A stretch of DNA of 64,000 nucleotides from Asaia bogorensis (lineage in GTDB: Bacteria > Pseudomonadota > Alphaproteobacteria > Acetobacterales > Acetobacteraceae), in NCBI RefSeq assembly GCF_900465345.1, contig NZ_UEGO01000004.1, forward strand, positions 62,001 to 126,000, in the 5' to 3' direction. Positions 1-64,000 of this stretch are shown in pieces (the first letter of the stretch is position 1; every line of letters begins with the position of its first letter). The position numbers were made by a program, and so were the translations under genes. Under the pieces are notes generated by a model. That model searched no databases. It was not told where the DNA came from and worked only from the letters and a program-made list of their open reading frames with translations.

Positions 1-232
1 GAAGGGTATCGGGCAGGGCTGCACAGTTGAGCTTGATAAGCGGCCTGTCCCAGCGCGGCGAGAGCAGAGCCAGTCGTGCGGCCACAAGCTCCTTGCCTGT
101 ACCGCGCTCGCCGATGATCAGCGCCGGCCGATCGAGCGGTGCGAGACGCGAGATATGGTCGAGCATCTCCAGAAACGCGGGAGATTGTCCGATCGGTGTC
201 GGGTTTTCTTCGTTTCTGGCAGATCGCGCCAT
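1..232 (-). CDS. pspF: PspF-like sigma-54 activator, N-terminal fragment (runs off window start)
   Basis: The minus-strand frame starts with ATG at 232 and reads 77 residues before the window ends. It shows the AAA+ Walker A of sigma-54 enhancer-binding proteins (IIGERGTGKE, about residues 40-49), followed by the typical KLNCAAL segment. The protein starts almost directly with the AAA+ domain and has no receiver or GAF domain, as in PspF. It is divergent from pspA, which supports the name. In the known system PspF activates the psp operon with sigma-54 RNA polymerase and is inhibited by PspA binding. The C-terminal helix-turn-helix lies outside the window. Confidence 0.85.
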   Translation of the reverse strand, partial: MARSARNEENPTPIGQSPAFLEMLDHISRLAPLDRPALIIGERGTGKELVAARLALLSPRWDRPLIKLNCAALPDTL

Positions 233-365
233 TTTCTGGCCAGTCTCATCCGTGGTGTTGCAAGAACTCTATCTTTCACCCCGGATCGTTACGCTTGCAA
301 GAGAAGCCTGTGTTCTCCTGCCCCGATTTCCTGTTAAATTCGTTCCAGCAAAGAAAGATCGTCAC

Positions 366-1052
366 ATGGGTATCTTCTCCCGCCTTGCGGATATTGTGAA
401 CTCCAACCTCAACGCCATACTGGCCAGCGCCGAAGACCCGGAGAAAATGATCCGGCTGATCATCCAGGAGATGGAAGACACGCTGGTCGAGGTGCGCAGC
501 CAGGCTGTCACCATGATTGCCGAGCGCAAGGGGCTTGAGCGTCGTGCACGCACGATGGTGCAGGAGGAAGACGAATGGCTGCGCAAGGCCGAACTGGCCC
601 TGACCCGCGACCGCGAAGATCTGGCCAAGGGCGCACTTGCCGCCAAGGCCACCATCGAGCAGTCGCGCAAGACGCTGGAGCAGCAGATTGCACAGGTCAA
701 TGAAAGCCTTGACCAGCAGCATGACGATATTGGCAAGCTGCAGGCCAAGCTGGCGGACGCGAAATCCCGCGAAAAATCGCTTTCGCTGCGCCACAAGGCT
801 GCGACCAATCGCATCAAGACACGCGAGCGCCTGTATGACACGCGCGTGGAAAATGCCTTCAACCGCTTCGAACAGGTCGAGCGTGCGCTTGACGCCCTTG
901 AGGGGAAGGCCGAAGCCTATGATCTCGGCCGTGGCCCCGGTGGCACGCGCAAGCCAAGCCTGCAGGAAGAACTGGCGGGCCTCGAAACCGATATGGCGGT
1001 CGAGAACGAACTCGAAGCGCTGCGCGCCCGGATCAAGAGCCGCCAGGGATGA
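366..1052 (+). CDS. pspA: Phage shock protein A
   Basis: This is a 228-residue PspA/IM30 family coiled-coil protein. It begins MGIFSRLADIVNSNLNAIL, the amphipathic membrane-binding helix of the family, and then has long heptad-rich helices up to the end, the usual PspA length. The open frame extends upstream to 27, but that part overlaps pspF and has no PspA homology, so the ATG at 366 is chosen. In the known system PspA inhibits PspF in the cytoplasm and, under envelope stress, moves to the inner membrane and stabilises it. It is first gene of a plus-strand operon with pspB and three exported proteins. Confidence 0.95.
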   Translation: MGIFSRLADIVNSNLNAILASAEDPEKMIRLIIQEMEDTLVEVRSQAVTMIAERKGLERRARTMVQEEDEWLRKAELALTRDREDLAKGALAAKATIEQSRKTLEQQIAQVNESLDQQHDDIGKLQAKLADAKSREKSLSLRHKAATNRIKTRERLYDTRVENAFNRFEQVERALDALEGKAEAYDLGRGPGGTRKPSLQEELAGLETDMAVENELEALRARIKSRQG

Positions 1053-1092
1053 GGACAAGCATGAGACGCGTTGCAAGCAAGGATAGGCCGTC

Positions 1093-1347
1093 ATGAGTCA
1101 TGGTTCCGGAACCGATCTGGGTGATCTGATCGGCCTCGCTGCGGTTGTGATGCCCTTCGTCATGGTCATGTATATCGTGACCATCCGTGCGCGTTCGAAG
1201 GCGACGGCCAGCAAATTGCAGGAATCGGATCTCGCTGCGCTCAATATGGCGCATGTGCAGGCACGCCGCCTTGAAGAACGCGTCGACCAGCTCGAGCGTA
1301 TTCTGGACGAGGATGTCCCTGGCTGGAGAACGCGGAGCTTTTCATGA
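1093..1347 (+). CDS. pspB: Phage shock protein B (small membrane protein)
   Basis: This 84-residue protein has one N-terminal membrane helix (about residues 11-31) followed by a charged coiled coil ending in LERILDEDVPGWR, which matches the C-terminal signature of PspB. AAGGA lies 9 bases before the ATG. In known systems PspB sits in the inner membrane with PspC, and together they recruit PspA. It starts 40 bases after pspA and its stop overlaps the next start as ATGA, so it is translationally coupled to the following exported protein rather than to a normal pspC. Confidence 0.9.
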   Translation: MSHGSGTDLGDLIGLAAVVMPFVMVMYIVTIRARSKATASKLQESDLAALNMAHVQARRLEERVDQLERILDEDVPGWRTRSFS

Positions 1348-2870
1348 TGGCAGACTGTCTGTATCGCCGCCCCGCCGGTCGCCACACGCGCCGCGTGGCG
1401 CTTGCGGCCCTGCTTCTGGCTGGCCTGGCACCGCTCGGGCCGGGAGGAGCCGGGTTTGACGGCCATGCCATGGCTGCACCGGCTCATGCCGGTTCGCCCG
1501 TTGTGATGGATGCGGAGGATCTCGATCTCAGCGTGCCCTGCCTGGGGCGCTTCGAGATCATGGTCGATCCGGCCATGAGCGACGGGGTATCGATCGACAG
1601 CTCTCCCTCAGGTGGGGCGCATCTGACCATGCGCACAGGCAAGACGCAGGGATCGTCCAAGGTTCTGATCACCAGCCGGACCTGTGCTCCCAGTGCTCGC
1701 GTCTCCATTCTGGTCGCGCCGAATGTCGGGGTGATGATCCATGACAGTCATGACACGCATATCATCATTCACGGCACGTTGGCCTCGCTGGAGGCCAGCC
1801 TCGAAGCCGGACAACTCGATGCCGACACCATCCAGTCGCTCGATCTGAGCCTGCGTGGCACCGAGCAGGTCCATATCGCCAGCCTCAACCGCGCCGCTCA
1901 GGTGGTTGAGACCGGGGCTTCGGGTCTTGTCGTCGATCACGCCGATCTCGATGCCTTTTCGGCACAGCTTTCTGAGACCAGCCATCTGACGGTGACGGAT
2001 GGCCGTTTCGACGTGTTGACCCTCATGGTCGAAAATGCCGCCAGCGCCCGCCTTGGGGGGAGCGCCAATACGGCCACCGTCTCCGCCTCGGGCACAGGGC
2101 TCGTCGCCATACCAAAGGTGAGCGGTGCCCTGACACGCACGGGCAACGTGCAGATCGGCCCGGTCGCATCGCCACCGCCCGATGCGGGATCACCACCCCA
2201 GAGCCCCTCTGCTCCGACAGCCGCGCCGCCAGCCCCCCCGGTTCCCGGGGACAAGACCCTGCCGCAGGATCATGCCGCGCAAGGAAGCGTTCCCCAGGAT
2301 AGCGCTACCCCGAGCGGCGTCCCTCAGAGCGGCGCCACAACGGGAGGCGCTTTCCCTGCCGGAATACCGCAGGGCCGCCCCGTGCAAGGCAATGGGGTTT
2401 CTGGCCCGACACAAATTGCCCCGCAGGGCATGATGCCCCCGAGCACGCCGCCCCTTCCCCCGGAAACATCAGGCCAGACTGTGCCGACACCGCCCACACC
2501 GGCACCTGCTACGGGGAATCCGGGCCAGAGCGGCACGGTAACAGCACCCGCTACGGGCTCGACTTCGGGCATCGCTACGTCCCCTTCCGCCTCTGTGGCG
2601 ACGGTGCCGAACACGAGTGCTTCGCCCCAGAGCCCAGCAGCGAACACATCTGGAGTAACCAACAATGCTCCGAATAGCGCCGGGCAGCCCTCAGGCACGG
2701 ACACGCCCGCCAGCTTACCGGATGCAGCGCCCGCCACGCAGCCCGTGACGAATGGCGCAGCCCAGACCATTCCGCAGGATTCCTCAGGCGCGGCGACGCG
2801 CACGACAGGGAGCGTCACGCCCGCCACCCCTGCCGCTCCCTCCGCATCAAAGGGAGATCAGACGAGGTGA
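1344..2870 (+). CDS. Exported repeat protein with long low-complexity tail, in psp operon
   Basis: The 508-residue product has a signal peptide (hydrophobic core about 18-30, likely cut after Ala-rich HAMAA near 45). A beta-rich region of about 50-270 resembles the beta-helix GIN/DUF2807 type of exported protein. After that come about 230 residues rich in Pro, Ser, Thr, Ala, Gly and Gln with no membrane anchor at the end. It overlaps pspB by 4 bases (ATGA), with GGAG 6 bases before the start. Its head looks related to the next two proteins, but the PspC-like tail they carry is absent. It is probably periplasmic or secreted. The function is unknown; a role in envelope stress is inferred from the operon only. 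Confidence 0.75.
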   Translation: MMADCLYRRPAGRHTRRVALAALLLAGLAPLGPGGAGFDGHAMAAPAHAGSPVVMDAEDLDLSVPCLGRFEIMVDPAMSDGVSIDSSPSGGAHLTMRTGKTQGSSKVLITSRTCAPSARVSILVAPNVGVMIHDSHDTHIIIHGTLASLEASLEAGQLDADTIQSLDLSLRGTEQVHIASLNRAAQVVETGASGLVVDHADLDAFSAQLSETSHLTVTDGRFDVLTLMVENAASARLGGSANTATVSASGTGLVAIPKVSGALTRTGNVQIGPVASPPPDAGSPPQSPSAPTAAPPAPPVPGDKTLPQDHAAQGSVPQDSATPSGVPQSGATTGGAFPAGIPQGRPVQGNGVSGPTQIAPQGMMPPSTPPLPPETSGQTVPTPPTPAPATGNPGQSGTVTAPATGSTSGIATSPSASVATVPNTSASPQSPAANTSGVTNNAPNSAGQPSGTDTPASLPDAAPATQPVTNGAAQTIPQDSSGAATRTTGSVTPATPAAPSASKGDQTR

Positions 2871-4153
2871 TCCGCCTGCCCCTGTCCCGCTATCCGTATG
2901 CAGCCGTGAGCCGGATCCTGCCACAGGTCATAGGCCTTATGGGTCTGTGCATCCTGCTTCCCATCACGGCCCTTGCCGATCCGACACTTTCGAGTTCGGC
3001 CCTTTCGAGCGCGACCACGCCTCAGGCGCTTCTTGACGCCGCCCCCTATACGCTGCGCCTGAACACCTCATGCACGTCGTCCATCACGATCGAGGGGGCC
3101 AGCGAGGGTCAGGGTGACGCTGCCCTGCTGGAGGACCGGGATGGCGGGCAGATGGCAGGGCTGACGATTGCCGGCTCAGGCCATGAAACAACTGTCGATG
3201 GCAATCAGTGCGAGCGTGCCTCGACCCTGCATGTCAGGCCGGGTACAGCCATCATCGCGGTCATGCGTGGCTTTGGTTCGCTGCATATTTCCGGCGTCAA
3301 CGGGCCGGTTTCGCTCACACAGCGTGGCAGCGGCACGATTTCCATCGATCAGGCAACGGCGCTGGTTCTGAACGAGAACGGCTTTGGCAGTTTGCGGCTC
3401 GGCTGGCTGAACGGCCCCGCCACCCTGACCACCTCAGGCAGCGGCAGTGTCACGATTGCCCGCGTAGATGCCTCACATCTTGCAGCGGATTCGGGCGGAT
3501 TTGGCTCTATCACCCTTAATGCCGGGACCATCGGGGCACTCAACGCCGATATTCATGGCTCCGGGCATCTGAAATTCGGTGGGACTGTCGGCACGGCAAA
3601 CCTTGTCGCTTCGGGCTATGGCGGGATCGACATCGACAGGGTAACGGGCGAACTGCATCAGGAAGCCCATTCGCCAGCGACGATTTCACTCAATCATGCG
3701 TCGACCTTCCGCAAATCGTCTCATGCAAGCCATGCTATCCTCACCCTGCCTGATGGCACCGTCATCACGGCCCATAGTCTGACGCGGCCCGACGGCACGG
3801 TTATCAGCTTTGACAATGATGAAAGCGGCGACCGGGCCACAGCCGGTGATGATGCGACAACGCGTCACGGCCAGCGGCGATGGCTGGGCTGGGGCCTCCT
3901 GGCGCTGCTCCTTATCGTGTTCCGTCGGCGTATCGCAGGCTTCGTACCGGTGGATTTTCTGTCGCGCATCCGGCGTTCTGCCGGCTCGTCCCATGCGCCC
4001 CAGCCCTTGGCTGCGAGCGCGCCGGAAATTGCCACACTGGAAGCCCGTTTGCAGCGTCTCGACAAACGCGTGAGCGATATCGAGCAATGCGTGACCTCAC
4101 GCAATTTCCACCTGCATCGCGAATTTCATCATCTCGTCAGAAATCACGGGTGA
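2867..4153 (+). CDS. Membrane-anchored beta-helix-like protein with PspC-type C-terminal tail
   Basis: The start is GTG overlapping the previous stop (GTGA). The 428 residues hold a signal peptide (cut near Ala37), a repeat head with GxG turns at residues 135, 154, 172, 191, 211, 231 and 250, one membrane helix at about 339-353 followed by RRR, and a cytoplasmic coiled coil. It ends with the pattern VTS-x2-F-x-L-x3-F-x2-L (Val409 to Leu423). That ending is the conserved C-terminus of PspC (E. coli PspC ends YVTSDTFTLRSRFRQL), yet the PspC membrane domain is missing. I infer a periplasmic sensor head joined to a PspA/PspB-contacting tail. The function is not proven. Confidence 0.8.
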   Translation: MIRLPLSRYPYAAVSRILPQVIGLMGLCILLPITALADPTLSSSALSSATTPQALLDAAPYTLRLNTSCTSSITIEGASEGQGDAALLEDRDGGQMAGLTIAGSGHETTVDGNQCERASTLHVRPGTAIIAVMRGFGSLHISGVNGPVSLTQRGSGTISIDQATALVLNENGFGSLRLGWLNGPATLTTSGSGSVTIARVDASHLAADSGGFGSITLNAGTIGALNADIHGSGHLKFGGTVGTANLVASGYGGIDIDRVTGELHQEAHSPATISLNHASTFRKSSHASHAILTLPDGTVITAHSLTRPDGTVISFDNDESGDRATAGDDATTRHGQRRWLGWGLLALLLIVFRRRIAGFVPVDFLSRIRRSAGSSHAPQPLAASAPEIATLEARLQRLDKRVSDIEQCVTSRNFHLHREFHHLVRNHG

Positions 4154-4244
4154 TGCAGAGCGTGCCTGGCGGCGACAGGACAACCGACGCCTGCGCGCAG
4201 TCAGCGGGTCCGAACTGCGGCCCCATGAAAGAAGGACAGACGTC

Positions 4245-5657
4245 ATGAGCCGTATCAGCCTGGGCGTTTTTCTCGTCCTGACCATATCGCCCGCCCTTGC
4301 AGAAACGAGCTTGCCCACGACACCTGAGGCCGCACTCGCCGCCGCACCCTATACGCTGCATATCGAGGCGGGATGCGCCGCCCGTATTCACGTCCGGGGT
4401 GCCGGGGCGCTCCAGCAGAATGCCGACATGCGGGAGGTGCCGGCGGGTCTCTCCTTCGAGGCAGGTCACCACGACGCGTGGCTGACCGGCAATGCCTGCG
4501 GTCAGGATGCCACAATTCAGTTGCGGGAGGGGGCAGCCATCGTCTCCACCGCGATGAATTACGACAAACTGGATATCGACTGGGTCAACGGGCCGCTTTC
4601 CCTGCGTCAGGGCCGGGGCGATATTTCGGTCGACAAGGCGAGCGCCCTTCTGCTGAGGGGCAGCGGTCCTGGCGCCCTTTCCCTAGGCACACTGACCGGG
4701 CCGGCCATTCTTGCCACCTCCGGGCCGGGCGAGGCGCAAATCGATACCGCGACTGCGCCCTCGGTCGTGATCGGCACGACCGGCCCCGGCGATGTCGTCA
4801 TACGCGGTGGCACTATCGACCAGCTTGCCGTGTCGCTGTCCGGTCCGGGTGACGCCATCTTTGACGGCGTGGCGCGCAACGCCACGCTACGCACCAGCGC
4901 TTCGGGCGATATCCGTGTGCATCAGGTACTGGGAGACGAGCACGCCCATTCGAGCGCGAGCGGCAGTATCGAAATTGCCATGCCGTCCGGCCATGGCGAG
5001 CGCTTTACCGGCAAGGTGCGCGACAGCAACACTAATAATGGCACCCGCATCACGCCCGACGACATGCGTCTGGCCGATGGGACACGCATCAACAGCCATC
5101 GCCTGATCAAGCCAGATGGTACGATCATTGATTTCGATGCGCTGCGTCGCATGGGGAGCGAGAGCGTTCACGTCTCCACCCCCGAACCGCCTGAGCCTCC
5201 AGAGCCGCCGGAGCCACCAGAACCTCCCGAGCCACCGGCAGCGTCAGTCACGTCGGGAACGACCCATGTCAGCACGCAACATACGCCCTCCAGCCCATAC
5301 ACATTCGGAATGACCCTACCTACACTGTCCGATAACGGCAGCATGGCCTCCGGGCTGGTTGCGCTGAGTGCGCTGGCCATTGCCTTGATGCGTCGGCGTC
5401 TCATCCCGAAGATCATCGCGGCCCTTCAAAGCCACAATCCGGCACTTGCCCGCAAAGTCGAGCCTTTCCTTCTGTCACTCATGACCCGTGTGTCAGACCC
5501 GATGCCACAAACCCAGCTTCCGCAGTTGCTTGATCTGACAGAGCGTCTGCAAAAGCTCGACAGGCGTGTAGGGGCCGTTGAGACCTGCGTCACCTCGCGC
5601 GACTTCCACCTGCATACGCAGTTTCGCGATCTGGACCGCCGTCAGAACGGAGCCTGA
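4245..5657 (+). CDS. Paralogous beta-helix-like membrane protein with PspC-type tail and PEP repeat
   Basis: This 470-residue paralogue of the preceding gene starts at an ATG with AAGGA 8 bases upstream. It has a signal peptide (cut near Ala19) and a head with GPG turns at 20-residue steps (residues 141, 161, 181, 201). A PEP/PPE repeat occupies residues 313-331. One membrane helix lies at about 366-383 and is followed by RRR. The tail has heptads and ends VTS-x2-F-x-L-x3-F-x2-L (449-463), the PspC C-terminal signature. The two paralogues share SxTPxAxLxAAPYTL-like N-termini and a DGT-x-I-x-F motif before the linker. It is last in the psp operon, ahead of a hairpin. Its function is inferred as envelope-stress sensing. 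Confidence 0.8.
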   Translation: MSRISLGVFLVLTISPALAETSLPTTPEAALAAAPYTLHIEAGCAARIHVRGAGALQQNADMREVPAGLSFEAGHHDAWLTGNACGQDATIQLREGAAIVSTAMNYDKLDIDWVNGPLSLRQGRGDISVDKASALLLRGSGPGALSLGTLTGPAILATSGPGEAQIDTATAPSVVIGTTGPGDVVIRGGTIDQLAVSLSGPGDAIFDGVARNATLRTSASGDIRVHQVLGDEHAHSSASGSIEIAMPSGHGERFTGKVRDSNTNNGTRITPDDMRLADGTRINSHRLIKPDGTIIDFDALRRMGSESVHVSTPEPPEPPEPPEPPEPPEPPAASVTSGTTHVSTQHTPSSPYTFGMTLPTLSDNGSMASGLVALSALAIALMRRRLIPKIIAALQSHNPALARKVEPFLLSLMTRVSDPMPQTQLPQLLDLTERLQKLDRRVGAVETCVTSRDFHLHTQFRDLDRRQNGA

Positions 5658-5699
5658 CCGCGCCTTCTGACGCACAGGCCCTGCCGTTCGGAAACGCCT

Positions 5700-5727
5700 G
5701 AGAGGGCTGACAGAATTCAGCCCTCTC
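5700..5727 (+). terminator. Hairpin after psp operon
   Basis: A perfect 11-bp stem, GAGAGGGCTGA with TCAGCCCTCTC, encloses a 6-base loop 43 bases after the last psp-operon gene. No T-run follows, so termination may need other factors. Confidence 0.65.
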
Positions 5728-5879
5728 ACACCCTGTCTCCCCAATCCGGTCTGTTGCAACTGCCATGCGCAGAAAGGCAGACGATTGGGGTGCATCCTCG
5801 CGTCACAGAGGGCTTTGACGTAGCGCGTCAGGCAGGCTAGGGCTTGAAGCATGACCTTCCCTGATGGCAGCTGCTGACC

Positions 5880-6665
5880 GTGAATTTCCTACTCGATCCC
5901 GTTGCGGCCATCGGGCGTGCCTTCCTCGGCATCGTGCGCAAGGCTGGTGCTCTGGCGCTTTTTGCCTTGGCAGGCCTGTCGCATCTGCTGCGACCGCCCT
6001 TCTACTGGGGCGTGTTCTTCAACAGCCTGATTGAAATCGCCTTCTATTCGCTGCCAGTCGTGGCGCTGACCGCGATTTTCTCAGGCGGCGTGATCGCGCT
6101 TCAGTCCTATGCAGGCTTCGCCCAGTACCATGTACAGAGCGCCATTGCTGGAATCGTCGTTCTGGCTGTAGTGCGTGAACTTGGCCCGGTTCTGGCCGGT
6201 CTGATGGTGGCGGGCCGCGTCGGCGCAGCCATGTCAGCCGAGATCGGCACCATGCGCGTGACTGACCAGATCGACGCGCTGCGCACCCTTTCGACCGACC
6301 CGATGAAGTATCTGGTCACGCCGCGCCTTCTGGCTGGTACGCTGGCCCTGCCCTTTCTGGTGCTTATTGCCGATATTCTGGGCGTGCTCGGCGGCTTTAC
6401 CGTTTCGGTTTCCAAGCTCGGCTTTGACCCGCAGAACTACATTATTGCCACGTTCAACGCGCTCAAGCCGCTGGACGTGCTGGTCGGTCTTTCCAAGGCG
6501 GCCGTGTTCGGGTTCATCATCAGCCTGATGGGCTGCTATCATGGCTATACCAGCCGTGGCGGCGCCGAGGGTGTGGGATCGGCCACCACGGCAGCGGTCG
6601 TTGCTGCCTCGATCCTGCTTCTCGCTTTCGATTACCTCCTGACGGATCTGTTCTTCGCCCAATGA
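5880..6665 (+). CDS. mlaE: MlaE-family lipid ABC transporter permease
   Basis: The 261-residue protein is a MlaE/YrbE permease. It has an N-terminal amphipathic segment and five or so membrane helices, with family blocks such as VRELGPVLAGLMVAGRVGAA and AEIGTMRVTDQIDAL in the middle. GTG at 5880 is used because a TGA lies in frame just upstream, though its ribosome site is weak. With the overlapping ATPase it forms the inner-membrane part of a Mla-type phospholipid transporter that maintains outer-membrane asymmetry. No MCE-domain (MlaD) or MlaC gene follows. Confidence 0.92.
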   Translation: MNFLLDPVAAIGRAFLGIVRKAGALALFALAGLSHLLRPPFYWGVFFNSLIEIAFYSLPVVALTAIFSGGVIALQSYAGFAQYHVQSAIAGIVVLAVVRELGPVLAGLMVAGRVGAAMSAEIGTMRVTDQIDALRTLSTDPMKYLVTPRLLAGTLALPFLVLIADILGVLGGFTVSVSKLGFDPQNYIIATFNALKPLDVLVGLSKAAVFGFIISLMGCYHGYTSRGGAEGVGSATTAAVVAASILLLAFDYLLTDLFFAQ

Positions 6666-7450
6666 GCGCCCTGCCCAAGATCCGCATTCGCGGCCTGACC
6701 AAATCCTTCGGCTCCAAAACCGTTCTGGATGGCATCGACCTCGATGTCGAAGCCGGAACGTCAATGGTGATTATCGGTGGTTCAGGCAGTGGCAAATCGG
6801 TGCTTCTGCGCTGCATCCTCGGTCTGATCACCCCGGATTCCGGCACGATCGAGATCGACGGTGAAAACGTGCTTACTGCTTCCCCCGCACGACGCGATGC
6901 CCTTGTCGAACAGATTGGCATGCTGTTCCAGAATGCTGCGCTGTTCGACAGCATGAGCGTGGCCGATAACATCGTGTTCGGCCTGCGCGCCAAAGGCCGC
7001 GGCAAGGCTCATCGCTTGAGCGCGGCACAAGCCCGTGCCCAGGCCGGTGATATTCTCAAGCAGGTCGGGCTCGATCCCTCAGTCGGGGCACTCGCGCCCT
7101 CCGAGCTGTCGGGCGGTATGCAAAAGCGCGTGGGGCTTGCCCGCGCCATTGCAGGCACACCCAACATCCTGTTCTTCGACGAGCCGACAACGGGCCTCGA
7201 CCCCATCATGGGGGCTGTGATTGACGGGCTGATCGTGGATTGTGTCAAACGCCTTGGCTCGACCGCTATTGCCATCACCCATGACATGGCCTCGGCGCAG
7301 CGTATCGGCGACCGTGCGGCTATGCTCTATCATGGCAAACTTGTCTGGCAGGGGCTGGCGTCAGAACTGATGAACAGCGGAAACGCGATGGTCGATCAGT
7401 TTACCCATGGCCGCAAGGACGGACCGATCGGTATGGAACTGCGGCGTTAG
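6662..7450 (+). CDS. mlaF: MlaF-family ABC transporter ATPase
   Basis: This 262-residue ABC ATPase has Walker A GGSGSGKS (about 39-46), signature LSGGMQKRVGLARAI and Walker B ILFFDEPTTGLDPI. The MQKR variant of the signature and the ending THGRKDGPIGM are typical of MlaF. It overlaps mlaE by ATGA, so the two are co-translated. It powers lipid movement by the MlaE permease at the cytoplasmic face. Confidence 0.92.
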   Translation: MSALPKIRIRGLTKSFGSKTVLDGIDLDVEAGTSMVIIGGSGSGKSVLLRCILGLITPDSGTIEIDGENVLTASPARRDALVEQIGMLFQNAALFDSMSVADNIVFGLRAKGRGKAHRLSAAQARAQAGDILKQVGLDPSVGALAPSELSGGMQKRVGLARAIAGTPNILFFDEPTTGLDPIMGAVIDGLIVDCVKRLGSTAIAITHDMASAQRIGDRAAMLYHGKLVWQGLASELMNSGNAMVDQFTHGRKDGPIGMELRR

Positions 7451-7463
7451 AGGATAAAGAGGC

Positions 7464-7485
7464 GTTCTTTTTTGCAAAAAAGAAC
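7464..7485. repeat. Perfect inverted repeat in mlaF-radA spacer
   Basis: Ten-base arms GTTCTTTTTT and AAAAAAGAAC are separated by GC. It starts a 150-base AT/GC-patchy stretch that also holds GGGGATCAAACCCC and ends with AAAAAGAAGAAC, near-complementary to the left arm. It could act as a terminator for mlaF on either strand or be the end of a short dispersed element. Confidence 0.6.
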
Positions 7486-7659
7486 CAAAAAACTCTTTTC
7501 CGTGGAGGGGATCAAACCCCCCGGTTTTTCTCTGACTAGAATCTGAGAGTCTTTTTGCTTCTTTCTCCTCGGAAAAAGAAGAACCTCCTCCCCGTTCTTG
7601 TTATGTTTCCCCATCTGCCCTATCTTCCGATCTGAACCCCAGACCGGAAGATGTTCCTC

Positions 7660-9042
7660 ATGGCCAAGCGTCCCACAGCCCGTTTCGTATGTCAGGCCTG
7701 TGGGGCAGTCACCAGCAAATGGTCGGGTCGCTGCGATGCCTGTGGCGAGTGGAACACCATTGTTGAAGAGGCCGTCGAGCCCACCAGTCGTGAAACACGC
7801 AAGCGTGCCGGTCGCCTCACGCTCATGCATCTGGATGGCGATCTCACTCCCCCGCCACGCATCCAGACTTCGATCGCCGAATTCGATCGCGTGCTCGGCG
7901 GCGGTCTCGTTCCGGCCTCTGTTGTGCTGGTGGGCGGTGATCCGGGCATTGGCAAATCCACGCTTCTGCTTCAGGCCACCTGCGCCCTGGCGCAGGCCGG
8001 CCGGCGCGTTCTGTATGTGTCGGGCGAAGAAGCGGTGGACCAGATACGCCTGCGCGCGCGCCGTCTGAAACTCGATGCGCCGACACTCGATCTGGCAGCC
8101 AGTATCAATGTGTCCGAGATTGCAGGTTCGCTGGAGCAGGACCGCGTTCATCATGTGGTAGTTATCGACTCGATCCAGACCATGTGGCTCGAGACCATCG
8201 AGAGCGCGCCGGGCTCTGTCGCTCAGGTGCGCGCCTGCGCTTTTGAGCTGATCCGACTGGCCAAGACGGTCGGGTTCTCGCTCGTTCTGGTCGGTCATGT
8301 CACCAAGGAAGGCGCGTTGGCAGGCCCACGCGTGCTCGAACACATGGTCGATGCCGTCATGTATTTCGAAGGCGATCGCGGTCACCAGTTCCGCATCCTG
8401 CGCGCCGCCAAGAACCGCTTTGGTGCGACAGACGAGATTGGCGTGTTCGCCATGACCGATACAGGACTGACGGAGGTCCCCAACCCCTCGGCCCTGTTTC
8501 TGGCAGAGCGGCGCGGCAATATTGCGGGATCGGCGGTTTTTGCCGGCATGGAGGGTACACGCCCCGTCCTGCTGGAAATTCAGGCCCTTGTCTCGCCCAA
8601 GGCCGGTGAAGGCGCAGCCAGACGTGCAGTGGTCGGATGGGAAACGGCGCGACTGAACATGCTTCTGGCTGTTCTTGAGGCCCGCTGCGGCCTCAAGATG
8701 GCTGGAATGGATGTGCACCTCAACATTGCGGGCGGCCTGCGGATCAGTGAGCCCGCCTGCGATATGGCGGTTGCAGCTGCATTGATCTCGGCCGCGACGG
8801 GCGTACCGACATCGGCGGGCTCAACCTATTTCGGCGAGGTCGGGCTGTCCGGTGAGGTGCGTCAGGTTTCGCAAACGGATCTTCGCCTCAAGGAGGCCCA
8901 GAAACTCGGCTTCGCACAGGCTATCCTCCCCCGGCGTGTGGCCAGCGGAGGTGCTCGCCCGAAACCTCCTGAAGGTCTGGCGCTGAAAGAAATCGGTCAT
9001 CTGAACGATCTGGTGGAGCTGTTCCAGCCGCTTGACGAGTAA
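7660..9042 (+). CDS. radA: DNA repair protein RadA (Sms)
   Basis: The product of 460 residues has the N-terminal zinc finger (Cys11, Cys14, Cys25, Cys28), Walker A GGDPGIGKS at 92-100, the RadA-specific KNRFG motif and a C-terminal Lon-protease-like domain (GMDVHLNIAGGLRI). The ATG at 7660 is preferred over 7651 because GGAAG then lies 9 bases upstream and the protein starts MAKRPTARFVC as in other RadA proteins. RadA is a hexameric helicase that drives branch migration in homologous recombination. Confidence 0.96.
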   Translation: MAKRPTARFVCQACGAVTSKWSGRCDACGEWNTIVEEAVEPTSRETRKRAGRLTLMHLDGDLTPPPRIQTSIAEFDRVLGGGLVPASVVLVGGDPGIGKSTLLLQATCALAQAGRRVLYVSGEEAVDQIRLRARRLKLDAPTLDLAASINVSEIAGSLEQDRVHHVVVIDSIQTMWLETIESAPGSVAQVRACAFELIRLAKTVGFSLVLVGHVTKEGALAGPRVLEHMVDAVMYFEGDRGHQFRILRAAKNRFGATDEIGVFAMTDTGLTEVPNPSALFLAERRGNIAGSAVFAGMEGTRPVLLEIQALVSPKAGEGAARRAVVGWETARLNMLLAVLEARCGLKMAGMDVHLNIAGGLRISEPACDMAVAAALISAATGVPTSAGSTYFGEVGLSGEVRQVSQTDLRLKEAQKLGFAQAILPRRVASGGARPKPPEGLALKEIGHLNDLVELFQPLDE

Positions 9043-9352
9043 GCGCATCGTCCTGAGCCGTCGGGCAATGAGCGTCCGCATAGGATGTGCCGAACAGGTG
9101 CAAAAGACTGCCCGGTAACCGGGGCACCCGCTCCTTTTCAGGCCTCGTGCGCAATCACCGCGCCAGGGTCGGCGTTATGGTAGCGGCAACCTCATAAGCA
9201 CGGGATTTTTGAAAAGCCACGATCATGTGGCCCGAGCAGGACCGCGACACACCTGTTCCCACCGCCCTTGCAAAACCTGTTCAGGCCTGCTTCCTGACCG
9301 GAGAAGAACCGCAACTCAGAACCCGAAAAGGGCGAGGCAGGATTTAGGACGC
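9043..9352. other. Intergenic stretch radA to YigZ-like gene
   Basis: These 310 bases hold no gene I can support. The only structure seen is the imperfect hairpin at 9109-9126. I looked for tRNA, SRP RNA and 6S RNA signatures and found none. Confidence 0.5.
9109..9126 (+). terminator. Possible radA terminator hairpin
   Basis: TGCCCGG and CCGGGGCA form a stem with one bulged base around a TAA loop, 66 bases after the radA stop. There is no T-run, so this is a weak call. Confidence 0.3.
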
Positions 9353-9982
9353 ATGACCCGAACACTGGTGGCTGAAACGCAGCAGGACATTGTGGTCAAG
9401 AAGAGCCTGTTTCGTGTCCATGCTGCGCCGATTGCCCATGAAGCCGAGGCACTGGCTTTTTTCGAGCGCGTGCGTGTGCCAGACGCCACCCATAATTGCT
9501 GGGCATGGCGCATTGGAGGGCGGTATCGCAGCTTCGATGATGGCGAGCCGGGTGGCACGGCTGGACGCCCCATTCTGCAGGCCATCGACTCACAGGAATT
9601 CGACCGGGTGGCGGTCATTGTCGTGCGCTGGTTCGGTGGCATCAAGCTGGGCGCTGGCGGCCTCGTGCGCGCCTATGGCGGGGCAGCGGCTTCCTGCCTG
9701 AAACAGGGCGAGGCGGTTGAGATCGTGCCTATGCAACGTCTTGGCTTTCATGCCTCGTTCAGCCTGCTGCCCATCGTACAGGCCAGGCTGGCGGAGTGGG
9801 AGGCCACTCAGGAGAGCTGCTGCTTCGATGAGACCGGGGCCACGCTCTCGCTCGACATCCCTCTCTCACGCTCCGGGGCTGTGCAGGCTGTTCTGCAGGA
9901 TCTTCTGCGTGGCGGCCCGATCCGCGTGCTGGATGATGATGAGCAGGACCATCCCGGTGACCAGGATAATCCGGTACGATAG
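9353..9982 (+). CDS. YigZ/IMPACT family protein
   Basis: This 209-residue protein belongs to the UPF0029/IMPACT family: THNCWAWRIG, DDGEPGGTAGRPIL and VIVVRWFGGIKLGAGGLVRAY are its N-terminal domain signature, and a short C-terminal UPF0029-type domain follows. The reading frame is open further upstream, but ATG 9353 starts right before the family homology. The molecular role in bacteria is unclear; relatives interact with translation or tRNA metabolism. Confidence 0.88.
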   Translation: MTRTLVAETQQDIVVKKSLFRVHAAPIAHEAEALAFFERVRVPDATHNCWAWRIGGRYRSFDDGEPGGTAGRPILQAIDSQEFDRVAVIVVRWFGGIKLGAGGLVRAYGGAAASCLKQGEAVEIVPMQRLGFHASFSLLPIVQARLAEWEATQESCCFDETGATLSLDIPLSRSGAVQAVLQDLLRGGPIRVLDDDEQDHPGDQDNPVR

Positions 9983-10023
9983 TGGAACATCATGCGGGCG
10001 GTTTGACGCCTCTTCGTTTCCTT

Positions 10024-10055
10024 CCTACGGTAACATATCATGTTACGATCGTAGG
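10024..10055. promoter_or_regulatory. Long inverted repeat just before the peptidase gene
   Basis: Outer arms CCTACG and CGTAGG and inner arms GTAACAT and ATGTTAC surround an ATC centre, with a 3-base bulge (GAT) on the right side. It ends 10 bases before the ATG at 10066, so it would form a 5'-leader hairpin covering the ribosome-binding area, or be a repressor operator. Confidence 0.55.
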
Positions 10056-10065
10056 ATCCTTGTTC

Positions 10066-12189
10066 ATGCCCGTTTTCAGACACGCTGCGGCTCTGGCAGC
10101 TGTTGCCCTCCCCCTTCTGTCTTCCACGGCGCTGGCAGCCCCTGCCAACCCGCTGTTTCAGGCAAGCCCGCTACCCTATCAGGCGCCCCCCTTCGACAAG
10201 ATCAAGGACAGTGATTACGTCCCGGCCTTTGAAAAGGGTATGGCCGACCAGCTGAAGGAAATGCAGGCGATTGCCAATAACAAGGCTGCGCCGACCTTCG
10301 ACAACACCATTGTCGCCATGGAGCGTTCGGGCCAGTTGCTGAACCGCGCCCAGAGCGTGTTCTACGGTGTTTATTCGGCGGACAAGGACGACGCCATGGA
10401 CGCTATCGACAGCAAGGAAGCGCCCAAGCTCAGCCAGCATCAGGACGAGATCTATCTCAATCCCAAGCTCTTCCACCGCGTCAAAACCCTTTATGACAAC
10501 CGCGCCAAGCTGAACCTGAACGCCGAGCAGGCGATGTTGCTGGAGGTTTACTACCAGCAGTTCGTCCATTCGGGCGCTGAGCTGAATCATGCCGACCAGC
10601 AGAAGCTGCGCGCCATCAATACCCAGCTGTCCAAACTCGAAACCGCCTATAATCAGAAGCTGATTGCCAGCGCCAAGGCCGGCGCTCTGGTTGTGGACAA
10701 GAAAGAGGCGCTCGCCGGGCTCGATGACGGCGCCGTTGCTTCTGCCCAGAAGGCCGCCGAAGGGCGCAAGTTGGCAGGTAAATATGTCCTGCCGCTGCAG
10801 AACACGACGCAACAGCCCGATCTCGCGTCTCTGAGCGACCGTAGCACGCGTGAAGCCCTGTTCAACCAGAGCTGGACCCGTGCGGAAAAGGGCGACGCCA
10901 ACGACACCCGCCAGACGATTGCAGAAATCGCCCAGCTGCGCGCCGAAAAGGCCGCCCTGTTCGGTTACCCAAATTACGCTGCCTATACGCTGTATGACCA
11001 GATGGCCAAGACGCCAGCGGCTGTGAACAGCTTCATCCACCAACTCGTGCCGGCAACGGCGGCCGAACAGCATCGTGAGGCTGCAGAGCTGCAAAAGGCC
11101 ATCGGTGAAGATCATCAGAGTTTCACACTCAAGCCGTGGGACTGGAATTACTACGCCGAGCGCGTCCGCAAGCAGAAATTCGACCTCAACCAGAATGACG
11201 TGAAGCCGTATTTCGAGCTGCACACCGTGCTGACAGATGGCGTATTCTATGCAGCGAACCAGCTTTACGGAATCACCTTCGAACCCCGCAAGGACATCCC
11301 GGTCTATAACCCTGATGTCATGGTCTTCGAAGTCAAGGACAAGGACGGCTCGCCGCTTGGCCTGATGTATTTCGACTATTTCAAGCGCGACAACAAATCG
11401 GGTGGCGCCTGGATGTCGAATTTCGTGGGTCAGAGCGACCTGCTGAAAACGCGTCCGGTAATCTATAACGTGGCGAACTTCACCAAGGCGGCGCCCGGCC
11501 AGCCGCAGCTGATCACGTCAGACGATGTGACGACCATGTTCCATGAATTCGGTCATGCGCTGCATGGTCTGTTTGCAAGCCAGACCTACCCCACGCTTTC
11601 CGGTACGGCGGTTGCGCGCGATTTCGTCGAGTTCCCCTCGCAGTTCAACGAGAACTGGGCGATGGACCCGAAGGTGTTCGCCCATTATGCCCGCCACTAC
11701 AAGACCGGCGCCCCGATGCCGGCCGAGCTGGTCGCCAAGATCAAGAAAGCCGCACATTTCAATCAGGGCTATGCACTGGGTGAAATCGTGGCTGCGGCGC
11801 AGCTCGACATGTCATGGCACGGCCTCTCGGCCGATGCGCCGCGTCAGGATGTGGATCAGTTCGAAGCCAAGGCACTCAACGAGACCGGCCTCGATGTCGC
11901 GAACGTTCCGCCGCGCTATCGTTCAAGCTACTTCCTGCATATCTGGGGCAATGGATACTCGGCGGGATATTACGCTTATCTCTGGACCGAAATGCTCGAT
12001 CAGGATGTGTTCTCGTGGTTCCAGTCACATGGCGGCCTGACCCGTGAAAACGGCCAGCGCTTCCGTGACATGATCCTGTCCAAGGGTCACACCATGGATT
12101 ACGGCCCAATGTTCAAGGCCTTCTACGGCAAGGACCCTGAAATCGGTCCGATGCTGGCCCATCGTGGCCTGCTGCCTGACGCGAAGTAA
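10066..12189 (+). CDS. dcp: Exported M3-family peptidyl-dipeptidase (Dcp type)
   Basis: This 707-residue zinc metallopeptidase carries HEFGHALH at residues 493-500, the HExxH zinc site of M3 thimet/Dcp enzymes, and has the usual full Dcp length. A signal peptide (FRHAAALAAVALPLLSSTALA, cut near residue 23) makes it periplasmic, as for exported Dcp homologues; ATG 10066 gives this peptide directly, while the open frame upstream does not look coding. It would remove C-terminal dipeptides from peptides. It stands alone between a leader hairpin and a strong terminator. Confidence 0.92.
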   Translation: MPVFRHAAALAAVALPLLSSTALAAPANPLFQASPLPYQAPPFDKIKDSDYVPAFEKGMADQLKEMQAIANNKAAPTFDNTIVAMERSGQLLNRAQSVFYGVYSADKDDAMDAIDSKEAPKLSQHQDEIYLNPKLFHRVKTLYDNRAKLNLNAEQAMLLEVYYQQFVHSGAELNHADQQKLRAINTQLSKLETAYNQKLIASAKAGALVVDKKEALAGLDDGAVASAQKAAEGRKLAGKYVLPLQNTTQQPDLASLSDRSTREALFNQSWTRAEKGDANDTRQTIAEIAQLRAEKAALFGYPNYAAYTLYDQMAKTPAAVNSFIHQLVPATAAEQHREAAELQKAIGEDHQSFTLKPWDWNYYAERVRKQKFDLNQNDVKPYFELHTVLTDGVFYAANQLYGITFEPRKDIPVYNPDVMVFEVKDKDGSPLGLMYFDYFKRDNKSGGAWMSNFVGQSDLLKTRPVIYNVANFTKAAPGQPQLITSDDVTTMFHEFGHALHGLFASQTYPTLSGTAVARDFVEFPSQFNENWAMDPKVFAHYARHYKTGAPMPAELVAKIKKAAHFNQGYALGEIVAAAQLDMSWHGLSADAPRQDVDQFEAKALNETGLDVANVPPRYRSSYFLHIWGNGYSAGYYAYLWTEMLDQDVFSWFQSHGGLTRENGQRFRDMILSKGHTMDYGPMFKAFYGKDPEIGPMLAHRGLLPDAK

Positions 12190-12197
12190 AACATATC

Positions 12198-12232
12198 TCC
12201 CGGCTCTCATAGCGATACAATGAGAGCCGGGA
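12198..12232 (+). terminator. Terminator hairpin after dcp
   Basis: A perfect 13-bp stem (TCCCGGCTCTCAT with ATGAGAGCCGGGA) and a 9-base loop lie 8 bases after the dcp stop. No T-run follows. Confidence 0.75.
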
Positions 12233-12373
12233 CGCCGGGTCAATCATTCGACCGGCAATGCCTACCCAATTGTCGGCCCCGCATCAGCAACGCCAATCGC
12301 CCTGAGCTATTCGTCACAGAGGCGTGCCTTTTCCTGCCGATGTGAAGACGCAAACAGCGCTCACAAGAGACGC

Positions 12374-13819
12374 TCACGCTGAGTGCCTTACCGGCGACGG
12401 AAGAGATGTCACGACGACATAAGGCCCACCTGCCAGAACTTCTATCGACAATCTGGAAACACCCTCATGCCGACGCTGGGGCAGTGGCAGATAGGCGTTG
12501 CCTTTCGTCCATCGCATGTTTCCGGCGCTTTCATCCTGCCAGCCGGGCAGGGACGCGCCCTCCTGATGAATCCGCACAGGAATTGAAACACCACCTTCCT
12601 CTATGGTCACCGCACTAACCAGAATACCGAGCAGGCGCCGGTCATCCATATAAGGACCGAGCGCGTCGCAGGGTCTGCTGGCGTGGCTCATCAGATGAAC
12701 CGACTTCACCTGATGTGGGAGCGGAAAATGCACGACGCCCAGCGCATCAATCTGACCTTCGAGATTGGCGCCCCTGTCGGTAATCAGATACAGCCCATGA
12801 TCGAACGTCACCTGCAAAGGGGTTTCCCGTACGGTCATGCCCAGCATTGCGGCACGTTCCTGGAATTCCCTGAACAATGGCTCGACGAAATCGCGTGCCG
12901 TATTCAGCGGTGCAGCAGCGTGAGACCAGTCCGTGGCCAGACGCTGAGGAAGGGACTGGGTCGGGTTATACAGCCGACGCTCGTGACCCTCATCGAGAAA
13001 TGTCTCACTCAACGCACCATCTGCCCTGATAACCGAATGCGGATCGGTTTCGATATGGTAGTAATTGAACGAGGTAATCGTCTTGTCGTAATAGATCGAC
13101 TGCCCGTTCACCAGCATACGCACCGGGACAAAACACCCCTTGAGATACAGACAATGCTCTGCTGTGATCAGCATGTCCTTGAACGGCACATCATCTGCCA
13201 GAGCGCCCCGACAAACCCTGACCGGCCAGCCTGCCAGATCGTCCGGCAAGCCGGGCTTTACATTGGCCTGACCGCAACCGATGGCCCTGATGGACTTCAA
13301 AGAAGGCAATTCTGTCTCATACCCAGGCAGAACGTCACCGATCTTCAGGTTCTCGATAGGTACATAGCCTTCTGATGTCTCAATAAGCGTTCCCGGCAGA
13401 TAGCATGATTCGAACTCGACACGACCTGAATATGATCCCATGTAATTTTCCAGATCGCTGATAGCGATTGGCTGGTTCATATATTCAACGGAAATATCAA
13501 AATAATTTCTCGGTATATATATGGTTATCCCATTCTCCTGACCTTCAGGAATATAATGTATGACGGTGATGTATGAACCGGTAAAAGTTATCGTTGTTCG
13601 TGAACATTCGCTGGGATTGATGAGAATAGAAAAATCACCTGTCACATAAAATGGATTCAATGCCATTCCAGTCGATGGATCCGGTATTGTGTCGTTGCAC
13701 CCATCAAAAACCAAACGGGCATCTGGTGGTGATCCGGTGAAATAATAAACGTAATTCCAGTAAGTTGGACCAAAATTTCTAGTATTAAGATCGCCACCAA
13801 AGGTCCTGTTGATCTGCAT
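12374..13819 (-). CDS. Hint (Hedgehog/intein) domain protein
   Basis: The 481-residue protein has an AT-rich-encoded N-terminal region of about 138 residues with no recognised fold, then a Hint_2 domain starting at Cys139 (SCYLPGTLIETSEGYVPIENL, block A of Hint). A block TAEHCLYLKGCFVPV follows about 100 residues later. A C-terminal region of about 190 residues follows the Hint core. Hint domains self-process at the N-terminal Cys, and this architecture is frequent in acetic acid bacteria, often in secreted proteins. There is no signal peptide. GGGAG lies 8 bases before the start. The substrate or partner is unknown. Confidence 0.8.
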   Translation of the reverse strand: MQINRTFGGDLNTRNFGPTYWNYVYYFTGSPPDARLVFDGCNDTIPDPSTGMALNPFYVTGDFSILINPSECSRTTITFTGSYITVIHYIPEGQENGITIYIPRNYFDISVEYMNQPIAISDLENYMGSYSGRVEFESCYLPGTLIETSEGYVPIENLKIGDVLPGYETELPSLKSIRAIGCGQANVKPGLPDDLAGWPVRVCRGALADDVPFKDMLITAEHCLYLKGCFVPVRMLVNGQSIYYDKTITSFNYYHIETDPHSVIRADGALSETFLDEGHERRLYNPTQSLPQRLATDWSHAAAPLNTARDFVEPLFREFQERAAMLGMTVRETPLQVTFDHGLYLITDRGANLEGQIDALGVVHFPLPHQVKSVHLMSHASRPCDALGPYMDDRRLLGILVSAVTIEEGGVSIPVRIHQEGASLPGWQDESAGNMRWTKGNAYLPLPQRRHEGVSRLSIEVLAGGPYVVVTSLPSPVRHSA

Positions 13820-13845
13820 TTCTTATACTCCCATTAGGTGGAGAA

Positions 13846-13875
13846 ATTAGAACAGATCAATACGAATATAGTCAA
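13846..13875 (-). promoter_or_regulatory. Candidate promoter of the Hint gene
   Basis: On the minus strand TTGACT is followed after 18 bases by TCTAAT, about 27 bases before the start codon. The surrounding 150 bases are much more AT-rich than the rest of the window. Confidence 0.4.
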
Positions 13876-13979
13876 TAACTTCTCGTGCTATAGCAAATTT
13901 ATAGATGGATTTTTTAGGTATATGCAAATATTATTACATACTTGTTTGCATAGAGATAACCACCTCTTTGTCAGTTTAT

Positions 13980-14978
13980 TTACATTTTACATTCATCCAG
14001 CAGCTTGCGGGGATCGCGCGGTGTTTGAAAATAGCTTTCGGGATAAACGGACGGGGAGACGGATCTGAATTTGGCGGAAAGGAGTGCCGGACCATCATGT
14101 TTCAACAGATCAAGCAGAATGCGGTTCGACAATCTCTGCGCCACAACGTGCGAGTCAGGCTGGCCGTCAGGTGATTCAGGGACACCATGTTTTTGTGCCG
14201 GGAAGGCAAAGATACTGTTGGAGATGACAGACACCTCAAGAAAGGGAACATGCAGGACCGTTGCGGCAAGATTCGAGTACCAGTCCCCATCTTCGTCTAT
14301 CTCATGAAAAACCTTCATCGTGGCTTGGGTATACGCCACATTGTCGGACCAGATTTCAGATGTACCCTGAATGCCGTAGTAGAAAATCTGCGGTTGCCTG
14401 TCACTGCGAACGGGAGCGAGGAAATCCGGTAGGGTCGTCTGCGTTGCCACGCGTTTTGCAGAACAGGCCAGCATCGCCAGCAGACCCGGATCGGCTTGGA
14501 ATGCACCTGTCAGGGTTTGCCCCGAATGTGCATCCTTGAACTCGCCGCCCTCCATATGGCCGTCAGGCGCCAGATAGTAATTGCCATGATTCACGTTCCG
14601 GGCACCCAGAACGATATCGCCGATCGACATTTCACCCTTTGGCTGGTGGCCTCCCGATGTTCCGGGGTAGAGCAGCACGCGTACGTTGAAATCGTGCAGC
14701 ATGGATGTTGCCTCGATCGCACGCAGCACTTCGCCGGGTGCGGGCTGCACGATCATCACGACAGGCACACCGTCTATTTTGCCAGTCATGAAATCGAATG
14801 CCCCGTCGGAGACATGCCCGCGTGCCGCAAGGGCATTCAGAAGCAACCCATAATCGGCTGGCAGTTTCGGAATGACGATCCCCAGCCTCGGGGTCGCATC
14901 ATAGGCCGGAACGGGAGCCGCATGCGCAACCCCCATACCACCAAGCAGGCAAGACAATAAAATACGTAGCGGCTTCAT
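13980..14978 (-). CDS. Exported nucleoside phosphorylase/nucleosidase-like protein
   Basis: The protein of 332 residues starts MKPLRILLSCLLGG with a signal peptide ending AHA. The mature part follows the PNP/MTAN fold: RLGIVIPKLPADY, VLLYPGTSGGHQPKGEMSIGDIVLG (compare GTAGG...GD-VV of nucleosidases) and a VPFLEVSVISN strand near the end. The region normally reading D-M-E-x-A reads EIDEDGDWYSN, so the catalytic geometry may differ. An open frame extends 20 codons upstream, but the ATG at 14978 gives a clean signal peptide. Likely a periplasmic purine nucleosidase or a sensor derived from one. Confidence 0.75.
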   Translation of the reverse strand: MKPLRILLSCLLGGMGVAHAAPVPAYDATPRLGIVIPKLPADYGLLLNALAARGHVSDGAFDFMTGKIDGVPVVMIVQPAPGEVLRAIEATSMLHDFNVRVLLYPGTSGGHQPKGEMSIGDIVLGARNVNHGNYYLAPDGHMEGGEFKDAHSGQTLTGAFQADPGLLAMLACSAKRVATQTTLPDFLAPVRSDRQPQIFYYGIQGTSEIWSDNVAYTQATMKVFHEIDEDGDWYSNLAATVLHVPFLEVSVISNSIFAFPAQKHGVPESPDGQPDSHVVAQRLSNRILLDLLKHDGPALLSAKFRSVSPSVYPESYFQTPRDPRKLLDECKM

Positions 14979-15383
14979 GGTCGCCTCATGGAAACAGGTA
15001 GAGTTCGGGTCGGAACGAGCCTTGTGCCGCCCCTGCACAGAGAAAGCATATCAGCAGGATCTTGCCGGATATTCAAATCGCCAGCGTTACAAACCGGTAG
15101 CCTCGTGCGATCCTGACCCGATATATCGCCGCTGTCCGCCGAAGGGCCGACAGCGGCAGAGACCGCCCCCCGGTAACCAGCTTGGAAACCACCCATTCTG
15201 CAAGAAACCGGTTCTGCTTAATACCGAATGAGACAGTGCCGCCAAATCATCACATCGCGACGGAAGTCACCTAATCATATGGTAGCGTGGTCAGCATATG
15301 CGGGCAGGCCAGCAGTGTCACCACTATCGCGGTGCAGGACATCATGTCGCCAGCCTCGCAAGGGCAGGACCATGTGCCTCTCT
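14979..15383. other. Intergenic stretch zapE to nucleosidase-like gene
   Basis: No gene is seen in these 405 bases. A 9-bp hairpin (GCCGCTGTC at 15128-15136 with GACAGCGGC at 15149-15157) could end zapE transcription on the minus strand. Confidence 0.5.
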
Positions 15384-16517
15384 TTACCCTTCCGCCTCAT
15401 GCATCCAGCCATTCGAGCGCATCTCATCCAGACGCGAGGCTGTCCGCTCGAACGCCTTTGCATTTTCGCCGGTCTGGTACAGCGCCTCCGGCTCAGCTGC
15501 TGCACTCGCAAACAACGCCGTGTGGTTTTCATACATGACATCGACCAGCGTGATGAAACGCCGCGCCTTGTCAAACTGATCCGGCACAAGGGCGGGGATC
15601 CCCTCGATGAAAAGCGTGCGAAACCTGCCCACAATGGCCAGATAATCGGCTGGCCCAAGTGCCTCGCCGCACAAGGCCTCGAAGGTAAACCACGCCACGT
15701 CACCGTTGCATGCCGGGACGCTTATGTGACGTGATCCAATGGCTACAGAACCGGGTTCGGCACGGGTATCGGTCAGGGTTTCAAAGCGCTGTCGCAGATG
15801 CGCACGGTTTTCTTCCGAATCCGGAACAAGCCATGTCTGTGCATCGATCTCGCGTCCCCGGCGATAATCGCGGGCGGAGTCCAGCGTCATTACCGTCATG
15901 CAGCCTGCAAAGGCCTCTAGATAGGGCCGCATGGTTGCACGGTTCTGAACCTGATGCTTCATCAGGTCGACAGGGGCTGTGTTGGATGTCGCGACAACCA
16001 CAGTCCCCAATGCCATGACCCGGTCGAGCAGACGCAGGACAAGCACAGCGTCGGACATATCGTTGATCTGGAATTCGTCGAAGCAGAGCAGCTCATATTG
16101 TTCATGAATCCGGTCCGCCAGCTCGTGCACCGGGTCCTCACGGCGCTCGGCCCGGCTCTGCCCCTTGTGCAGGGCGCGAAGCACCTCCTGCATGAACACA
16201 TGAAAATGGATACGCCGCTTTTTGGTGAGACTGACCTCGCGGCAGAACAGATCCATGAGCATGGTCTTGCCCCGTCCCACCTGCCCGACAAGATAAAGCC
16301 CGCGGATCGGCTCCGGCTTGCGTCTGGCAAGACGGGAGAACAGCCCCGGTTTTGCTCCTTCGCGCGCCAGGAGCGCCTGCGCGAGACGGTCCAGAGCAAG
16401 TGCGGCCTCCCGCTGCGCGGCATCGGCCTCGATCTGCCCCTGATCGACAAGACGTTGATAGGCGCCAAATACCGTGCTGGTCGTCGAGGAAGGCGGGGCG
16501 AAACTCACGTCAGACAT
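15384..16517 (-). CDS. zapE: Cell division protein ZapE (AFG1-like ATPase)
   Basis: The 377-residue P-loop ATPase has Walker A GQVGRGKTMLMD, HFHVFMQEV, Walker B LLCFDEFQINDMSDAVL and ATSNTAP, all hallmarks of the ZapE/Lac1/AFG1 family. In E. coli ZapE associates with the Z-ring during stress. GAGAGAG precedes the ATG. In many alphaproteobacteria zapE lies near sdh or mdh, and here it is divergent from sdhC. Confidence 0.93.
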   Translation of the reverse strand: MSDVSFAPPSSTTSTVFGAYQRLVDQGQIEADAAQREAALALDRLAQALLAREGAKPGLFSRLARRKPEPIRGLYLVGQVGRGKTMLMDLFCREVSLTKKRRIHFHVFMQEVLRALHKGQSRAERREDPVHELADRIHEQYELLCFDEFQINDMSDAVLVLRLLDRVMALGTVVVATSNTAPVDLMKHQVQNRATMRPYLEAFAGCMTVMTLDSARDYRRGREIDAQTWLVPDSEENRAHLRQRFETLTDTRAEPGSVAIGSRHISVPACNGDVAWFTFEALCGEALGPADYLAIVGRFRTLFIEGIPALVPDQFDKARRFITLVDVMYENHTALFASAAAEPEALYQTGENAKAFERTASRLDEMRSNGWMHEAEG

Positions 16518-16764
16518 CGAACTCTCTCTTGTCGCGCATTACGGGTTTGTGCCCCCCTCCTAACACGCCCTCGAACAGAACGCGCCCCTTGTGAAATGTC
16601 ACGCATTGGTGAGGCGCAATATCGGAAAAAACGGGCCAAATCCGTAACATACAAGACAAAATCAGTGCCAATTCTCACATCAATATGCACATGACGAACC
16701 ATCTGAATGAGACTATGTGGGTAATGTATCGCCCAGCCCGAACACAGAATTCAGAGGTATCGCC

Positions 16765-17226
16765 ATGGCTTCCGACGGACGTGAAGCGTTCTATCACGGC
16801 ACCGACACAGAGGGGCGGCCCATCAGACGGCCCATGTCGCCGCATCTGGATATCTATCGTTTCCGCCTCTCCATGGCGCTCTCGATCGGCAATCGCATAT
16901 CGGGTGTCGCCTCGTCCCTCGGTGCAGGTCTGGCTGTGGCGTGGCTTGCTGCCCTGGCACAGGGTCCACGCGCCTTTGCACGCGCCCAGCGCGTGGCAAC
17001 GCATCCTCTGGGCCGGCTGGTGTTTCTCGGCTGGGGCGTCGCCACACTATACCATTTCGTCGCCAGCATCCGCCATCTGATCTGGGATAGCGGCGCACGC
17101 TTCGAGAAGAAGGAAATCGACGAGGACGGGCGGCGTTCGGTCTTTGTCACGGCCGGGCTCTCGGTTGCGCTTGTCACGGCCTTTGTCGCCCTCTCCCGGC
17201 TGCGCAACAAGGGAAAAAAAGCATGA
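16765..17226 (+). CDS. sdhC: Succinate dehydrogenase cytochrome b556 subunit
   Basis: The protein of 153 residues shows RPMSPHLDIYRFRLSMALSI, SIGNRISGVA and LYHFVASIRHLIWD. The His of the last block corresponds to the heme b ligand. Three membrane helices are visible. In the S-I-x-H-R-x-x-G quinone-site block the usual His is Asn here. ATG 16765 follows AGAGG at a good distance; the upstream ATG at 16717 lacks a site. First gene of sdhCDAB, overlapping sdhD by ATGA. Confidence 0.92.
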   Translation: MASDGREAFYHGTDTEGRPIRRPMSPHLDIYRFRLSMALSIGNRISGVASSLGAGLAVAWLAALAQGPRAFARAQRVATHPLGRLVFLGWGVATLYHFVASIRHLIWDSGARFEKKEIDEDGRRSVFVTAGLSVALVTAFVALSRLRNKGKKA

Positions 17227-17627
17227 ACCGTTCTTCCGACATGCGCACGCCTCTGGCGCGTGCAAAGGGGCTTGGCGGCATGGCCGACGGGGCCGAGCAC
17301 TGGACGGCTGAGCGTATCTCGGCCGTGCTGCTCGGCCCGCTTTCCATATGGGGTGTTGCCCAGATCCTGCGTCTGGCTGGGCGTGACCGCGCTGCCATTC
17401 TGGCCTGGGCAGGTCGCGTGCAGAATGCTGCCCCGCTTGGGTTGCTGATTGCCCTGACAGGCCGCCATGCCCAGCTCGGACTGGAAGTCGTGGCCTCCGA
17501 TTATTCGCGTGGCTGGCGGCGCTTCGGGCTGCGTCTGGTGATCCGCCTGAGCACGCTTCTTTTCGTGGCGCTCGGTTGCGCCTCGCTCGCCCGTATCCTC
17601 ATGACCCGCACGACGGAGACAAGATAA
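17223..17627 (+). CDS. sdhD: Succinate dehydrogenase membrane anchor subunit
   Basis: This protein of 134 residues has [21 protein letters not shown], the common SdhD N-terminal block, and three hydrophobic helices. [16 protein letters not shown] holds the expected heme-ligand His and the DY of the quinone pocket. It overlaps sdhC by 4 bases and sdhA by 1 base. It anchors SdhAB and completes the ubiquinone site. Confidence 0.9.
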
Positions 17628-19429
17628 TGAGCGCGGAATCCGTCAGGAAATACCGTATTGTCGATCACGCCTATGACGTGGTGGTCGTGGGTGCGGGCGG
17701 CTCGGGCCTGCGTGCCACGCTGGGCATGGGGGCCGGTGGCCTGCGTACAGCCTGCGTGACCAAGGTTTTCCCCACACGCAGCCATACCGTGGCCGCCCAG
17801 GGTGGAATTGGTGCCTCGCTAGGCAATATGTCCGAGGATAACTGGCGCTGGCATATGTACGACACCGTCAAGGGGTCGGACTGGCTGGGCGATCAGGACG
17901 CCATCGAGTTCATGTGCCGCGAGGCCGAAAGCGCCGTGATGGAGCTGGAACATTTCGGCGTTCCCTTCTCGCGCACGGAAGACGGCAAGATCTATCAGCG
18001 TCCGTTTGGCGGCCATATGAGCGAATATGGCAAGGCCCCTGTGGCCCGCGCCTGTGCCGCTGCCGACCGTACGGGCCATGCCATCCTGCACACGCTGTAT
18101 CAGCAATGCCTCAAGCATCGCGTCGATTTCTACGTCGAGTATTACGTGCTCGACCTGATTATGGATGACGATGGGGCATGTCGCGGCATCGTGGCCTGGT
18201 GCCTCGATGACGGCTCCATCCATCGCTTCAGCGCCAAGATGGTCGTACTCGCAACCGGCGGTTACGGGCGCGCCTTCCAGAGCTGCACCTCGGCCCATTC
18301 CTGCACCGGTGATGGTGGCGGTCTGGCCATGCGCGCCGGTGTGCCGACTCAGGACATGGAATTCGTGCAGTTTCATCCTACCGGCATTTTCCCGGCGGGC
18401 TGTCTGCTCACGGAAGGCTGTCGCGGTGAAGGCGGTTATCTGACCAATTCCGAGGGCGAGCGCTTCATGGAGCGCTACGCGCCCACCGCCAAGGATCTGG
18501 CCTCGCGCGATGTCGTGTCACGCGCCATGACCATCGAGATCAATGAAGGCCGTGGCTGTGGTCCCAAAAAGGACCATATCATGCTGCATCTGGAGCATCT
18601 CGGCCCGGAATTGCTGCACCAGCGTCTGCCCGGCATCTCTGAAACCGCGCGCATTTTCGCCGGGGTGGACGTGACCAAGGAGCCCGCTCCGGTGCTGCCC
18701 ACGGTCCATTACAACATGGGTGGTGTGCCGACCAATCTGCACGGCGAGGTCCTGCGCCCCACCAAGGACAATCTCGAAGCTGTCGTGCCCGGACTGATGG
18801 CGGTCGGTGAAGCCGCCTGCGTTTCCGTGCATGGCGCCAACCGTCTGGGGACAAACTCCCTGCTCGATCTGATCGTATTCGGTCGTGCGGCTGGCAAGCG
18901 TGCTGCCGAAATCATCGATCCCAGCGTGCCGGTACCGCCGCTGCCTAAGGAAGCGGGCGAGGCCATTCTGGCCAAGTTCGACCAGACCCGCGAGGCTTCA
19001 GGCAAGTTCACCGTGGCGGAACTGCGTGAGCGCCTTCAGCGCATCATGCAGAGTCATGCAGCCGTGTTCCGCAATACGAAATCCCTCGCTGACGGATGCG
19101 AGAAAATCCGGGAGCTCTGGAAAGACGCGCAGCATATGGGGCTGGCCGATCGCTCTCTGATCTGGAACAGCGATCTGATGGAAGCCCTGGAATTCGCGAA
19201 TTTGCTGGCCAACGCGACGGTTACGATCGAAAGTGCCCATGCACGCCACGAAACGCGTGGTGCCCATGCCCATGACGATTATCCCGAGCGCGATGACGAG
19301 CACTGGATGAAACATACCGTCTCCTATCTCGATAAGGATGGTGCGGTGAGCCTGCTCTACCGGCCGGTGCGGATGCAGACCCTGACCAATGATGTCGAGG
19401 TCTTTCCGCCCAAGAAACGTGTTTACTGA
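17627..19429 (+). CDS. sdhA: Succinate dehydrogenase flavoprotein subunit
   Basis: The product of 600 residues has the FAD dinucleotide motif [13 protein letters not shown], the FAD-attachment region [11 protein letters not shown], the catalytic block [16 protein letters not shown] and the C-terminal [20 protein letters not shown] 17627 overlaps the sdhD stop, and the 17 upstream codons in frame lie within sdhD and are not used. It oxidises succinate to fumarate in the TCA cycle and respiratory chain. Its presence argues against Gluconobacter, which lacks this enzyme. Confidence 0.97.
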
Positions 19430-19440
19430 GGAGCCTCACC

Positions 19441-20220
19441 ATGGTTGAACTCCGCCTGCCCAAAAACAGCACGACCCGCCCCGGCAAATTCTATCCGGCG
19501 CCTGCCGAAGCCAAGCGCAAGGCCATTTTTCAGGTCTATCGATGGTCGCCCGATGACGAGTCCAATCCGAGCCTCGACAGCTATGAACTCGATCTCGACA
19601 AGGTCGGGCCGATGGTTCTCGATGCCCTGCTCTATATCAAGGACCATATCGACGCGACGCTGACCTTCCGCCGCTCCTGCCGCGAGGGGATCTGCGGGTC
19701 CTGCGCCATGAACATCGATGGCGAGAACACGCTGGCCTGTCTCAAGCCCATCAGTTCGATCAAGGGCACGGTCAAGATCAATCCGCTGCCGCATATGCCG
19801 GTGGTGAAGGATCTGGTGCCTAACCTGAACGGCGCTTATGCCCAACTCGAGTCCATTCAGCCCTGGTTGAAAAGCGACACCCCGCCGCCGCCCGATACCG
19901 AGCGCCTGCAAAGCGTGGAGGAGCGTGAAAAGCTGGATGGCATGTGGGAGTGCATCCTGTGCTTCTGCTGCAGTACATCCTGCCCATCCTATTGGTGGAA
20001 TGGCGACCGCTATCTCGGGCCAGCCACGCTGCTGGCCGCCAATCGCTGGATCATGGACAGCCGAGACGACCATACGGGTGAGCGACTAGAAGCACTGGAT
20101 GATTCCATGAAGCTCTATGGCTGCCGCACCATCATGAACTGCACCCAGACCTGCCCCAAGGGTCTGAACCCGGCCAAGGCCATCGCCAATATCAAGAAAC
20201 TGCAGGTCGAGCGGGAATAG
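19441..20220 (+). CDS. sdhB: Succinate dehydrogenase iron-sulfur subunit
   Basis: The 259-residue protein has the 2Fe-2S motif [21 protein letters not shown] and the C-terminal motifs [16 protein letters not shown] and [17 protein letters not shown] for the 4Fe-4S and 3Fe-4S clusters. It starts 11 bases after sdhA and ends just before a bidirectional terminator. It passes electrons from SdhA to ubiquinone. Confidence 0.97.
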
Positions 20221-20249
20221 AATCTCCGCATCAGACGCCAGGATAAAGA

Positions 20250-20278
20250 AAAAGGCCGGGATGCTCTCCCGGCCTTTT
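20250..20278. terminator. Bidirectional terminator between sdhB and MHS transporter
   Basis: AAAAGGCCGGG and CCCGGCCTTTT form an 11-bp stem with a 7-base loop. A-rich and T-rich flanks on both sides make it suitable for both convergent genes. Confidence 0.9.
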
Positions 20279-20293
20279 CTATTGAGGGGCTCG

Positions 20294-21580
20294 TTACACC
20301 ATCGGGTGCGCGCTCCGTTCCACATAGGGCCGCGACACGATAGCGGCCAGCAACCCGCAAAGCGCTGCCCCCGAGAGCCACAGAGCCGGCATGGCGCGGT
20401 CTCCCGTATGCTCGATCAGCCAGGTACAGACAGCCGGGCTGAACCCGCCAATGCAGGTGGCGAGACTATAAGCCAGCGAAAATCCCGTTGTGCGGATGCG
20501 CGGCGGAACGATCTCGGTCAGCCAGACGATGGCCGCCCCGTTATAGGCGCTGTAGAGCACCGCCAGCATCAGCTCGACGCCAAGCAACCTCCCGAAGCTT
20601 GGGGCAGCCACAAGCCATTTCATCATCGGCCATGCCGAACACAACACGAGCGCTGTGGCGCCAATCAGAAGCTTCTTGCGCCCGATCCTGTCAGAAACCA
20701 GCCCGAAAACAGGGACCAGAACCAAGTTGGCAAGCCCCGCGCAAAGCGTGACCAGCAGCGCATCCTGTCGCCCCAGATGCAGCACGCGCGTACCAAAAGC
20801 GGGGCAATAGGCGGTGATGACATAAAACGAGACCGTGCTCATCACACCGGTCAGGATACCAATCAGCCCCACATACCAGTTACGAACCAAAGACACCGCA
20901 ATCTCCCAGATGCCGGGATGCGTGGCCTGAGAGGAGAAAGCCTCGGTCTCCTGCAGATTGCGCCGCAGGAATATGAGCACAGGCACAATCATGCAGCCCA
21001 GCGCGAGCGGAATACGCCACCCCCAGGCCGACATGACCGGACCGCCCAGCAGGGATGTCAGGCCAAATCCGATTGCCGCAGCCAGCACGACGGCCAGCTG
21101 GATGGAGGCAGACTGGAAAGCCACGATGAAACCGCGATTTTTCTCCGTGGCGATTTCGGACAGATAGACAGAACTCGATCCCACCTCGACCCCGGCAGAA
21201 AACCCCTGGATCAGCCGCCCGAGCAGCACCAGAAGCGGCGCGAGGAAACCGATCCTCTTGTAACTGGGCGTCAGAGCCAGGGTCATGGTGCCAATGGCCA
21301 TGAGGGTGAGCGTGAGGATAAGCCCCTTGCGCCGCCCGATACGATCAACATAGGCGCCAAGCACGAGCGCACCGAGTGGGCGCATCAGAAACCCGGCACC
21401 GAACGTGGCAAAAGACGACATCAACTCGGCCTGGGCGTTGCCCGAGGGGAAAAACGCCTTGCCGATATCGGCAGCGTAATAGCCGAACACCATGAAGTCA
21501 TACATTTCGAGCATATTGCCGCTCGCGACCTGGCCTACGGCCTTGGCAAGACGACGGCGTGAGGGCGGCTCGTTTGTCAT
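20294..21580 (-). CDS. MHS-family MFS transporter, citrate-proton symporter type
   Basis: This protein of 428 residues has twelve predicted helices and the MHS blocks SGNMLEMYDFMVFGYYA, GFLMRPLGALVLGAYVDRIGRRKGL and GRLIQGFSAGVEVGSSSVYLSEIA. These match the CitA branch of the metabolite:H+ symporters, so a di- or tricarboxylate such as citrate is the likely substrate. It is convergent with sdhCDAB and downstream of gmk. Substrate is inferred, not shown. Confidence 0.85.
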   Translation of the reverse strand: MTNEPPSRRRLAKAVGQVASGNMLEMYDFMVFGYYAADIGKAFFPSGNAQAELMSSFATFGAGFLMRPLGALVLGAYVDRIGRRKGLILTLTLMAIGTMTLALTPSYKRIGFLAPLLVLLGRLIQGFSAGVEVGSSSVYLSEIATEKNRGFIVAFQSASIQLAVVLAAAIGFGLTSLLGGPVMSAWGWRIPLALGCMIVPVLIFLRRNLQETEAFSSQATHPGIWEIAVSLVRNWYVGLIGILTGVMSTVSFYVITAYCPAFGTRVLHLGRQDALLVTLCAGLANLVLVPVFGLVSDRIGRKKLLIGATALVLCSAWPMMKWLVAAPSFGRLLGVELMLAVLYSAYNGAAIVWLTEIVPPRIRTTGFSLAYSLATCIGGFSPAVCTWLIEHTGDRAMPALWLSGAALCGLLAAIVSRPYVERSAHPMV

Positions 21581-21671
21581 GATGCGGGTTCGCCTCTGTC
21601 GTGATGAATGTCAGATCTGCCAGGCCGGAGGTTCCGGCCCGCAGGATGAAATCCATCCTACCGACAAACAG

Positions 21672-21690
21672 GCATCATGCGAAATGATGC
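21672..21690. promoter_or_regulatory. Inverted repeat upstream of MHS transporter
   Basis: GCATCAT and ATGATGC are separated by GCGAA, about 90 bases upstream of the transporter start. A second hairpin (GGCCGG, AGGTT, CCGGCC at 21623-21639) lies between it and the gene. Either may be an operator or leader structure. Confidence 0.4.
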
Positions 21691-21740
21691 AGGCAAAGTG
21701 CAGGTATACTGTCAGTACAGGGCAGTTATCACCACGCGCA

Positions 21741-21757
21741 CCCGGCTCTCAGCCGGG
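21741..21757 (-). terminator. Hairpin overlapping the gmk stop codon
   Basis: CCCGGCT and AGCCGGG with a CTC loop include the TGA of gmk. No T-run follows, so it may attenuate rather than end transcription. Confidence 0.4.
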
Positions 21758-22387
21758 CTTGTTCGCCTCATATTCCCTCATGAGATCAGCCAAGCCATGC
21801 TGACGCTTCGTTTTGAGCCTCGCTGCGACCAGAATCGACTGTGCCTCCCGCACGGCGCGATCGAGTTCAGCATTGACGATCACATGATCGAATTCGCTCC
21901 AGTGCGAAATTTCGGCCAGAGCCGCACCCATGCGCTTGTCGATTTCGGATTCCGCATCCGAAGCCCGCGAGCGCAGGCGGCGATCGAGCTCCTTCATTGA
22001 GGGGGGGAGCACGAAAAGGCTTACCACGTCGTCCGGCAGCGCCGCGCGCAGGAGCCTATGCCCCTGCCAGTCAATATCGAACACCATGTCCCGCCCACTG
22101 GCGAGCGCGGCCTCGACGGGCGCACGGGGGGTGCCGTAGCCGCGACCGAACACCTCGGCCCATTCCAGCAATTCCCCTTTCGCGGCCATGTCGCGAAACT
22201 GGTCCATGCTGCGGAAATGGTAATGTACGCCCTCTTTTTCACCAGGACGCGGGGCGCGCGTGGTGACCGATACGGAATGGGCAAGGCTGGAATCACCCGC
22301 GCGCAGCGCATTGGCGATGGTCGATTTCCCTGCGCCGGAGGGTGCCGAAATCACGAGGCAGACGCCACGTCTTGCTATGGTCGTCAT
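21749..22387 (-). CDS. gmk: Guanylate kinase
   Basis: The protein of 212 residues has the P-loop ISAPSGAGKSTIANAL, SVTTRAPRPGEKEGVHYHF and VFDIDWQG, the guanylate kinase fingerprint. It phosphorylates GMP to GDP. ATG 22387 has GGAGG at a good distance upstream; the 72 upstream codons in frame do not match the family. The length is normal. Confidence 0.96.
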   Translation of the reverse strand: MTTIARRGVCLVISAPSGAGKSTIANALRAGDSSLAHSVSVTTRAPRPGEKEGVHYHFRSMDQFRDMAAKGELLEWAEVFGRGYGTPRAPVEAALASGRDMVFDIDWQGHRLLRAALPDDVVSLFVLPPSMKELDRRLRSRASDAESEIDKRMGAALAEISHWSEFDHVIVNAELDRAVREAQSILVAARLKTKRQHGLADLMREYEANKPG

Positions 22388-22649
22388 GTCACACCTCCAG
22401 TCCCAGGTCATTACTCGTGCTGAGCCATAGCCGTTCGGGCAGGATTTGAAAACATGGGAGCATGGCGAGCCCCGCTCCGTGGACAAAGCGCGGCCGTTCG
22501 TCTGGGGTTCAGGGCGCCCCTCCCCGTCATCCACTATGAGCGTCATCGTTACAAAACAGCTGTTTTTACGCCACAAAGCGCGTACACAGTTCGACACAAT
22601 CAAAATGCATCCCGGTCACCACGCATCCCGGTCCTCGTCAGGAGAGATC

Positions 22650-23972
22650 ATGCAGGCTGTCGATATGGAAAACCGCTTTGGCTGGGGTGCTTGCCCCGAT
22701 CCCCCGACGCCTGATTCAGGGCGTCACTGGCTGATGGCGCAGCTTGAAGGCCCGCAAAGCCGGTCCTGGGTTTCCCTTGGCACGAGCGCCGATGGTCTGG
22801 TGGCACTGCGTACGCAGCGACAGGAAAAACTGCGTGGCAACCCATTGGTCAAACCCATTCTGCAAGCGGAGATAACCGCCCAGCTCGACGCCGTGCTTGA
22901 TGGCGTGCAGCCCTTTCGCGAGAGGCTGGTGTGGTTCTGGTTCAATCACTTCACGGTCAGCCAGAGGCAGGATCGTACGAAAGCGGTCATCGGGGCCTAT
23001 ATGCGCGAGGCCATACGCCCGCATGTGACCGGACGCTTCGCCAATATGCTGACTGCCGTCATGCGCCATCCGGCCATGCTGATGTATCTCGACAATGTCG
23101 CCTCGATCGGGCCGGACAGTCCCGCCGGCCTGAAGCAGCATCGCGGCCTGAATGAAAATCTGGCGCGGGAATGTCTGGAGTTGCACACGCTCTCGCCGGC
23201 CTCCGGCTACACACAGAACGACGTCACGAATTTCGCGGCAATCCTGACCGGCTGGGGCGTGGACATGAAAGCCGAGGCACCGGGATTCCGCTTCAATCCC
23301 CGTGCCCACCAACCGGGCAGCAAGACGCTGCTCGGCCAGGTTTTCCCCGAGGGCGAGGCAGGCGGCGTTGCGGCCCTGCAATTTCTGGGTACGCATCCCG
23401 CAACGTACAAGCATATCGCCACGCAACTCGCCCGGCATTTCCTGACCGACACCCCGACACCTGCCCAGATCGCCCCCATCATGACAGCCTTGCAGCGCAG
23501 TGGCGGCAATCTGCAGGATGCGACCCGGACCCTTGTCGATCTTGCAGGTGCAACACCGCACGGCAGCAAGCTGCGTACACCCATGGAATATGCAGCCGCC
23601 GCCCTGCGCGCCACGGGAACGATACCGGCTCTGACAAGCGCGGATACGAGCAACCCGGACGACCCCCACGCCCCTGCCATGATACTGGCGGCCGCCTGTG
23701 CCGCGATGGGTCAGCCGGTCTGGAATGCCCCCATGCCCAACGGGTGGAGCGACCTTGCGCCGGACTGGTTCGCCCCTGCCGATATGATGGCCCGAGCCGA
23801 CTGGGCCTATCGTTTTGCTGGCAGGCTGACCGAACAGGACCCCGAGACCGTGGCTCAAATCGCACTAGGCCCCCTGCTGCGCCCCGCCACAAATCTGGCC
23901 ATGCAACATGCCGGATCACGGCGCGACGCTTTCACCCTGCTTTTTTCTTCACCCGAGTTTCAGAGGCGCTGA
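22650..23972 (+). CDS. DUF1800 family protein
   Basis: This protein of 440 residues has DUF1800 features: FRERLVWFWFNHFTVS, NENLARECLELHTLSPASGYTQ-type block and DVTNFAAILTGWGVD. GGAGA precedes ATG 22650. No clear signal peptide is seen. DUF1800 genes are nearly always paired with an exported DUF1501 gene, as here (3-base gap). The biochemical role is not known. Confidence 0.88.
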   Translation: MQAVDMENRFGWGACPDPPTPDSGRHWLMAQLEGPQSRSWVSLGTSADGLVALRTQRQEKLRGNPLVKPILQAEITAQLDAVLDGVQPFRERLVWFWFNHFTVSQRQDRTKAVIGAYMREAIRPHVTGRFANMLTAVMRHPAMLMYLDNVASIGPDSPAGLKQHRGLNENLARECLELHTLSPASGYTQNDVTNFAAILTGWGVDMKAEAPGFRFNPRAHQPGSKTLLGQVFPEGEAGGVAALQFLGTHPATYKHIATQLARHFLTDTPTPAQIAPIMTALQRSGGNLQDATRTLVDLAGATPHGSKLRTPMEYAAAALRATGTIPALTSADTSNPDDPHAPAMILAAACAAMGQPVWNAPMPNGWSDLAPDWFAPADMMARADWAYRFAGRLTEQDPETVAQIALGPLLRPATNLAMQHAGSRRDAFTLLFSSPEFQRR

Positions 23973-23975
23973 CCC

Positions 23976-25178
23976 ATGATGCTCCGTCGTCGTTCTGCCC
24001 TTCTCGGTCTGGCCGCGAGCTGGTCTCTCGGTCGTTCCTCCCTTGCTTTCGCGGCGTCATCCGCCGTCTCGTCCGGTCAGGCTCAGGATGCGCGACTGGT
24101 CGTGATCCTGCTTCGTGGTGCGCTTGATGGCATGGCGGCTGTCACCCCCTATGGCGACCCCGGGCTCGCTGCGCTGCGCAAGGCACTTGTCCTGCCTGAG
24201 CCGGGGCAGGATCAGGGGTTGCTCGATCTGGGTGGTACATTCGGGCTGCATCCCGCCCTGGCGGGGCTGCACGACCTATATGGTGCCGGGCAGATGCTTC
24301 CAATCCATGCCGTTGCCGCGCCGTATCGCACGCGCTCTCATTTTGACGCCCAGGATTATCTTGAAAGCGGGGCGGATCATCGCCTCTCCAGCGGCTGGCT
24401 CAATCGTGCCGTTTCTTTCCTGCCGGGGCAGAGGCAGCACCCCGAAGGGCTGGGTCTGTCGCTTGGGCTCGATGTACCCCTGTTATTGCGCGGTCCAGCC
24501 CGCATCGGCAGCTATGCCCCGGCAGGCAGCCAGCATCCCACAGACGAGCTTTACCGCCAGATTGCAAAGCTGAACGAGCATGACAGGCTGACCGGCCCGG
24601 CCTTTCACAACGGCCTTCTGGCTCGTGGTTTTTCAGACAATGCCCTGGCGCAGGGCGCCATGCAGGACGGACGGAAGGAGGATGGTTTCACACGTCTGGC
24701 CTCGGCAGCAGGGCTCATGATGTCACGCGACGACGGGCCACGTGTCGCCGCCCTGGAAATAGGCGGATGGGACACCCATGCGGGCCAGATCGGGGCGCTC
24801 AAGGCCCCGCTCGCCCGGCTCGATCAGGGAATGACAACCCTGAAAAACAATCTGGGCGCATCCTGGTCACGCACAGTGGTGCTGGCCATGACAGAATTCG
24901 GCCGAACCGCCCGCATGAATGGCACGGGCGGGACCGATCACGGCACGGGGGCCGTGGCCTTTCTGGCGGGCGGCGCTGTGCGTGGCGGACGCGTCGCCGG
25001 AACATGGCCGGGATTGCGCCCCGGGCAGCTTTTTGAAAACCGCGATCTCGCGCCGACAACCGATCTGCGCAGTGTCATAGCCGGAATTCTGTGCGCTCAT
25101 ATGCACCTGCCACGTACAGCGCTCGCGCAGGTCTTTCCCGATGGCACACCCGATCTGATGACAGGCCTTGTAGCCTAG
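23976..25178 (+). CDS. DUF1501 family exported protein
   Basis: The 400-residue protein begins MMLRRRSALLGLAASWSLG with a Tat-like signal (RRRSALLG) ending AFA. It belongs to DUF1501, a sulfatase/alkaline-phosphatase-like fold: LVVILLRGALDGMAAV, ALEIGGWDTHAGQ and MTEFGRTARMNGTGGTDHGTG are the conserved metal-site blocks. It is paired with the upstream DUF1800 gene. Probably a periplasmic hydrolase or surface-attached enzyme. Confidence 0.88.
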   Translation: MMLRRRSALLGLAASWSLGRSSLAFAASSAVSSGQAQDARLVVILLRGALDGMAAVTPYGDPGLAALRKALVLPEPGQDQGLLDLGGTFGLHPALAGLHDLYGAGQMLPIHAVAAPYRTRSHFDAQDYLESGADHRLSSGWLNRAVSFLPGQRQHPEGLGLSLGLDVPLLLRGPARIGSYAPAGSQHPTDELYRQIAKLNEHDRLTGPAFHNGLLARGFSDNALAQGAMQDGRKEDGFTRLASAAGLMMSRDDGPRVAALEIGGWDTHAGQIGALKAPLARLDQGMTTLKNNLGASWSRTVVLAMTEFGRTARMNGTGGTDHGTGAVAFLAGGAVRGGRVAGTWPGLRPGQLFENRDLAPTTDLRSVIAGILCAHMHLPRTALAQVFPDGTPDLMTGLVA

Positions 25179-25185
25179 CAATATG

Positions 25186-25205
25186 CCGGGGCTGAATTGC
25201 CCCGG
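25186..25205. terminator. Hairpin between DUF1501 gene and SDR gene
   Basis: CCGGGGC and GCCCCGG form a 7-bp stem with loop TGAATT, 7 bases after the DUF1501 stop and between two convergent genes. Confidence 0.6.
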
Positions 25206-25219
25206 TGCAACAGCCCGTC

Positions 25220-26284
25220 TCAGGGGATGAGTTTGCGCGCCTGCAGCAGGGTAAACAGATCGGCAAAGGAGCGCCGTGTATCGTAATACCCTGTAAAGCC
25301 GAACAGACGGCTTTTCGTCATGTCAGTCACACATTCCACCGGGCGGCCCAGATCAGCATCCGTATGCCACGGCGAGGCCAGACGGGTCAGGTCGGGCTCA
25401 ACCAGATCGTGCTTGCGGGCGAGCGCCGACCATACATCTTCCTTACCGCGCATCAGGGCTTCGAGCGACGTTGCCTCACCGGGATAAGGCGCAGCCTCGA
25501 TGCCAAACCAGTTGGCCAGTTCACCCCATAGGCTCGACCAGCGAAACACGTCGCCATTGACCACATTGAAAGCCTGGTTACGCCCGGCCGGATTTGTCGA
25601 GGCCCAGTGAATCTGGCTCGCAAGCTGCCTTGCATCCGTGACATCGGTAAGTGCGCTCCACTGGGTCTGGGAGCCGGGAAACACGAAGGGCATCCCCGTC
25701 TCGCGGCATAGCGAGGCATAAACAGCGAGCGTGGTGCCCATATTCATCAGATTGCCAATGGCAAAGCCGATCACCGTATGAGGGCGATGCACCGACCACG
25801 TAAAGTTGAGGCTGCGCGATGCCTCAAACAGCACGTCTTCCTGCGCGTAATAGAAATTCTCGACATCCAGCCGCCCCATGCTTTCGCGGAAAGGGGTGAC
25901 CGGCGGTGCGCCTTTGGCGTAGGCGTCGAATGGCCCGAGATAATGCTTGAGCCCGGTAACAAGCGCTGCATGGACAAGGGCTTCCGGCCTGGCGAGCGCC
26001 TCGAACACATTGCGCAGCATGGCGGCATTGGCGATGCAGTTCTCACGCTCGGTCTCTCGTCGCGTCCATGTGGTGAAGAACACATGGCTTGGCGCGATAT
26101 CCGCCAGTGCCGCCTTCAACCCCTGCGGGTCGAGCGTGTCGGCCTTGATGGGCAACACCGTGGCGGGAAGCGCCTCGACACGACGGGCAAGGCCATAAAC
26201 GGTCCAGCCTTCGGCCACCAGACGATTGGCAAGATTTTGCCCGACCAGCCCGGTCGCACCGATGATAAGGGCAGTATGGGTCAT
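25220..26284 (-). CDS. PRISE-like short-chain dehydrogenase/reductase
   Basis: The product of 354 residues starts MTHTALIIGATGLVGQNLA, an NAD(P) Rossmann motif of extended SDRs. VFFTTWTRRETERENCIANAAM, LVTGLKHYLGPFD and FYYAQEDVL match the PRISE (progesterone 5-beta-reductase/iridoid synthase) group that reduces enones. Codons upstream of 26284 in frame lie in the divergent promoter and are not used. The HxlR regulator gene is divergent and probably controls it. Confidence 0.85.
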   Translation of the reverse strand: MTHTALIIGATGLVGQNLANRLVAEGWTVYGLARRVEALPATVLPIKADTLDPQGLKAALADIAPSHVFFTTWTRRETERENCIANAAMLRNVFEALARPEALVHAALVTGLKHYLGPFDAYAKGAPPVTPFRESMGRLDVENFYYAQEDVLFEASRSLNFTWSVHRPHTVIGFAIGNLMNMGTTLAVYASLCRETGMPFVFPGSQTQWSALTDVTDARQLASQIHWASTNPAGRNQAFNVVNGDVFRWSSLWGELANWFGIEAAPYPGEATSLEALMRGKEDVWSALARKHDLVEPDLTRLASPWHTDADLGRPVECVTDMTKSRLFGFTGYYDTRRSFADLFTLLQARKLIP

Positions 26285-26292
26285 CAGAAATA

Positions 26293-26365
26293 CTCCAGCG
26301 TCGTTCCTGTCTTTGCGAAGCTGGAGCGAGGGACTAAAAAACACAATCCGGCACCTTTTTGTGCC
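26293..26365. promoter_or_regulatory. Divergent promoter region of SDR and HxlR genes
   Basis: Two inverted repeats lie in the 101-base spacer: CTCCAGC (26293-26299) with GCTGGAG (26320-26326), and GGCAC with GTGCC around six bases (26350-26365). Either could bind the HxlR protein. Confidence 0.4.
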
Positions 26366-26385
26366 CTGGTTACCTGAAGGGCTCC

Positions 26386-26778
26386 ATGACCGACCCCACC
26401 CCGTCTTCTGATCTCCTGGCCAACTACCGTCAGGCTCCGTTTGCCGAGGATTGCGCCCCACGACGCCTGCTCAAGCTGTTTTCAGGCAAATGGGTGACCA
26501 TGATCCTGCATGCCCTGCATATGTCCGAGGGGTCAGCCCGCCCCGGCGCCCTGCAGCGCAACCTGCCCGGCTTGTCGAAAAAGATGATGACCCAGACGCT
26601 ACGCGACCTTCAGACGGCTGGTCTGGTCGAACGGGTCGTAATCCAGACCATGCCACCCAATGTGGAATACAGGCTGACCGCGCTTGGCCAGCGCTTTATC
26701 GAACCGCTGGAAATGCTTTATTGCTGGGGTGTCCGCCATGCGGATCTCCTGCAGCAGCTTGGCCAGCAACCCGAGTGA
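26386..26778 (+). CDS. HxlR-family transcriptional regulator
   Basis: The protein of 130 residues is one HxlR winged helix: LLKLFSGKWVTMILHAL, GALQRNLPGLSKKMMTQTLRDL-type recognition helix, and VEYRLTALGQRFIEPL. An unusually long upstream frame exists but ATG 26386 fits the family. HxlR regulators often respond to aldehydes or electrophiles and regulate a neighbouring oxidoreductase, here the divergent SDR. Confidence 0.9.
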   Translation: MTDPTPSSDLLANYRQAPFAEDCAPRRLLKLFSGKWVTMILHALHMSEGSARPGALQRNLPGLSKKMMTQTLRDLQTAGLVERVVIQTMPPNVEYRLTALGQRFIEPLEMLYCWGVRHADLLQQLGQQPE

Positions 26779-26793
26779 TCCGCACCCGATTGA

Positions 26794-27798
<1,005 letters not shown>

Positions 27799-27833
27799 TT
27801 ATGATATGTGTGGGACCTGTTCAGCCCTCAATT

Positions 27834-28229
27834 TCAGTCAGCGCGGCGGTATTGTTCGTCGCTCACCTTATCCAGCCATCGGGTGGAAACACCCTCGACG
27901 CTCTCGGTAATGGCGACATGGCTCATCGCGCATAGCGCCGAGGCACCGTGCCAGTGTTTCTCATCGGGCTCGAAAAACACGATATCGCCGGGGCGCACTT
28001 CCTCTACCGCGCCGCCGTCGCGCTGCACCCAGCCCAGCCCGGAAAGCACCAGAATGGTTTGTCCCTTGGGGTGCGTATGCCAGGCCGTACGGGCACCGGG
28101 CTCGAAGGTGACCGTTGCACAGGCCAGTGCACCGCTTCCCGAAAAAGGCGCGTCCACACGCACCCTGCCGGTAAACCAGGCGTCATTTCCCTGCGCAGAG
28201 GCTGTGCTGCCTGAACGTGTGATCTGCAT
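27834..28229 (-). CDS. Cupin-domain protein
   Basis: This 131-residue single cupin has TAWHTHPKGQTILVLSGLG (first metal motif, HxH and Gln) and DIVFFEPDEKHWHGASAL (second). Such small cupins are often next to AKR, SDR and CMD-family genes, as here. It is divergent from the LysR gene. The role is not known; binding of a small carbonyl or quinone substrate is possible. Confidence 0.85.
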   Translation of the reverse strand: MQITRSGSTASAQGNDAWFTGRVRVDAPFSGSGALACATVTFEPGARTAWHTHPKGQTILVLSGLGWVQRDGGAVEEVRPGDIVFFEPDEKHWHGASALCAMSHVAITESVEGVSTRWLDKVSDEQYRRAD

Positions 28230-28314
28230 GGTGATCCCTTTCCCTAAATTCCCGGATCAGCCGCCTTGCGGGCGCGACGGGGCGATGAGTCATAAAACCA
28301 TTATCCTGCGCAAA

Positions 28315-28333
28315 CGATTAGCGCGTATAATCG
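28315..28333. promoter_or_regulatory. Candidate LysR operator
   Basis: CGATTA and TAATCG flank 7 bases (perfect 6-bp arms) in the 131-base spacer between the cupin and LysR genes. This fits the dyad form of LysR-type sites and lies 28 bases before the lysR start. Confidence 0.6.
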
Positions 28334-28360
28334 GTACGTACCTATGTTGGATTTTCATGA

Positions 28361-29254
28361 ATGAAACGCGATGATCTGGTCGATCTGAACGCCTTTCTGG
28401 CCGTAGCGGAAGAGCAGAGCTTTACGCGTGCGGCGGCAAGGCTTGGCACGTCGCAATCGGCACTCAGTCATACGGTCAGACGGCTCGAAACCCGCCTTGG
28501 TGTGCGGCTGCTGACACGCACCACGCGACGGGTCTCGGCCACCCTCGCCGGGGAAAGACTCCTCCAGACCCTTGTCCCTGCGCTCGACAGTATCAGCGAC
28601 GAAATTGCCGCCATCAGCGAATTATCCGAGCGCCCGTCAGGCACGATTCGGCTCACCACGTCCGATCACGCCGCCCGCACCCTTATCTGGCCTGCATTGA
28701 GACGCCTGCTACCCGATTACCCCGAAATACAGGTCGAACTCGCCATCGATTCAGGCCTGACCGACATCGTGGCCGAGCGCTTCGATGCGGGTGTACGACT
28801 GGAAGAAACCATCGCACGTGACATGATTGCGGTACCGATCGGGCCACCGTTGCGCATGGCCGTTGTGGGCGCCCCTGTTTATTTCACGCATCATGCACCT
28901 CCCCGGCAGCCGCAGGATCTGTCGCAGCATCAATGCCTGAAACTGCGCATGGCCAGTTCGGGGGCGATCTATGCCTGGGAGCTGGAAAAAGGGCGACGCA
29001 GCCTGCGTGTTCGCCCCGAGGGGCCCCTGACATTCAACAATGCTCCTATGCTGCTCGAAGCTGCACGAGACGGGTTTGGTCTGGCCTGCGTCATGGAGGA
29101 TCAGATTCTCGATGATGTGGCAGCCGGGCGGCTTGTTCGCGTGCTGGAGGATTGGTGCCCCCCCTTCCCCGGCTACCATCTCTATTACCCGAGCCGCCGC
29201 AATACTTCGGCAGCCTTTCGACTGCTTGTCGAGGCCTTGCGGTATCGGGCCTGA
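28361..29254 (+). CDS. LysR-family transcriptional regulator
   Basis: The 297-residue protein has the LysR N-terminal HTH (DLNAFLAVAEEQSFTRAAARLG, ARLGTSQSALSHTVRRLE) and a substrate-binding domain. It is divergent from the cupin/AKR genes and convergent with the SDR/CMD pair, which it may regulate together. The DxxAFLAVAEEQSFTRAA start is typical of the YafC/DmlR group. Confidence 0.92.
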   Translation: MKRDDLVDLNAFLAVAEEQSFTRAAARLGTSQSALSHTVRRLETRLGVRLLTRTTRRVSATLAGERLLQTLVPALDSISDEIAAISELSERPSGTIRLTTSDHAARTLIWPALRRLLPDYPEIQVELAIDSGLTDIVAERFDAGVRLEETIARDMIAVPIGPPLRMAVVGAPVYFTHHAPPRQPQDLSQHQCLKLRMASSGAIYAWELEKGRRSLRVRPEGPLTFNNAPMLLEAARDGFGLACVMEDQILDDVAAGRLVRVLEDWCPPFPGYHLYYPSRRNTSAAFRLLVEALRYRA

Positions 29255-29269
29255 AACAGCGCCCTTCGC

Positions 29270-30010
29270 TCAGTATTCCTGAGCGGTCGGGCGGAACAGG
29301 ATTTCGTTGATATCCACCGCCTCGGGCTGGCTCATGGCGAACATCACACATTCCGCAAAGGATTCCGGCGGAATGGCGTAATTCTGGTAGAACGCCTTCA
29401 TTGATTTCGCCGTGTCCGGATCAGTGATGCTGTCTGTCAGTTCTGTCGCCACCGCACCGGGGGAGATGATGGTGGTGCGGATATTATAGGGTTTGACCTC
29501 CTGCCTCAGCCCTTCAGAGACAACACGCACAGCCGATTTGGTGGCGGAATAGACGGCTCCACCCGGCCCGACCTTGTGCCCCGCTACTGAGGATACATTG
29601 ATGATATGGCCGCTCTTTTGCTTTTGCATCTGCGGCAGAACGGCGGCGATGCCATAAAGCGTGCCCTTGAGATTGACATCGATCATACGATCCCAATCCT
29701 CGATGCGGCGTTTTTCAAGCGGCGAATGAGGCATCAGACCGGCATTATTGATCAGCACATCCACACGACCATGCAGCGCAATGGCGTGATCGACCAGAGC
29801 CTGCACCTCGGCGCTGCGGCTGACATCAGTCTGTTTGACGGCATCACGCCCTATGGAAAGGGAATCCGCCAGGGCTTCAAGCCTGTCGAGACGCCGAGCC
29901 CCCAGAACGATTTTGGCCCCTTCTGCAGCAAGACGGCGCGCGACTGCCTCGCCCAGCCCGCTGCTTGCCCCGGTGATAACCACCACTTTTCCTGAAACCG
30001 GCTGGTTCAT
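29270..30010 (-). CDS. Short-chain dehydrogenase/reductase
   Basis: The protein of 246 residues is a classical [23 protein letters not shown], catalytic Ser and YSATKSAV (Tyr-x3-Lys). It overlaps the CMD-family gene by 4 bases, so the two are co-translated. NAD(P)-dependent carbonyl or alcohol oxidoreductase of unknown substrate. Confidence 0.9.
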
Positions 30011-30360
30011 CGTGTCGTCTCCTTTTTGTCCTCAAAGACCTGTCGTGCAATGCCAAGCGCCGTCGAGGCCGTGGGCCAGCCGGAGTAAAAGGCCAGATGC
30101 GTGATGATCTCGATGATTTCGCTCTCACTCACGCCGGTATCGAGCGCCTTGCGCAGGTGAAATCCCAGCTCATTGCCGCGATAAAGCGCAATCAGGCAGG
30201 TAATGGTAACCATGCAGCGATCGCGCGGCGTCAGCCCAGGACGGGCCCAGACATCGTCAAAAAGGACGCGATCGGTATAGCGTGCGAGATCGGGGGCGAT
30301 ATCGCCGAAAGCCTTTTGCGCTGTCGTGGAATGCAGGGATGTCTGATCAAGCTCGGCCAT
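30007..30360 (-). CDS. Carboxymuconolactone decarboxylase (CMD/AhpD-fold) family protein
   Basis: This 117-residue protein has [20 protein letters not shown] and [15 protein letters not shown], the CMD/AhpD-like helical fold, but lacks the AhpD CxxC pair. Homologues next to AKR, cupin and SDR genes are common. A gamma-carboxymuconolactone activity is not shown by the sequence. It is the first gene of a two-gene minus-strand unit. Confidence 0.88.
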
Positions 30361-30536
30361 ATTCAGGGCTCTCCTCGCTTTTCATTCTGTCTGGCGAGAA
30401 GACTAGCCCCTGAATGCGATGCAGGATTAGAGCATGAATTATTCTAGGACCTATATGCAGCATTCATGAAACGAATGTATCCCGGGATATTATCGGGGTT
30501 GGTTCGGGGGCATTTTCAGCAGAGTCTTATGCGCTT

Positions 30537-31538
30537 TTACCGGACAGATGCGACATCGACAGGCCTGCCGGTTTGCAGCGAGAGCGCTGCGGCCTCTGCC
30601 AGTCTCTGCGCCTCCACGCCATCACGCAGCGTGGCAAGCGGTGGGCGGCCTTGCACAATCATGTCACGAAACGCCTCCATCTCCGCACGATAGGCCTGCG
30701 CAAAACGCGCGATGAAATCGCTCATGGGGCCAGAAGACGTGAAACCACGCGCATCGGCACTGACAAGATGATGGGCGGGGTGATTGGCCACATAGAAAAC
30801 CCGCTCCGCGCAAACAGCTTCAAGGCGCTGATCGTAACCGAACGCCGCATGACGGGCGTTGATCATCTGGACCAGAGACCCGCTTTCCGAGCGCAGCGTC
30901 ATCATGGCGGTATCAATATCGCCCGCCTTGCCGATTTCAGGTGCGATCAGACAGTTTCCGGTAGCGAAAACACTGGTGATTTCCTCACCCAGAAGATAAC
31001 GCGTCATATCGAAATCATGGATCGCCTGATCGCGAAACAATCCGCCTGAGGATTTGACGTAGCTCACAGGCGGCGGTGACGGATCGCGCGTATGCATGAC
31101 GATATGCTGCACCTTTCCCGAACGTCCCGAGCGGATTTCCTCTCTGACCTGCATGAAATCGGGGTCATAACGACGCTGAAAGCCCAGCATGACGCGCGTG
31201 TCGGTGCGGGAAAACGCTTCCGCCACATCCACGACCTGTCTGAAGTCCAGACTAATCGGCTTTTCACAAAAAACCGGCTTACCTGTGCCAGCCGCCCGGC
31301 GCAGCAGGGACGCGTGTGTGTCGGTCGGGCTGGCAATGAGATAGGCGTCGATGTCAGGATCCGAAAAAATCGACTCCGCATCATCAAGGCGTGCCTGACT
31401 GCGCGTCAGCAGGTCTTCACGCGCTGGAGACGCAACCGGATCGGCGATAGCGACAAGCTTCATATCGGGCATGGTCATGAGATTGCGGGCATGCACCTGA
31501 CCGATACGACCTGCGCCGAATAGAGCGAGACGTGTCAT
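30537..31538 (-). CDS. Inositol 2-dehydrogenase-like Gfo/Idh/MocA oxidoreductase
   Basis: The product of 333 residues starts MTRLALFGAGRIGQVHARNL and has KPVFCEKPISLD (catalytic Lys in EKP), GGLFRDQAIHDFDMTRYLLG. This set matches inositol 2-dehydrogenases of the rhizobial type, although a second, Bacillus-like IolG is present at 47934. ATG 31538 is chosen; frame upstream overlaps the neighbour. Last gene of the LacI-linked operon. It should oxidise an inositol isomer with NAD. Confidence 0.85.
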   Translation of the reverse strand: MTRLALFGAGRIGQVHARNLMTMPDMKLVAIADPVASPAREDLLTRSQARLDDAESIFSDPDIDAYLIASPTDTHASLLRRAAGTGKPVFCEKPISLDFRQVVDVAEAFSRTDTRVMLGFQRRYDPDFMQVREEIRSGRSGKVQHIVMHTRDPSPPPVSYVKSSGGLFRDQAIHDFDMTRYLLGEEITSVFATGNCLIAPEIGKAGDIDTAMMTLRSESGSLVQMINARHAAFGYDQRLEAVCAERVFYVANHPAHHLVSADARGFTSSGPMSDFIARFAQAYRAEMEAFRDMIVQGRPPLATLRDGVEAQRLAEAAALSLQTGRPVDVASVR

Positions 31539-31560
31539 GATATCTCTCCAGAAATGGCTT

Positions 31561-32577
31561 TCATCGTGTCTCGCGACCGGCAATACGGACACGGTCCATG
31601 GTTTCCATGGCCATGAAAGAGGCAGAGAGCGGCCTGATCGGCGACTCTCTGAGCCCCTGACCGATGCACCAGGCCATATGCTCGACCTGATAATGCAGCC
31701 CGTCATAGGATGAGCAGGGCTCTTCGAAGACCAGACGCGTTTTCAGATCATTGGCAGTGACCGTGAAAGGCCCGGGCGTATAGAATTTTCCCGGCAGGGT
31801 AATCATGCCACGACGCCCGCCAATCGTGGCTTCACACGGCGTATGCGACAGAAGCGTCGTATGAAGTACGGCCTGTGCCCCGCTCTCGTAGTGCAGCACC
31901 ATACCGGTCTGGCCATCCACGCCGCTTGCCGCCGGAACGGACTGCGCCACTACATGATCCGGGCGCCCCAGAACGCCTGTTGCGAGACCCACGACATAGG
32001 TTCCCAGATCGAGCATCGGACCACCGCCGAGATCGGCACGCATGATACGATGATCGGGAGGAAAGAATTCGCCGTGATCGGCCAGAACGGTCGTGATGTC
32101 ACCAATAAGGCCATCGGCCAGTGTTTTGCGCAGCACGGAAAACTTGGGCAGAAAATCCGTCCAGTATGCCTCCATCAGAAAAACGTCGTGTTTTCTGGCG
32201 CATTCAATGAGATCCGCCGTTTCCTCCGCCGAAACACAGATCGGCTTTTCCACCAGTACGGGCTTGCCCGCTTCCAGCCCATGTCTGGCCATTGCTGCAT
32301 GAAACGGATGGGGCGTGGCGATATAAAGCGCGTCGATTTCCGGATGAGCGCTCATGGCGCCATCGAATGCATGGGGAATATCGAATTGCCGTGCGAAAGC
32401 CGCTGCACGGTCGCCATTACGGGATTCAATACCGACGATTTTCTGTCGGGTAAACCGCTGCACCGAACGCACGAACCGCTCGGCAATCCAGCCAGGTCCG
32501 ATCACACCCCAGCGTAATGAGGGCACCGATGCAGGATCGAGGCGGTCAGGATCCGGCAGACGGGAAGGAAACGTCAT
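31561..32577 (-). CDS. Gfo/Idh/MocA oxidoreductase, dihydrodiol-dehydrogenase-like
   Basis: This protein of 338 residues has LRWGVIGPGWIAERFV, ALYIATPHPFHAAMARHGL and GKPVLVEKPICVSAEE, the blocks of the dimeric dihydrodiol dehydrogenase-like branch. FPPDHRIMRADLGGGPMLDLG carries the conserved acidic/His region. Middle gene of the operon with three related dehydrogenases. The natural substrate is probably a cyclic polyol or sugar. Confidence 0.82.
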   Translation of the reverse strand: MTFPSRLPDPDRLDPASVPSLRWGVIGPGWIAERFVRSVQRFTRQKIVGIESRNGDRAAAFARQFDIPHAFDGAMSAHPEIDALYIATPHPFHAAMARHGLEAGKPVLVEKPICVSAEETADLIECARKHDVFLMEAYWTDFLPKFSVLRKTLADGLIGDITTVLADHGEFFPPDHRIMRADLGGGPMLDLGTYVVGLATGVLGRPDHVVAQSVPAASGVDGQTGMVLHYESGAQAVLHTTLLSHTPCEATIGGRRGMITLPGKFYTPGPFTVTANDLKTRLVFEEPCSSYDGLHYQVEHMAWCIGQGLRESPIRPLSASFMAMETMDRVRIAGRETR

Positions 32578-32673
32578 CCGTGTCTTCCTTGTAAAAGAGG
32601 GCGCATAAAGGCAGGGGAGCATGAAAATCCGATGCCACCCCTCGCATGAGACGATATGATTTCCCTGCAACCG

Positions 32674-33888
32674 TTATCCGGCCGACAGGTCTGGCGAAGC
32701 CCGGACAAGGCACTCGCCTTGCGGCAGTGTCTCCCACCGTCTCGTCTGGAGCGATGCCTCCATCGCATCCATGATCTGCTGATTGCGCAGGCCGAAACCG
32801 AATGACGGAAAACAATCCCGATCGGACATGATGCCCGTGATGAGGTCGTGCACTTCGATGACTTTCACATCGAGATATCCCAGTCCGCCCCCACCGAAAT
32901 CGAAGCCGAAAAAGGCGGAAAACTGCGGCACCTGGCTTCCGACGAGCAGCGTGCGAAAACCACGATCCGCCTTGTCGTCACCGAAACGGAAGAGCTTGAG
33001 CTCGTTGAAGCGCTCCCCATCCATAATGAGTGTGCCTTCAGTGCCTGAAACCTCCCAGTACACACCGAAAATCTTACCTGCCGCGATGCGCGAGGCTTCT
33101 ATCGTACCACCTGCGCCGTTTGCGAACTGGACCAGTGCCTGAATCTGGTCTTCATTTTCGACATCTGCCCAGATGGCGTCCTTACCGGCAGTGGCACCAT
33201 AACCGGACCCCCCGTCTGGGACCGGCCTTTGTTTGAAAGCCGTCTGGCATTGGGCAATCGTAGCTGTCACATCGCCCATGAGGTACTGACCGACAGCGAT
33301 GACATGCGAGCCCAGATCGCCCAATGCGCCAGATCCGGCTTCGGCACGCTTGAGGCGCCATGAAAAAGGCAAAGACGGATCGTTATAAAATCCCTGATCG
33401 AACCAGGCGCGAAACCGCGTGGGTTTCCCGATATCGCCACGCGCGATGATCTGCCTGGCATAGAGGGCTGCGGGGGTCTTGACGTTGTTGAACGCCACCA
33501 TGGTTTTGACGCCTGCCTTTTCGGCAGCGCGCGTCATCTCTGCGGCATCTTCAGCACTCAGGGCGAGTGGCTTTTCGCAATAGATATGCTTACCCGCAGC
33601 AATGGCCGCCAGTGCCATTTCCTTGTGAAACAGGTTGGGCGAGGTAATATCCACCACATCGATTGCAGGATCGTTGACGAGCATACGCCAGTCTCCTGTC
33701 GAGCGTTCAAAACCGAAACGACGCGCCGCTTTTTCAGCCAGTTCCGGTGTTGCATCGGCCAGCATGGACAAACGGGGGAGCGCTGGAAGATCGCGATACA
33801 GCATGGCGGCACGCCGATAGGCATCCGCATGAGCCTGCCCCATGAAGCCCGAACCAATCAGTCCGATATTAAGATATTTCTGCGTCAT
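32674..33888 (-). CDS. Gfo/Idh/MocA oxidoreductase
   Basis: The protein of 404 residues has IGLIGSGFMGQAHADAYRRA, DITSPNLFHKEMALAAIAAGKH, EKPLALS and DLGSHVIAVGQYLMGD. It is a close relative of the dehydrogenase at 45159. ATG 33888 has AGGAA in TGAGGAACGCCGAC; a TTG five codons upstream overlaps the previous stop and is not preferred. It is separated by 11 bases from the IolE-like gene, forming the operon. Substrate unknown; probably an inositol or sugar-acid derivative. Confidence 0.85.
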   Translation of the reverse strand: MTQKYLNIGLIGSGFMGQAHADAYRRAAMLYRDLPALPRLSMLADATPELAEKAARRFGFERSTGDWRMLVNDPAIDVVDITSPNLFHKEMALAAIAAGKHIYCEKPLALSAEDAAEMTRAAEKAGVKTMVAFNNVKTPAALYARQIIARGDIGKPTRFRAWFDQGFYNDPSLPFSWRLKRAEAGSGALGDLGSHVIAVGQYLMGDVTATIAQCQTAFKQRPVPDGGSGYGATAGKDAIWADVENEDQIQALVQFANGAGGTIEASRIAAGKIFGVYWEVSGTEGTLIMDGERFNELKLFRFGDDKADRGFRTLLVGSQVPQFSAFFGFDFGGGGLGYLDVKVIEVHDLITGIMSDRDCFPSFGFGLRNQQIMDAMEASLQTRRWETLPQGECLVRASPDLSAG

Positions 33889-33899
33889 GTCGGCGTTCC

Positions 33900-34835
33900 T
33901 CAAACGGTCGTCAGAGCGTGGGTGAAACAGGCCTCGATCACGTCGCGCCCGCGTTTTACTGCGGCCAGAGGCGGTGCCATGACAGGGTCCTGCTCGGCTT
34001 CGACCACCATCCAGCCCTGATAGCCGCTTTGGCGTACGAAACCGGCCAGAGGGGTGAAATCGATGCAGCCATCGCCCGGCACAGTGAACATCCCCGCACG
34101 CACGGCGGCATTGAAGCTCATATCCTGCCCGCGCACGCGCTCCAGTATGGCGGGGCGCACGTCTTTCAGATGGATATGACAGATGCGATCGCCATAACGG
34201 TCGATCAGCCGTTGATAATCAAACCCGGCGGCCATGGCGTGACCCGTGTCGAGCAGCAGGCCTACATCGCTGGAGAGGGCATCGAAGATCTGGCAGATCT
34301 CCTGAAAATTCTCGGCCACCATCATGAGATGATGGTGATAGGCCAACCTGATTCCATAGCGCGTACGCAGCCATGCATCGAAAGCACTGAGGCGCGTGGC
34401 ATAGGCTCTCATGGCGTCGCGCGTCAGCACCATACGCCGTGACATGGGCTCATCCAGCGGTGCGGGAGAGGGCGTCATGGCACCGCATTCGCCATAGACC
34501 ATCACCTTGCAGGCCATCGCACGCAGAAGCTGCACATGGCTTGCGACGTCCTCGATTTCTTCCTCCACCGAACGCTCTGCGAGACGCCCGGAATACCAAC
34601 CCGACGCCAGAGACAGATCATGGGCGGCGAGCATAGGGGCAAGATCCTCGGCATTTCGCGGATATTTCCGCCCCAGCTCCGTTCCCTCATACCCGGCGGC
34701 GGCGATCTCGCTCAGGCACCGGTCCAGCGGGGTGTCGTCACCCAGATCCTCAAGCACGTCATTGGTCCAGGAAAGCGGGCTGCATCCCAGCCTCACGCCT
34801 TGCGGCAGCCCCGTTATTTTATCTGTCGGTCCCAT
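33900..34835 (-). CDS. IolE/IolH-like sugar phosphate isomerase/epimerase family protein
   Basis: The protein of 311 residues is a TIM barrel: VRLGCSPLSWTNDVLEDLG, GYEGTELGRKYPRNAEDL, YHHHLMMVAENFQEI, LLLDTGHAMAAG, CHIHLKDVRP and FTVPGDGCIDFTPL. It is a paralogue of IolE at 49784 (inosose dehydratase) and could act on a different inosose isomer. GGGATGGATC precedes ATG 34835; an in-frame ATG at 34865 lacks a site. First gene of the minus-strand operon, divergent from the LacI gene. Confidence 0.85.
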   Translation of the reverse strand: MGPTDKITGLPQGVRLGCSPLSWTNDVLEDLGDDTPLDRCLSEIAAAGYEGTELGRKYPRNAEDLAPMLAAHDLSLASGWYSGRLAERSVEEEIEDVASHVQLLRAMACKVMVYGECGAMTPSPAPLDEPMSRRMVLTRDAMRAYATRLSAFDAWLRTRYGIRLAYHHHLMMVAENFQEICQIFDALSSDVGLLLDTGHAMAAGFDYQRLIDRYGDRICHIHLKDVRPAILERVRGQDMSFNAAVRAGMFTVPGDGCIDFTPLAGFVRQSGYQGWMVVEAEQDPVMAPPLAAVKRGRDVIEACFTHALTTV

Positions 34836-34956
34836 GATCCATCCCTTGATGATCTGCCATTCCATGACGGGTAGTCATTCGCCGTGGCCCGTCGCGGAAA
34901 GCAGCGATTGATGCGCTCAGGCTAGGGCGCGCAGGCTGAGGCAACACGCAGAGATT

Positions 34957-34972
34957 TGATGTGTTCGCATCA
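34957..34972. promoter_or_regulatory. Candidate LacI operator
   Basis: TGATG and CATCA flank TGTTCG, with the wider TTGATG...CATCAA context, 52 bases before the lacI start and about 120 bases upstream of the divergent operon. This is the form expected of a LacI-family site in a shared promoter. Confidence 0.5.
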
Positions 34973-35023
34973 TCAACATGAGATAGATAACATTTTCAAC
35001 ATCACATTCCCGTTGGAGAATCC

Positions 35024-36037
35024 ATGTCCCAGCGCGCCACCATTCAGGATATCGCCCGCTATTCAGGGGTTTCGACTGCGACGGTCGATCGTGTCATCAA
35101 CGGGCGTGGCGGCGTGCGACTCGATAAGGAACGCGTGGTGCTCAAGGCCGCACGGGAACTGGGAGATGGGCGCAAGCTCGTTGCCCTTCACGCGCGACTG
35201 GCGCGCATCGCGGTTGTCACGCAGCCACCCAGCAATCCGTTTCATGCGGCCTTGCAGGATGCCTTTCGTCAGATCATGCCAGCCTATCGCGAACAGAACA
35301 TTGCCTGTTTCGAGCATCATGCCGCAATCGGGCACCCGGAGCGGGCGGCTACGCTCATCGCCAGCCTGTCACGCGACTATGATGGTCTGATCCTGTGCCT
35401 GCCCGATCATCCTGCCATTCGTCAGGCAGTTACCGTTGCAGGCAAGAAACTGCCTGTGGTTACCATCGCCTCGGACATCACCGCACCGGAACGGCTCGCC
35501 TATATCGGGTCGGATAATTATCGGGCCGGGCGTATTGCCGCAGACATGATGGGCCGTCTGCTCGGCCCGCGCGAAGGGCGCGTCGCGCTGATTGCTGGCA
35601 CCATGCATTATATCGGTCATCAGCAACGCTATGCCGGTTTCATGAAGGCACTGGACGAGCGTTATCATGCGCTACAGCCCACGCCTGCCCTCGAATGCCA
35701 TGAAAATGACGATCGCGCCGCCGATGTCGTGCACGAGCTCCTGCAGGCACACAGGGATATCATAGGCATCTATCATTTCTCGACCGGGGCCGACGCCATT
35801 GCGCGCCTTCTGGAAAAACAGAATATGGCCGATAAGACGGTTTTTATCACCCACGAGCTGACACCCCATCGTGCCACATTGCTGCGCTCAGGCACGATCG
35901 ATATTGTGCTCGATCAGAACCCCATGCTTGAGGCGCGAACGGCACTTTCCACTCTCAGCCACTATCTGGGGCGCTGCACTGCCCCACTCGATGGCCCGAT
36001 CATTCCGCTATCGGTTCATACACGCGAGACCGTCTGA
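35024..36037 (+). CDS. LacI-family transcriptional regulator
   Basis: The protein of 337 residues has the LacI HTH ATIQDIARYSGVSTATVDRV-INGRGG hinge and a periplasmic-binding-protein-like ligand domain (YIGSDNYRAGRIAADMM, GIYHFSTGADAIARL). VDRV in place of VSRA/VSRV is seen in the Rbs/inositol type. It is divergent from the dehydrogenase operon, which is its likely target, with an inositol or polyol as effector. Confidence 0.92.
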   Translation: MSQRATIQDIARYSGVSTATVDRVINGRGGVRLDKERVVLKAARELGDGRKLVALHARLARIAVVTQPPSNPFHAALQDAFRQIMPAYREQNIACFEHHAAIGHPERAATLIASLSRDYDGLILCLPDHPAIRQAVTVAGKKLPVVTIASDITAPERLAYIGSDNYRAGRIAADMMGRLLGPREGRVALIAGTMHYIGHQQRYAGFMKALDERYHALQPTPALECHENDDRAADVVHELLQAHRDIIGIYHFSTGADAIARLLEKQNMADKTVFITHELTPHRATLLRSGTIDIVLDQNPMLEARTALSTLSHYLGRCTAPLDGPIIPLSVHTRETV

Positions 36038-36467
36038 TCGGCACGCGCTGGAGATCCTGCCTGTATGACCAGTGCGGGAGCAGGAGAACAGAGAATATCT
36101 CATCATGGCGAGGCGGCAAATCAGGCGGTCATCAAGGCTGCCGATAGCCCTCATCAGTCATGTATCGCCAGGAGATACTCCAGACGCCATGATCATCACT
36201 ATAAATCACAACAATATTACCTATAATATTTATGAAATAAAAATTTAACTATACATCGCATTACCAACACACGAGATTACCCTCCATTCTGGAAACTCCC
36301 AATCCGGAGTAACGCAGCATGATCGTCGTCATCACGCTGCGTCCGTTCAAAACGCACGAGGGAAGAGTCAACGCCAGCCGGGACCATCCTCCCCTCAAGA
36401 CTACCTGAAGCCAGTATCCCCGCCCCTGTCCGGTTACGTGCGGAGGACCTGCCAGAATGAGAGAACC
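36038..36467. other. Intergenic stretch lacI to phosphatase gene
   Basis: No gene is seen in these 430 bases. The part at about 36190-36255 is very AT-rich and contains AATATTACCTATAATATT, which may be promoter material for the following gene. Confidence 0.5.
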
Positions 36468-37562
36468 ATGTTTCTTAAAAACGCGCTTGTTTCCCTGCTC
36501 ACCGCTACAGCCCTTGCCTCGCCCCCGCTTGCCAGTGCCGCAACGGACACGAACAGCCTCGCCACGGCTCATGTGACAATGGTGCCGCAGTACACTCTGG
36601 TCTGGCCCCATGGCCTCGGCACCGTCGATATCTTCGCCTCCCGTACCGCCAGCAAAGAGGGTCTGACCCTTGTGCAGCAGCACAATGACAGCGGCGCAGC
36701 CCGTGTGATTTCCCCGCTCCCGGGACAGGGGCGTGTCTATTTCTTCATCAAGCCGGTTGATGGCAAGCCGGGGCAGTGGGTTGCGAACCGCGTTCTGCCG
36801 CTCGATGGTGTCGCAAATTTCCGCGATATGGGCGGTTATGAAACAGCAGACCATCATCATGTGCGCTGGGGCGAATTCTACCGCTCGGCCGCGCCCGGCG
36901 GCTTGACGAGCGCCGATTATGCGCTGGTCGACACGCTGGGCATCAAAAGCGTGACCGATCTGCGCACGCAGGCGGAACAGCAGAAACAGCCGACGCACTG
37001 GCAGGTCAGCGGGCAGGAAAAACCACCCGCTTTCTATCCCTCGGAGAAGCCTGTTCTGCCGGGTGACATGACGGACAAATCACGTCTGGCGAAGATGGAT
37101 CAGACCCAGGCCAAGGCGCTGATGGAGGCATTTTATGCAAAGATGCCGGATTACTACGCGTCTGAGCTGAAGGCGCTGTTTGCTCGCCTTGTAGCGCATC
37201 AGACCCCCACCCTGACTCACTGCACCGCGGGCAAGGATCGCACCGGATTTGCCTCTGCACTCATTCTCTATGCTTTGGGTGTGCCCGAACAGACGATCCT
37301 GAGCGATTATGCGATGAGTGGTGATCTGCTTCGCGCGCATATGACGCCCAGCTTCAAGGCCGCGATGAATGACCCCAAAAACGGTGGGGCCATGGCAGCA
37401 TCCCCTGCCATGAGTGCGCTGCTCAATTCCGACCCTGCCTATCTTGAAGCGGCCTTTGCCTCGATCCGCAAGCAATATGGCTCGGTTGATGCCTATCTGG
37501 CCAAGGTCCTCGATGTCGGTCCGGCACAGATCAAGGCGCTGCGCGACGCCTATCTCGACTAA
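36468..37562 (+). CDS. Exported tyrosine phosphatase
   Basis: This protein of 364 residues starts MFLKNALVSLLTATALAS with a signal peptide. It is of the bacterial tyrosine phosphatase type (Y_phosphatase3): NFRDMGGYET, the WGEFYRSAAPGGLTSADYALV block and the CX5R signature HCTAGKDRTGFA. The N-terminal part of about 100 residues is beta-rich. It would act on phosphotyrosine, phosphoinositide or related substrates in the periplasm. ATG 36468 is chosen for its signal peptide; an in-frame ATG at 36438 precedes it. Confidence 0.88.
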   Translation: MFLKNALVSLLTATALASPPLASAATDTNSLATAHVTMVPQYTLVWPHGLGTVDIFASRTASKEGLTLVQQHNDSGAARVISPLPGQGRVYFFIKPVDGKPGQWVANRVLPLDGVANFRDMGGYETADHHHVRWGEFYRSAAPGGLTSADYALVDTLGIKSVTDLRTQAEQQKQPTHWQVSGQEKPPAFYPSEKPVLPGDMTDKSRLAKMDQTQAKALMEAFYAKMPDYYASELKALFARLVAHQTPTLTHCTAGKDRTGFASALILYALGVPEQTILSDYAMSGDLLRAHMTPSFKAAMNDPKNGGAMAASPAMSALLNSDPAYLEAAFASIRKQYGSVDAYLAKVLDVGPAQIKALRDAYLD

Positions 37563-37666
37563 TCGACAGGTGGTGGCCCCAGGTCCGGGACCGAGGGGCC
37601 GCCATGAGGAGGCAGGCCCCAGACTTTCCAGTTTCGCCCGGCAGCAGAGGCGCTGCTGGCAAGGGC

Positions 37667-37960
37667 TTATCTGGACGTGCCGTCCACGAGCGTGGCGCGA
37701 TAAACTGCTCCGCGAAAACGATGTTCACGGGCTTTACGGTAAGCATCGCTTTCATACCAGGCCATTGCTGCCGCACGATCTGGAAACTCCAGGATGACGA
37801 TGCCTTCGGGCCCCTCCCCCTCCAGGCATTCCTGTGCACCATAAAAAACGATCGGGGTAAGGGGATGCTTGTCGATTGTCGCCGGAGCAAGAGAAAAATA
37901 CGTCTCCATCTCGCTCGGGTCGAGAACGCGCTCTTTGGTGAAAACGATATAGACACTCAT
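37667..37960 (-). CDS. DUF1330 family protein
   Basis: The protein of 97 residues has MSVYIVFTKERVLDP, FYGAQECLEGEGPEGIVILEF and MAWYESDAYRKARE-HR, the DUF1330 dimeric ferredoxin-like fold. It needs ATG 37960, which has AAGGGA upstream; the longer open frame extends into the YitT gene. Function unknown; relatives sit in small catabolic clusters. Confidence 0.88.
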   Translation of the reverse strand: MSVYIVFTKERVLDPSEMETYFSLAPATIDKHPLTPIVFYGAQECLEGEGPEGIVILEFPDRAAAMAWYESDAYRKAREHRFRGAVYRATLVDGTSR

Positions 37961-38007
37961 GAAGCTTTTCCCTTCGGATAGATGATGACTGGTGCGGCCA
38001 GACGGAC

Positions 38008-38622
38008 TCAATGTCCGATGTAACGGCCAGGTCTGTGAAAGGCGATCAGCACCCCGCTTGTCGCTACCGCGCTGAGGGCCGACAAGGCAGCCTTGTCGAT
38101 CGGCAGATAGAATGCTGAAATCGAAAGAACGGCAGCGTCGAGCGTAATCTGAACACGCCCGGCATTGATGCCGCGCACTTTCTGCAACCACAGGCATATG
38201 ATGCCCGTACCCCCGACCCCTGCCTGATGACGGGCCAGACACAGTATTCCAAGTCCGATCATCGTGCCTGAAAACAGGGCAGAGAACAGCGGGTTTATGT
38301 AGGAGAGGTTTATCACCAGTGGCATTTCCCCGGCAGCGAAGGTCACGCCAAAACTTGCCAGCATGGTTCTGAAGGCAAACCCCGTGCTCATGGCGCGTAT
38401 GGCAAAAAGCAGGAATGGGAAATTGATCAGGGTGAACAGATTACCCGGCGAAACAGGCACCAGATAGGTCAGCAAAAGCGCAATGCCGGCCATGCCTCCC
38501 GTCACCAGCCCGGCCTTGTGCAGGCACAATATGCCCATGCCGATCAGGGAACATCCGATGAAAAAGGCATAGATATCTTCTGCGAGCGAGTGCCGCAGGG
38601 CCGGTACGTGCGGCGTGGTCAT
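38008..38622 (-). CDS. YitT-family integral membrane protein
   Basis: The protein of 204 residues has five to six membrane helices, with AGLVTGGMAGIALLLTYL, FTLINFPFLLFAIRAM and GVGGTGIICLWLQKVRGI, typical of the YitT/DUF161 membrane domain. The DUF2179 cytoplasmic tail of the larger YitT members is absent. It lies 93 bases after the decarboxylase on the same strand and 47 bases before the DUF1330 gene, so the three may be one transcript. Function unknown. Confidence 0.82.
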   Translation of the reverse strand: MTTPHVPALRHSLAEDIYAFFIGCSLIGMGILCLHKAGLVTGGMAGIALLLTYLVPVSPGNLFTLINFPFLLFAIRAMSTGFAFRTMLASFGVTFAAGEMPLVINLSYINPLFSALFSGTMIGLGILCLARHQAGVGGTGIICLWLQKVRGINAGRVQITLDAAVLSISAFYLPIDKAALSALSAVATSGVLIAFHRPGRYIGH

Positions 38623-38715
38623 TTCCGGATCTTGTCCTTGATGCTGGGTCGGGCGGTCCGCTGTTGCAAGCAGGAAACCGCCGGGTAGATATCATTTTTT
38701 CAGTGTGTGAGCGGG

Positions 38716-40365
38716 CTAGTCGCCGTAGAGCGTTCCCACGGCATCATGCATCGCCATCGCGACGGGTGCCGCATCGTAACGCCTCATGCGGACCTCGATG
38801 AAATGACCGCGTGAGGTATCCGCGTTGCAGGCGGCGAAAGCGGCCTCGAGCTCATCGCGTGTCGAGACGGTGCTGACGGCCCAGTCGTCACATCCGAGCG
38901 CGGCTGGCAGGAGATGATAACGCCACTGGGCGAGATCATTGTAATAGGTCTCACCGTCCTTGCACAAAAGCCGCTCGATCAGGTAGCCATCGTTATTGAT
39001 GACAACCACGACAGGGTGTTTCCTGAAGCGACCGAACTGGCTCAGTTCCTGAGCCGTCAGCTGATGCGAACCCTCGCCCGTCACAAGGATCACCCGGCGT
39101 GATGGTGCAGCCATCGCCATACCGAAAGAGGCGGGGGTCGCCCAGCCGATAGACCCCCACAGGGTCTGATTATGATAGCCTGTATCCTCTGGCAGACGGA
39201 TTTCCGCCATACCCATTGAGGCGTTGCCTGTTTCGGCGGCGATGATATCACCCGGCCTGATGAGCGACTGAAGATCATGATAAAGCGTCGCGGAGGAAAT
39301 GAAGGGCTCATTTCCCGCAACAGGACGCGCCTGTACAGGCAGTTCGCCCTCGAAACGCCGGATCATGTCTGCCTGGGCACAAAGCCCATCGAGGACATCG
39401 TGCATCATCACGCCATTGATGATCTCATGACCAAAAACAACATGGTCCGGCATGATGTTGATCAGGTGCTCTTCAGCGAGTTTCGCCGTAAACGCGCCGG
39501 TGTTGAAATCTGTCTGCTGCATACCGATCCCGAGCACCAGATCGCACCCTTCCACGAAATCGGCGATATTTTCATGGAGCAGATGGCCGTAATAGAGGCC
39601 GAGATAGTGCGGAGCGGTTTCTCTCACGACGCTCTTATCGGCAAACATGGTGGCGTGGGGGAGCGCCGTACGATCGAGAAAATCCTGCATGCGAGCCTGA
39701 TTGCCAAAACGCGTAGCGAGGATCCCAGGCAGAACGCAGGATCGTGCGCTTTTCTCGAAACACGCAAGAATACGGGCGATGACCGTGCATAGGGCATCCG
39801 GGTTGCTCTGCTTAGGCTGAAGGGCGAGTGGCGCAGCCTGCGCCACCGGCTTGCCGGCGATATCGGACGGAACACCGAAGTAAATCGGGCGTCGTTCATC
39901 AAGCATCGTGTGAATGGCACGCTCGACTTCCTGGACGCAGTTTTCCGGAGTGAGAATGACCCGTGCACAGGTGAAATCGGCGGCAGCATTGTAGAAGGCC
40001 AGAAAATTACCATTGGCGAGTGAGTGATGGACCAGCCTGTCAGAGCCCAGCACCGATGAGGCGGGCATACCAACGATATGGATAATTGGCAGATGCTCGG
40101 CAAAAGCCCCGGCAACACCGTTCAGCGCGCTGAGTTCGCCCACGCCGAAAGTCGTGCTCAGGGCCGCAACGCCATTCACACGCGCATATCCGTCAGCACT
40201 GTAGGCGGCGTTGAGTTCGTTGCAATTTCCTACCCAGATCATGTCATCGCGGGCACAGACCGCATCTTCGATCGGGAAGGCGTAATCACCTGCGACACCG
40301 AAGACGTGGCGAATGCCCAGATCGGCAACGCGGTTCAGCAGATGCTCTATGACAGTCACGCTCAT
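38716..40365 (-). CDS. ThDP-dependent 2-keto-acid decarboxylase (indolepyruvate/branched-chain type)
   Basis: The protein of 549 residues has the family catalytic residues: Glu50 in NCNELNAAYSADGYARV, His113-His114 in LVHHSLANGN, and the ThDP motif GEGSHQLTAQELSQFGRF-NNDGY. The sequence matches the KdcA/IpdC branch (GVGELSALNGVAGAFAEHLP) better than the pyruvate decarboxylases of acetic acid bacteria. The Mg-binding motif reads GEG where GDG is usual. ATG 40365 follows GAGAGG. It is divergent from a LysR gene. It would turn a 2-oxo acid into an aldehyde plus CO2. Confidence 0.87.
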   Translation of the reverse strand: MSVTVIEHLLNRVADLGIRHVFGVAGDYAFPIEDAVCARDDMIWVGNCNELNAAYSADGYARVNGVAALSTTFGVGELSALNGVAGAFAEHLPIIHIVGMPASSVLGSDRLVHHSLANGNFLAFYNAAADFTCARVILTPENCVQEVERAIHTMLDERRPIYFGVPSDIAGKPVAQAAPLALQPKQSNPDALCTVIARILACFEKSARSCVLPGILATRFGNQARMQDFLDRTALPHATMFADKSVVRETAPHYLGLYYGHLLHENIADFVEGCDLVLGIGMQQTDFNTGAFTAKLAEEHLINIMPDHVVFGHEIINGVMMHDVLDGLCAQADMIRRFEGELPVQARPVAGNEPFISSATLYHDLQSLIRPGDIIAAETGNASMGMAEIRLPEDTGYHNQTLWGSIGWATPASFGMAMAAPSRRVILVTGEGSHQLTAQELSQFGRFRKHPVVVVINNDGYLIERLLCKDGETYYNDLAQWRYHLLPAALGCDDWAVSTVSTRDELEAAFAACNADTSRGHFIEVRMRRYDAAPVAMAMHDAVGTLYGD

Positions 40366-40424
40366 GGCTAGCCTCTCGTCAGATAAGGACAAGCCGGTCA
40401 TACATGCTTCGCAATATATAAGAT

Positions 40425-40451
40425 AATATGATATTTTTATGCTATATATAG
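40425..40451. promoter_or_regulatory. AT-rich divergent promoter with inverted repeats
   Basis: AATAT-G-ATATT (40425-40435) and the self-complementary CTATATATAG (40442-40451) lie within about 60 AT-rich bases between the decarboxylase and LysR genes. They fit a LysR operator plus promoter region. Confidence 0.45.
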
Positions 40452-40455
40452 GATT

Positions 40456-41382
40456 ATGGCTATGTCGTCTGCGCAGATCACCTTTCGTGAGCTTACCCAT
40501 TTCCTCGCCGTGATCAGCGAGGGAGGCTTTGTTCGTGCCAGTCAGGCGCTCAATATCAGCCAGCCATCGATCAGCCAGAGTGTGCAAAATCTTGAGGCCA
40601 AGATCGGGGCAAGCCTGATCGTGCGCGGCAGGAAATCCATCCAGTTGACCGAAAAGGGGCAGATATTCCGCCGCTACGCCGAAAGAACGGTCAATGACGA
40701 AATAAGCCTGAGAGAGCGGCTTTCAGAGACACGAGAAACCGTGGAAGGCCCGCTGCGCGTGGCTGTTCCTCCTGCCATCGCTTCGATCTGCTTTCCGGCC
40801 ATTATCGACGTTTTCTGCCGCAGATATCCGGATGTGATGCTGGAAATCGACGAATGTCCATCCGATCGACTGATACCGCGCCTGCGTAGCGGCAAAACGG
40901 AGATTGCGGCCCTCATCCTTCCCGCAGCAGAGCGGGATTTGCGTCTTTATCCGTTGGGGCGAGATCATCTCTCCCTTGTCGTCCCAAGCCAGCACCCGCT
41001 GGCCGAAGCGCATCATTGCCGTCTGGACGACATTCTGGACGAACGCATCGTCCTGCTGCGTGAGGATTTCAAGATCAACGATTTCATCATGAGTGCCTTT
41101 GCCAGCCATTCGGCGCAGCCCCATGTGACCGGGCGCACAAGCGATATCCATCTTCTGATGGCAATGGTGCGGGCTGGGGTCGGGCTGGGGATCGTGCCTT
41201 CGCTTCTCTGCCGGGATAGCCGCATGACTGGCCTGACCGCCCTGAAGCTTCTGTCACCCAGTATCAGCTTCGATCTGGTGATGGCAACCCGCAAGGATCA
41301 CACGCTTTCAAAGGCAGGCGAGGCCTGGAGGCGCGTCTGCCAAGCGCATTTCATTGAACCTGATACCGCCACTGAGAGCTGA
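40456..41382 (+). CDS. LysR-family transcriptional regulator
   Basis: The product of 308 residues has ITFRELTHFLAVISEGGFVR, ASQALNISQPSISQSVQNLE (HTH) and a LysR effector domain (RVAVPPAIASICFPAIIDVF). ATG at 40456 or 40462 are both possible. It is divergent from the keto-acid decarboxylase gene and likely regulates it. Confidence 0.92.
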   Translation: MAMSSAQITFRELTHFLAVISEGGFVRASQALNISQPSISQSVQNLEAKIGASLIVRGRKSIQLTEKGQIFRRYAERTVNDEISLRERLSETRETVEGPLRVAVPPAIASICFPAIIDVFCRRYPDVMLEIDECPSDRLIPRLRSGKTEIAALILPAAERDLRLYPLGRDHLSLVVPSQHPLAEAHHCRLDDILDERIVLLREDFKINDFIMSAFASHSAQPHVTGRTSDIHLLMAMVRAGVGLGIVPSLLCRDSRMTGLTALKLLSPSISFDLVMATRKDHTLSKAGEAWRRVCQAHFIEPDTATES

Positions 41383-41490
41383 AACGCACCCTATGCGCAA
41401 TATCGCGACCCGGCTGCGCGTGTGAGTGGCTCGAAGCTCTCATAAGCCCGAGGCGAGCTTGCGTCATGGTGGCAGAACATACCGTTACTG

Positions 41491-41805
41491 TCATGCATCA
41501 ACTTTGCGCGGTCTTGTCAGACAAAACAGATAAAGTTGGGGGATGGCGGACAAGGTTATCGCAACATAACTCCCCCACACCATAAAAACGACGCCCCAGC
41601 CGATAAGCGCCGTCACGGTTACAAGCCCGATCCATTGCAGCGGTGAGAGCGTTCTCCTGAAACTCTCGCGTATCGCCTGATACAAACCGAACAACGCAAT
41701 CAGAAACAGGACATCACCGAGGCTGAGAAATGGTTCGGGATTGGGGTAGGATGCCATGGCCCAGAATGACTCATGCCCATTCCACATCGGTACCTGGCCG
41801 TCCAT
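41491..41805 (-). CDS. Small membrane protein
   Basis: This 104-residue protein has three hydrophobic segments (about residues 26-41, 57-75 and 76-95). ATG 41805 has AGGAAGG with 6 bases spacing, which favours it over 41811. No family was recognised. It follows the catalase gene on the same strand but lies beyond a terminator. Confidence 0.6.
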   Translation of the reverse strand: MDGQVPMWNGHESFWAMASYPNPEPFLSLGDVLFLIALFGLYQAIRESFRRTLSPLQWIGLVTVTALIGWGVVFMVWGSYVAITLSAIPQLYLFCLTRPRKVDA

Positions 41806-41887
41806 GCTCATCCTTCCTGTGCCGCGCACATTTGCGACCCTTGTTTCGATAAAGATACAATCGGGCGGCAATCCGGATGATGCAATT

Positions 41888-41916
41888 AAAAAAGGGGCGC
41901 CCTGCGGCACCCCTTT
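41888..41916 (-). terminator. Rho-independent terminator of the catalase gene
   Basis: On the minus strand AAAGGGG pairs with CCCCTTT (with an inner GCC/GGC after one mismatch) and is followed by six T residues, 40 bases after the catalase stop. Confidence 0.85.
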
Positions 41917-41955
41917 CCTGCGAAAGTCCTTAGCCGGTGCGGTAGACGCGACCGA

Positions 41956-43416
41956 TCAGCCCTTCTGGGACAGGACAGCGTCCTTGATACGTTGCCCGAT
42001 CTTCTCATCGACGTTGGACCAATACTCGAACACACGCGACAGCACCGGCTCCTCGACGCCACCGGCAATATGACCAGCGGCATTCTGGACCAGACGTTCG
42101 CGAGCAGCGTCATCCATGACCTTGTTTACCAGAGCATTGGCCTGACCGAAATCATCGTCATCCGGGCGAAGCGTGTAGGCCGCACGCACGAACTCACCAT
42201 CCGCGGCCCACACGGCATTTTCCGGGAAGCGCTCACCATTGGCCACCGGGCCACCCTTGGAGTTCGGCGCATAGACCGGATCGGACACATTATGCGAACG
42301 CATCGTGCCGCCCTTGGAGTAGGAATGGACCGGACATTTGGGGGCGTTGACCGGGATCTGCTTGTAGTTCACGCCAAGGCGGGCGCGATGGGCGTCAGCA
42401 TAGGCGAAGGAACGCGCCAGAAGCATCTTGTCCGGTGAAAGACCCGTGCCAGGCACATAATTGTTCGGCTCGAAAGCGACCTGTTCGATCTGGGCAAAGA
42501 AATCCGTGGGATTACGGTCGAGCGTGAGCTTGCCCACCTCGATCAGCGGATACTCACCCTGCGGCCAGACCTTTGTCAGGTCAAAGGGGTTGATATGATA
42601 GGTCTTGGCATCCTCATAGGGCATGATCTGCATCTTGAGCGTCCAGCTCGGGTTTTCACCGCGCTTGATCGCATTGAACAGATCACGACGGTGATAATCC
42701 GCATCGCTGCCTGCCAGCTTGTCGGCCTGATCCTGCGTCAGGCACTTGATGCCCTGATCGGTCTTGAAGTGATACTTGACCCAGAAGCGCTCGCCCGCCT
42801 CGTTGACCCACAGATAGGTATGGCTTGAGAAGCCATCCATGTGACGCCAGCTTGCCGGGATACCGCGGTCACCCATGAGCCACGTGACCTGATGGGCTGA
42901 TTCCGGGCTCAGTGTCCAGAAATCCCACTGCATGTCATTATCGCGCAGACCGTTATCGGCACGGCGCTTTTGCGAGTGGATGAAATGCTGGAACTTCATC
43001 GGATCGCGCACGAAAAAGACGGGGGTGTTATTCCCCACCATGTCGAAATTGCCTTCTTCGGTGTAGAATTTCACCGAGAAGCCACGCGGATCACGCCATG
43101 TGTCAGGACTGCCGGACTCACCAGCGACCGTGGAGAAACGTACTACGGTCTCGGTCTTCTGGCCCTTTTGCAAGAATTTCGCCTTGGTATAGGCGCTGAC
43201 ATCATGTGTGACCTCGAAATGACCGAACGCACCGCCGCCCTTCGCATGGGGCTGACGATCGGGGATCATCTCGCGGTTGAAGGTCGCCATCTGCTCGATC
43301 AGATAATGATCATGCATCAGGATCGGGCCGTCGGCCCCGACAGTCAGAGAATAATCGGTGCTGGCGACAGGCGCGCCAGAATCGGTGGTCGTGTTCTTCA
43401 GACGTTCATCAGACAT
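41956..43416 (-). CDS. katA: Monofunctional heme catalase (small-subunit type)
   Basis: The protein of 486 residues is a clade-3 catalase: distal His57 in [44 protein letters not shown] (distal Asn) and [15 protein letters not shown] (proximal Tyr and Arg). It destroys hydrogen peroxide. Its upstream region carries a Fur-box-like palindrome, and a terminator follows it. Confidence 0.96.
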
Positions 43417-43549
43417 CGGAGCTCTCCGGTGGTGGAATACGTGTAGCTATAAGCGCGTATCCGCTTGCTGGTTCCGAAGATCTCTTATCGAGAATATTTA
43501 TGAAGAAAGCCCGTAGAACGGTCTCGGGATCATATCGACCCTAGATGCG

Positions 43550-43562
43550 AATGACTATCATT
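43550..43562. promoter_or_regulatory. Fur-box-like palindrome upstream of katA
   Basis: AATGA-CTA-TCATT lies about 134 bases before the katA start. Over a 19-base window it matches the classical Fur consensus at 12 positions (my count). Confidence 0.4.
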
Positions 43563-43673
43563 TAATCTATATTATTGTCCCAGCCCACCATTCTTGCTGG
43601 TGACTCAACAACGCTCCGACGATTCGGCAGTTGCACCTGACGACGCACAGAACTTTCCGGTACGTGCTGACAT

Positions 43674-43705
43674 GCTCGCCCTGTTCTGAGGAAACAGGGT
43701 CGAGC
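43674..43705 (-). terminator. Terminator of the iol operon
   Basis: GCTCG-CCCTGTT pairs with AACAGGG-CGAGC (one bulged base, 12 bp in all) around a 7-base loop, 24 bases after the last gene of the iol operon. No T-run was seen. Confidence 0.7.
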
Positions 43706-43728
43706 CTGATCAGACAGGACGCAGCCCT

Positions 43729-44559
43729 TTACAGGCCGACCTGAAAACTGGACGCGAAGCGTCGCAAGGCGCGCTCGCTATTACCATCCTCAGCCCAGGA
43801 TTCGAGCCCGATCACACCCGTATAGCCCAGTCGCTTCAACGCACCGGCAATGGCCGGATAGTTGATCTCGCCCGTCCCCGGCTCACAACGCCCGGGCACA
43901 TCGGCCACCTGTATCTCCCCGATATAGGGAAGCGCCTGCTCGATCAGGGCGATCAGATTCCCCTCGCCAATCTGCGCATGATACAGATCGAGCATCAGGC
44001 GCAGAGAGGGTTGATCGACGCTTTGCACCAATGCCAGACATTCCTGCGCACGGCCAAAGGGTACGCCGGGATGATCGACTGCGGCATTGAGATTTTCGAG
44101 TACGAACATCACGTCGTTTCTCGCCGCCAGTTCGGCAAGGCGCGCCAGCGTGTCACGCGCCTTCATCCACATGCCTCCATCGGCGCCGTTCGGGCTGGGC
44201 CGCACAGGTAGCCCGCTGGAGTCGAGGCCAGTGCCATGCAGATTGAGCCTTGGTGCCCCTAACTCATGCGCAGCGCGGATTGACTGCGCCGCAGTGTGCA
44301 GCATTTCCCGTGCACCACTTTCGTCAGCCAATGTGCCGCGTATGTAGCCGGTCATGGACGAGAATTTCGCCCCCGTAGCGGCAAGCCGCCTGAGATCGTG
44401 GCGCGTCCAGTCCCATATCTCGATCATGAATCCTTCACGCGCGATATGTCTGACACGCTCGATAAAGGGCAGATCAAGAAACTGCATTTCGGCGCAGACA
44501 GCCAGCGTGAAAGGCTGGGCGTCCGTCTGATCAGGCAAACCGGTCTCGGGGGGCATCAT
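43729..44559 (-). CDS. Hydroxypyruvate isomerase-like TIM-barrel protein
   Basis: This 276-residue protein has FTLAVCAEMQFLDLPFIERV, NLHGTGLDSSGLP, FVLENLNAAVDHPGVPFGR, LMLDLYHAQIGEGNL, HIxIAD-like EIQVADVPGRCEPGTGEIN and GVIGLESWAEDGNS. This fits the Hyi branch of the xylose-isomerase-like barrels. It is last in the iol operon. It may isomerise hydroxypyruvate or another sugar, or serve as an inosose-related isomerase. Confidence 0.8.
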   Translation of the reverse strand: MMPPETGLPDQTDAQPFTLAVCAEMQFLDLPFIERVRHIAREGFMIEIWDWTRHDLRRLAATGAKFSSMTGYIRGTLADESGAREMLHTAAQSIRAAHELGAPRLNLHGTGLDSSGLPVRPSPNGADGGMWMKARDTLARLAELAARNDVMFVLENLNAAVDHPGVPFGRAQECLALVQSVDQPSLRLMLDLYHAQIGEGNLIALIEQALPYIGEIQVADVPGRCEPGTGEINYPAIAGALKRLGYTGVIGLESWAEDGNSERALRRFASSFQVGL

Positions 44560-44584
44560 GGCTCTTCTCCCTGGAGGCGGATGC

Positions 44585-44974
44585 TCACAATTCTCCGGTC
44601 AGGAACTGGGCGCGACCATGGCCGAAGGACCAATGGGCATCGTTGTTCTCGACCACCGAAACCATGACATCCGAAGGGGCCATACCACAGCTTGTCTGGA
44701 GTCTCTCAGTCAGACATTTATAGAACGCGGCATTTTTGGCATCACCTCTTGGCCTTGTGAACATTTGCAAAAGAAGAACCTTGTCTGTTCTTGGTATATC
44801 AAGCCCGGTATCCTCAACAATCAGGTGTGTTTTCTTGTGCTCCGAAACGATCTGATAGCGATCGCCACGTGGTACCTCGAACGTTTCGAGCATGGCCTCA
44901 TGAACCGCGTCGAGCATCGCCTTGATATCGTCGTCGCTTCGTCCTTCGACCACATGGAAATGAAGTAGCGGCAT
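44585..44974 (-). CDS. Tautomerase-superfamily protein
   Basis: The protein of 129 residues starts MPLLHFHVVEG, placing the catalytic Pro right after Met. RPRGDAKNAAFYKCLTERLQ, GMAPSDVMVSVVENNDAHWSFGHGRAQF match the second tautomerase branch. ATG 44974 is chosen; the longer frame has no family match. It follows the dehydrogenase by 184 bases and the isomerase gene by 25 bases. Confidence 0.85.
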   Translation of the reverse strand: MPLLHFHVVEGRSDDDIKAMLDAVHEAMLETFEVPRGDRYQIVSEHKKTHLIVEDTGLDIPRTDKVLLLQMFTRPRGDAKNAAFYKCLTERLQTSCGMAPSDVMVSVVENNDAHWSFGHGRAQFLTGEL

Positions 44975-45158
44975 CGTTTTTTCCCGAATGGTGGATGCCG
45001 ATACAAGGCATGTCCGGCATCGTGATGATGTGTTGACGCAGGGACTATGACAGGTGCACTGCCCCATCACCCCTGCGGGGCGTCCATTGTCTTCCCCCGC
45101 GCAGCGTTCCCTGACGGCACCCCGGCGATAAGCACCAAGGGTACAGTCTGAGGACGCG

Positions 45159-46280
45159 TCAGAGCGTGATCCAGCTCTTGTCCCTGTCGGACATCACCGC
45201 TGAATCGATCAGGCGCTGAACTTCCCAGGCCTCTCGGAAATCGGGGCTGGCCGTCCTGTTTTGATCAATGGCGCGGATAAACTCGGCCATCTCGATCGTC
45301 TTGAGATCGTTGAAGCCCAGATGATGACCGCCCGCCACGCAGAACGCGCCATAGGGCGCATGCTGCGGTCCGGACTCGATCAACCTGAAGCCGTTGCTGC
45401 GCGGATCTTCACCAGCCTTGAAATACTGGAGTTCATTCATCCGCTCCTGATCGAAAGCCAGCGTGCCCTTGCTGCCGGAAACCTGAAACGCAAGCTGCAT
45501 GTTGCGACCGGTCGCCAGCCAGTTGGCCTGTAATGTACCAGAGCATCCCCGCTCGAACGAGACCAGCATACGCGCGATATCATCCACTCCCACCTGGCGG
45601 TGCTCGCTGGCACCGGGGCTGACAGGACGGGTTCTGATGGGTGTGTCGAGCTTGGCAAAGACCGTATTGACCGGCCCCAGAAGATAACGGGCAATCGCGA
45701 TGATATGGCTGCCCACATCGGCAATCGCCCCCTGCCCGCCTGCCGGATCGCAACGCCATGACCAGGGCGTGGCGGGGTCAGCCATGAAGCCCTCAGCGTG
45801 GATTCCGTTGAAATCGGTAATCTCGCCCAGTTCGCCCGAGGCGATCATCTCACGAGCATATTTCAGGAGTGGGTTCTTGATATAGTTGAACCCGCTGGCG
45901 CTGCGCACACCGGCTTTTTCAGCCGCCAGCGTCATTTCCAGAGCGTCGGCCGCGCTGATAGCCAGCGGCTTTTCGCAATGGACATGCTTGCCCGCGGCAA
46001 TGGCGGCAAGGGCCATCTCCTTGTGAAACAGCGTTGGTGTCGTGATCGAGATCACATCGATTTCGGGATCAGCCACCAGCGCCTGCCAGTCAGTCAGCGC
46101 CTTGGCGAAACCGAACTGGTTTTTGAACTGCTCGGCCCTGCTGCCATCGATATCAGCCACGGCATGCAGAACCGGGCGCGTGATATCATCAAAAACATTG
46201 CCCGCGGCCTGATAGGCCAGAGCGTGGGCCTTGCCCATGAAACCAGTGCCGATCAGGCCGACACGAATGGTCTTTCTCAT
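45159..46280 (-). CDS. Gfo/Idh/MocA oxidoreductase in iol operon
   Basis: The protein of 373 residues has RVGLIGTGFMGKAHALAYQA, SITTPTLFHKEMALAAIAAGKH, HCEKPLAISAADAL and DVGSHIIAIARYLLG, and is a close relative of the protein at 32674. GGGGAAATCTG precedes the start, 15 bases after the transporter. It likely interconverts inositol isomers or oxidises a related cyclitol. Not the main IolG, which is at 47934. Confidence 0.88.
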   Translation of the reverse strand: MRKTIRVGLIGTGFMGKAHALAYQAAGNVFDDITRPVLHAVADIDGSRAEQFKNQFGFAKALTDWQALVADPEIDVISITTPTLFHKEMALAAIAAGKHVHCEKPLAISAADALEMTLAAEKAGVRSASGFNYIKNPLLKYAREMIASGELGEITDFNGIHAEGFMADPATPWSWRCDPAGGQGAIADVGSHIIAIARYLLGPVNTVFAKLDTPIRTRPVSPGASEHRQVGVDDIARMLVSFERGCSGTLQANWLATGRNMQLAFQVSGSKGTLAFDQERMNELQYFKAGEDPRSNGFRLIESGPQHAPYGAFCVAGGHHLGFNDLKTIEMAEFIRAIDQNRTASPDFREAWEVQRLIDSAVMSDRDKSWITL

Positions 46281-46295
46281 CAGATTTCCCCTCGC

Positions 46296-47762
46296 TCAGA
46301 CATGACGGGTGGAGTTGACCGCGACACTGGCCGCCGTATTCGACTGGGCACGATGATTGATCATCGTGTCCTCGATCTTCTCAAGGGAAACGCCCTTGGT
46401 CTCAGGCACGAATTTCATGACGAACCACAGGGCAAACAATCCAAGGATTGCGAAAAGCCACATGGAGAAGGCGCCATGAAAGTGCTCGGTCAGATATTTG
46501 TTTTCGCTCAGCATCGGGAAAAACTGGCTGACCACGAAATTCATGCCCCATTGCGACGTGACGGCAAGGCTGATGCCGACCGCACGGAAACGGTTGGGGA
46601 AGATTTCGGAAATCAGGATCCAGCATACCGGACCCCATGACAGGCCGAACATCAGCATGAATACCAGCATCCCTGTCAGCGCCATGAGGCCGGTGGACTG
46701 TGTGTAAAGCCCCCATGACACGACGAGCAGACCCAGCACCATACCGATCGATCCCCAGAGCATCAGCGGCTTGCGACCCTGACGATCCACGATCCAGGCC
46801 CCGATGATGCAGCCGGCCAGTAGCGCAAAACCGATCCAGATTGTCTGGAACAGCGCGGCCTGAAGGCTTCCGCTGGTCGATTTCAGCACCATCGGGGCGT
46901 AATACATCATGACATTGATGCCGGTGACCTGCTGCAGCGCAGCGATGCTGGCCCCGACGAAAATGATCCAGCGTGCACGCGCATCACCCAGAACCTTCGT
47001 AAAGCCCAGGGATGACTGCGCGACGGCACCGAGAGACTGCTTGATTTCAGCATGAAGGTTGCGGGCGTGATGCTCATTCGAAATACGGGTGAGCGTTTTC
47101 AGCGCCTCGTCGTGACGACCCTTGAGGACGTGCCAGCGCGGTGATTCCGGAATGAAGAAGATTGTTGCGCAGAACAGGATGCAAGGCACGATTTCAGAGC
47201 CGAACATCCAGCGCCAGCCCATATCCAGCAGCCATTCCGGCGTAGCGGAACGCGCGATCAGGTAATTGACGATAAACACAACCACCTGACCGAACACGAT
47301 GGCGAACTGCTCCATGCTCAGGGCACGGCCACGCATATCCTTGGGCGAAACCTCAGACATGTACATAGGTGAGACAGCCGATGCGACACCCACAGCAATG
47401 CCACCGAGCATGCGATAGACCACGAACCAGGTGAAGTCCGTCGCAAGCGCTGTCCCGACCGATTGCAGGCTGAAAAGCAGGGCGCAGATGAACAGCGTCA
47501 TGCGCCGCCCCAGTTTGTCGGCCATCGTGCCGGAAATCATGGCGCCGACCATGCAGCCGATCACCACGTTGGATACGGCCCAGCCAGTCTGCGCAGGGGA
47601 GAGGTGGAAATATTCCTGCAAGGGCGAAATCGCCCCCGAAATGACCGATGTATCGTAACCGAACAGAATTCCGCCCAGAGCGGCAATAGCGCAGATACGC
47701 AGGACATAGCCTACGTCATGTCGCTCGGACGCGACCATGACGACGTCTTTTACTCTTCTCAT
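46296..47762 (-). CDS. Sugar-porter MFS transporter, probable inositol importer (IolT-like)
   Basis: The protein of 488 residues has the sugar-porter motifs AALGGILFGYDTSVISGA, DKLGRRMTLF, RMLGGIAVGVASAVSPMYMSE, PESPRWHV, QQVTGINVMMYYAP and FVPETKGVSLEKIE, with twelve membrane helices. ATG 47762 has AGGAGA 7 bases upstream; the earlier frame is rejected. It lies between iolG and a dehydrogenase in the iol operon, so inositol is the most likely substrate. It acts at the inner membrane as a proton symporter. Confidence 0.88.
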   Translation of the reverse strand: MRRVKDVVMVASERHDVGYVLRICAIAALGGILFGYDTSVISGAISPLQEYFHLSPAQTGWAVSNVVIGCMVGAMISGTMADKLGRRMTLFICALLFSLQSVGTALATDFTWFVVYRMLGGIAVGVASAVSPMYMSEVSPKDMRGRALSMEQFAIVFGQVVVFIVNYLIARSATPEWLLDMGWRWMFGSEIVPCILFCATIFFIPESPRWHVLKGRHDEALKTLTRISNEHHARNLHAEIKQSLGAVAQSSLGFTKVLGDARARWIIFVGASIAALQQVTGINVMMYYAPMVLKSTSGSLQAALFQTIWIGFALLAGCIIGAWIVDRQGRKPLMLWGSIGMVLGLLVVSWGLYTQSTGLMALTGMLVFMLMFGLSWGPVCWILISEIFPNRFRAVGISLAVTSQWGMNFVVSQFFPMLSENKYLTEHFHGAFSMWLFAILGLFALWFVMKFVPETKGVSLEKIEDTMINHRAQSNTAASVAVNSTRHV

Positions 47763-47933
47763 CGAAGATTCTCCTGTCCCGACGGTTTTTCCGCCGGGTG
47801 AGACAGTCAGAGACCGTGTTTCAGATGGCCATGGTGATCCTGAGCGCCCTGCGCTGCATCGCACCCCGTTGCGAGAACATGCGACAGACCCGTCCGGCCT
47901 CGTGAGATATCAGTTTTCCAGATCGATCGGCTT

Positions 47934-48962
47934 TTAACCGCCATACAGGCCCGGCCTGGGTGACATGGTAATTGGCTCGATCCTGCCGCTTTCCTGCGCC
48001 TTGACGCAGGCATCGGCGGCGACCGACGCGCAATACCCATCCCAGGACGTGGCACCGTTGAGCTTGCCGGCTTTCACACCATTGATGAAATCCTGCACCT
48101 CGACATCATAGGCAGCGATGAAACGCTCCTTCCAGTCAGTCATGATTTCAGTGGAGAGCGAGGCCGCCTTGCGCAGTTCCACGGCTGGCGGTGCCGGCAG
48201 GCTGGCCTCGCCAAGTTCGCCGACGACGGCGCATTTGATGTCATAGCCGTACTGGCAGTTCACGAATATCTCGACATCGATACGGATGCCTTTTTTCGTC
48301 TCCAGCAGAACGATCTGCGGATCGCGCATATGCTCCATGGCCTTTGACGTGCGGCGCGGGAAGATCACCTGTGCGCTCACATAGTCGTCGGCGAGCATCC
48401 AGCGAAAGACATCAAGCTCATGCACGAGCGTATCGGTGATGCCCATATCGGTCTTGTAATTCGCACCGACACGCTGATTGCGATGGGCTGCGTGAATCAT
48501 CAGCACTTCACCGATCTCGCCCTTGTCGATCAGAGCCTTGAGGGCGCGATACCCGGAATCATAGGGGCGCATGAAGCCCACCTGCACAAGGCGTTTGCCA
48601 TGCGCAGCCTCGGCTTCGACGATTTTCAGGCAATCAGCCGCCGTGGTCGCGAGCGGTTTTTCGCAAAACACATATTTACCGTACCGGATGGCCTCGAGCA
48701 CATATTGCGCGTGCGTCCCACCCCAGGAGGTTACGATCACGGCCTCGACTTCGGGCAGGGCAATGAGCGATTCACCATCCTCTGGCACCTTGGCCTGAGG
48801 GGCATATTTGTCAGCCACTTCGCGGGCACGCACGAGGTTCACATCGGTAACGGCCACGATTTCCGCGCCCGAGAGTGACTGCATGCAGCGACGGATATGG
48901 TCTTCACCAATCGCGCCTGTGCCGATAACGCCAATTTTGAGAGTCCCGGTTTTGTAAGACAT
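47934..48962 (-). CDS. iolG: Myo-inositol 2-dehydrogenase
   Basis: The protein of 342 residues closely follows B. subtilis Iol[86 protein letters not shown] and [10 protein letters not shown]. It oxidises myo-inositol to 2-keto-myo-inositol (scyllo-inosose) with NAD. It follows iolB and precedes the transporter gene. Confidence 0.95.
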
Positions 48963-48986
48963 GGGTCTGCGCTCCGGTATGTCGGA

Positions 48987-49787
48987 TCAATAGGGAAGAT
49001 GGGCCTGGTCGGGATCCATGGAGAATTTCCACACCCGCCGCGGGCCTGCCATGACATTGAGGTAATAGAGATCGAAACCATGAGGGGCGCCGACCGGATG
49101 GTACCCTTTGGGCACCAGGACAACGTCGCGGTCAGCAATGGCCATCGCCTCGTCCAGCGAACCATCCTTGGTATAGACACGCTGGAGGGCGAAACCGCTG
49201 CCGCGCTTCAGGCGGTGATAATAGGTCTCTTCCAGATAGGTCTCGTTCGGGAAGTCATCCGTGTCATGCTTGTGTGGCGGATAGCTGGACCAGTGCCCGC
49301 CCGGTGTGATGACCTCAACCACCAGCAGCGTTTCAGCAGGGGCAGTATCGGGCAGGATATTGCGCACAAAACGCTGATTGGTGCCTGTGCCGCGTGTCAG
49401 TTCACCCACCTCCTTGGGCGGGATCAACCTTGCCGGATATTTTCCCTTGGCGGGCGACGCGCAAACAGCCAGCTCAACAGGGGTCTCGGCCTCAACGCGC
49501 CAGTCTGCCCCGGAGGGCAGATAGACCGACCAGGGTGCTCCGCTGAACGGGTCCATGCGCTCGCCGATCACACCGAAATCTTGACCCGCGCCGATGATGC
49601 GGGCCTTCCCGCTGATCAGGACAAGACAGGTTTCGTTCGGGCCGGTACGGTCCGCCACCTGTTCACCCGCCTCAAGCACGCGCACATTGAAGCTGATATA
49701 GCCCCAGCCCGCCGATTGCGGTGTGACCGAAACCGTGCATTTCGAATCATCGCGCTTGTGGGAATGGATCAGAAGCTTCGAACTCAT
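48987..49787 (-). CDS. iolB: 5-deoxy-glucuronate isomerase
   Basis: The protein of 266 residues is IolB, a bicupin: GWGYISFNVRVLEAGE, LVVEVITPGGHWSSYPPHKHD and EETYYHRLKRGSGFALQRVYT, with GYHPVGAPHGFDLYYLNVMAG at the end. It converts 5-deoxy-glucuronate to 5-dehydro-2-deoxy-gluconate. It overlaps iolE by ATGA. Confidence 0.95.
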   Translation of the reverse strand: MSSKLLIHSHKRDDSKCTVSVTPQSAGWGYISFNVRVLEAGEQVADRTGPNETCLVLISGKARIIGAGQDFGVIGERMDPFSGAPWSVYLPSGADWRVEAETPVELAVCASPAKGKYPARLIPPKEVGELTRGTGTNQRFVRNILPDTAPAETLLVVEVITPGGHWSSYPPHKHDTDDFPNETYLEETYYHRLKRGSGFALQRVYTKDGSLDEAMAIADRDVVLVPKGYHPVGAPHGFDLYYLNVMAGPRRVWKFSMDPDQAHLPY

Positions 49788-50683
49788 GATGCCGCTCCTG
49801 TCATATGGCCTGTCGCAATCAGCGTATCGACCAGATAATTGCGGCCCATGCGGGCATAGACGAGCGGATTGGCAATCTCTGGGTCCTGCTCGGCTTCGAG
49901 CACGATCCAGCCGGAATAGTCGGGTAGCTCGCGCATGACGCGGGCATAATCGATGCAGCCATCACCCGGCACGGTAAAGACGCCGGAGAGGACAGAGCGC
50001 AGGAAGCTCCAGTCATACACATCGGCCTGGGCCCGCTTGAACGGTCGGATATCCTTGCCATGCACATGGCGGATACGATCACGATAGGATCGTGCCAGTT
50101 CAGCCGGATCAGACCCGCCCCATAGCGCATGGCCGGTATCGAGCAGCAGCTTCACCGAGGGGCCCGTCAGATCCATGAAGCGTGCGATATCCTCGCGCGA
50201 CTGCACCACGGTGCCCATATGATGATGATAGACAAGGTCGATGCCATGATCGGCAAGGAAGTCGGCCACCACGGTCATGCGGCGTGCGAATTCGGTCCAT
50301 TCGCCGCCCTTCAGATAAGGGCGTGCCGAGAGCGGTGTGTCGATCTGGCCATGAATGGCATTCGAGGTTTCGGCCGCAATACAGACCTTGCAGCCCATAC
50401 CCTTGAGCAATTCCAGACGGGGCTTGAGCGCGGCAATTTCCTCATCCGCACTGCGGGTCAACAGCTCGGTGGACCACCAGCCCGAGATGAACTCGAGACC
50501 GAACGGGTCAAGCGCGGCCTTCATGCCTGAAACGGTCTGGGGAAATTTATGCCCCAGTTCCATACCCTGTATGCCCGCCTTGCGAGCCTGGGCCAGGCAC
50601 ATCTCCAGCGTGGTGGATGCCCCCACCGATTGCATGTCATCGTTGGACCAGATGATGGGATTTGCGCCGATCTTGATGGTCAT
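49784..50683 (-). CDS. iolE: Myo-inosose-2 dehydratase
   Basis: The 299-residue protein has IGANPIIWSNDDMQSVG, GIQGMELGHKFPQTV, VYHHHMGTVVQSREDIARF, LLLDTGHALWGG, RHVHGKDIRPFK and FTVPGDGCIDYARVM, the IolE set. It dehydrates scyllo-inosose to a diketone. GGAGG precedes the start. It overlaps iolB. Confidence 0.95.
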   Translation of the reverse strand: MTIKIGANPIIWSNDDMQSVGASTTLEMCLAQARKAGIQGMELGHKFPQTVSGMKAALDPFGLEFISGWWSTELLTRSADEEIAALKPRLELLKGMGCKVCIAAETSNAIHGQIDTPLSARPYLKGGEWTEFARRMTVVADFLADHGIDLVYHHHMGTVVQSREDIARFMDLTGPSVKLLLDTGHALWGGSDPAELARSYRDRIRHVHGKDIRPFKRAQADVYDWSFLRSVLSGVFTVPGDGCIDYARVMRELPDYSGWIVLEAEQDPEIANPLVYARMGRNYLVDTLIATGHMTGAAS

Positions 50684-50721
50684 GTCTGCCTCCAGAATGA
50701 GGATTGATGCGTCAGAAGGGA

Positions 50722-52578
50722 TCAGTTGCCGATACGCTGGGTGCCACGCTGGCGCTCATAGCTCTCGCGGGCCTTGCCGACCTGGCTCCGTGGCGAGACC
50801 TCTGGCACGGCCACATCCCACCAGGCACCGCCATCGGTAGTCGTGGGTGCGGGATCGGTATCGATCACGATCACCGTGGTGCGGTCGGCAGCGCGGGCAC
50901 GCTCGACGGCGGCTGTCAGGGACGGCAGATCGGGCACTTTCTCGGCATGGGCACCGAGCCCGTGGGCGAGTTGCACAAAGTCGATCTTGAACGGCTGAAC
51001 CTGCCTGCAATCTTCCCAGAGATTATTGAAAGGCGCCCCACCACATTCCTGCTGAAGGCGGTTGATACAGCCATAACCGTGATTATCGAGAAGCACGATG
51101 ATCAGCTTCTGGTCGAGCACCACCGAGGTCGCGATCTCGGCATTGAGCATCAGCCAGGATCCGTCTCCCAGCATCACGATCACCTCGCGCTCCGAGCAGG
51201 CCATCTTGACGCCCAATGCCCCGGCAAGCTCGTAACCCATGCAGGAAAAACCATATTCCATATGGTATCCGCCAGGTTGTTCAGCCCGCCAGTGCTTCTG
51301 CAGCTCGGCAGGTAGACCGCCCGCGGCGCAAACCACCGTATCGGTGGGTCGCCCTGCCCGCTGCACGGCGCCAATCACCTGGGCATCGGTTGGCAGGGAG
51401 GTCTGGCTCGCATCGGGCAGAGCCTGATAACGCGCCGAGATGTCCATCCAGTTCCGATAGGCACGCTCAGCCTTGCCGGTCCATTCCGGTATGGCTTTCC
51501 AGTCTTTCAGCCCAGCTTCGAGGGCAGAGAGCGACTTTCCGGCATCTCCAACCACGGCCAGTGCCTGATGCTTGGTCGCATCGAAAGGCTGGATATTAAG
51601 CGAGACGATCCGCATATCCGGGTTGGCGAACAACCCCCAGGAACCCGTCGTGAAATCAGCGAGACGCGTCCCAACGGCAATGACGAGATCGGCCTCGGCG
51701 GCCATTTCATTGGCGGCTGAACTGCCGCTCACCCCAATACCCCCCATGTTGAGGGTGTTCGACGTGGGCAGAGAGGACCGACCGGCCTGCGTCTCCCCAA
51801 CCGGGATACCCTTAGCCGCGCAGAAAGCCGCAAGCTGCTTCTCGATCCCGGCATAAAGGACGCCGCCCCCTGCAATCACCAGCGGCTTGCGCGACTGGCT
51901 GATCAGGGCAATGGCCTCTTCCAGCTCGACTTCGTCGGCAACCGGGCGGCGTATGCGATGGATGCGCTCTGCAAAGAAGCTTTCGGGATAATCAAAGGCT
52001 TCTGCCTGCACGTCCTGACAGAGCGAGAGCGTCACCGGGCCACACTCGGCCGGATCGGTCAGCACGGTCATGGCGCGGTTGAAGGCCGGAATGATCTGCT
52101 CGGGACGCGTGATACGGTCGAAATAGCGCGAGACAGCCCTGAAGCAGTCGCTGGCACTGACAGTGCCATCGCCAAAATCCTCAACCTGCTGCAACACCGG
52201 ATCCGGAATACGATTGGCAAAAACGTCGCCCGGCAACAGCAGGACAGGCAAACGGTTCACATGGGCAACGGCAGCGCCAGTAACCATGTTGAGCGCACCC
52301 GGCCCGATCGAACTCGTACAGGCCATGACCTGACGGCGGCGGGCGGCCTTGGCAAAAGCCGTGGCCGCATGGACCATGCCCTGCTCGTTATGACCACGCA
52401 ATGTCGGCAGGATGTCACGCTGCGCATGAAGCGCCTCGCCCAGACCGGCGACATTGCCATGACCGAAAATGGCCCAGACACCGGCAAAAAAGGGCTCGAC
52501 GCGCCCGTCAATCTCGGTTTTCTGCGCCATCATGGCCCGAACAAGGGCCTGGCTCATGGTCAGACGGATGGTTTTCAT
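50722..52578 (-). CDS. iolD: 3D-(3,5/4)-trihydroxycyclohexane-1,2-dione acylhydrolase
   Basis: The protein of 618 residues is a ThDP enzyme: KTIRLTMSQALVRAM, GIFGHGNVAGLG-like AIFGHGNVAGLGEAL, RPVADEVELEEAI and GDGSWLMLNAEIATSV-NHGYGCINRLQQ. It hydrolyses the cyclic trione to 5-deoxy-glucuronate. ATG 52578 fits the family start MKTIRLTM. It lies 22 bases after iolC and 38 bases before iolE. Confidence 0.95.
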   Translation of the reverse strand: MKTIRLTMSQALVRAMMAQKTEIDGRVEPFFAGVWAIFGHGNVAGLGEALHAQRDILPTLRGHNEQGMVHAATAFAKAARRRQVMACTSSIGPGALNMVTGAAVAHVNRLPVLLLPGDVFANRIPDPVLQQVEDFGDGTVSASDCFRAVSRYFDRITRPEQIIPAFNRAMTVLTDPAECGPVTLSLCQDVQAEAFDYPESFFAERIHRIRRPVADEVELEEAIALISQSRKPLVIAGGGVLYAGIEKQLAAFCAAKGIPVGETQAGRSSLPTSNTLNMGGIGVSGSSAANEMAAEADLVIAVGTRLADFTTGSWGLFANPDMRIVSLNIQPFDATKHQALAVVGDAGKSLSALEAGLKDWKAIPEWTGKAERAYRNWMDISARYQALPDASQTSLPTDAQVIGAVQRAGRPTDTVVCAAGGLPAELQKHWRAEQPGGYHMEYGFSCMGYELAGALGVKMACSEREVIVMLGDGSWLMLNAEIATSVVLDQKLIIVLLDNHGYGCINRLQQECGGAPFNNLWEDCRQVQPFKIDFVQLAHGLGAHAEKVPDLPSLTAAVERARAADRTTVIVIDTDPAPTTTDGGAWWDVAVPEVSPRSQVGKARESYERQRGTQRIGN

Positions 52579-52600
52579 AGGCGTATACTCTTCCCTGACG

Positions 52601-54526
52601 TCACGCACTGGCCCCCGAGAGCACCGCCTGATCGCGGGACTCCCAAGCGGTCACGAAGGCCTGAAACCGGCGCGCCATTTCAGCCACGGCCTGGTCGTCT
52701 GTTGTCTTGCCGGCAAGCCAGTCGCGGGCAGGCTGGGCGAAAATGGTGCGACCGATTGCAAAGCCCTTGACCCAGGGCGTCGCGGCAGAAGCCTCGAAGG
52801 CCTCCATCAGTTCCTCAGCTGGCGCATCGAGGCCAAGAATGACCACGCCACGGCAATGCGGATCGCGCGCCTCGATCACAGCACCGATTTTCTCCCATGC
52901 CTTCCTGTCGCGCTGCCCCTCAAGCTTCCACCAGTCGGGGCGCAGCCCGATATCGTAGAGACGCGAGAGGATGGACGAGACGGTATCGGAATTGAGGGCA
53001 CCGTTCTTGCCCGCGATGATCTCGATCAGGATTTCCTTGCCCAGCTTGCGGCAGGCATCCTGAGCCCGGATCAATTCGCGCTCCTGACGCTGCTTCAGCT
53101 CCTCAGGATCATCGGGGTGGTAGAAACACAGGCACTTGATCACCTGCTCACTCGGCCATTCTACCAGATGCGCCCCAAGCGACCCGCCGCACTCGAAATC
53201 GAGCGGACGCGAGCCGGTTTTCTCGATGGGGCGTGCGATCCATAGCCCGGCATGAGAGGCCTCGAACAACGCGTCCTGCCCGTAGCGACCATCCATAAAC
53301 ACACCAAAACCGGCACGCCCCTGAGCGACAGATTTTGCGGCCTCGACAGCGAGTTTCTTGAATTTGGGAATACGGTCGAATGAGGCTCCCACCGCCGCGG
53401 CAATTTCCTCAAGCTGCAACCGGTGGTCGCATGCAAGCGCCATGATGGGCGTTGTCTGCTGACGGCGCGTCGTGACCCAGTGCAGGTGATTGATGGCAGC
53501 GTCCCTACGCAGGGCGCGCTCATTGCTGCCCTTTTCGAGGAAGTAGCTCAGCTCTTCCCATGTCGGAATTTCCGACGAGCACAGAAGGCGCGAGACAGCG
53601 AAGGCCCCGCAGGCATTGGCGAAGCGACAGCACTCGGCAATCTTCTCGCCCCTGACCCAGCCGCGCAGGAAGCCCGACATGAAGGCATCGCCCGCCCCAA
53701 GTGTATTATAGACCTCAACCGGAAAGCCGGGGCCCGAAATACCGTCTTCAAGCGTATCGGGAATGGCGCCATCGAACACAACACATCCCATCGGGCCACG
53801 CTTGCAGACGATCGTGCCACTGGACACAGCCCGGATAGCCCGAATGGCCTCAAGCGTATCCTCGCTGCCCCCGGCAATATGCAGCTCTTCCTCGGTACCG
53901 ACGATCAGATCGCATTCCGGCAGGATTTCCATGAGATGCCGCGTGACATTCTCGGATTTCACATAGCGCGACTCACCATCGCCAATGCCGGCCAGACCCC
54001 ACAGATTGGGGCGGTAATCCACATCGAACACCACCTTGCCGCCATGCGCATGCACAAGATCCATTGCCTTGCGCTGCGCCTTGGCCGAAGCCGGGCGTGA
54101 AAAATGCGTACCGGTCACGACAACTGCCCTGGTGCGGGCGATCAGTGCGGGATCGATATCGTTTTCGTCCAGCGCTGCATCGGCACAATCGGTGCGATAA
54201 AACAGAAGCGGGAAGTTTTCACGATCACGCACCCCCAGAATGGCGAGCGCCGTAAACCGATCGGGATCGACGCGCACGCCGTCGGTGCACACACCCTCAC
54301 GCTGCAATTGCTCGGTGATGAAGCGCCCGAAATGCTCATGACCCACGCGGGTGATGATGGCCGATTTCAGGCCGAGCCGCGATGTGCCGATGGCGATATT
54401 GGCCGGGCAACCACCGACTGCCTTGCTGAAACTGGCCATATCTTCCAGCCGGCCACCAATCTGCTGCCCGTATAGATCGACTGAGGAACGTCCTATGGCG
54501 ATGATATCGAGATCCTGTCCGCGCAT
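52601..54526 (-). CDS. iolC: 5-dehydro-2-deoxygluconokinase fused to DUF2090 domain
   Basis: The protein of 641 residues has a PfkB kinase half (LDIIAIGRSSVDLYGQQIGG, VGGCPANIAIGTSRLG, YNTLGAGDAFMSGFLRGW) and, from about 330, a DUF2090 half (PIMALACDHRLQLEE, WPSEQVIKCLCFYHPDDPEEL, LRPDWWKLEG). The fused form is common in alphaproteobacteria. The second half resembles class I aldolases and is thought to perform the IolJ step. ATG 54526 has AGGAG 6 bases upstream. First gene of the iol operon. Confidence 0.94.
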   Translation of the reverse strand: MRGQDLDIIAIGRSSVDLYGQQIGGRLEDMASFSKAVGGCPANIAIGTSRLGLKSAIITRVGHEHFGRFITEQLQREGVCTDGVRVDPDRFTALAILGVRDRENFPLLFYRTDCADAALDENDIDPALIARTRAVVVTGTHFSRPASAKAQRKAMDLVHAHGGKVVFDVDYRPNLWGLAGIGDGESRYVKSENVTRHLMEILPECDLIVGTEEELHIAGGSEDTLEAIRAIRAVSSGTIVCKRGPMGCVVFDGAIPDTLEDGISGPGFPVEVYNTLGAGDAFMSGFLRGWVRGEKIAECCRFANACGAFAVSRLLCSSEIPTWEELSYFLEKGSNERALRRDAAINHLHWVTTRRQQTTPIMALACDHRLQLEEIAAAVGASFDRIPKFKKLAVEAAKSVAQGRAGFGVFMDGRYGQDALFEASHAGLWIARPIEKTGSRPLDFECGGSLGAHLVEWPSEQVIKCLCFYHPDDPEELKQRQERELIRAQDACRKLGKEILIEIIAGKNGALNSDTVSSILSRLYDIGLRPDWWKLEGQRDRKAWEKIGAVIEARDPHCRGVVILGLDAPAEELMEAFEASAATPWVKGFAIGRTIFAQPARDWLAGKTTDDQAVAEMARRFQAFVTAWESRDQAVLSGASA

Positions 54527-54564
54527 CCCCGACTCCTGCAAGCATGTTACGTTGCGCATGATAA

Positions 54565-54607
54565 GAACATACATTCTGTTCTTGGTCACGCCATAGAACG
54601 TACATTC
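54565..54607. promoter_or_regulatory. Tandem IolR-type operator
   Basis: Two 12-base repeats, GAACATACATTC (54565-54576) and GAACGTACATTC (54596-54607), are 31 bases apart, about three helix turns. Each contains GAA-N6-TTC, the core described for rhizobial IolR sites. They lie between iolC and the divergent RpiR-type gene. Confidence 0.7.
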
Positions 54608-54688
54608 CCTAATTTTCTTTAACTTCGCACGCTGATGTGATTAACTGCGTGGCAAGGGCGTCATGAGCGACCGGGACACTTCGCCCGG

Positions 54689-55579
54689 ATGCCCGGTTTT
54701 GCTATGGAATATCCATTCCCTTTTGCGGATCACCTTGCCTTGACCGATATTGCTGAAGACGCCGTGCCGACCCAGTCCGATTTTGACGCGTTCCACCATC
54801 GCCTGCGCCAATGCTATGCGCAGCTTCCCAAGAGGCTGGTCCAGCTTGCCGATTTCGTGACCGAGGATCCCGATGAAGTGGCGCTCGGCACGGTCAGCTC
54901 CCTGGCGCGACAGGCTGGCGTGCAGCCCTCGACCGTCGTGCGTTTTGCCCGCACGCTGGGTTTTGGCGGCTTTTCGGACATGCAGGCGGTTTTTCGTGAC
55001 CGTTTGCGCGTGCGCAACGTGACCTATCGCGAGCGCGTCAATGCGTTGCATCGCGTCGATGGCGAGCCGCTTGAAGCCTCAGTGATCTTCAACGGTTTTT
55101 ACGAGGCAGCGCATGACTCCCTGCGTGCCTTGCAGGCCCATTTGCTGCCCGAACGGCTGGAGGCTGCTGTCACCACCATGGCGCAGGCCAACTGCCTCTA
55201 TCTTCTGGGGCTGCGCCGTTCCATGCCGGTCATACGCTATCTGTCCTATCTTCTGGCCAAGCTCGATATTCGCCATCAGATCATCGGGCTCGAAACCGGT
55301 ATGGAAGAAGAAAGCTTTGCCCATGCCGGTGCAGAGGATGCCGCTCTGGTGCTGAGCTATACGGATTACGCACCCCGCACGATCGAGCTGTTTCAGGCGC
55401 TCGAGGCGCGTCATGTGCCGGTTATTGCCATGACGGACAGCGCCGCCAGCCCGGTTATCCCGCAGTCAGGCCTGTGGCTGGAAGTCCATGAAGCCGATTT
55501 TCAGGGATTTCGCTCCAACGCGGCCTCGCTGGTGCTCGTTTCAACCCTTGCCGCTGCCATTGCCGAACGACGAGGGTGA
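54689..55579 (+). CDS. RpiR-family transcriptional regulator (IolR-like)
   Basis: The protein of 296 residues has an RpiR HTH_6 domain (about 28-105: LPKRLVQLADFVTEDPDEVALGT, QPSTVVRFARTLGFGGFSDMQ) and a SIS sugar-binding domain (LYLLGLRRSMPVIRYLSYLL, VLSYTDYAPRTIELFQAL). It is divergent from iolC, and RpiR regulators of iol genes are known from rhizobia as IolR. Start is 54689, or 54704 five codons in. It probably represses the iol operon until an inositol-derived phosphate binds. Confidence 0.92.
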   Translation: MPGFAMEYPFPFADHLALTDIAEDAVPTQSDFDAFHHRLRQCYAQLPKRLVQLADFVTEDPDEVALGTVSSLARQAGVQPSTVVRFARTLGFGGFSDMQAVFRDRLRVRNVTYRERVNALHRVDGEPLEASVIFNGFYEAAHDSLRALQAHLLPERLEAAVTTMAQANCLYLLGLRRSMPVIRYLSYLLAKLDIRHQIIGLETGMEEESFAHAGAEDAALVLSYTDYAPRTIELFQALEARHVPVIAMTDSAASPVIPQSGLWLEVHEADFQGFRSNAASLVLVSTLAAAIAERRG

Positions 55580-55670
55580 TTGACCGCCTTATCGCATGCC
55601 AGACATCAAGGCCGTGATGGATACGGCATCCGGTCCAGAGAATGATTGCCCCCGGTCCGGCACTGATACG

Positions 55671-56399
55671 TCACAGAGACGGGCTGATTGTGGAGATTGT
55701 CTTGTCATTGGGCGAGAGGGCAATCGGTGGAAAAGCACCATAAGCCTCGAGCCGGGAGAAATAATAGGACGTCACGACGTCGATACCGACATTACGCACC
55801 ATCCGATCCAGACCGAGTTGCTGATATTCCTGCGCCCGCAGCGGCAGGCAACATTCGAGCAACCGGCGCGCGCCCTTGGGCGACACGACATAGGCGCATA
55901 GACCGAACGCCTGAAGCAGACGATAGGCCACGCTTTGTCGATCCTGCGCCACAAACGATGCAGCGTTTTTCTGCATGCGCCGCTCATCAAACGTGATCAC
56001 GCTGCGTGTTACGCCTGGCAGGGCGTCGATCGTGATCGGGGCATTGAAGTTATAGCCGAGCAGGGCAACGTCCCACTCGGGCGGGAGGGTCGCGATCAAT
56101 CGTGCGGATTCCGCCTCGAAATTACGGCACAGCAGGGCGTCATCCTCGAAAATCATCAGCGCTTCGTTCTGATGCGCTGCATGGCTCCACAATCCCAGAT
56201 GGGACAGGGCTGCCCCTATGGCGCCTGGCTTATAGACCAGCCCGGCATCGGCCATGCCACGCTCGACCAGTGAAGCGAGCGGGATATCGCGCCCCTCCGT
56301 TCCCTCAACGCGTTCGATATCGGGCATGTGGGCATTGGCAAGCCGAAATGCCTGCAGCCTCTCCGTATCACATGCCCTGTTGATGACGACCCTGCGCAT
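55671..56399 (-). CDS. Glycosyltransferase family 25 protein
   Basis: The protein of 242 residues starts MRRVVINRACDTERLQAF and has GAIGAALSHLGLW and ALMIFEDDALLCRNF, the GT25 (LPS-type beta-galactosyltransferase) signature. GGGGAG precedes ATG 56399. It lies downstream of the hydroxyacid dehydrogenase, with 179 bases between. It would transfer a sugar to a cell-surface acceptor. Confidence 0.88.
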   Translation of the reverse strand: MRRVVINRACDTERLQAFRLANAHMPDIERVEGTEGRDIPLASLVERGMADAGLVYKPGAIGAALSHLGLWSHAAHQNEALMIFEDDALLCRNFEAESARLIATLPPEWDVALLGYNFNAPITIDALPGVTRSVITFDERRMQKNAASFVAQDRQSVAYRLLQAFGLCAYVVSPKGARRLLECCLPLRAQEYQQLGLDRMVRNVGIDVVTSYYFSRLEAYGAFPPIALSPNDKTISTISPSL

Positions 56400-56578
56400 A
56401 ATACTCCCCTGCCATACCTGCCACCATTGCAGGAAAGCCATTCTAGCATAGTGCCGGGCGACGGGAAAAACGCAGGGGTAAAATCATCCCGGGACACTGA
56501 CAGACAGCTGCCTTATGGGAAGAGCCACATACCCGTCAGGGCTTGCGCAGACCACCCAGCCGCACATGAGCGAAGCAG

Positions 56579-57529
56579 TCAGTACCCGCGCTGGTGGTCA
56601 TAGAGAAGCGACGGTTTTCCCCCGCGTTCCATCTCACGAATGACCTCCGCCACATAACGGACCTGTTCCTCCCGTGAGGCTTCGGAGGCCACGTGGGGGG
56701 TCAGCGTGATGGCCGGGTGATCCCATAGCGGCGAATGGGAAGACAGGGGCTCCTCGGCCACCACGTCCAGCACGGCACCGCAGAGATGCCCCGCATCCAG
56801 CAGGGCCAGCAGATCAGCCTCTACCAGATGATCGCCACGACCGACATTGATAAGCCCTGCACCGCGCGGCAATTGCGTGAGGGTTGCCTCGTTCAGGAGA
56901 TGTCGTGTCTGGGGTGTGCTGGGCAGGAGATTGACCAGCAGATCGGCCTGACCGAGAACGTGCTCAAGCCCTTGCGACCCGCTGAAAAGACTGACAGGCC
57001 CGTCTGCGGTTTCCCCTTGCGAGCGACGCCAGGCGCAGACTTCAAATCCGGTATGGGCAAGGCTTTGCGCCACCACCGCCCCGATCTGCCCATAACCGAG
57101 CACAGCGACGCGGGTACCGGTACTGGTACGAGAGACCAGATTGCGCACCCATTCATGCCGGGCCTGCTGCACGGCCCATGTCCGGGCGTCGCGCAAAAGG
57201 GTCATGCACGCCCATAAAACATAATCGGCCATCAGCCGTGCCGTATCACCACCCCCCATGCGCACGAGCGGCACATGACGGGGACAGGCCGAACTCCTGA
57301 CGAGGTGATTGACGCCTGCACCCGTGCACAAGATACCGCGCAGATGCCCCATGGCGTGCAGATCGTCGTCATCGGCCTCCCAGACCAGCGCATACTGCGC
57401 CGCATCGCGGGGCGTGTCAGGGTCGAACCAGGAGAGGATCTCGATATCAGGCGCATGGGTGGCGAAGGAATCGCGCCAGCCTGCAAAGGCTTCCGGCCCA
57501 TCAGCGCTGATGATCAGACGTGGTGCCAT
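56579..57529 (-). CDS. Glyoxylate/hydroxypyruvate reductase A-like dehydrogenase
   Basis: The protein of 316 residues is a D-2-hydroxyacid dehydrogenase: VAVLGYGQIGAVVAQSLAHTG (NAD(P) site), LLVNLLPSTPQTRHLLN, GAGLINVGRGDHLVEADLL, LDVVAEEPLSSHSPLWDHPAI and TPHVASEASREEQV. It matches the GhrA branch. It follows the deiminase-family gene by 44 bases. It reduces glyoxylate, hydroxypyruvate or another 2-oxo acid. Confidence 0.9.
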   Translation of the reverse strand: MAPRLIISADGPEAFAGWRDSFATHAPDIEILSWFDPDTPRDAAQYALVWEADDDDLHAMGHLRGILCTGAGVNHLVRSSACPRHVPLVRMGGGDTARLMADYVLWACMTLLRDARTWAVQQARHEWVRNLVSRTSTGTRVAVLGYGQIGAVVAQSLAHTGFEVCAWRRSQGETADGPVSLFSGSQGLEHVLGQADLLVNLLPSTPQTRHLLNEATLTQLPRGAGLINVGRGDHLVEADLLALLDAGHLCGAVLDVVAEEPLSSHSPLWDHPAITLTPHVASEASREEQVRYVAEVIREMERGGKPSLLYDHQRGY

Positions 57530-57573
57530 GACTACGCTCTCCTGCCTGCACCAAGAAACATGATGCTGTGTCG

Positions 57574-58440
57574 TCAGGCCAGACTGGCACGTCTGAGCGG
57601 CATCGTCATGCAGTGTATGCTGCCACCGCCTTGTGAAAACTCGTCAAGTTCAGGCTCGAGCACGGTCAGACCATGATCGCGCAACATGGCGTTGACGCGG
57701 CGCGAATGTCGGGGGCTCACCACACGCCCCTCACCCAGCGCCAGCACATTGCACGCCATATCGCGCATGGCCTCCTTGTAGGTTACGGGAAGAATACGGA
57801 TGCCCTGCGCCTCGAACCAGGCAAGGTCTTCATCCTCCAGCACATCCGTCACGCCAATGGCGAGCCCTTCGGTCACCATCGTGAAAATCACATCCAGATG
57901 CAGGAAATGCTCGGGGAAATGGACCATGCGGCATGTCCAGCCTGCCGCCTCGAAAGGCTTGAGAAAGGCCTGCGCCCCCTCGACGGTTGTACGGCCGCCA
58001 CTGACACCCACCACAACCAGGCCGGGACGGATGATATGGATATCACCCCCCTCGACATAACCCTCGGTGCAGTATCCGGTGATCTCATCTTCGGCGTAAA
58101 AGGCCTCGATACCCTCCTGCTCGGGCTGGCGTTCGGGGCGCATCAGGCGCGTGACGACCGTACCCCACGGGGTCGTTTGCGACGAATCGCGTGTATAGAC
58201 CTGATAGGGCTGGCCCTCCCGCGGGGTGAGGAAATGGCAATGAACGCCCGCCTCTTCCAGCACGTGTACCAGCCCGGCAAATTGCGCTTTCAGCTTTGCG
58301 GGGTCCGGACGTGCGCCCGTGGCGAGGGTGCGTATGGCGATATCGTTACTCGGGTTCCAGGTGTAGAAATCAGGCGGGCAGAGCAGCACATCCGACAATG
58401 TTCCGGTTTCGCTATCAATGAACCAGCGATTGGCAGTCAT
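57574..58440 (-). CDS. Arginine deiminase/DDAH-superfamily enzyme
   Basis: The protein of 288 residues has VYTRDSSQTTPWG, GDIHIIRPGLVVVGVSGGRT, FPEHFLHLDVIFTMVTEG (catalytic His) and GGGSIHCMTMPLRR (catalytic Cys277), the guanidino-modifying enzyme fold. It could act on arginine, agmatine, dimethylarginine or a similar guanidine; the substrate cannot be fixed from sequence. AGGAG lies 8 bases before ATG 58440. It is divergent from a LysR gene and an ABC importer. Confidence 0.85.
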   Translation of the reverse strand: MTANRWFIDSETGTLSDVLLCPPDFYTWNPSNDIAIRTLATGARPDPAKLKAQFAGLVHVLEEAGVHCHFLTPREGQPYQVYTRDSSQTTPWGTVVTRLMRPERQPEQEGIEAFYAEDEITGYCTEGYVEGGDIHIIRPGLVVVGVSGGRTTVEGAQAFLKPFEAAGWTCRMVHFPEHFLHLDVIFTMVTEGLAIGVTDVLEDEDLAWFEAQGIRILPVTYKEAMRDMACNVLALGEGRVVSPRHSRRVNAMLRDHGLTVLEPELDEFSQGGGSIHCMTMPLRRASLA

Positions 58441-58739
58441 GCACGGCGCTCCTGTTGAAGGCAGACCCGGCGGGGCAGGTTCTGCCGGCTGCGACCCTGC
58501 CTGACGCAAGGCCCGTTGAGGCATCTGGCAGGCCATCAACGCCTGTCAGGTAGGAGCGAGGCTAGAAGCCACCGGATCATTTCTCAATTACAATGAGATG
58601 GAGTTTGGTTTGGCGTTTCATAAATTATCGCCTGCGCCCCACCCGGCATACTCCCTGTAACCGACCCGGCTTTTGCCAGAGCCCGACAGAAGGCTGGCAG
58701 ATGAACGGTTGATCGTGTCGCGAGGGGAGATATCATCAC
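58441..58739. other. Divergent spacer between deiminase-family and LysR genes
   Basis: No gene is seen in these 299 bases. They hold the candidate LysR site at 58583-58597 and presumably two divergent promoters. Confidence 0.5.
58583..58597. promoter_or_regulatory. Candidate LysR-type T-N11-A site
   Basis: CTCAATTACAATGAG has CTCA/TGAG arms and an internal T-N11-A, the classic LysR binding form, in the divergent spacer. Confidence 0.5.
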
Positions 58740-59723
58740 GTGTTTGCTGAAGCAGGATTCCCGCCTTTGTCACGTATCCGCCCCAACGCCACGCCACGAC
58801 GCCCACCTCGCGCCAGCGGGTTTCAGGGGCGTATCGCCGAGGTCGATCTGCGCCTGCTGCGTGTTTTTGCCTGCGTGGCCCAGCATGGCGGTTTCGCTGC
58901 GGCAGAACTGGCGCTGGGCAAGAGCAAATCCTCGATCAGCATTGATATTGCCGCCCTTGAAAACCGGCTGAGCATGGTGTTGTGCCACCGTGGGCGCGCG
59001 GGTTTTGCCCTGACGAATGAGGGCCAGGGGGTACTCGATGCCACGACGCGCCTCTTTACCGATATCGATCTGTTCCAGCAGCGCATCAATGATGTCAGCG
59101 GAACGCTCTCGGGGCGGTTCTGCCTCTATCTGCCTGACAACATCCAGTTTCATGGCGAAACCGCCCTGTTGCGGGCCATCCAGATCTTTACCAGCCGCTA
59201 TCCTGCGGTCGAGATGGATGTGCGCTCGGCCTCGACACGCGATGTGGAATTTGCCGTGCGTAACGGGACGGCAACAGCCGGGATTACGCTCTATCCGCAT
59301 CAGCAGCCGGAAATGGAAGCAACCGCCCTCTTCAGCGAGCGGTCCAATCTTTATTGCGGCGCCCGCCATCCTCTTTTCGACTGCCCGGAAGACACGATCG
59401 ATATCGCCGCCCTCGCCGAGGCACGCATGATCAGTGTCAGCGATGCCGCATCTTCACCGCGATGGGATGAACTGCGCCCCTCCATGAATTTTGCGGCGCG
59501 CGCCGATAATATCGACTCACGCGCCCTGCTGATCCTGTCAGGCATGTATGTCGGTTTTCTGCCCGAGCTGTTCGTCACGCAGATGGTCCAGCAGGAGAGG
59601 TTGCGCCATATCGTGTTCAACGACCTGCATCTGGTGAATCATTTCTACTTCTTGATACGTCCCACCCCGGAAAACGGGCTCATGGCCGAAACCTTTCGCG
59701 CCATTCTGGAAGAAACATGCTGA
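58740..59723 (+). CDS. LysR-family transcriptional regulator
   Basis: The protein of 327 residues starts with GTG (GGGGAG 10 bases upstream). It has an N-terminal extension of about 33 residues, then the LysR HTH (VDLRLLRVFACVAQHGGFAAAE, GKSKSSISIDIAALENRL) and an effector domain. It is divergent from the deiminase gene and overlaps the ABC gene by 7 bases, so it may control both. The effector is probably the imported compound. Confidence 0.9.
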   Translation: MFAEAGFPPLSRIRPNATPRRPPRASGFQGRIAEVDLRLLRVFACVAQHGGFAAAELALGKSKSSISIDIAALENRLSMVLCHRGRAGFALTNEGQGVLDATTRLFTDIDLFQQRINDVSGTLSGRFCLYLPDNIQFHGETALLRAIQIFTSRYPAVEMDVRSASTRDVEFAVRNGTATAGITLYPHQQPEMEATALFSERSNLYCGARHPLFDCPEDTIDIAALAEARMISVSDAASSPRWDELRPSMNFAARADNIDSRALLILSGMYVGFLPELFVTQMVQQERLRHIVFNDLHLVNHFYFLIRPTPENGLMAETFRAILEETC

Positions 59724-61324
59724 TGCGCCGCCTCATCGCCTGCCTTGCACTGCTGGTCGCGTTCCTCTCATCCGCCTCCGGCTTTGCCCAGGAACGCCCG
59801 GCCTTCATCGAAAACGGAACGCTGCGTATCTGCACCAATCCGACCCTGCCCCCCATGACATTCGTCAACGGGGCAGATCTCTCGGCGCTGGACGGGTTCG
59901 ATATCGCGCTGGCGCGTGAACTAGGCGCCTATTGGCATGTCCCCGTTCAGTTCGACACGATGGATTTCACAGGGCTTTTCCCGAGCCTCGGGGCGGGGCG
60001 GTGCAGTCTGGTCATAAGTGGGGTGCTCAAACAGGCGTCACGCGAGCGGCTGTTTGATGCGGTTGCCTATCTCGAAACATCCCCCGTTGTGGTGGCCCCC
60101 AGCCAGATCGCTCCGGTGAGCAGTTTCGACGCTCTTGCGGGGCAGAGCCTCGCCGTTGAATCAGGGACGAGCTATGCCGCCCGTATCGAGGAAATCAACC
60201 AGGGTCTGGCTGCACGTGGCAAGGCCCCGATCATGCTTCAGCAATACCCGAGCGAAGATCAGGTAGTGCAGCAGGTTCTGGTTGGACGGTCACAGAATTT
60301 TCTGAGTCAGGATGTCGAGCTTTTCTATCGACAGGCCCAGCTGGGCAGCAAGCTACATGTCATCTTCACCCCGTCCCTGCCGGGCTATTCCGAATTCGCG
60401 ATCTATCTGCGCCGCACCGGGCAGGACAAGGCGCTGCTGGATGGGGCCATCGCCACGCTGAAGCAGCAGGGCAAGATCGCAGCCCTTGAGAAAAAATGGA
60501 ATGTCGGCCCGGCTGCACGGGCAGCGCTCGGTGTGCAGAGTGAAAGACCGCGCTTCAACACAACCACATTTTTCTCAGCCCTTTTTTCGATGGCATTCCT
60601 CAATGGCGCCGTCATGACGCTGGCGATTGCGCTGGCCTCCCATGCGGCGGCCATCGTCATTTCCATTCCCATAGCCCTGAAACTCAATGCCCCGCGCTCG
60701 CTCTGGCATCCTTTCCTGCGGGCCTATGTCGCCGTTTTTCGTGGTGCGCCGACATTGCTGCAGCTTCTCTTCATCTGGAATGCGCTGCCGCAATTCTTTC
60801 CGGTGTTTCGCGAAAGCTGGTTCTCGCCTTTTCTGGCCACATGGATCTGCCTGTCGATCAATGAGTCGGCCTATCAGGTCGAGATCAATCGGGCGGCGCT
60901 GAGCGCCATCGACCCCGGGCAGCTGGCAGGGGGGCAGGCACTGGGCATGAGCCAGGCACAGATCTACCGCCATGTGATCTTCCCCCAGGCCCTGCGCGTG
61001 GCGCTGCCGCCCACCATCAATGAGTTCATTTCACTGCTCAAGACAACCTCGCTGGCTTCGGTCATCTCCCTGCAGGAACTGCTGTTCATCACGCAGGTCC
61101 AGGTGGCGCGCAGCTTCGAGTTTACCGAATATTACGCTGCGGCGCTGGTCTATTATCTCGTGATGGTGTTCGCCTTCCTGCACCTGCAAAAGCGCATCGA
61201 AACACGGTTTGTCTGGGCAAGCCGCGCCAGCAGCGCCGCCAGACCCGGCGTGACCACGGAAAACCCCGCAGGCAGGGCGGCGGCTGGTACCGCAGAGGCG
61301 GAGACATTAAACCATGTTGCATAA
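59717..61324 (+). CDS. ABC importer with binding protein fused to permease
   Basis: The protein of 535 residues begins with a signal peptide (LIACLALLVAFLSSASGFA), then a polar-amino-acid binding domain (about 28-265: GTLRICTNPTLPPMTFVNG, DGFDIALARELG). From about 285 it has an amino-acid permease domain (FLNGAVMTLAIALASHAAAI, YVAVFRGAPTLLQLLFIW, EINRAALSAIDPGQLAGGQALGM with the EAA loop). The single polypeptide saves the separate binding protein. It overlaps both neighbours. Likely substrate: an amino acid or guanidino compound. Confidence 0.9.
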   Translation: MLMRRLIACLALLVAFLSSASGFAQERPAFIENGTLRICTNPTLPPMTFVNGADLSALDGFDIALARELGAYWHVPVQFDTMDFTGLFPSLGAGRCSLVISGVLKQASRERLFDAVAYLETSPVVVAPSQIAPVSSFDALAGQSLAVESGTSYAARIEEINQGLAARGKAPIMLQQYPSEDQVVQQVLVGRSQNFLSQDVELFYRQAQLGSKLHVIFTPSLPGYSEFAIYLRRTGQDKALLDGAIATLKQQGKIAALEKKWNVGPAARAALGVQSERPRFNTTTFFSALFSMAFLNGAVMTLAIALASHAAAIVISIPIALKLNAPRSLWHPFLRAYVAVFRGAPTLLQLLFIWNALPQFFPVFRESWFSPFLATWICLSINESAYQVEINRAALSAIDPGQLAGGQALGMSQAQIYRHVIFPQALRVALPPTINEFISLLKTTSLASVISLQELLFITQVQVARSFEFTEYYAAALVYYLVMVFAFLHLQKRIETRFVWASRASSAARPGVTTENPAGRAAAGTAEAETLNHVA

Positions 61325-62075
61325 TCTGCCCCCCAACCCTGATTGCGCCCTCAGCCTGCGCAAGCTCAGCAAATTCTATGGCGAGTTTCTCGCGCTGGAC
61401 CGGGTGAGCCTCGATATCGATCATGGCGAGAAAATTGTCGTTCTGGGGCCATCAGGATCCGGGAAATCGACCTTTATCCGCACACTGAACCGTATCGAGC
61501 CCCATGATAGCGGGGTGCTCATGATCGATGGTGAGGTGATCGACAACAAGACAAGCCTGCCCCTGCTGCGCGGGGCAGTGGGGATGGTGTTTCAAAATTA
61601 TAATCTCTTTCCGCATCTTACCGTGCTTGAAAACTGCACACTTGCCCCGCGGCTTGTCCGCAAGGCCCATCGCGATGCAACGGAATCGCTTGCCCGAGGC
61701 TATCTGGAGCAGGTGGGTATCGGCGAACAGGCCGATAAATACCCGATCCAGCTTTCAGGAGGGCAACAGCAGCGTGTCGCGATTGCCCGCGCCCTGTGCA
61801 TGGCGCCCGATGTCATTCTCTTCGACGAACCTACTGCGGCTCTGGACCCGGAAGCCATCAAGGGTGTGATCAGCATTATCAACGCCCTGGCTGAGCGACG
61901 CATCACTACGATCTGCGTCACGCATGAAATGGGGTTTGCGCGCCATATTGCCGACCGTGTGGTATTCATGGACAAGGGCGTCGTGCTGGAGGCTTCCCCC
62001 CCGGAGAAGTTTTTCACAGCACCCGATACGCCCCGTGCGCGCCAGTTTCTGGACCAGATGATTCACCACACGTGA
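61314..62075 (+). CDS. Amino-acid ABC transporter ATPase
   Basis: The protein of 253 residues is a polar-amino-acid uptake ATPase: Walker [19 protein letters not shown], signature [15 protein letters not shown], Walker [15 protein letters not shown] and [19 protein letters not shown]. It overlaps the permease fusion by 11 bases. It powers that importer. Confidence 0.95.
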
Positions 62076-62239
62076 CAAAGGCGTCTCAAAGCGCATGATC
62101 CCGGAAGATTTTCCATAAATTCCATGGATGATGCGATATGGGTAACGATCTGACAAAGTGAGGTTTGGTTTTTTTCAATCGAACATAAGGTCGTTTCGCC
62201 TCTTCAATGACAGGGAAGCCACTGACGGGAGTCCTTTTC

Positions 62240-64000
62240 ATGATGACGCGCCTGCCCAAAGGATTTCGCCGCCTCACCAGCACGGCGCTTTCGCTCTCTG
62301 CCGGGATCGTTCTGGCTGGCTCGGGATTGGACGGGTCCTGTATGGGCGGTGTGGCCCATGCAGCAGCAAGCCCGTACACCACGACACCCCATCATCCCCT
62401 TCATGGCGCTGCCCCATCCCGCGCCATCCATACGCCGCGTAGCAGCACCCATGCCCGACGCCATGCAGCACCCCATTCCGGCCCGGAGGCCATTCAGGTC
62501 ACGGGCTCACGCGCCCAGCGCTTCCTCACCACGGCAGCCACGGTCAACGTGCTGAGTGGCCGCGAGTTGCAGGAACTGCACATCACCAGCCCCAAGGATA
62601 TTGCGGCCTACACGCCGGGCCTTACCGCCGTGAATGCGACGTCTGGTAGCACGCCTGTCTTCTCGATCCGAGGCATCGGGCTTGATGACTATACCGGCAA
62701 CAACATGGGCGGGATCGGCATCTATCAGGATGGCGTTTTTGCCCCCTACCCCGTGTTCTATACAGGGCAGATGTTCGATACCCAGTCTGTCGCCGTCGAG
62801 AAAGGGCCACAGGGCTTCGATTACGGGCGCAGCTCCACGGGCGGGAACATCGCGGTCGAGACGGTCAAACCCGACGGAAAATTCGGCGGTTATGTGGATT
62901 GGGGCTATAGCAGCTATGGTACCAATACGGCGAGTGCAGCCGTCAATGTGCCGATCACCGACCGTATCCAGAACCGCACCGCCTTTTCCTATATCAATGG
63001 CGATGGCTGGCAGCGCGATATCCACACCAACAAACGCTATGGCTCGCAGGATCAGCTGGGCTTGCGCAATCTCACGCGCTTTCTGATCGATGACCGTTCC
63101 AGCCTGCTGCTAAACATCCACTATACGCGCGACAAGGGCATTTCAATGTCGCCGCAGGATACGGATGGCGATGCGGTCAATGGTTTTCCGACAGGAACGG
63201 TGGGTGTGGGGCCGAATGCATCCTATAACGCAGTCAATGTGGGCACGAACCGCGTAGGCCGTAACGAGAATGGCGGCGGCGTCTCGATCAATTACACCCA
63301 TGATTTCAACTGGGGGCAGTTCGTCTCGACCACCGCGTTCGACGCCTTCCGTCGCAGCGACTACGATAATTACGATGGTGAATCAATCAATGTCGGTGAT
63401 TATCACTGGAATGACACGTCCCTCGCCCAGTCCCATGACATGCATATCAAGATGGATCTGGCGAAACGTTTTCACCTGACGGTGGGGGTCTATGAATCCT
63501 GGGACAAGATCAACGGTGCCTATACGAGCTACCGTTCCTTTCTGCTCGGCGTGCCCAATGGCAATCTGACGGATCGCTTCGTGCAGCAGAATGTCTCGAC
63601 GGGGCTCTATATCAACACGGTCACCAATGTGCTGCGTAATCTCGATTTCATCGCCTCGGGCCGTTTCTCCTGGGATGATCGTGGCTTCAATGGCGGGACG
63701 ATCGATGATGCTGGCGCGCTGACGAGCAAGGGCGCCTATCTCTCACGCCTCGACACCACCCATTCCTATGCCCGCCTGACAGGGCGCGTGGGGCTGCGTT
63801 ACACCATCATGCCCGGCACACAGGTCTATGCCACCATTTCCAACGGCTACAAGGCGGGCGCCTATTTTGCGGCCCCCGTTTCTGCCCCTCAGGCGCTCGA
63901 TTATGTGCGTCCTGAAAACATGATCGCTTACGAAGTCGGCGCCAAGACCAGCCTGCTGCACAACCATGTGCAGATCGAAGGCGCACTGTTCGATTACGAA
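62240..64000 (+). CDS. TonB-dependent outer-membrane receptor (C-terminus outside window)
   Basis: The frame opens at ATG 62240 (GGGAG 9 bases upstream) and continues through 64000, 587 codons. A signal peptide (about residues 12-30) is followed by a His-rich stretch of about 33 residues (about 50-82), a TonB-box-like EAIQVTGSRAQ, and the plug domain (ELHITSPKDIAAYTPGL, FSIRGIGLDDYTGNN, GIYQDGVF, YGRSSTGGNIAVET). The beta-barrel follows. It imports an unknown ligand across the outer membrane; the upstream ABC genes suggest a small nitrogen compound, but this is inferred. Confidence 0.92.
   Translation, partial: MMTRLPKGFRRLTSTALSLSAGIVLAGSGLDGSCMGGVAHAAASPYTTTPHHPLHGAAPSRAIHTPRSSTHARRHAAPHSGPEAIQVTGSRAQRFLTTAATVNVLSGRELQELHITSPKDIAAYTPGLTAVNATSGSTPVFSIRGIGLDDYTGNNMGGIGIYQDGVFAPYPVFYTGQMFDTQSVAVEKGPQGFDYGRSSTGGNIAVETVKPDGKFGGYVDWGYSSYGTNTASAAVNVPITDRIQNRTAFSYINGDGWQRDIHTNKRYGSQDQLGLRNLTRFLIDDRSSLLLNIHYTRDKGISMSPQDTDGDAVNGFPTGTVGVGPNASYNAVNVGTNRVGRNENGGGVSINYTHDFNWGQFVSTTAFDAFRRSDYDNYDGESINVGDYHWNDTSLAQSHDMHIKMDLAKRFHLTVGVYESWDKINGAYTSYRSFLLGVPNGNLTDRFVQQNVSTGLYINTVTNVLRNLDFIASGRFSWDDRGFNGGTIDDAGALTSKGAYLSRLDTTHSYARLTGRVGLRYTIMPGTQVYATISNGYKAGAYFAAPVSAPQALDYVRPENMIAYEVGAKTSLLHNHVQIEGALFDYE

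Follow-up and report, generated by a model that had tools for sequence, protein, structure and literature searches.

A psp operon of Asaia bogorensis with putative chimeric PspC proteins and a predicted sigma-54 start beyond pspF

The psp genes at positions 366–5657 of a 64,000-nucleotide stretch of Asaia bogorensis DNA (the window) are best explained, and with good probability, as a psp operon whose PspBC relay was rebuilt with chimeric PspC proteins, with a putative sigma-54 start beyond pspF and a leader translated antisense to that gene. With somewhat less assurance, we also favor a reading in which the psp message of this operon, with its chimeric PspCs, begins at a start codon and is translated antisense through the whole of pspF, in which stops were purged for leader translation rather than for a protein, and in which each activation damps the activator. 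On this reading, in which the leader stays translatable as far as pspA, codon usage in a regulator gene would have been molded by that gene's second role as leader of the operon that the regulator controls.

Operon layout and conservation

Profile matches confirmed that pspF, pspA, and pspB were followed by three genes for exported proteins (Table 1), and the spacings agreed with those in the earlier note: an ATGA overlap, a GTGA overlap, and a 91-base gap. The translation of pspF carried a GAFTGA motif, by which we take it to be a sigma-54 enhancer-binding protein, and RpoN was encoded in the genome (G000; PF04552, 5.7e-51). When pspA neighborhoods were compared among relatives, a check that the earlier note had proposed, the gene order pspF / pspA-pspB-ORF3-ORF4-ORF5 was found to be conserved. 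A hairpin had also been described as closing the unit. A perfect inverted repeat was indeed present, but it went uncalled in a terminator scan, and mlaE and mlaF continued after it; given the missing call and the missing T run, the hairpin was not established as the end of the unit. In the window, and in each of the 22 clade loci that extend far enough, the mlaE-mlaF pair adjoined the last chimera.

Table 1. Features of the psp locus, in window positions except where the numbering of locus L006 is marked
Feature	Position	Strand	Remarks
pspF, 5' part	2-232	-	gene only partly in window; profile of the gene and its relatives matches conserved neighbors
pspF, whole gene	L006:2112-3233	-	
Predicted sigma-54 box	L006:2064-2079 (window -937 to -922)	+	outside window
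Antisense leader frame	L006:2091-3338 (3' part, window 1-337)	+	415 codons; starts 11 nt after sigma-54 box
pspA	366-1052	+	TIGR02977 273.7 bits (cut-off 242.95); PF04012 3.5e-37
pspB	1093-1347	+	TIGR02976 60.1 bits (cut-off 51.7); one membrane helix and coiled coil
ORF3	1344-2870	+	signal peptide, divergent Toastrack/DUF2807 head, long Pro/Ser/Thr-rich C-terminal part
ORF4	2867-4153	+	signal peptide, Toastrack head, membrane helix, PspC C-terminal tail
ORF4 membrane helix	3896-3952	+	aa 344-362; hydropathy
ORF4 PspC-type C-terminal domain	4025-4135	+	aa 387-423; TIGR02978 positions 85-121
ORF5	4245-5657	+	second putative chimera; layout as ORF4, plus Pro-rich linker
ORF5 membrane helix	5334-5390	+	aa 364-382; hydropathy
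ORF5 PspC-type C-terminal domain	5523-5633	+	aa 427-463; TIGR02978 positions 85-121
Perfect 12-base inverted repeat	5699-5710/5717-5728	+	no T run
mlaE	5880-6665	+	PF02405 5.7e-75
mlaF	6662-7450	+	PF00005 1.8e-33

Across 150 Acetobacteraceae genomes, PspB exceeded its cut-off in 30, and all 30 carried a PspC tail, either canonical or grafted; four further genomes (G083, G101, G114, G147) had a PspB match under the cut-off and no tail match. The PspC core was searched for in 20 genomes, being present at E 7.1e-5 or better in nine with canonical PspC and not found in nine complete chimera-only genomes (best E 0.08) or in two incomplete ones (G128, G145). Some canonical PspCs had altered tails in genomes where no chimera was found (G096; G058 and G134), and the tail signature is therefore not indispensable. 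A scan of named genomes yielded nine loci, six of them in Asaia and one each in Swaminathania, Brytella, and Acidomonas, and a megablast search returned no plasmid relatives of pspA. In a survey of the class, 53 of 385 genomes gave matches; a chimera outside the family was rejected, as the non-family matches with E <1e-8 all lay in frames of 79-259 aa. Weaker non-family matches were also present, for example in G188 (327 aa, 3.4e-8).

PspC-type tails and Toastrack heads

The earlier note held that the exported proteins stood in place of PspC. This was correct for the PspC core, of which a PF04024 search of the genome found no copy (best E 0.302), and incorrect for the PspC C-terminal (PspA-docking) domain, which was matched by a stretch of 37 residues close to the C-terminus of ORF4 (6.5e-6, 26.0 bits) and ORF5 (2.1e-4, 21.1 bits), both under the TIGR02978 whole-protein cut-off of 104 bits. 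The two tails were the sole TIGR02978 matches in the genome up to E 10, and no canonical pspC was found elsewhere in it. Neither of the outcomes that the earlier note named as refuting its reading, such a pspC or an unconserved gene order, was thus observed. In one relative (G048), the TIGR02978 match began as early as position 35.

In hhalign, the tail matched canonical PspC at 98.87% (E 3e-17, 48 columns), and the common region included the signature VTSxxFxLxxxFRxL. The tail also reached 55.5% against PspB, as might be expected if the likeness were that of a generic coiled coil in proteins unrelated to PspC. We consider this explanation extremely improbable, as 30 column shuffles gave at most 0.85% (PspA gave 0.4%), the signature was shared, the match was unique to the psp operon within the genome, and PspB and tail co-occurred in 30/30 genomes. 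ORF4 and ORF5 read as chimeric PspCs, each with an exported Toastrack head of probable beta-helix fold, one membrane helix, and a cytoplasmic PspC C-terminal domain, and with putative binding to PspA and PspB. That the two tailed proteins are the partner candidates at this locus was upheld, because of the tail homology and the constant co-occurrence with PspB. Homology to PspC in the membrane-helix part was looked for in the chimeras and not detected (hhalign 0.6%), and E. coli PspB is reported to bind PspC via the membrane region (PMC3068692); PspB binding by the chimeras is thus less sure than PspA binding.

ORF4 (26.9 bits) and ORF5 (29.2 bits) exceeded the DUF2807 cut-off of 24.2 bits, and ORF5 also passed that of DUF4097 (23.6 bits; cut-off 22.9). 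ORF3 failed DUF2807 at 15.0 bits, and its relatives matched the chimera-head profile; with neither a C-terminal membrane helix nor a PspC tail, ORF3 is a predicted soluble exported head. As regards the predicted beta-helix fold, the chimera profile matched the sequences of the solved putative adhesins 3pet (5.8e-11) and 4opw (9.4e-6). A signal-peptide-like start was found in 33 of 35 chimeras, exactly two head cysteines likewise in 33, and a positive-inside bias in 31; ORF4 was among the four without it (net +3 before the helix, +2 after). The suggestion that the heads are periplasmic was supported by the signal-peptide-like starts and by the cysteine pairs, which the ORF4 and ORF5 heads each carry, and less clearly by the charge bias, which is absent in ORF4 itself. 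We infer that such heads may sense envelope damage.

The chimera-partner PspBs formed one clade (support 95/91), and the PspB lineage travels with the chimeras; the PspB of the window was absent from this tree, and near-identical PspBs of the same genus fell inside the clade. In the head tree, the chimeras did not form one clade, and dual-lineage heads grouped with stand-alone Toastracks (91/94). The head tree does not sit easily with the PspB tree. One lineage carries pspB2 and a chimera in an operon of their own; in all six of its loci that were read, a sigma-54 site had its first base 49-135 nt ahead of the called start of pspB2, each with an exact TGG-N9-CCA motif (0.27 expected). In four dual-lineage loci, an additional sigma-54-like site recurred inside a frame that, from the look of its sequence, we take to be cysteinyl-tRNA synthetase; this site was taken as chance.

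An alternative that we consider unlikely is that the Toastrack proteins are effectors, with ORF3-5 forming an induced periplasmic scaffold whose tails recruit PspA for membrane repair jointly with MlaEF, PspF being freed otherwise. The position of mlaE-mlaF after the last chimera would fit this, as would the separate sigma-54 sites of the pspB2-chimera operons, which are expected of induced genes, and the title of a cited reference calls Yersinia PspB and PspC regulators and effectors. However, it is this retained tail that, in PspC of Yersinia and E. coli, is reported to bind PspA and so make PspA let go of PspF (PMC3068692, PMC5596341), and the genome yielded no other PspC. Effector and sensor roles are not mutually exclusive.

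Predicted promoter and antisense leader

A predicted sigma-54 site pointing at pspA lay 16-36 nt past the pspF stop codon in all 20 clade loci holding pspF, which are non-independent (eight from one genus, seven from another, five single), and its distance to pspA was 1.2-1.35 kb. Within 260 nt of clade pspA, covering the whole gap, no sigma-54 site scored better than shuffles (lowest p 0.29), whereas in canonical psp loci (10/10), and likewise in dual-lineage psp loci (3/3), the site lay in the interval that separates the starts of pspF and pspA. Upstream of the displaced site, TGG-N9-CCA was found in 16 of the 20 clade loci (0.67 expected) and was inexact in the other four. In the window's genome, a consensus scan, the only scan used for this class, detected no sigma-70-like site in the gap between pspF and pspA. 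The displaced site is the likely main promoter of the psp operon.

At the predicted transcription start, 11-12 nt after the sigma-54 box, a start codon was present in 20/20 clade loci (19 ATG, one GTG), always in the codon-aligned antisense phase; an ATG occurred at the equivalent place in 0/10 canonical, 0/3 dual-lineage psp, and 1/6 pspB2 sites. The frame that it opens runs antisense to all of pspF and was open in all 20 loci, ending 28 nt before pspA in the window, 49-106 nt before it in six loci, and 12-29 nt before it in the rest. With 19 pspF genes trimmed to the region that the PspF profile matched, this frame held no antisense stops in 6,899 codons (the untrimmed genes held two antisense-stop codons, in L040 and L046), against 151 and 194 in the other two antisense frames. 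TTA, CTA, and TCA made up 0/1,182 Leu and Ser codons in clade pspF, compared with 14/717 in pspA, 33/1049 in mlaE, 37/880 in mlaF, and 11/739 in canonical pspF. With one locus per genus in seven genera, 8.9-11.8 stops were expected and none was seen (P 1e-4 to 5.5e-6), a P value that was not significant in any single genus. Fourfold-site divergence was 0.543 in clade pspF and 0.499-0.535 in the controls, and because it was no lower, the antisense amino acids look unselected. A functional antisense protein, with no Pfam match and no wobble constraint, was rejected. Stops are avoided in the antisense frame without detectable amino-acid constraint.

GC-rich genes often leave the codon-aligned antisense frame open, and the open frame seen here could be a by-product of such codon usage in pspF, as the same frame was fully open in 3/13 canonical pspF genes and, in the clade, in 7/19 pspA, 4/19 mlaE, and 3/19 mlaF genes. 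This is very unlikely, however, given that other rare Leu and Ser codons were not depleted in clade pspF (0.132 and 0.060 of Leu and Ser codons, a frequency equal to or above that in pspA, mlaE, and mlaF), that stops were absent across seven genera, and that the start codon was constant in the clade and absent at all 13 canonical or dual-lineage psp sites. There is a somewhat larger, still small, chance that the site behind pspF drives a stand-alone antisense RNA or an unrelated protein, pspA having its own unrecognized adjacent promoter. A frame ending well short of pspA in six loci would suit such an RNA; the absence of a sigma-54 site near pspA, where canonical relatives have one, and the lack of a sigma-70-like site in the gap by the consensus scan, argue against it, and an unrelated protein is opposed by the fourfold-site divergence.

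Proposed mechanism

The preferred explanation remains a rebuilt PspBC relay with an antisense leader, for which we infer transcription, binding, and sensing. In the resting state, PspB would hold the tail of a chimera. On meeting envelope damage, the heads would cause the tail to be freed and to bind PspA, which would release PspF, and freed PspF would activate the sigma-54 promoter. Transcription of the psp message from the only good sigma-54 site, located immediately beyond the pspF stop codon, would cross pspF in the antisense direction for about 1.1 kb and only then enter pspA. Ribosomes would enter at the leaderless start codon and cover the long leader, shielding it from Rho and being brought to pspA, and the antisense transcript would damp pspF expression as negative feedback.

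Relation to known systems and implications

The proposed relay shares PspA, PspB, PspF, the PspC C-terminal PspA-binding domain, and, by prediction, sigma-54 control with the PspBC relay of E. coli and Yersinia; it differs in that an exported Toastrack head replaces the PspC N-terminal core, in two copies, and in that no homology of the membrane helix was detected. In E. coli, the PspC fragment 40-119 alone was reported to induce psp (PMC3068692). Toastrack proteins have been described as replacing PspC in some Alphaproteobacteria (example ANQ40502.1), in systems where pspFAB is likewise followed by several Toastrack proteins and no PspC (PMC11237479). The gene-order part of our finding was thus already published there, and the retained PspC tail on Toastrack proteins is the new point: main-text passages of that survey have PspC replaced and argue for an intracellular Toastrack, whereas here the PspC tail was kept and the heads had export signals and cysteine pairs, and those passages mention neither a retained tail nor the promoter position. 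In Bacillus, LiaG and YvlB (DUF4097) are also Toastrack proteins linked to a PspA homologue, the LiaG domain being called extracellular and the interactions weak for LiaG-LiaH and strong for YvlB-PspA/LiaH; the regulator is a different one, and no PspC tail is mentioned in the corresponding passages (PMC9239133).

The predicted promoter arrangement resembles the excludon, or non-contiguous operon (PMC7154746), in its putative long 5' leader antisense to an oppositely transcribed neighbor. Here, however, the antisense target would be the gene of the activator of the operon itself, and the frame in the putative leader is stop-free, its start codon being placed where transcription is predicted to begin. 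A frame antisense to a known gene is likewise a property of antisense overlapping genes, such as that opposite ompA and laoB (PMC7103648, PMC5810103), but in pspF openness was kept and the amino acids had no detectable constraint. Our literature search, of titles and opening abstracts, found no report of a PspC tail on Toastrack proteins or of a psp promoter beyond pspF.

The putative chimeras bear on how PspBC senses membrane damage. In them, the PspC tail is split from the core and joined to a head with export signals, which hints at the part of PspC that cannot be dispensed with, and swapping the heads would offer a way to test sensing. A further question that they touch is the extracytoplasmic location of Toastrack domains, against which one survey argues in its main text (PMC11237479). 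The displaced promoter and the stop-free antisense frame would clearly exemplify selection on the synonymous codons of one gene for the sake of translating the opposite strand, and the displaced promoter would give the stress response a built-in feedback.

Organization of the psp operon

The gene calls read in the window bore out the gene order proposed in the earlier note, in which pspA and pspB continue into three genes for exported proteins; the hairpin said to follow the operon was also present, as a perfect 12-base inverted repeat without a T run. PspA and PspB both scored over their equivalog cut-offs, and pspF diverged from pspA, running past the window edge, outside which the gene is complete (L006:2112-3233, L006 being this genome's locus with sequence beyond the window). 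ORF3, ORF4, and ORF5 each had a signal-peptide-like start; ORF4 and ORF5 were over the DUF2807 (Toastrack) cut-off and ORF3 was under it. ORF4 and ORF5 are hereafter called chimeras, as they join a signal peptide and Toastrack head, through a membrane helix, to a PspC C-terminal tail. The Acetobacteraceae loci laid out in this way (the clade) represented one of four kinds of psp neighbourhood among the loci compared. In the window and in 22/22 clade loci reaching that far, mlaE-mlaF stood directly 3' of the last chimera, and this link between lipid transport and psp may be functional.

Features of the A. bogorensis locus and kinds of psp neighbourhood
Feature	Position, loci, or genomes	Description
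Sigma-54 site of this genome	L006:2064-2079 (window -937 to -922)	beyond pspF stop codon
ORF4 tail	aa 387-423 of 428	matches PspC model positions 85-121 (NCBIfam scan)
ORF5 tail	aa 427-463 of 470	matches PspC model positions 85-121 (NCBIfam scan)
mlaE and mlaF	window 5880-7450	directly after last chimera (ORF5)
Kind 1		pspF/pspABC (divergent pspF)
Kind 2	L052, L056, L057, L092, L093, L179, L180	pspF/pspABC and stand-alone Toastracks
Kind 3 (dual lineage)	G043, G049, G080; G558 from search matches	pspF/pspABC and a pspB2-chimera pair elsewhere
Kind 3, pair only visible	G128, G145	pspB2-chimera pair
Kind 4 (clade)		pspF divergent, pspA-pspB-ORF3-chimera(s)-mlaEF

PspC tails and topology of the exported proteins

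In a search of the whole genome reaching to E 10, TIGR02978 (PspC) matched the tails of ORF4 and ORF5 and nothing else; a search for the PspC core domain did not find it (best PF04024 match, E 0.302). When a profile of 14 chimera C-termini was compared with one of 18 canonical Acetobacteraceae PspCs, the result was 98.87%, across 48 columns. The controls for the tail gave 55.5% with PspB, 0.4% with PspA, and no more than 0.85% with 30 column shuffles. Taken alone, the chimera membrane helix reached 0.6% against PspC. The signature RLxxLExRLxxxExxVTSxxFxLxRxFRxL was common to chimera tails and PspC. According to one E. coli study, the C-terminal part of PspC holds a leucine zipper required for PspA binding, the PspC fragment 40-119 induces psp, and soluble PspC 69-119 does so with PspB co-expressed (PMC3068692). 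From these comparisons, homology of the chimera tails to the PspC C-terminal domain is well supported, and the function of the chimeras less so.

Layout was counted in ORF4, ORF5, and 33 chimeras of relatives (35 in all), with the signal-peptide and cysteine rules applied by a simple in-house script and not a trained predictor. A signal-peptide-like start occurred in 33/35 and exactly two head cysteines in 33/35, the cysteine exceptions (L050 and L174) seeming to have over-long called starts. Positive charge was greater after than before the C-terminal helix in 31; the other four were ORF4, the two chimeras that correspond to it in L038 and L039, and the chimera of genome G022. Among 22 ORF3 frames, two of them fragments of one gene, 19 had a signal-peptide-like start and 20 had two cysteines, and a C-terminal hydrophobic stretch was present in one fragment only. 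This pattern of signals, cysteines, and charge points to heads that are extracytoplasmic and oxidised and, by elimination, to a cytoplasmic tail. In two published accounts, Toastrack is argued to be intracellular (PMC11237479) and the LiaG domain is called extracellular (PMC9239133).

Distribution and possible intermediate forms

PspB exceeded its cut-off in 30 of 150 family genomes, and every one of these matched TIGR02978 with E no higher than 0.01. Canonical PspC was the sole form in 16 of the 30 and a chimera the sole form in 11, which include the incomplete genomes G128 and G145; both forms were present in 3. Outside those 30, G021 and G070 gave weak TIGR02978 matches only, and four genomes with PspB matches under the cut-off had no tail match. 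The PF04024 (PspC core) search covered 20 genomes: the nine complete chimera-only genomes gave no match better than E 0.08, and nine with canonical PspC matched at E 7.1e-5 or better. Of 397 genomes in a wider sample, 27 had the tail (E <1e-14) within a frame of 399 aa or more, and two more tails at that level (G049 and G666) lay in short or broken frames. Non-family tail matches below 1e-8, among 385 genomes of the class, were in frames of 79-259 aa. On contigs G417:C15 and G322:C1, two tail-like matches adjoined each other, and the frame of one of the two spanned 79-106 aa; they may be PspB-like copies.

Within kind 4, one chimera was carried by G025, Acidomonas, G048, Brytella, and the genus g55, and two by Asaia and Swaminathania. 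The PspBs adjoining chimeras fell in one clade of the PspB tree (support 95/91); the head tree did not resolve the chimeras into one clade and disagreed with the PspB tree over the dual lineage. In G043, G049, and G080 the VTS signature was lost from canonical PspC, while the chimera kept VTS or VTT. This loss is suggestive only, because the canonical tails of G096 and G058 were altered too, with no chimera detected.

The complete genome G022 (locus L042) was a single case in which pspB-ORF3-chimera-mlaEF was kept. PspA and RpoN were absent from it, and pspF was not found in the flanks of the locus. Its tail ended in a decayed KSRGSDR, versus forms like QFRDLDR in others. PspA and RpoN were also absent from G054, which gave neither a PspB nor a tail match.

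A sigma-54 site beyond pspF

A weighted sigma-54 scan (maximum 17.5), with gene starts trimmed to the profile match, placed a site scoring 15.5-17.5 between the pspF and pspA starts in 10/10 canonical and 3/3 dual-lineage psp loci. All six pspB2-chimera loci also had a site, its first base 49-135 nt ahead of where pspB2 is called to start. In the chimera clade, no site in the 260 nt upstream of pspA did better than shuffles (lowest p 0.29). The clade site instead ended 16-36 nt beyond the stop codon of pspF and was directed at pspA, 1,189-1,346 nt off, in 20/20 loci holding pspF (this genome and 19 others: eight of its own genus, seven of g55, and five of single genera).

TGG-N9-CCA, often doubled with ca. 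20 nt between copies, occurred upstream of the clade site in 16/20 loci (0.67 expected from single-base shuffles, as for the following values), of pspB2-chimera promoters in 6/6 (0.27), of dual-lineage psp promoters in 2/3 (0.12), and of canonical promoters in 7/10 (0.49). We infer that it is a PspF site. In the PspF tree a branch with full support (100/99) separated the clade from all other sequences, so the promoter may have moved a single time. A recurrent sigma-54-like site (L045:5334, L049:2994, L051:5403, and L172:2671) was rejected, as it lay inside a cysteinyl-tRNA synthetase-like frame and probably represents codons of a conserved motif.

An open antisense frame across pspF

At 11-12 nt past the sigma-54 site, 19 of the 20 clade loci had ATG and one had GTG; ATG stood at the same place in 0/10 canonical, 0/3 dual-lineage psp, and 1/6 pspB2 sites. 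The clade start codon lies at, or a few bases from, the transcription start expected from the usual spacing of sigma-54 promoters, which would make the frame that it opens leaderless. It was in the codon-aligned antisense phase in 20/20 loci, across seven different spacings, and the frame had 356-434 codons. Between its stop and pspA there were 12-29 nt in 14 loci, and in the other 6 the distance was 49-106 nt.

When 19 pspF genes were trimmed to the region that the profile matched, this frame had 0 stops in 6,899 codons, and the other two antisense frames had 151 and 194; the untrimmed called frames held 2 antisense-stop codons in 6,982 (L040 and L046). Such codons made up 0 of 1,182 Leu and Ser codons in clade pspF, and 2.0% in pspA, 3.1% in mlaE, 4.2% in mlaF, 5.8% in ORF3, 4.8% in the chimeras, and 1.5% in canonical pspF. 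Rare Leu (TTG and CTT) and rare Ser (TCT and AGT) codons were more frequent in clade pspF than in pspA, mlaE, or mlaF. Gene by gene, a wholly open antisense frame was not rare (pspA, 7/19; canonical pspF, 3/13), and no single genus was significant in the antisense-stop test; with one locus per genus, 8.9-11.8 stops were expected and 0 seen (P 1e-4 and 5.5e-6). Fourfold-site divergence was 0.543 in pspF versus 0.499 in pspA, 0.515 in mlaE, and 0.535 in mlaF, so the antisense amino acids seem unconstrained. Since stops were avoided and this divergence was not lowered, the frame is, to judge from its codons, conserved in its openness and not in its sequence.

Antisense frames opposite known genes have reportedly been described before. 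Excludons and non-contiguous operons are already known (PMC7154746), and the accessible portions of the literature searched held no report of this frame across pspF. The sequences compared give good support to the leader as an arrangement that is conserved and avoids stops. Translation of the leader would cover the message against Rho and deliver ribosomes to pspA, and the antisense leader would damp pspF.
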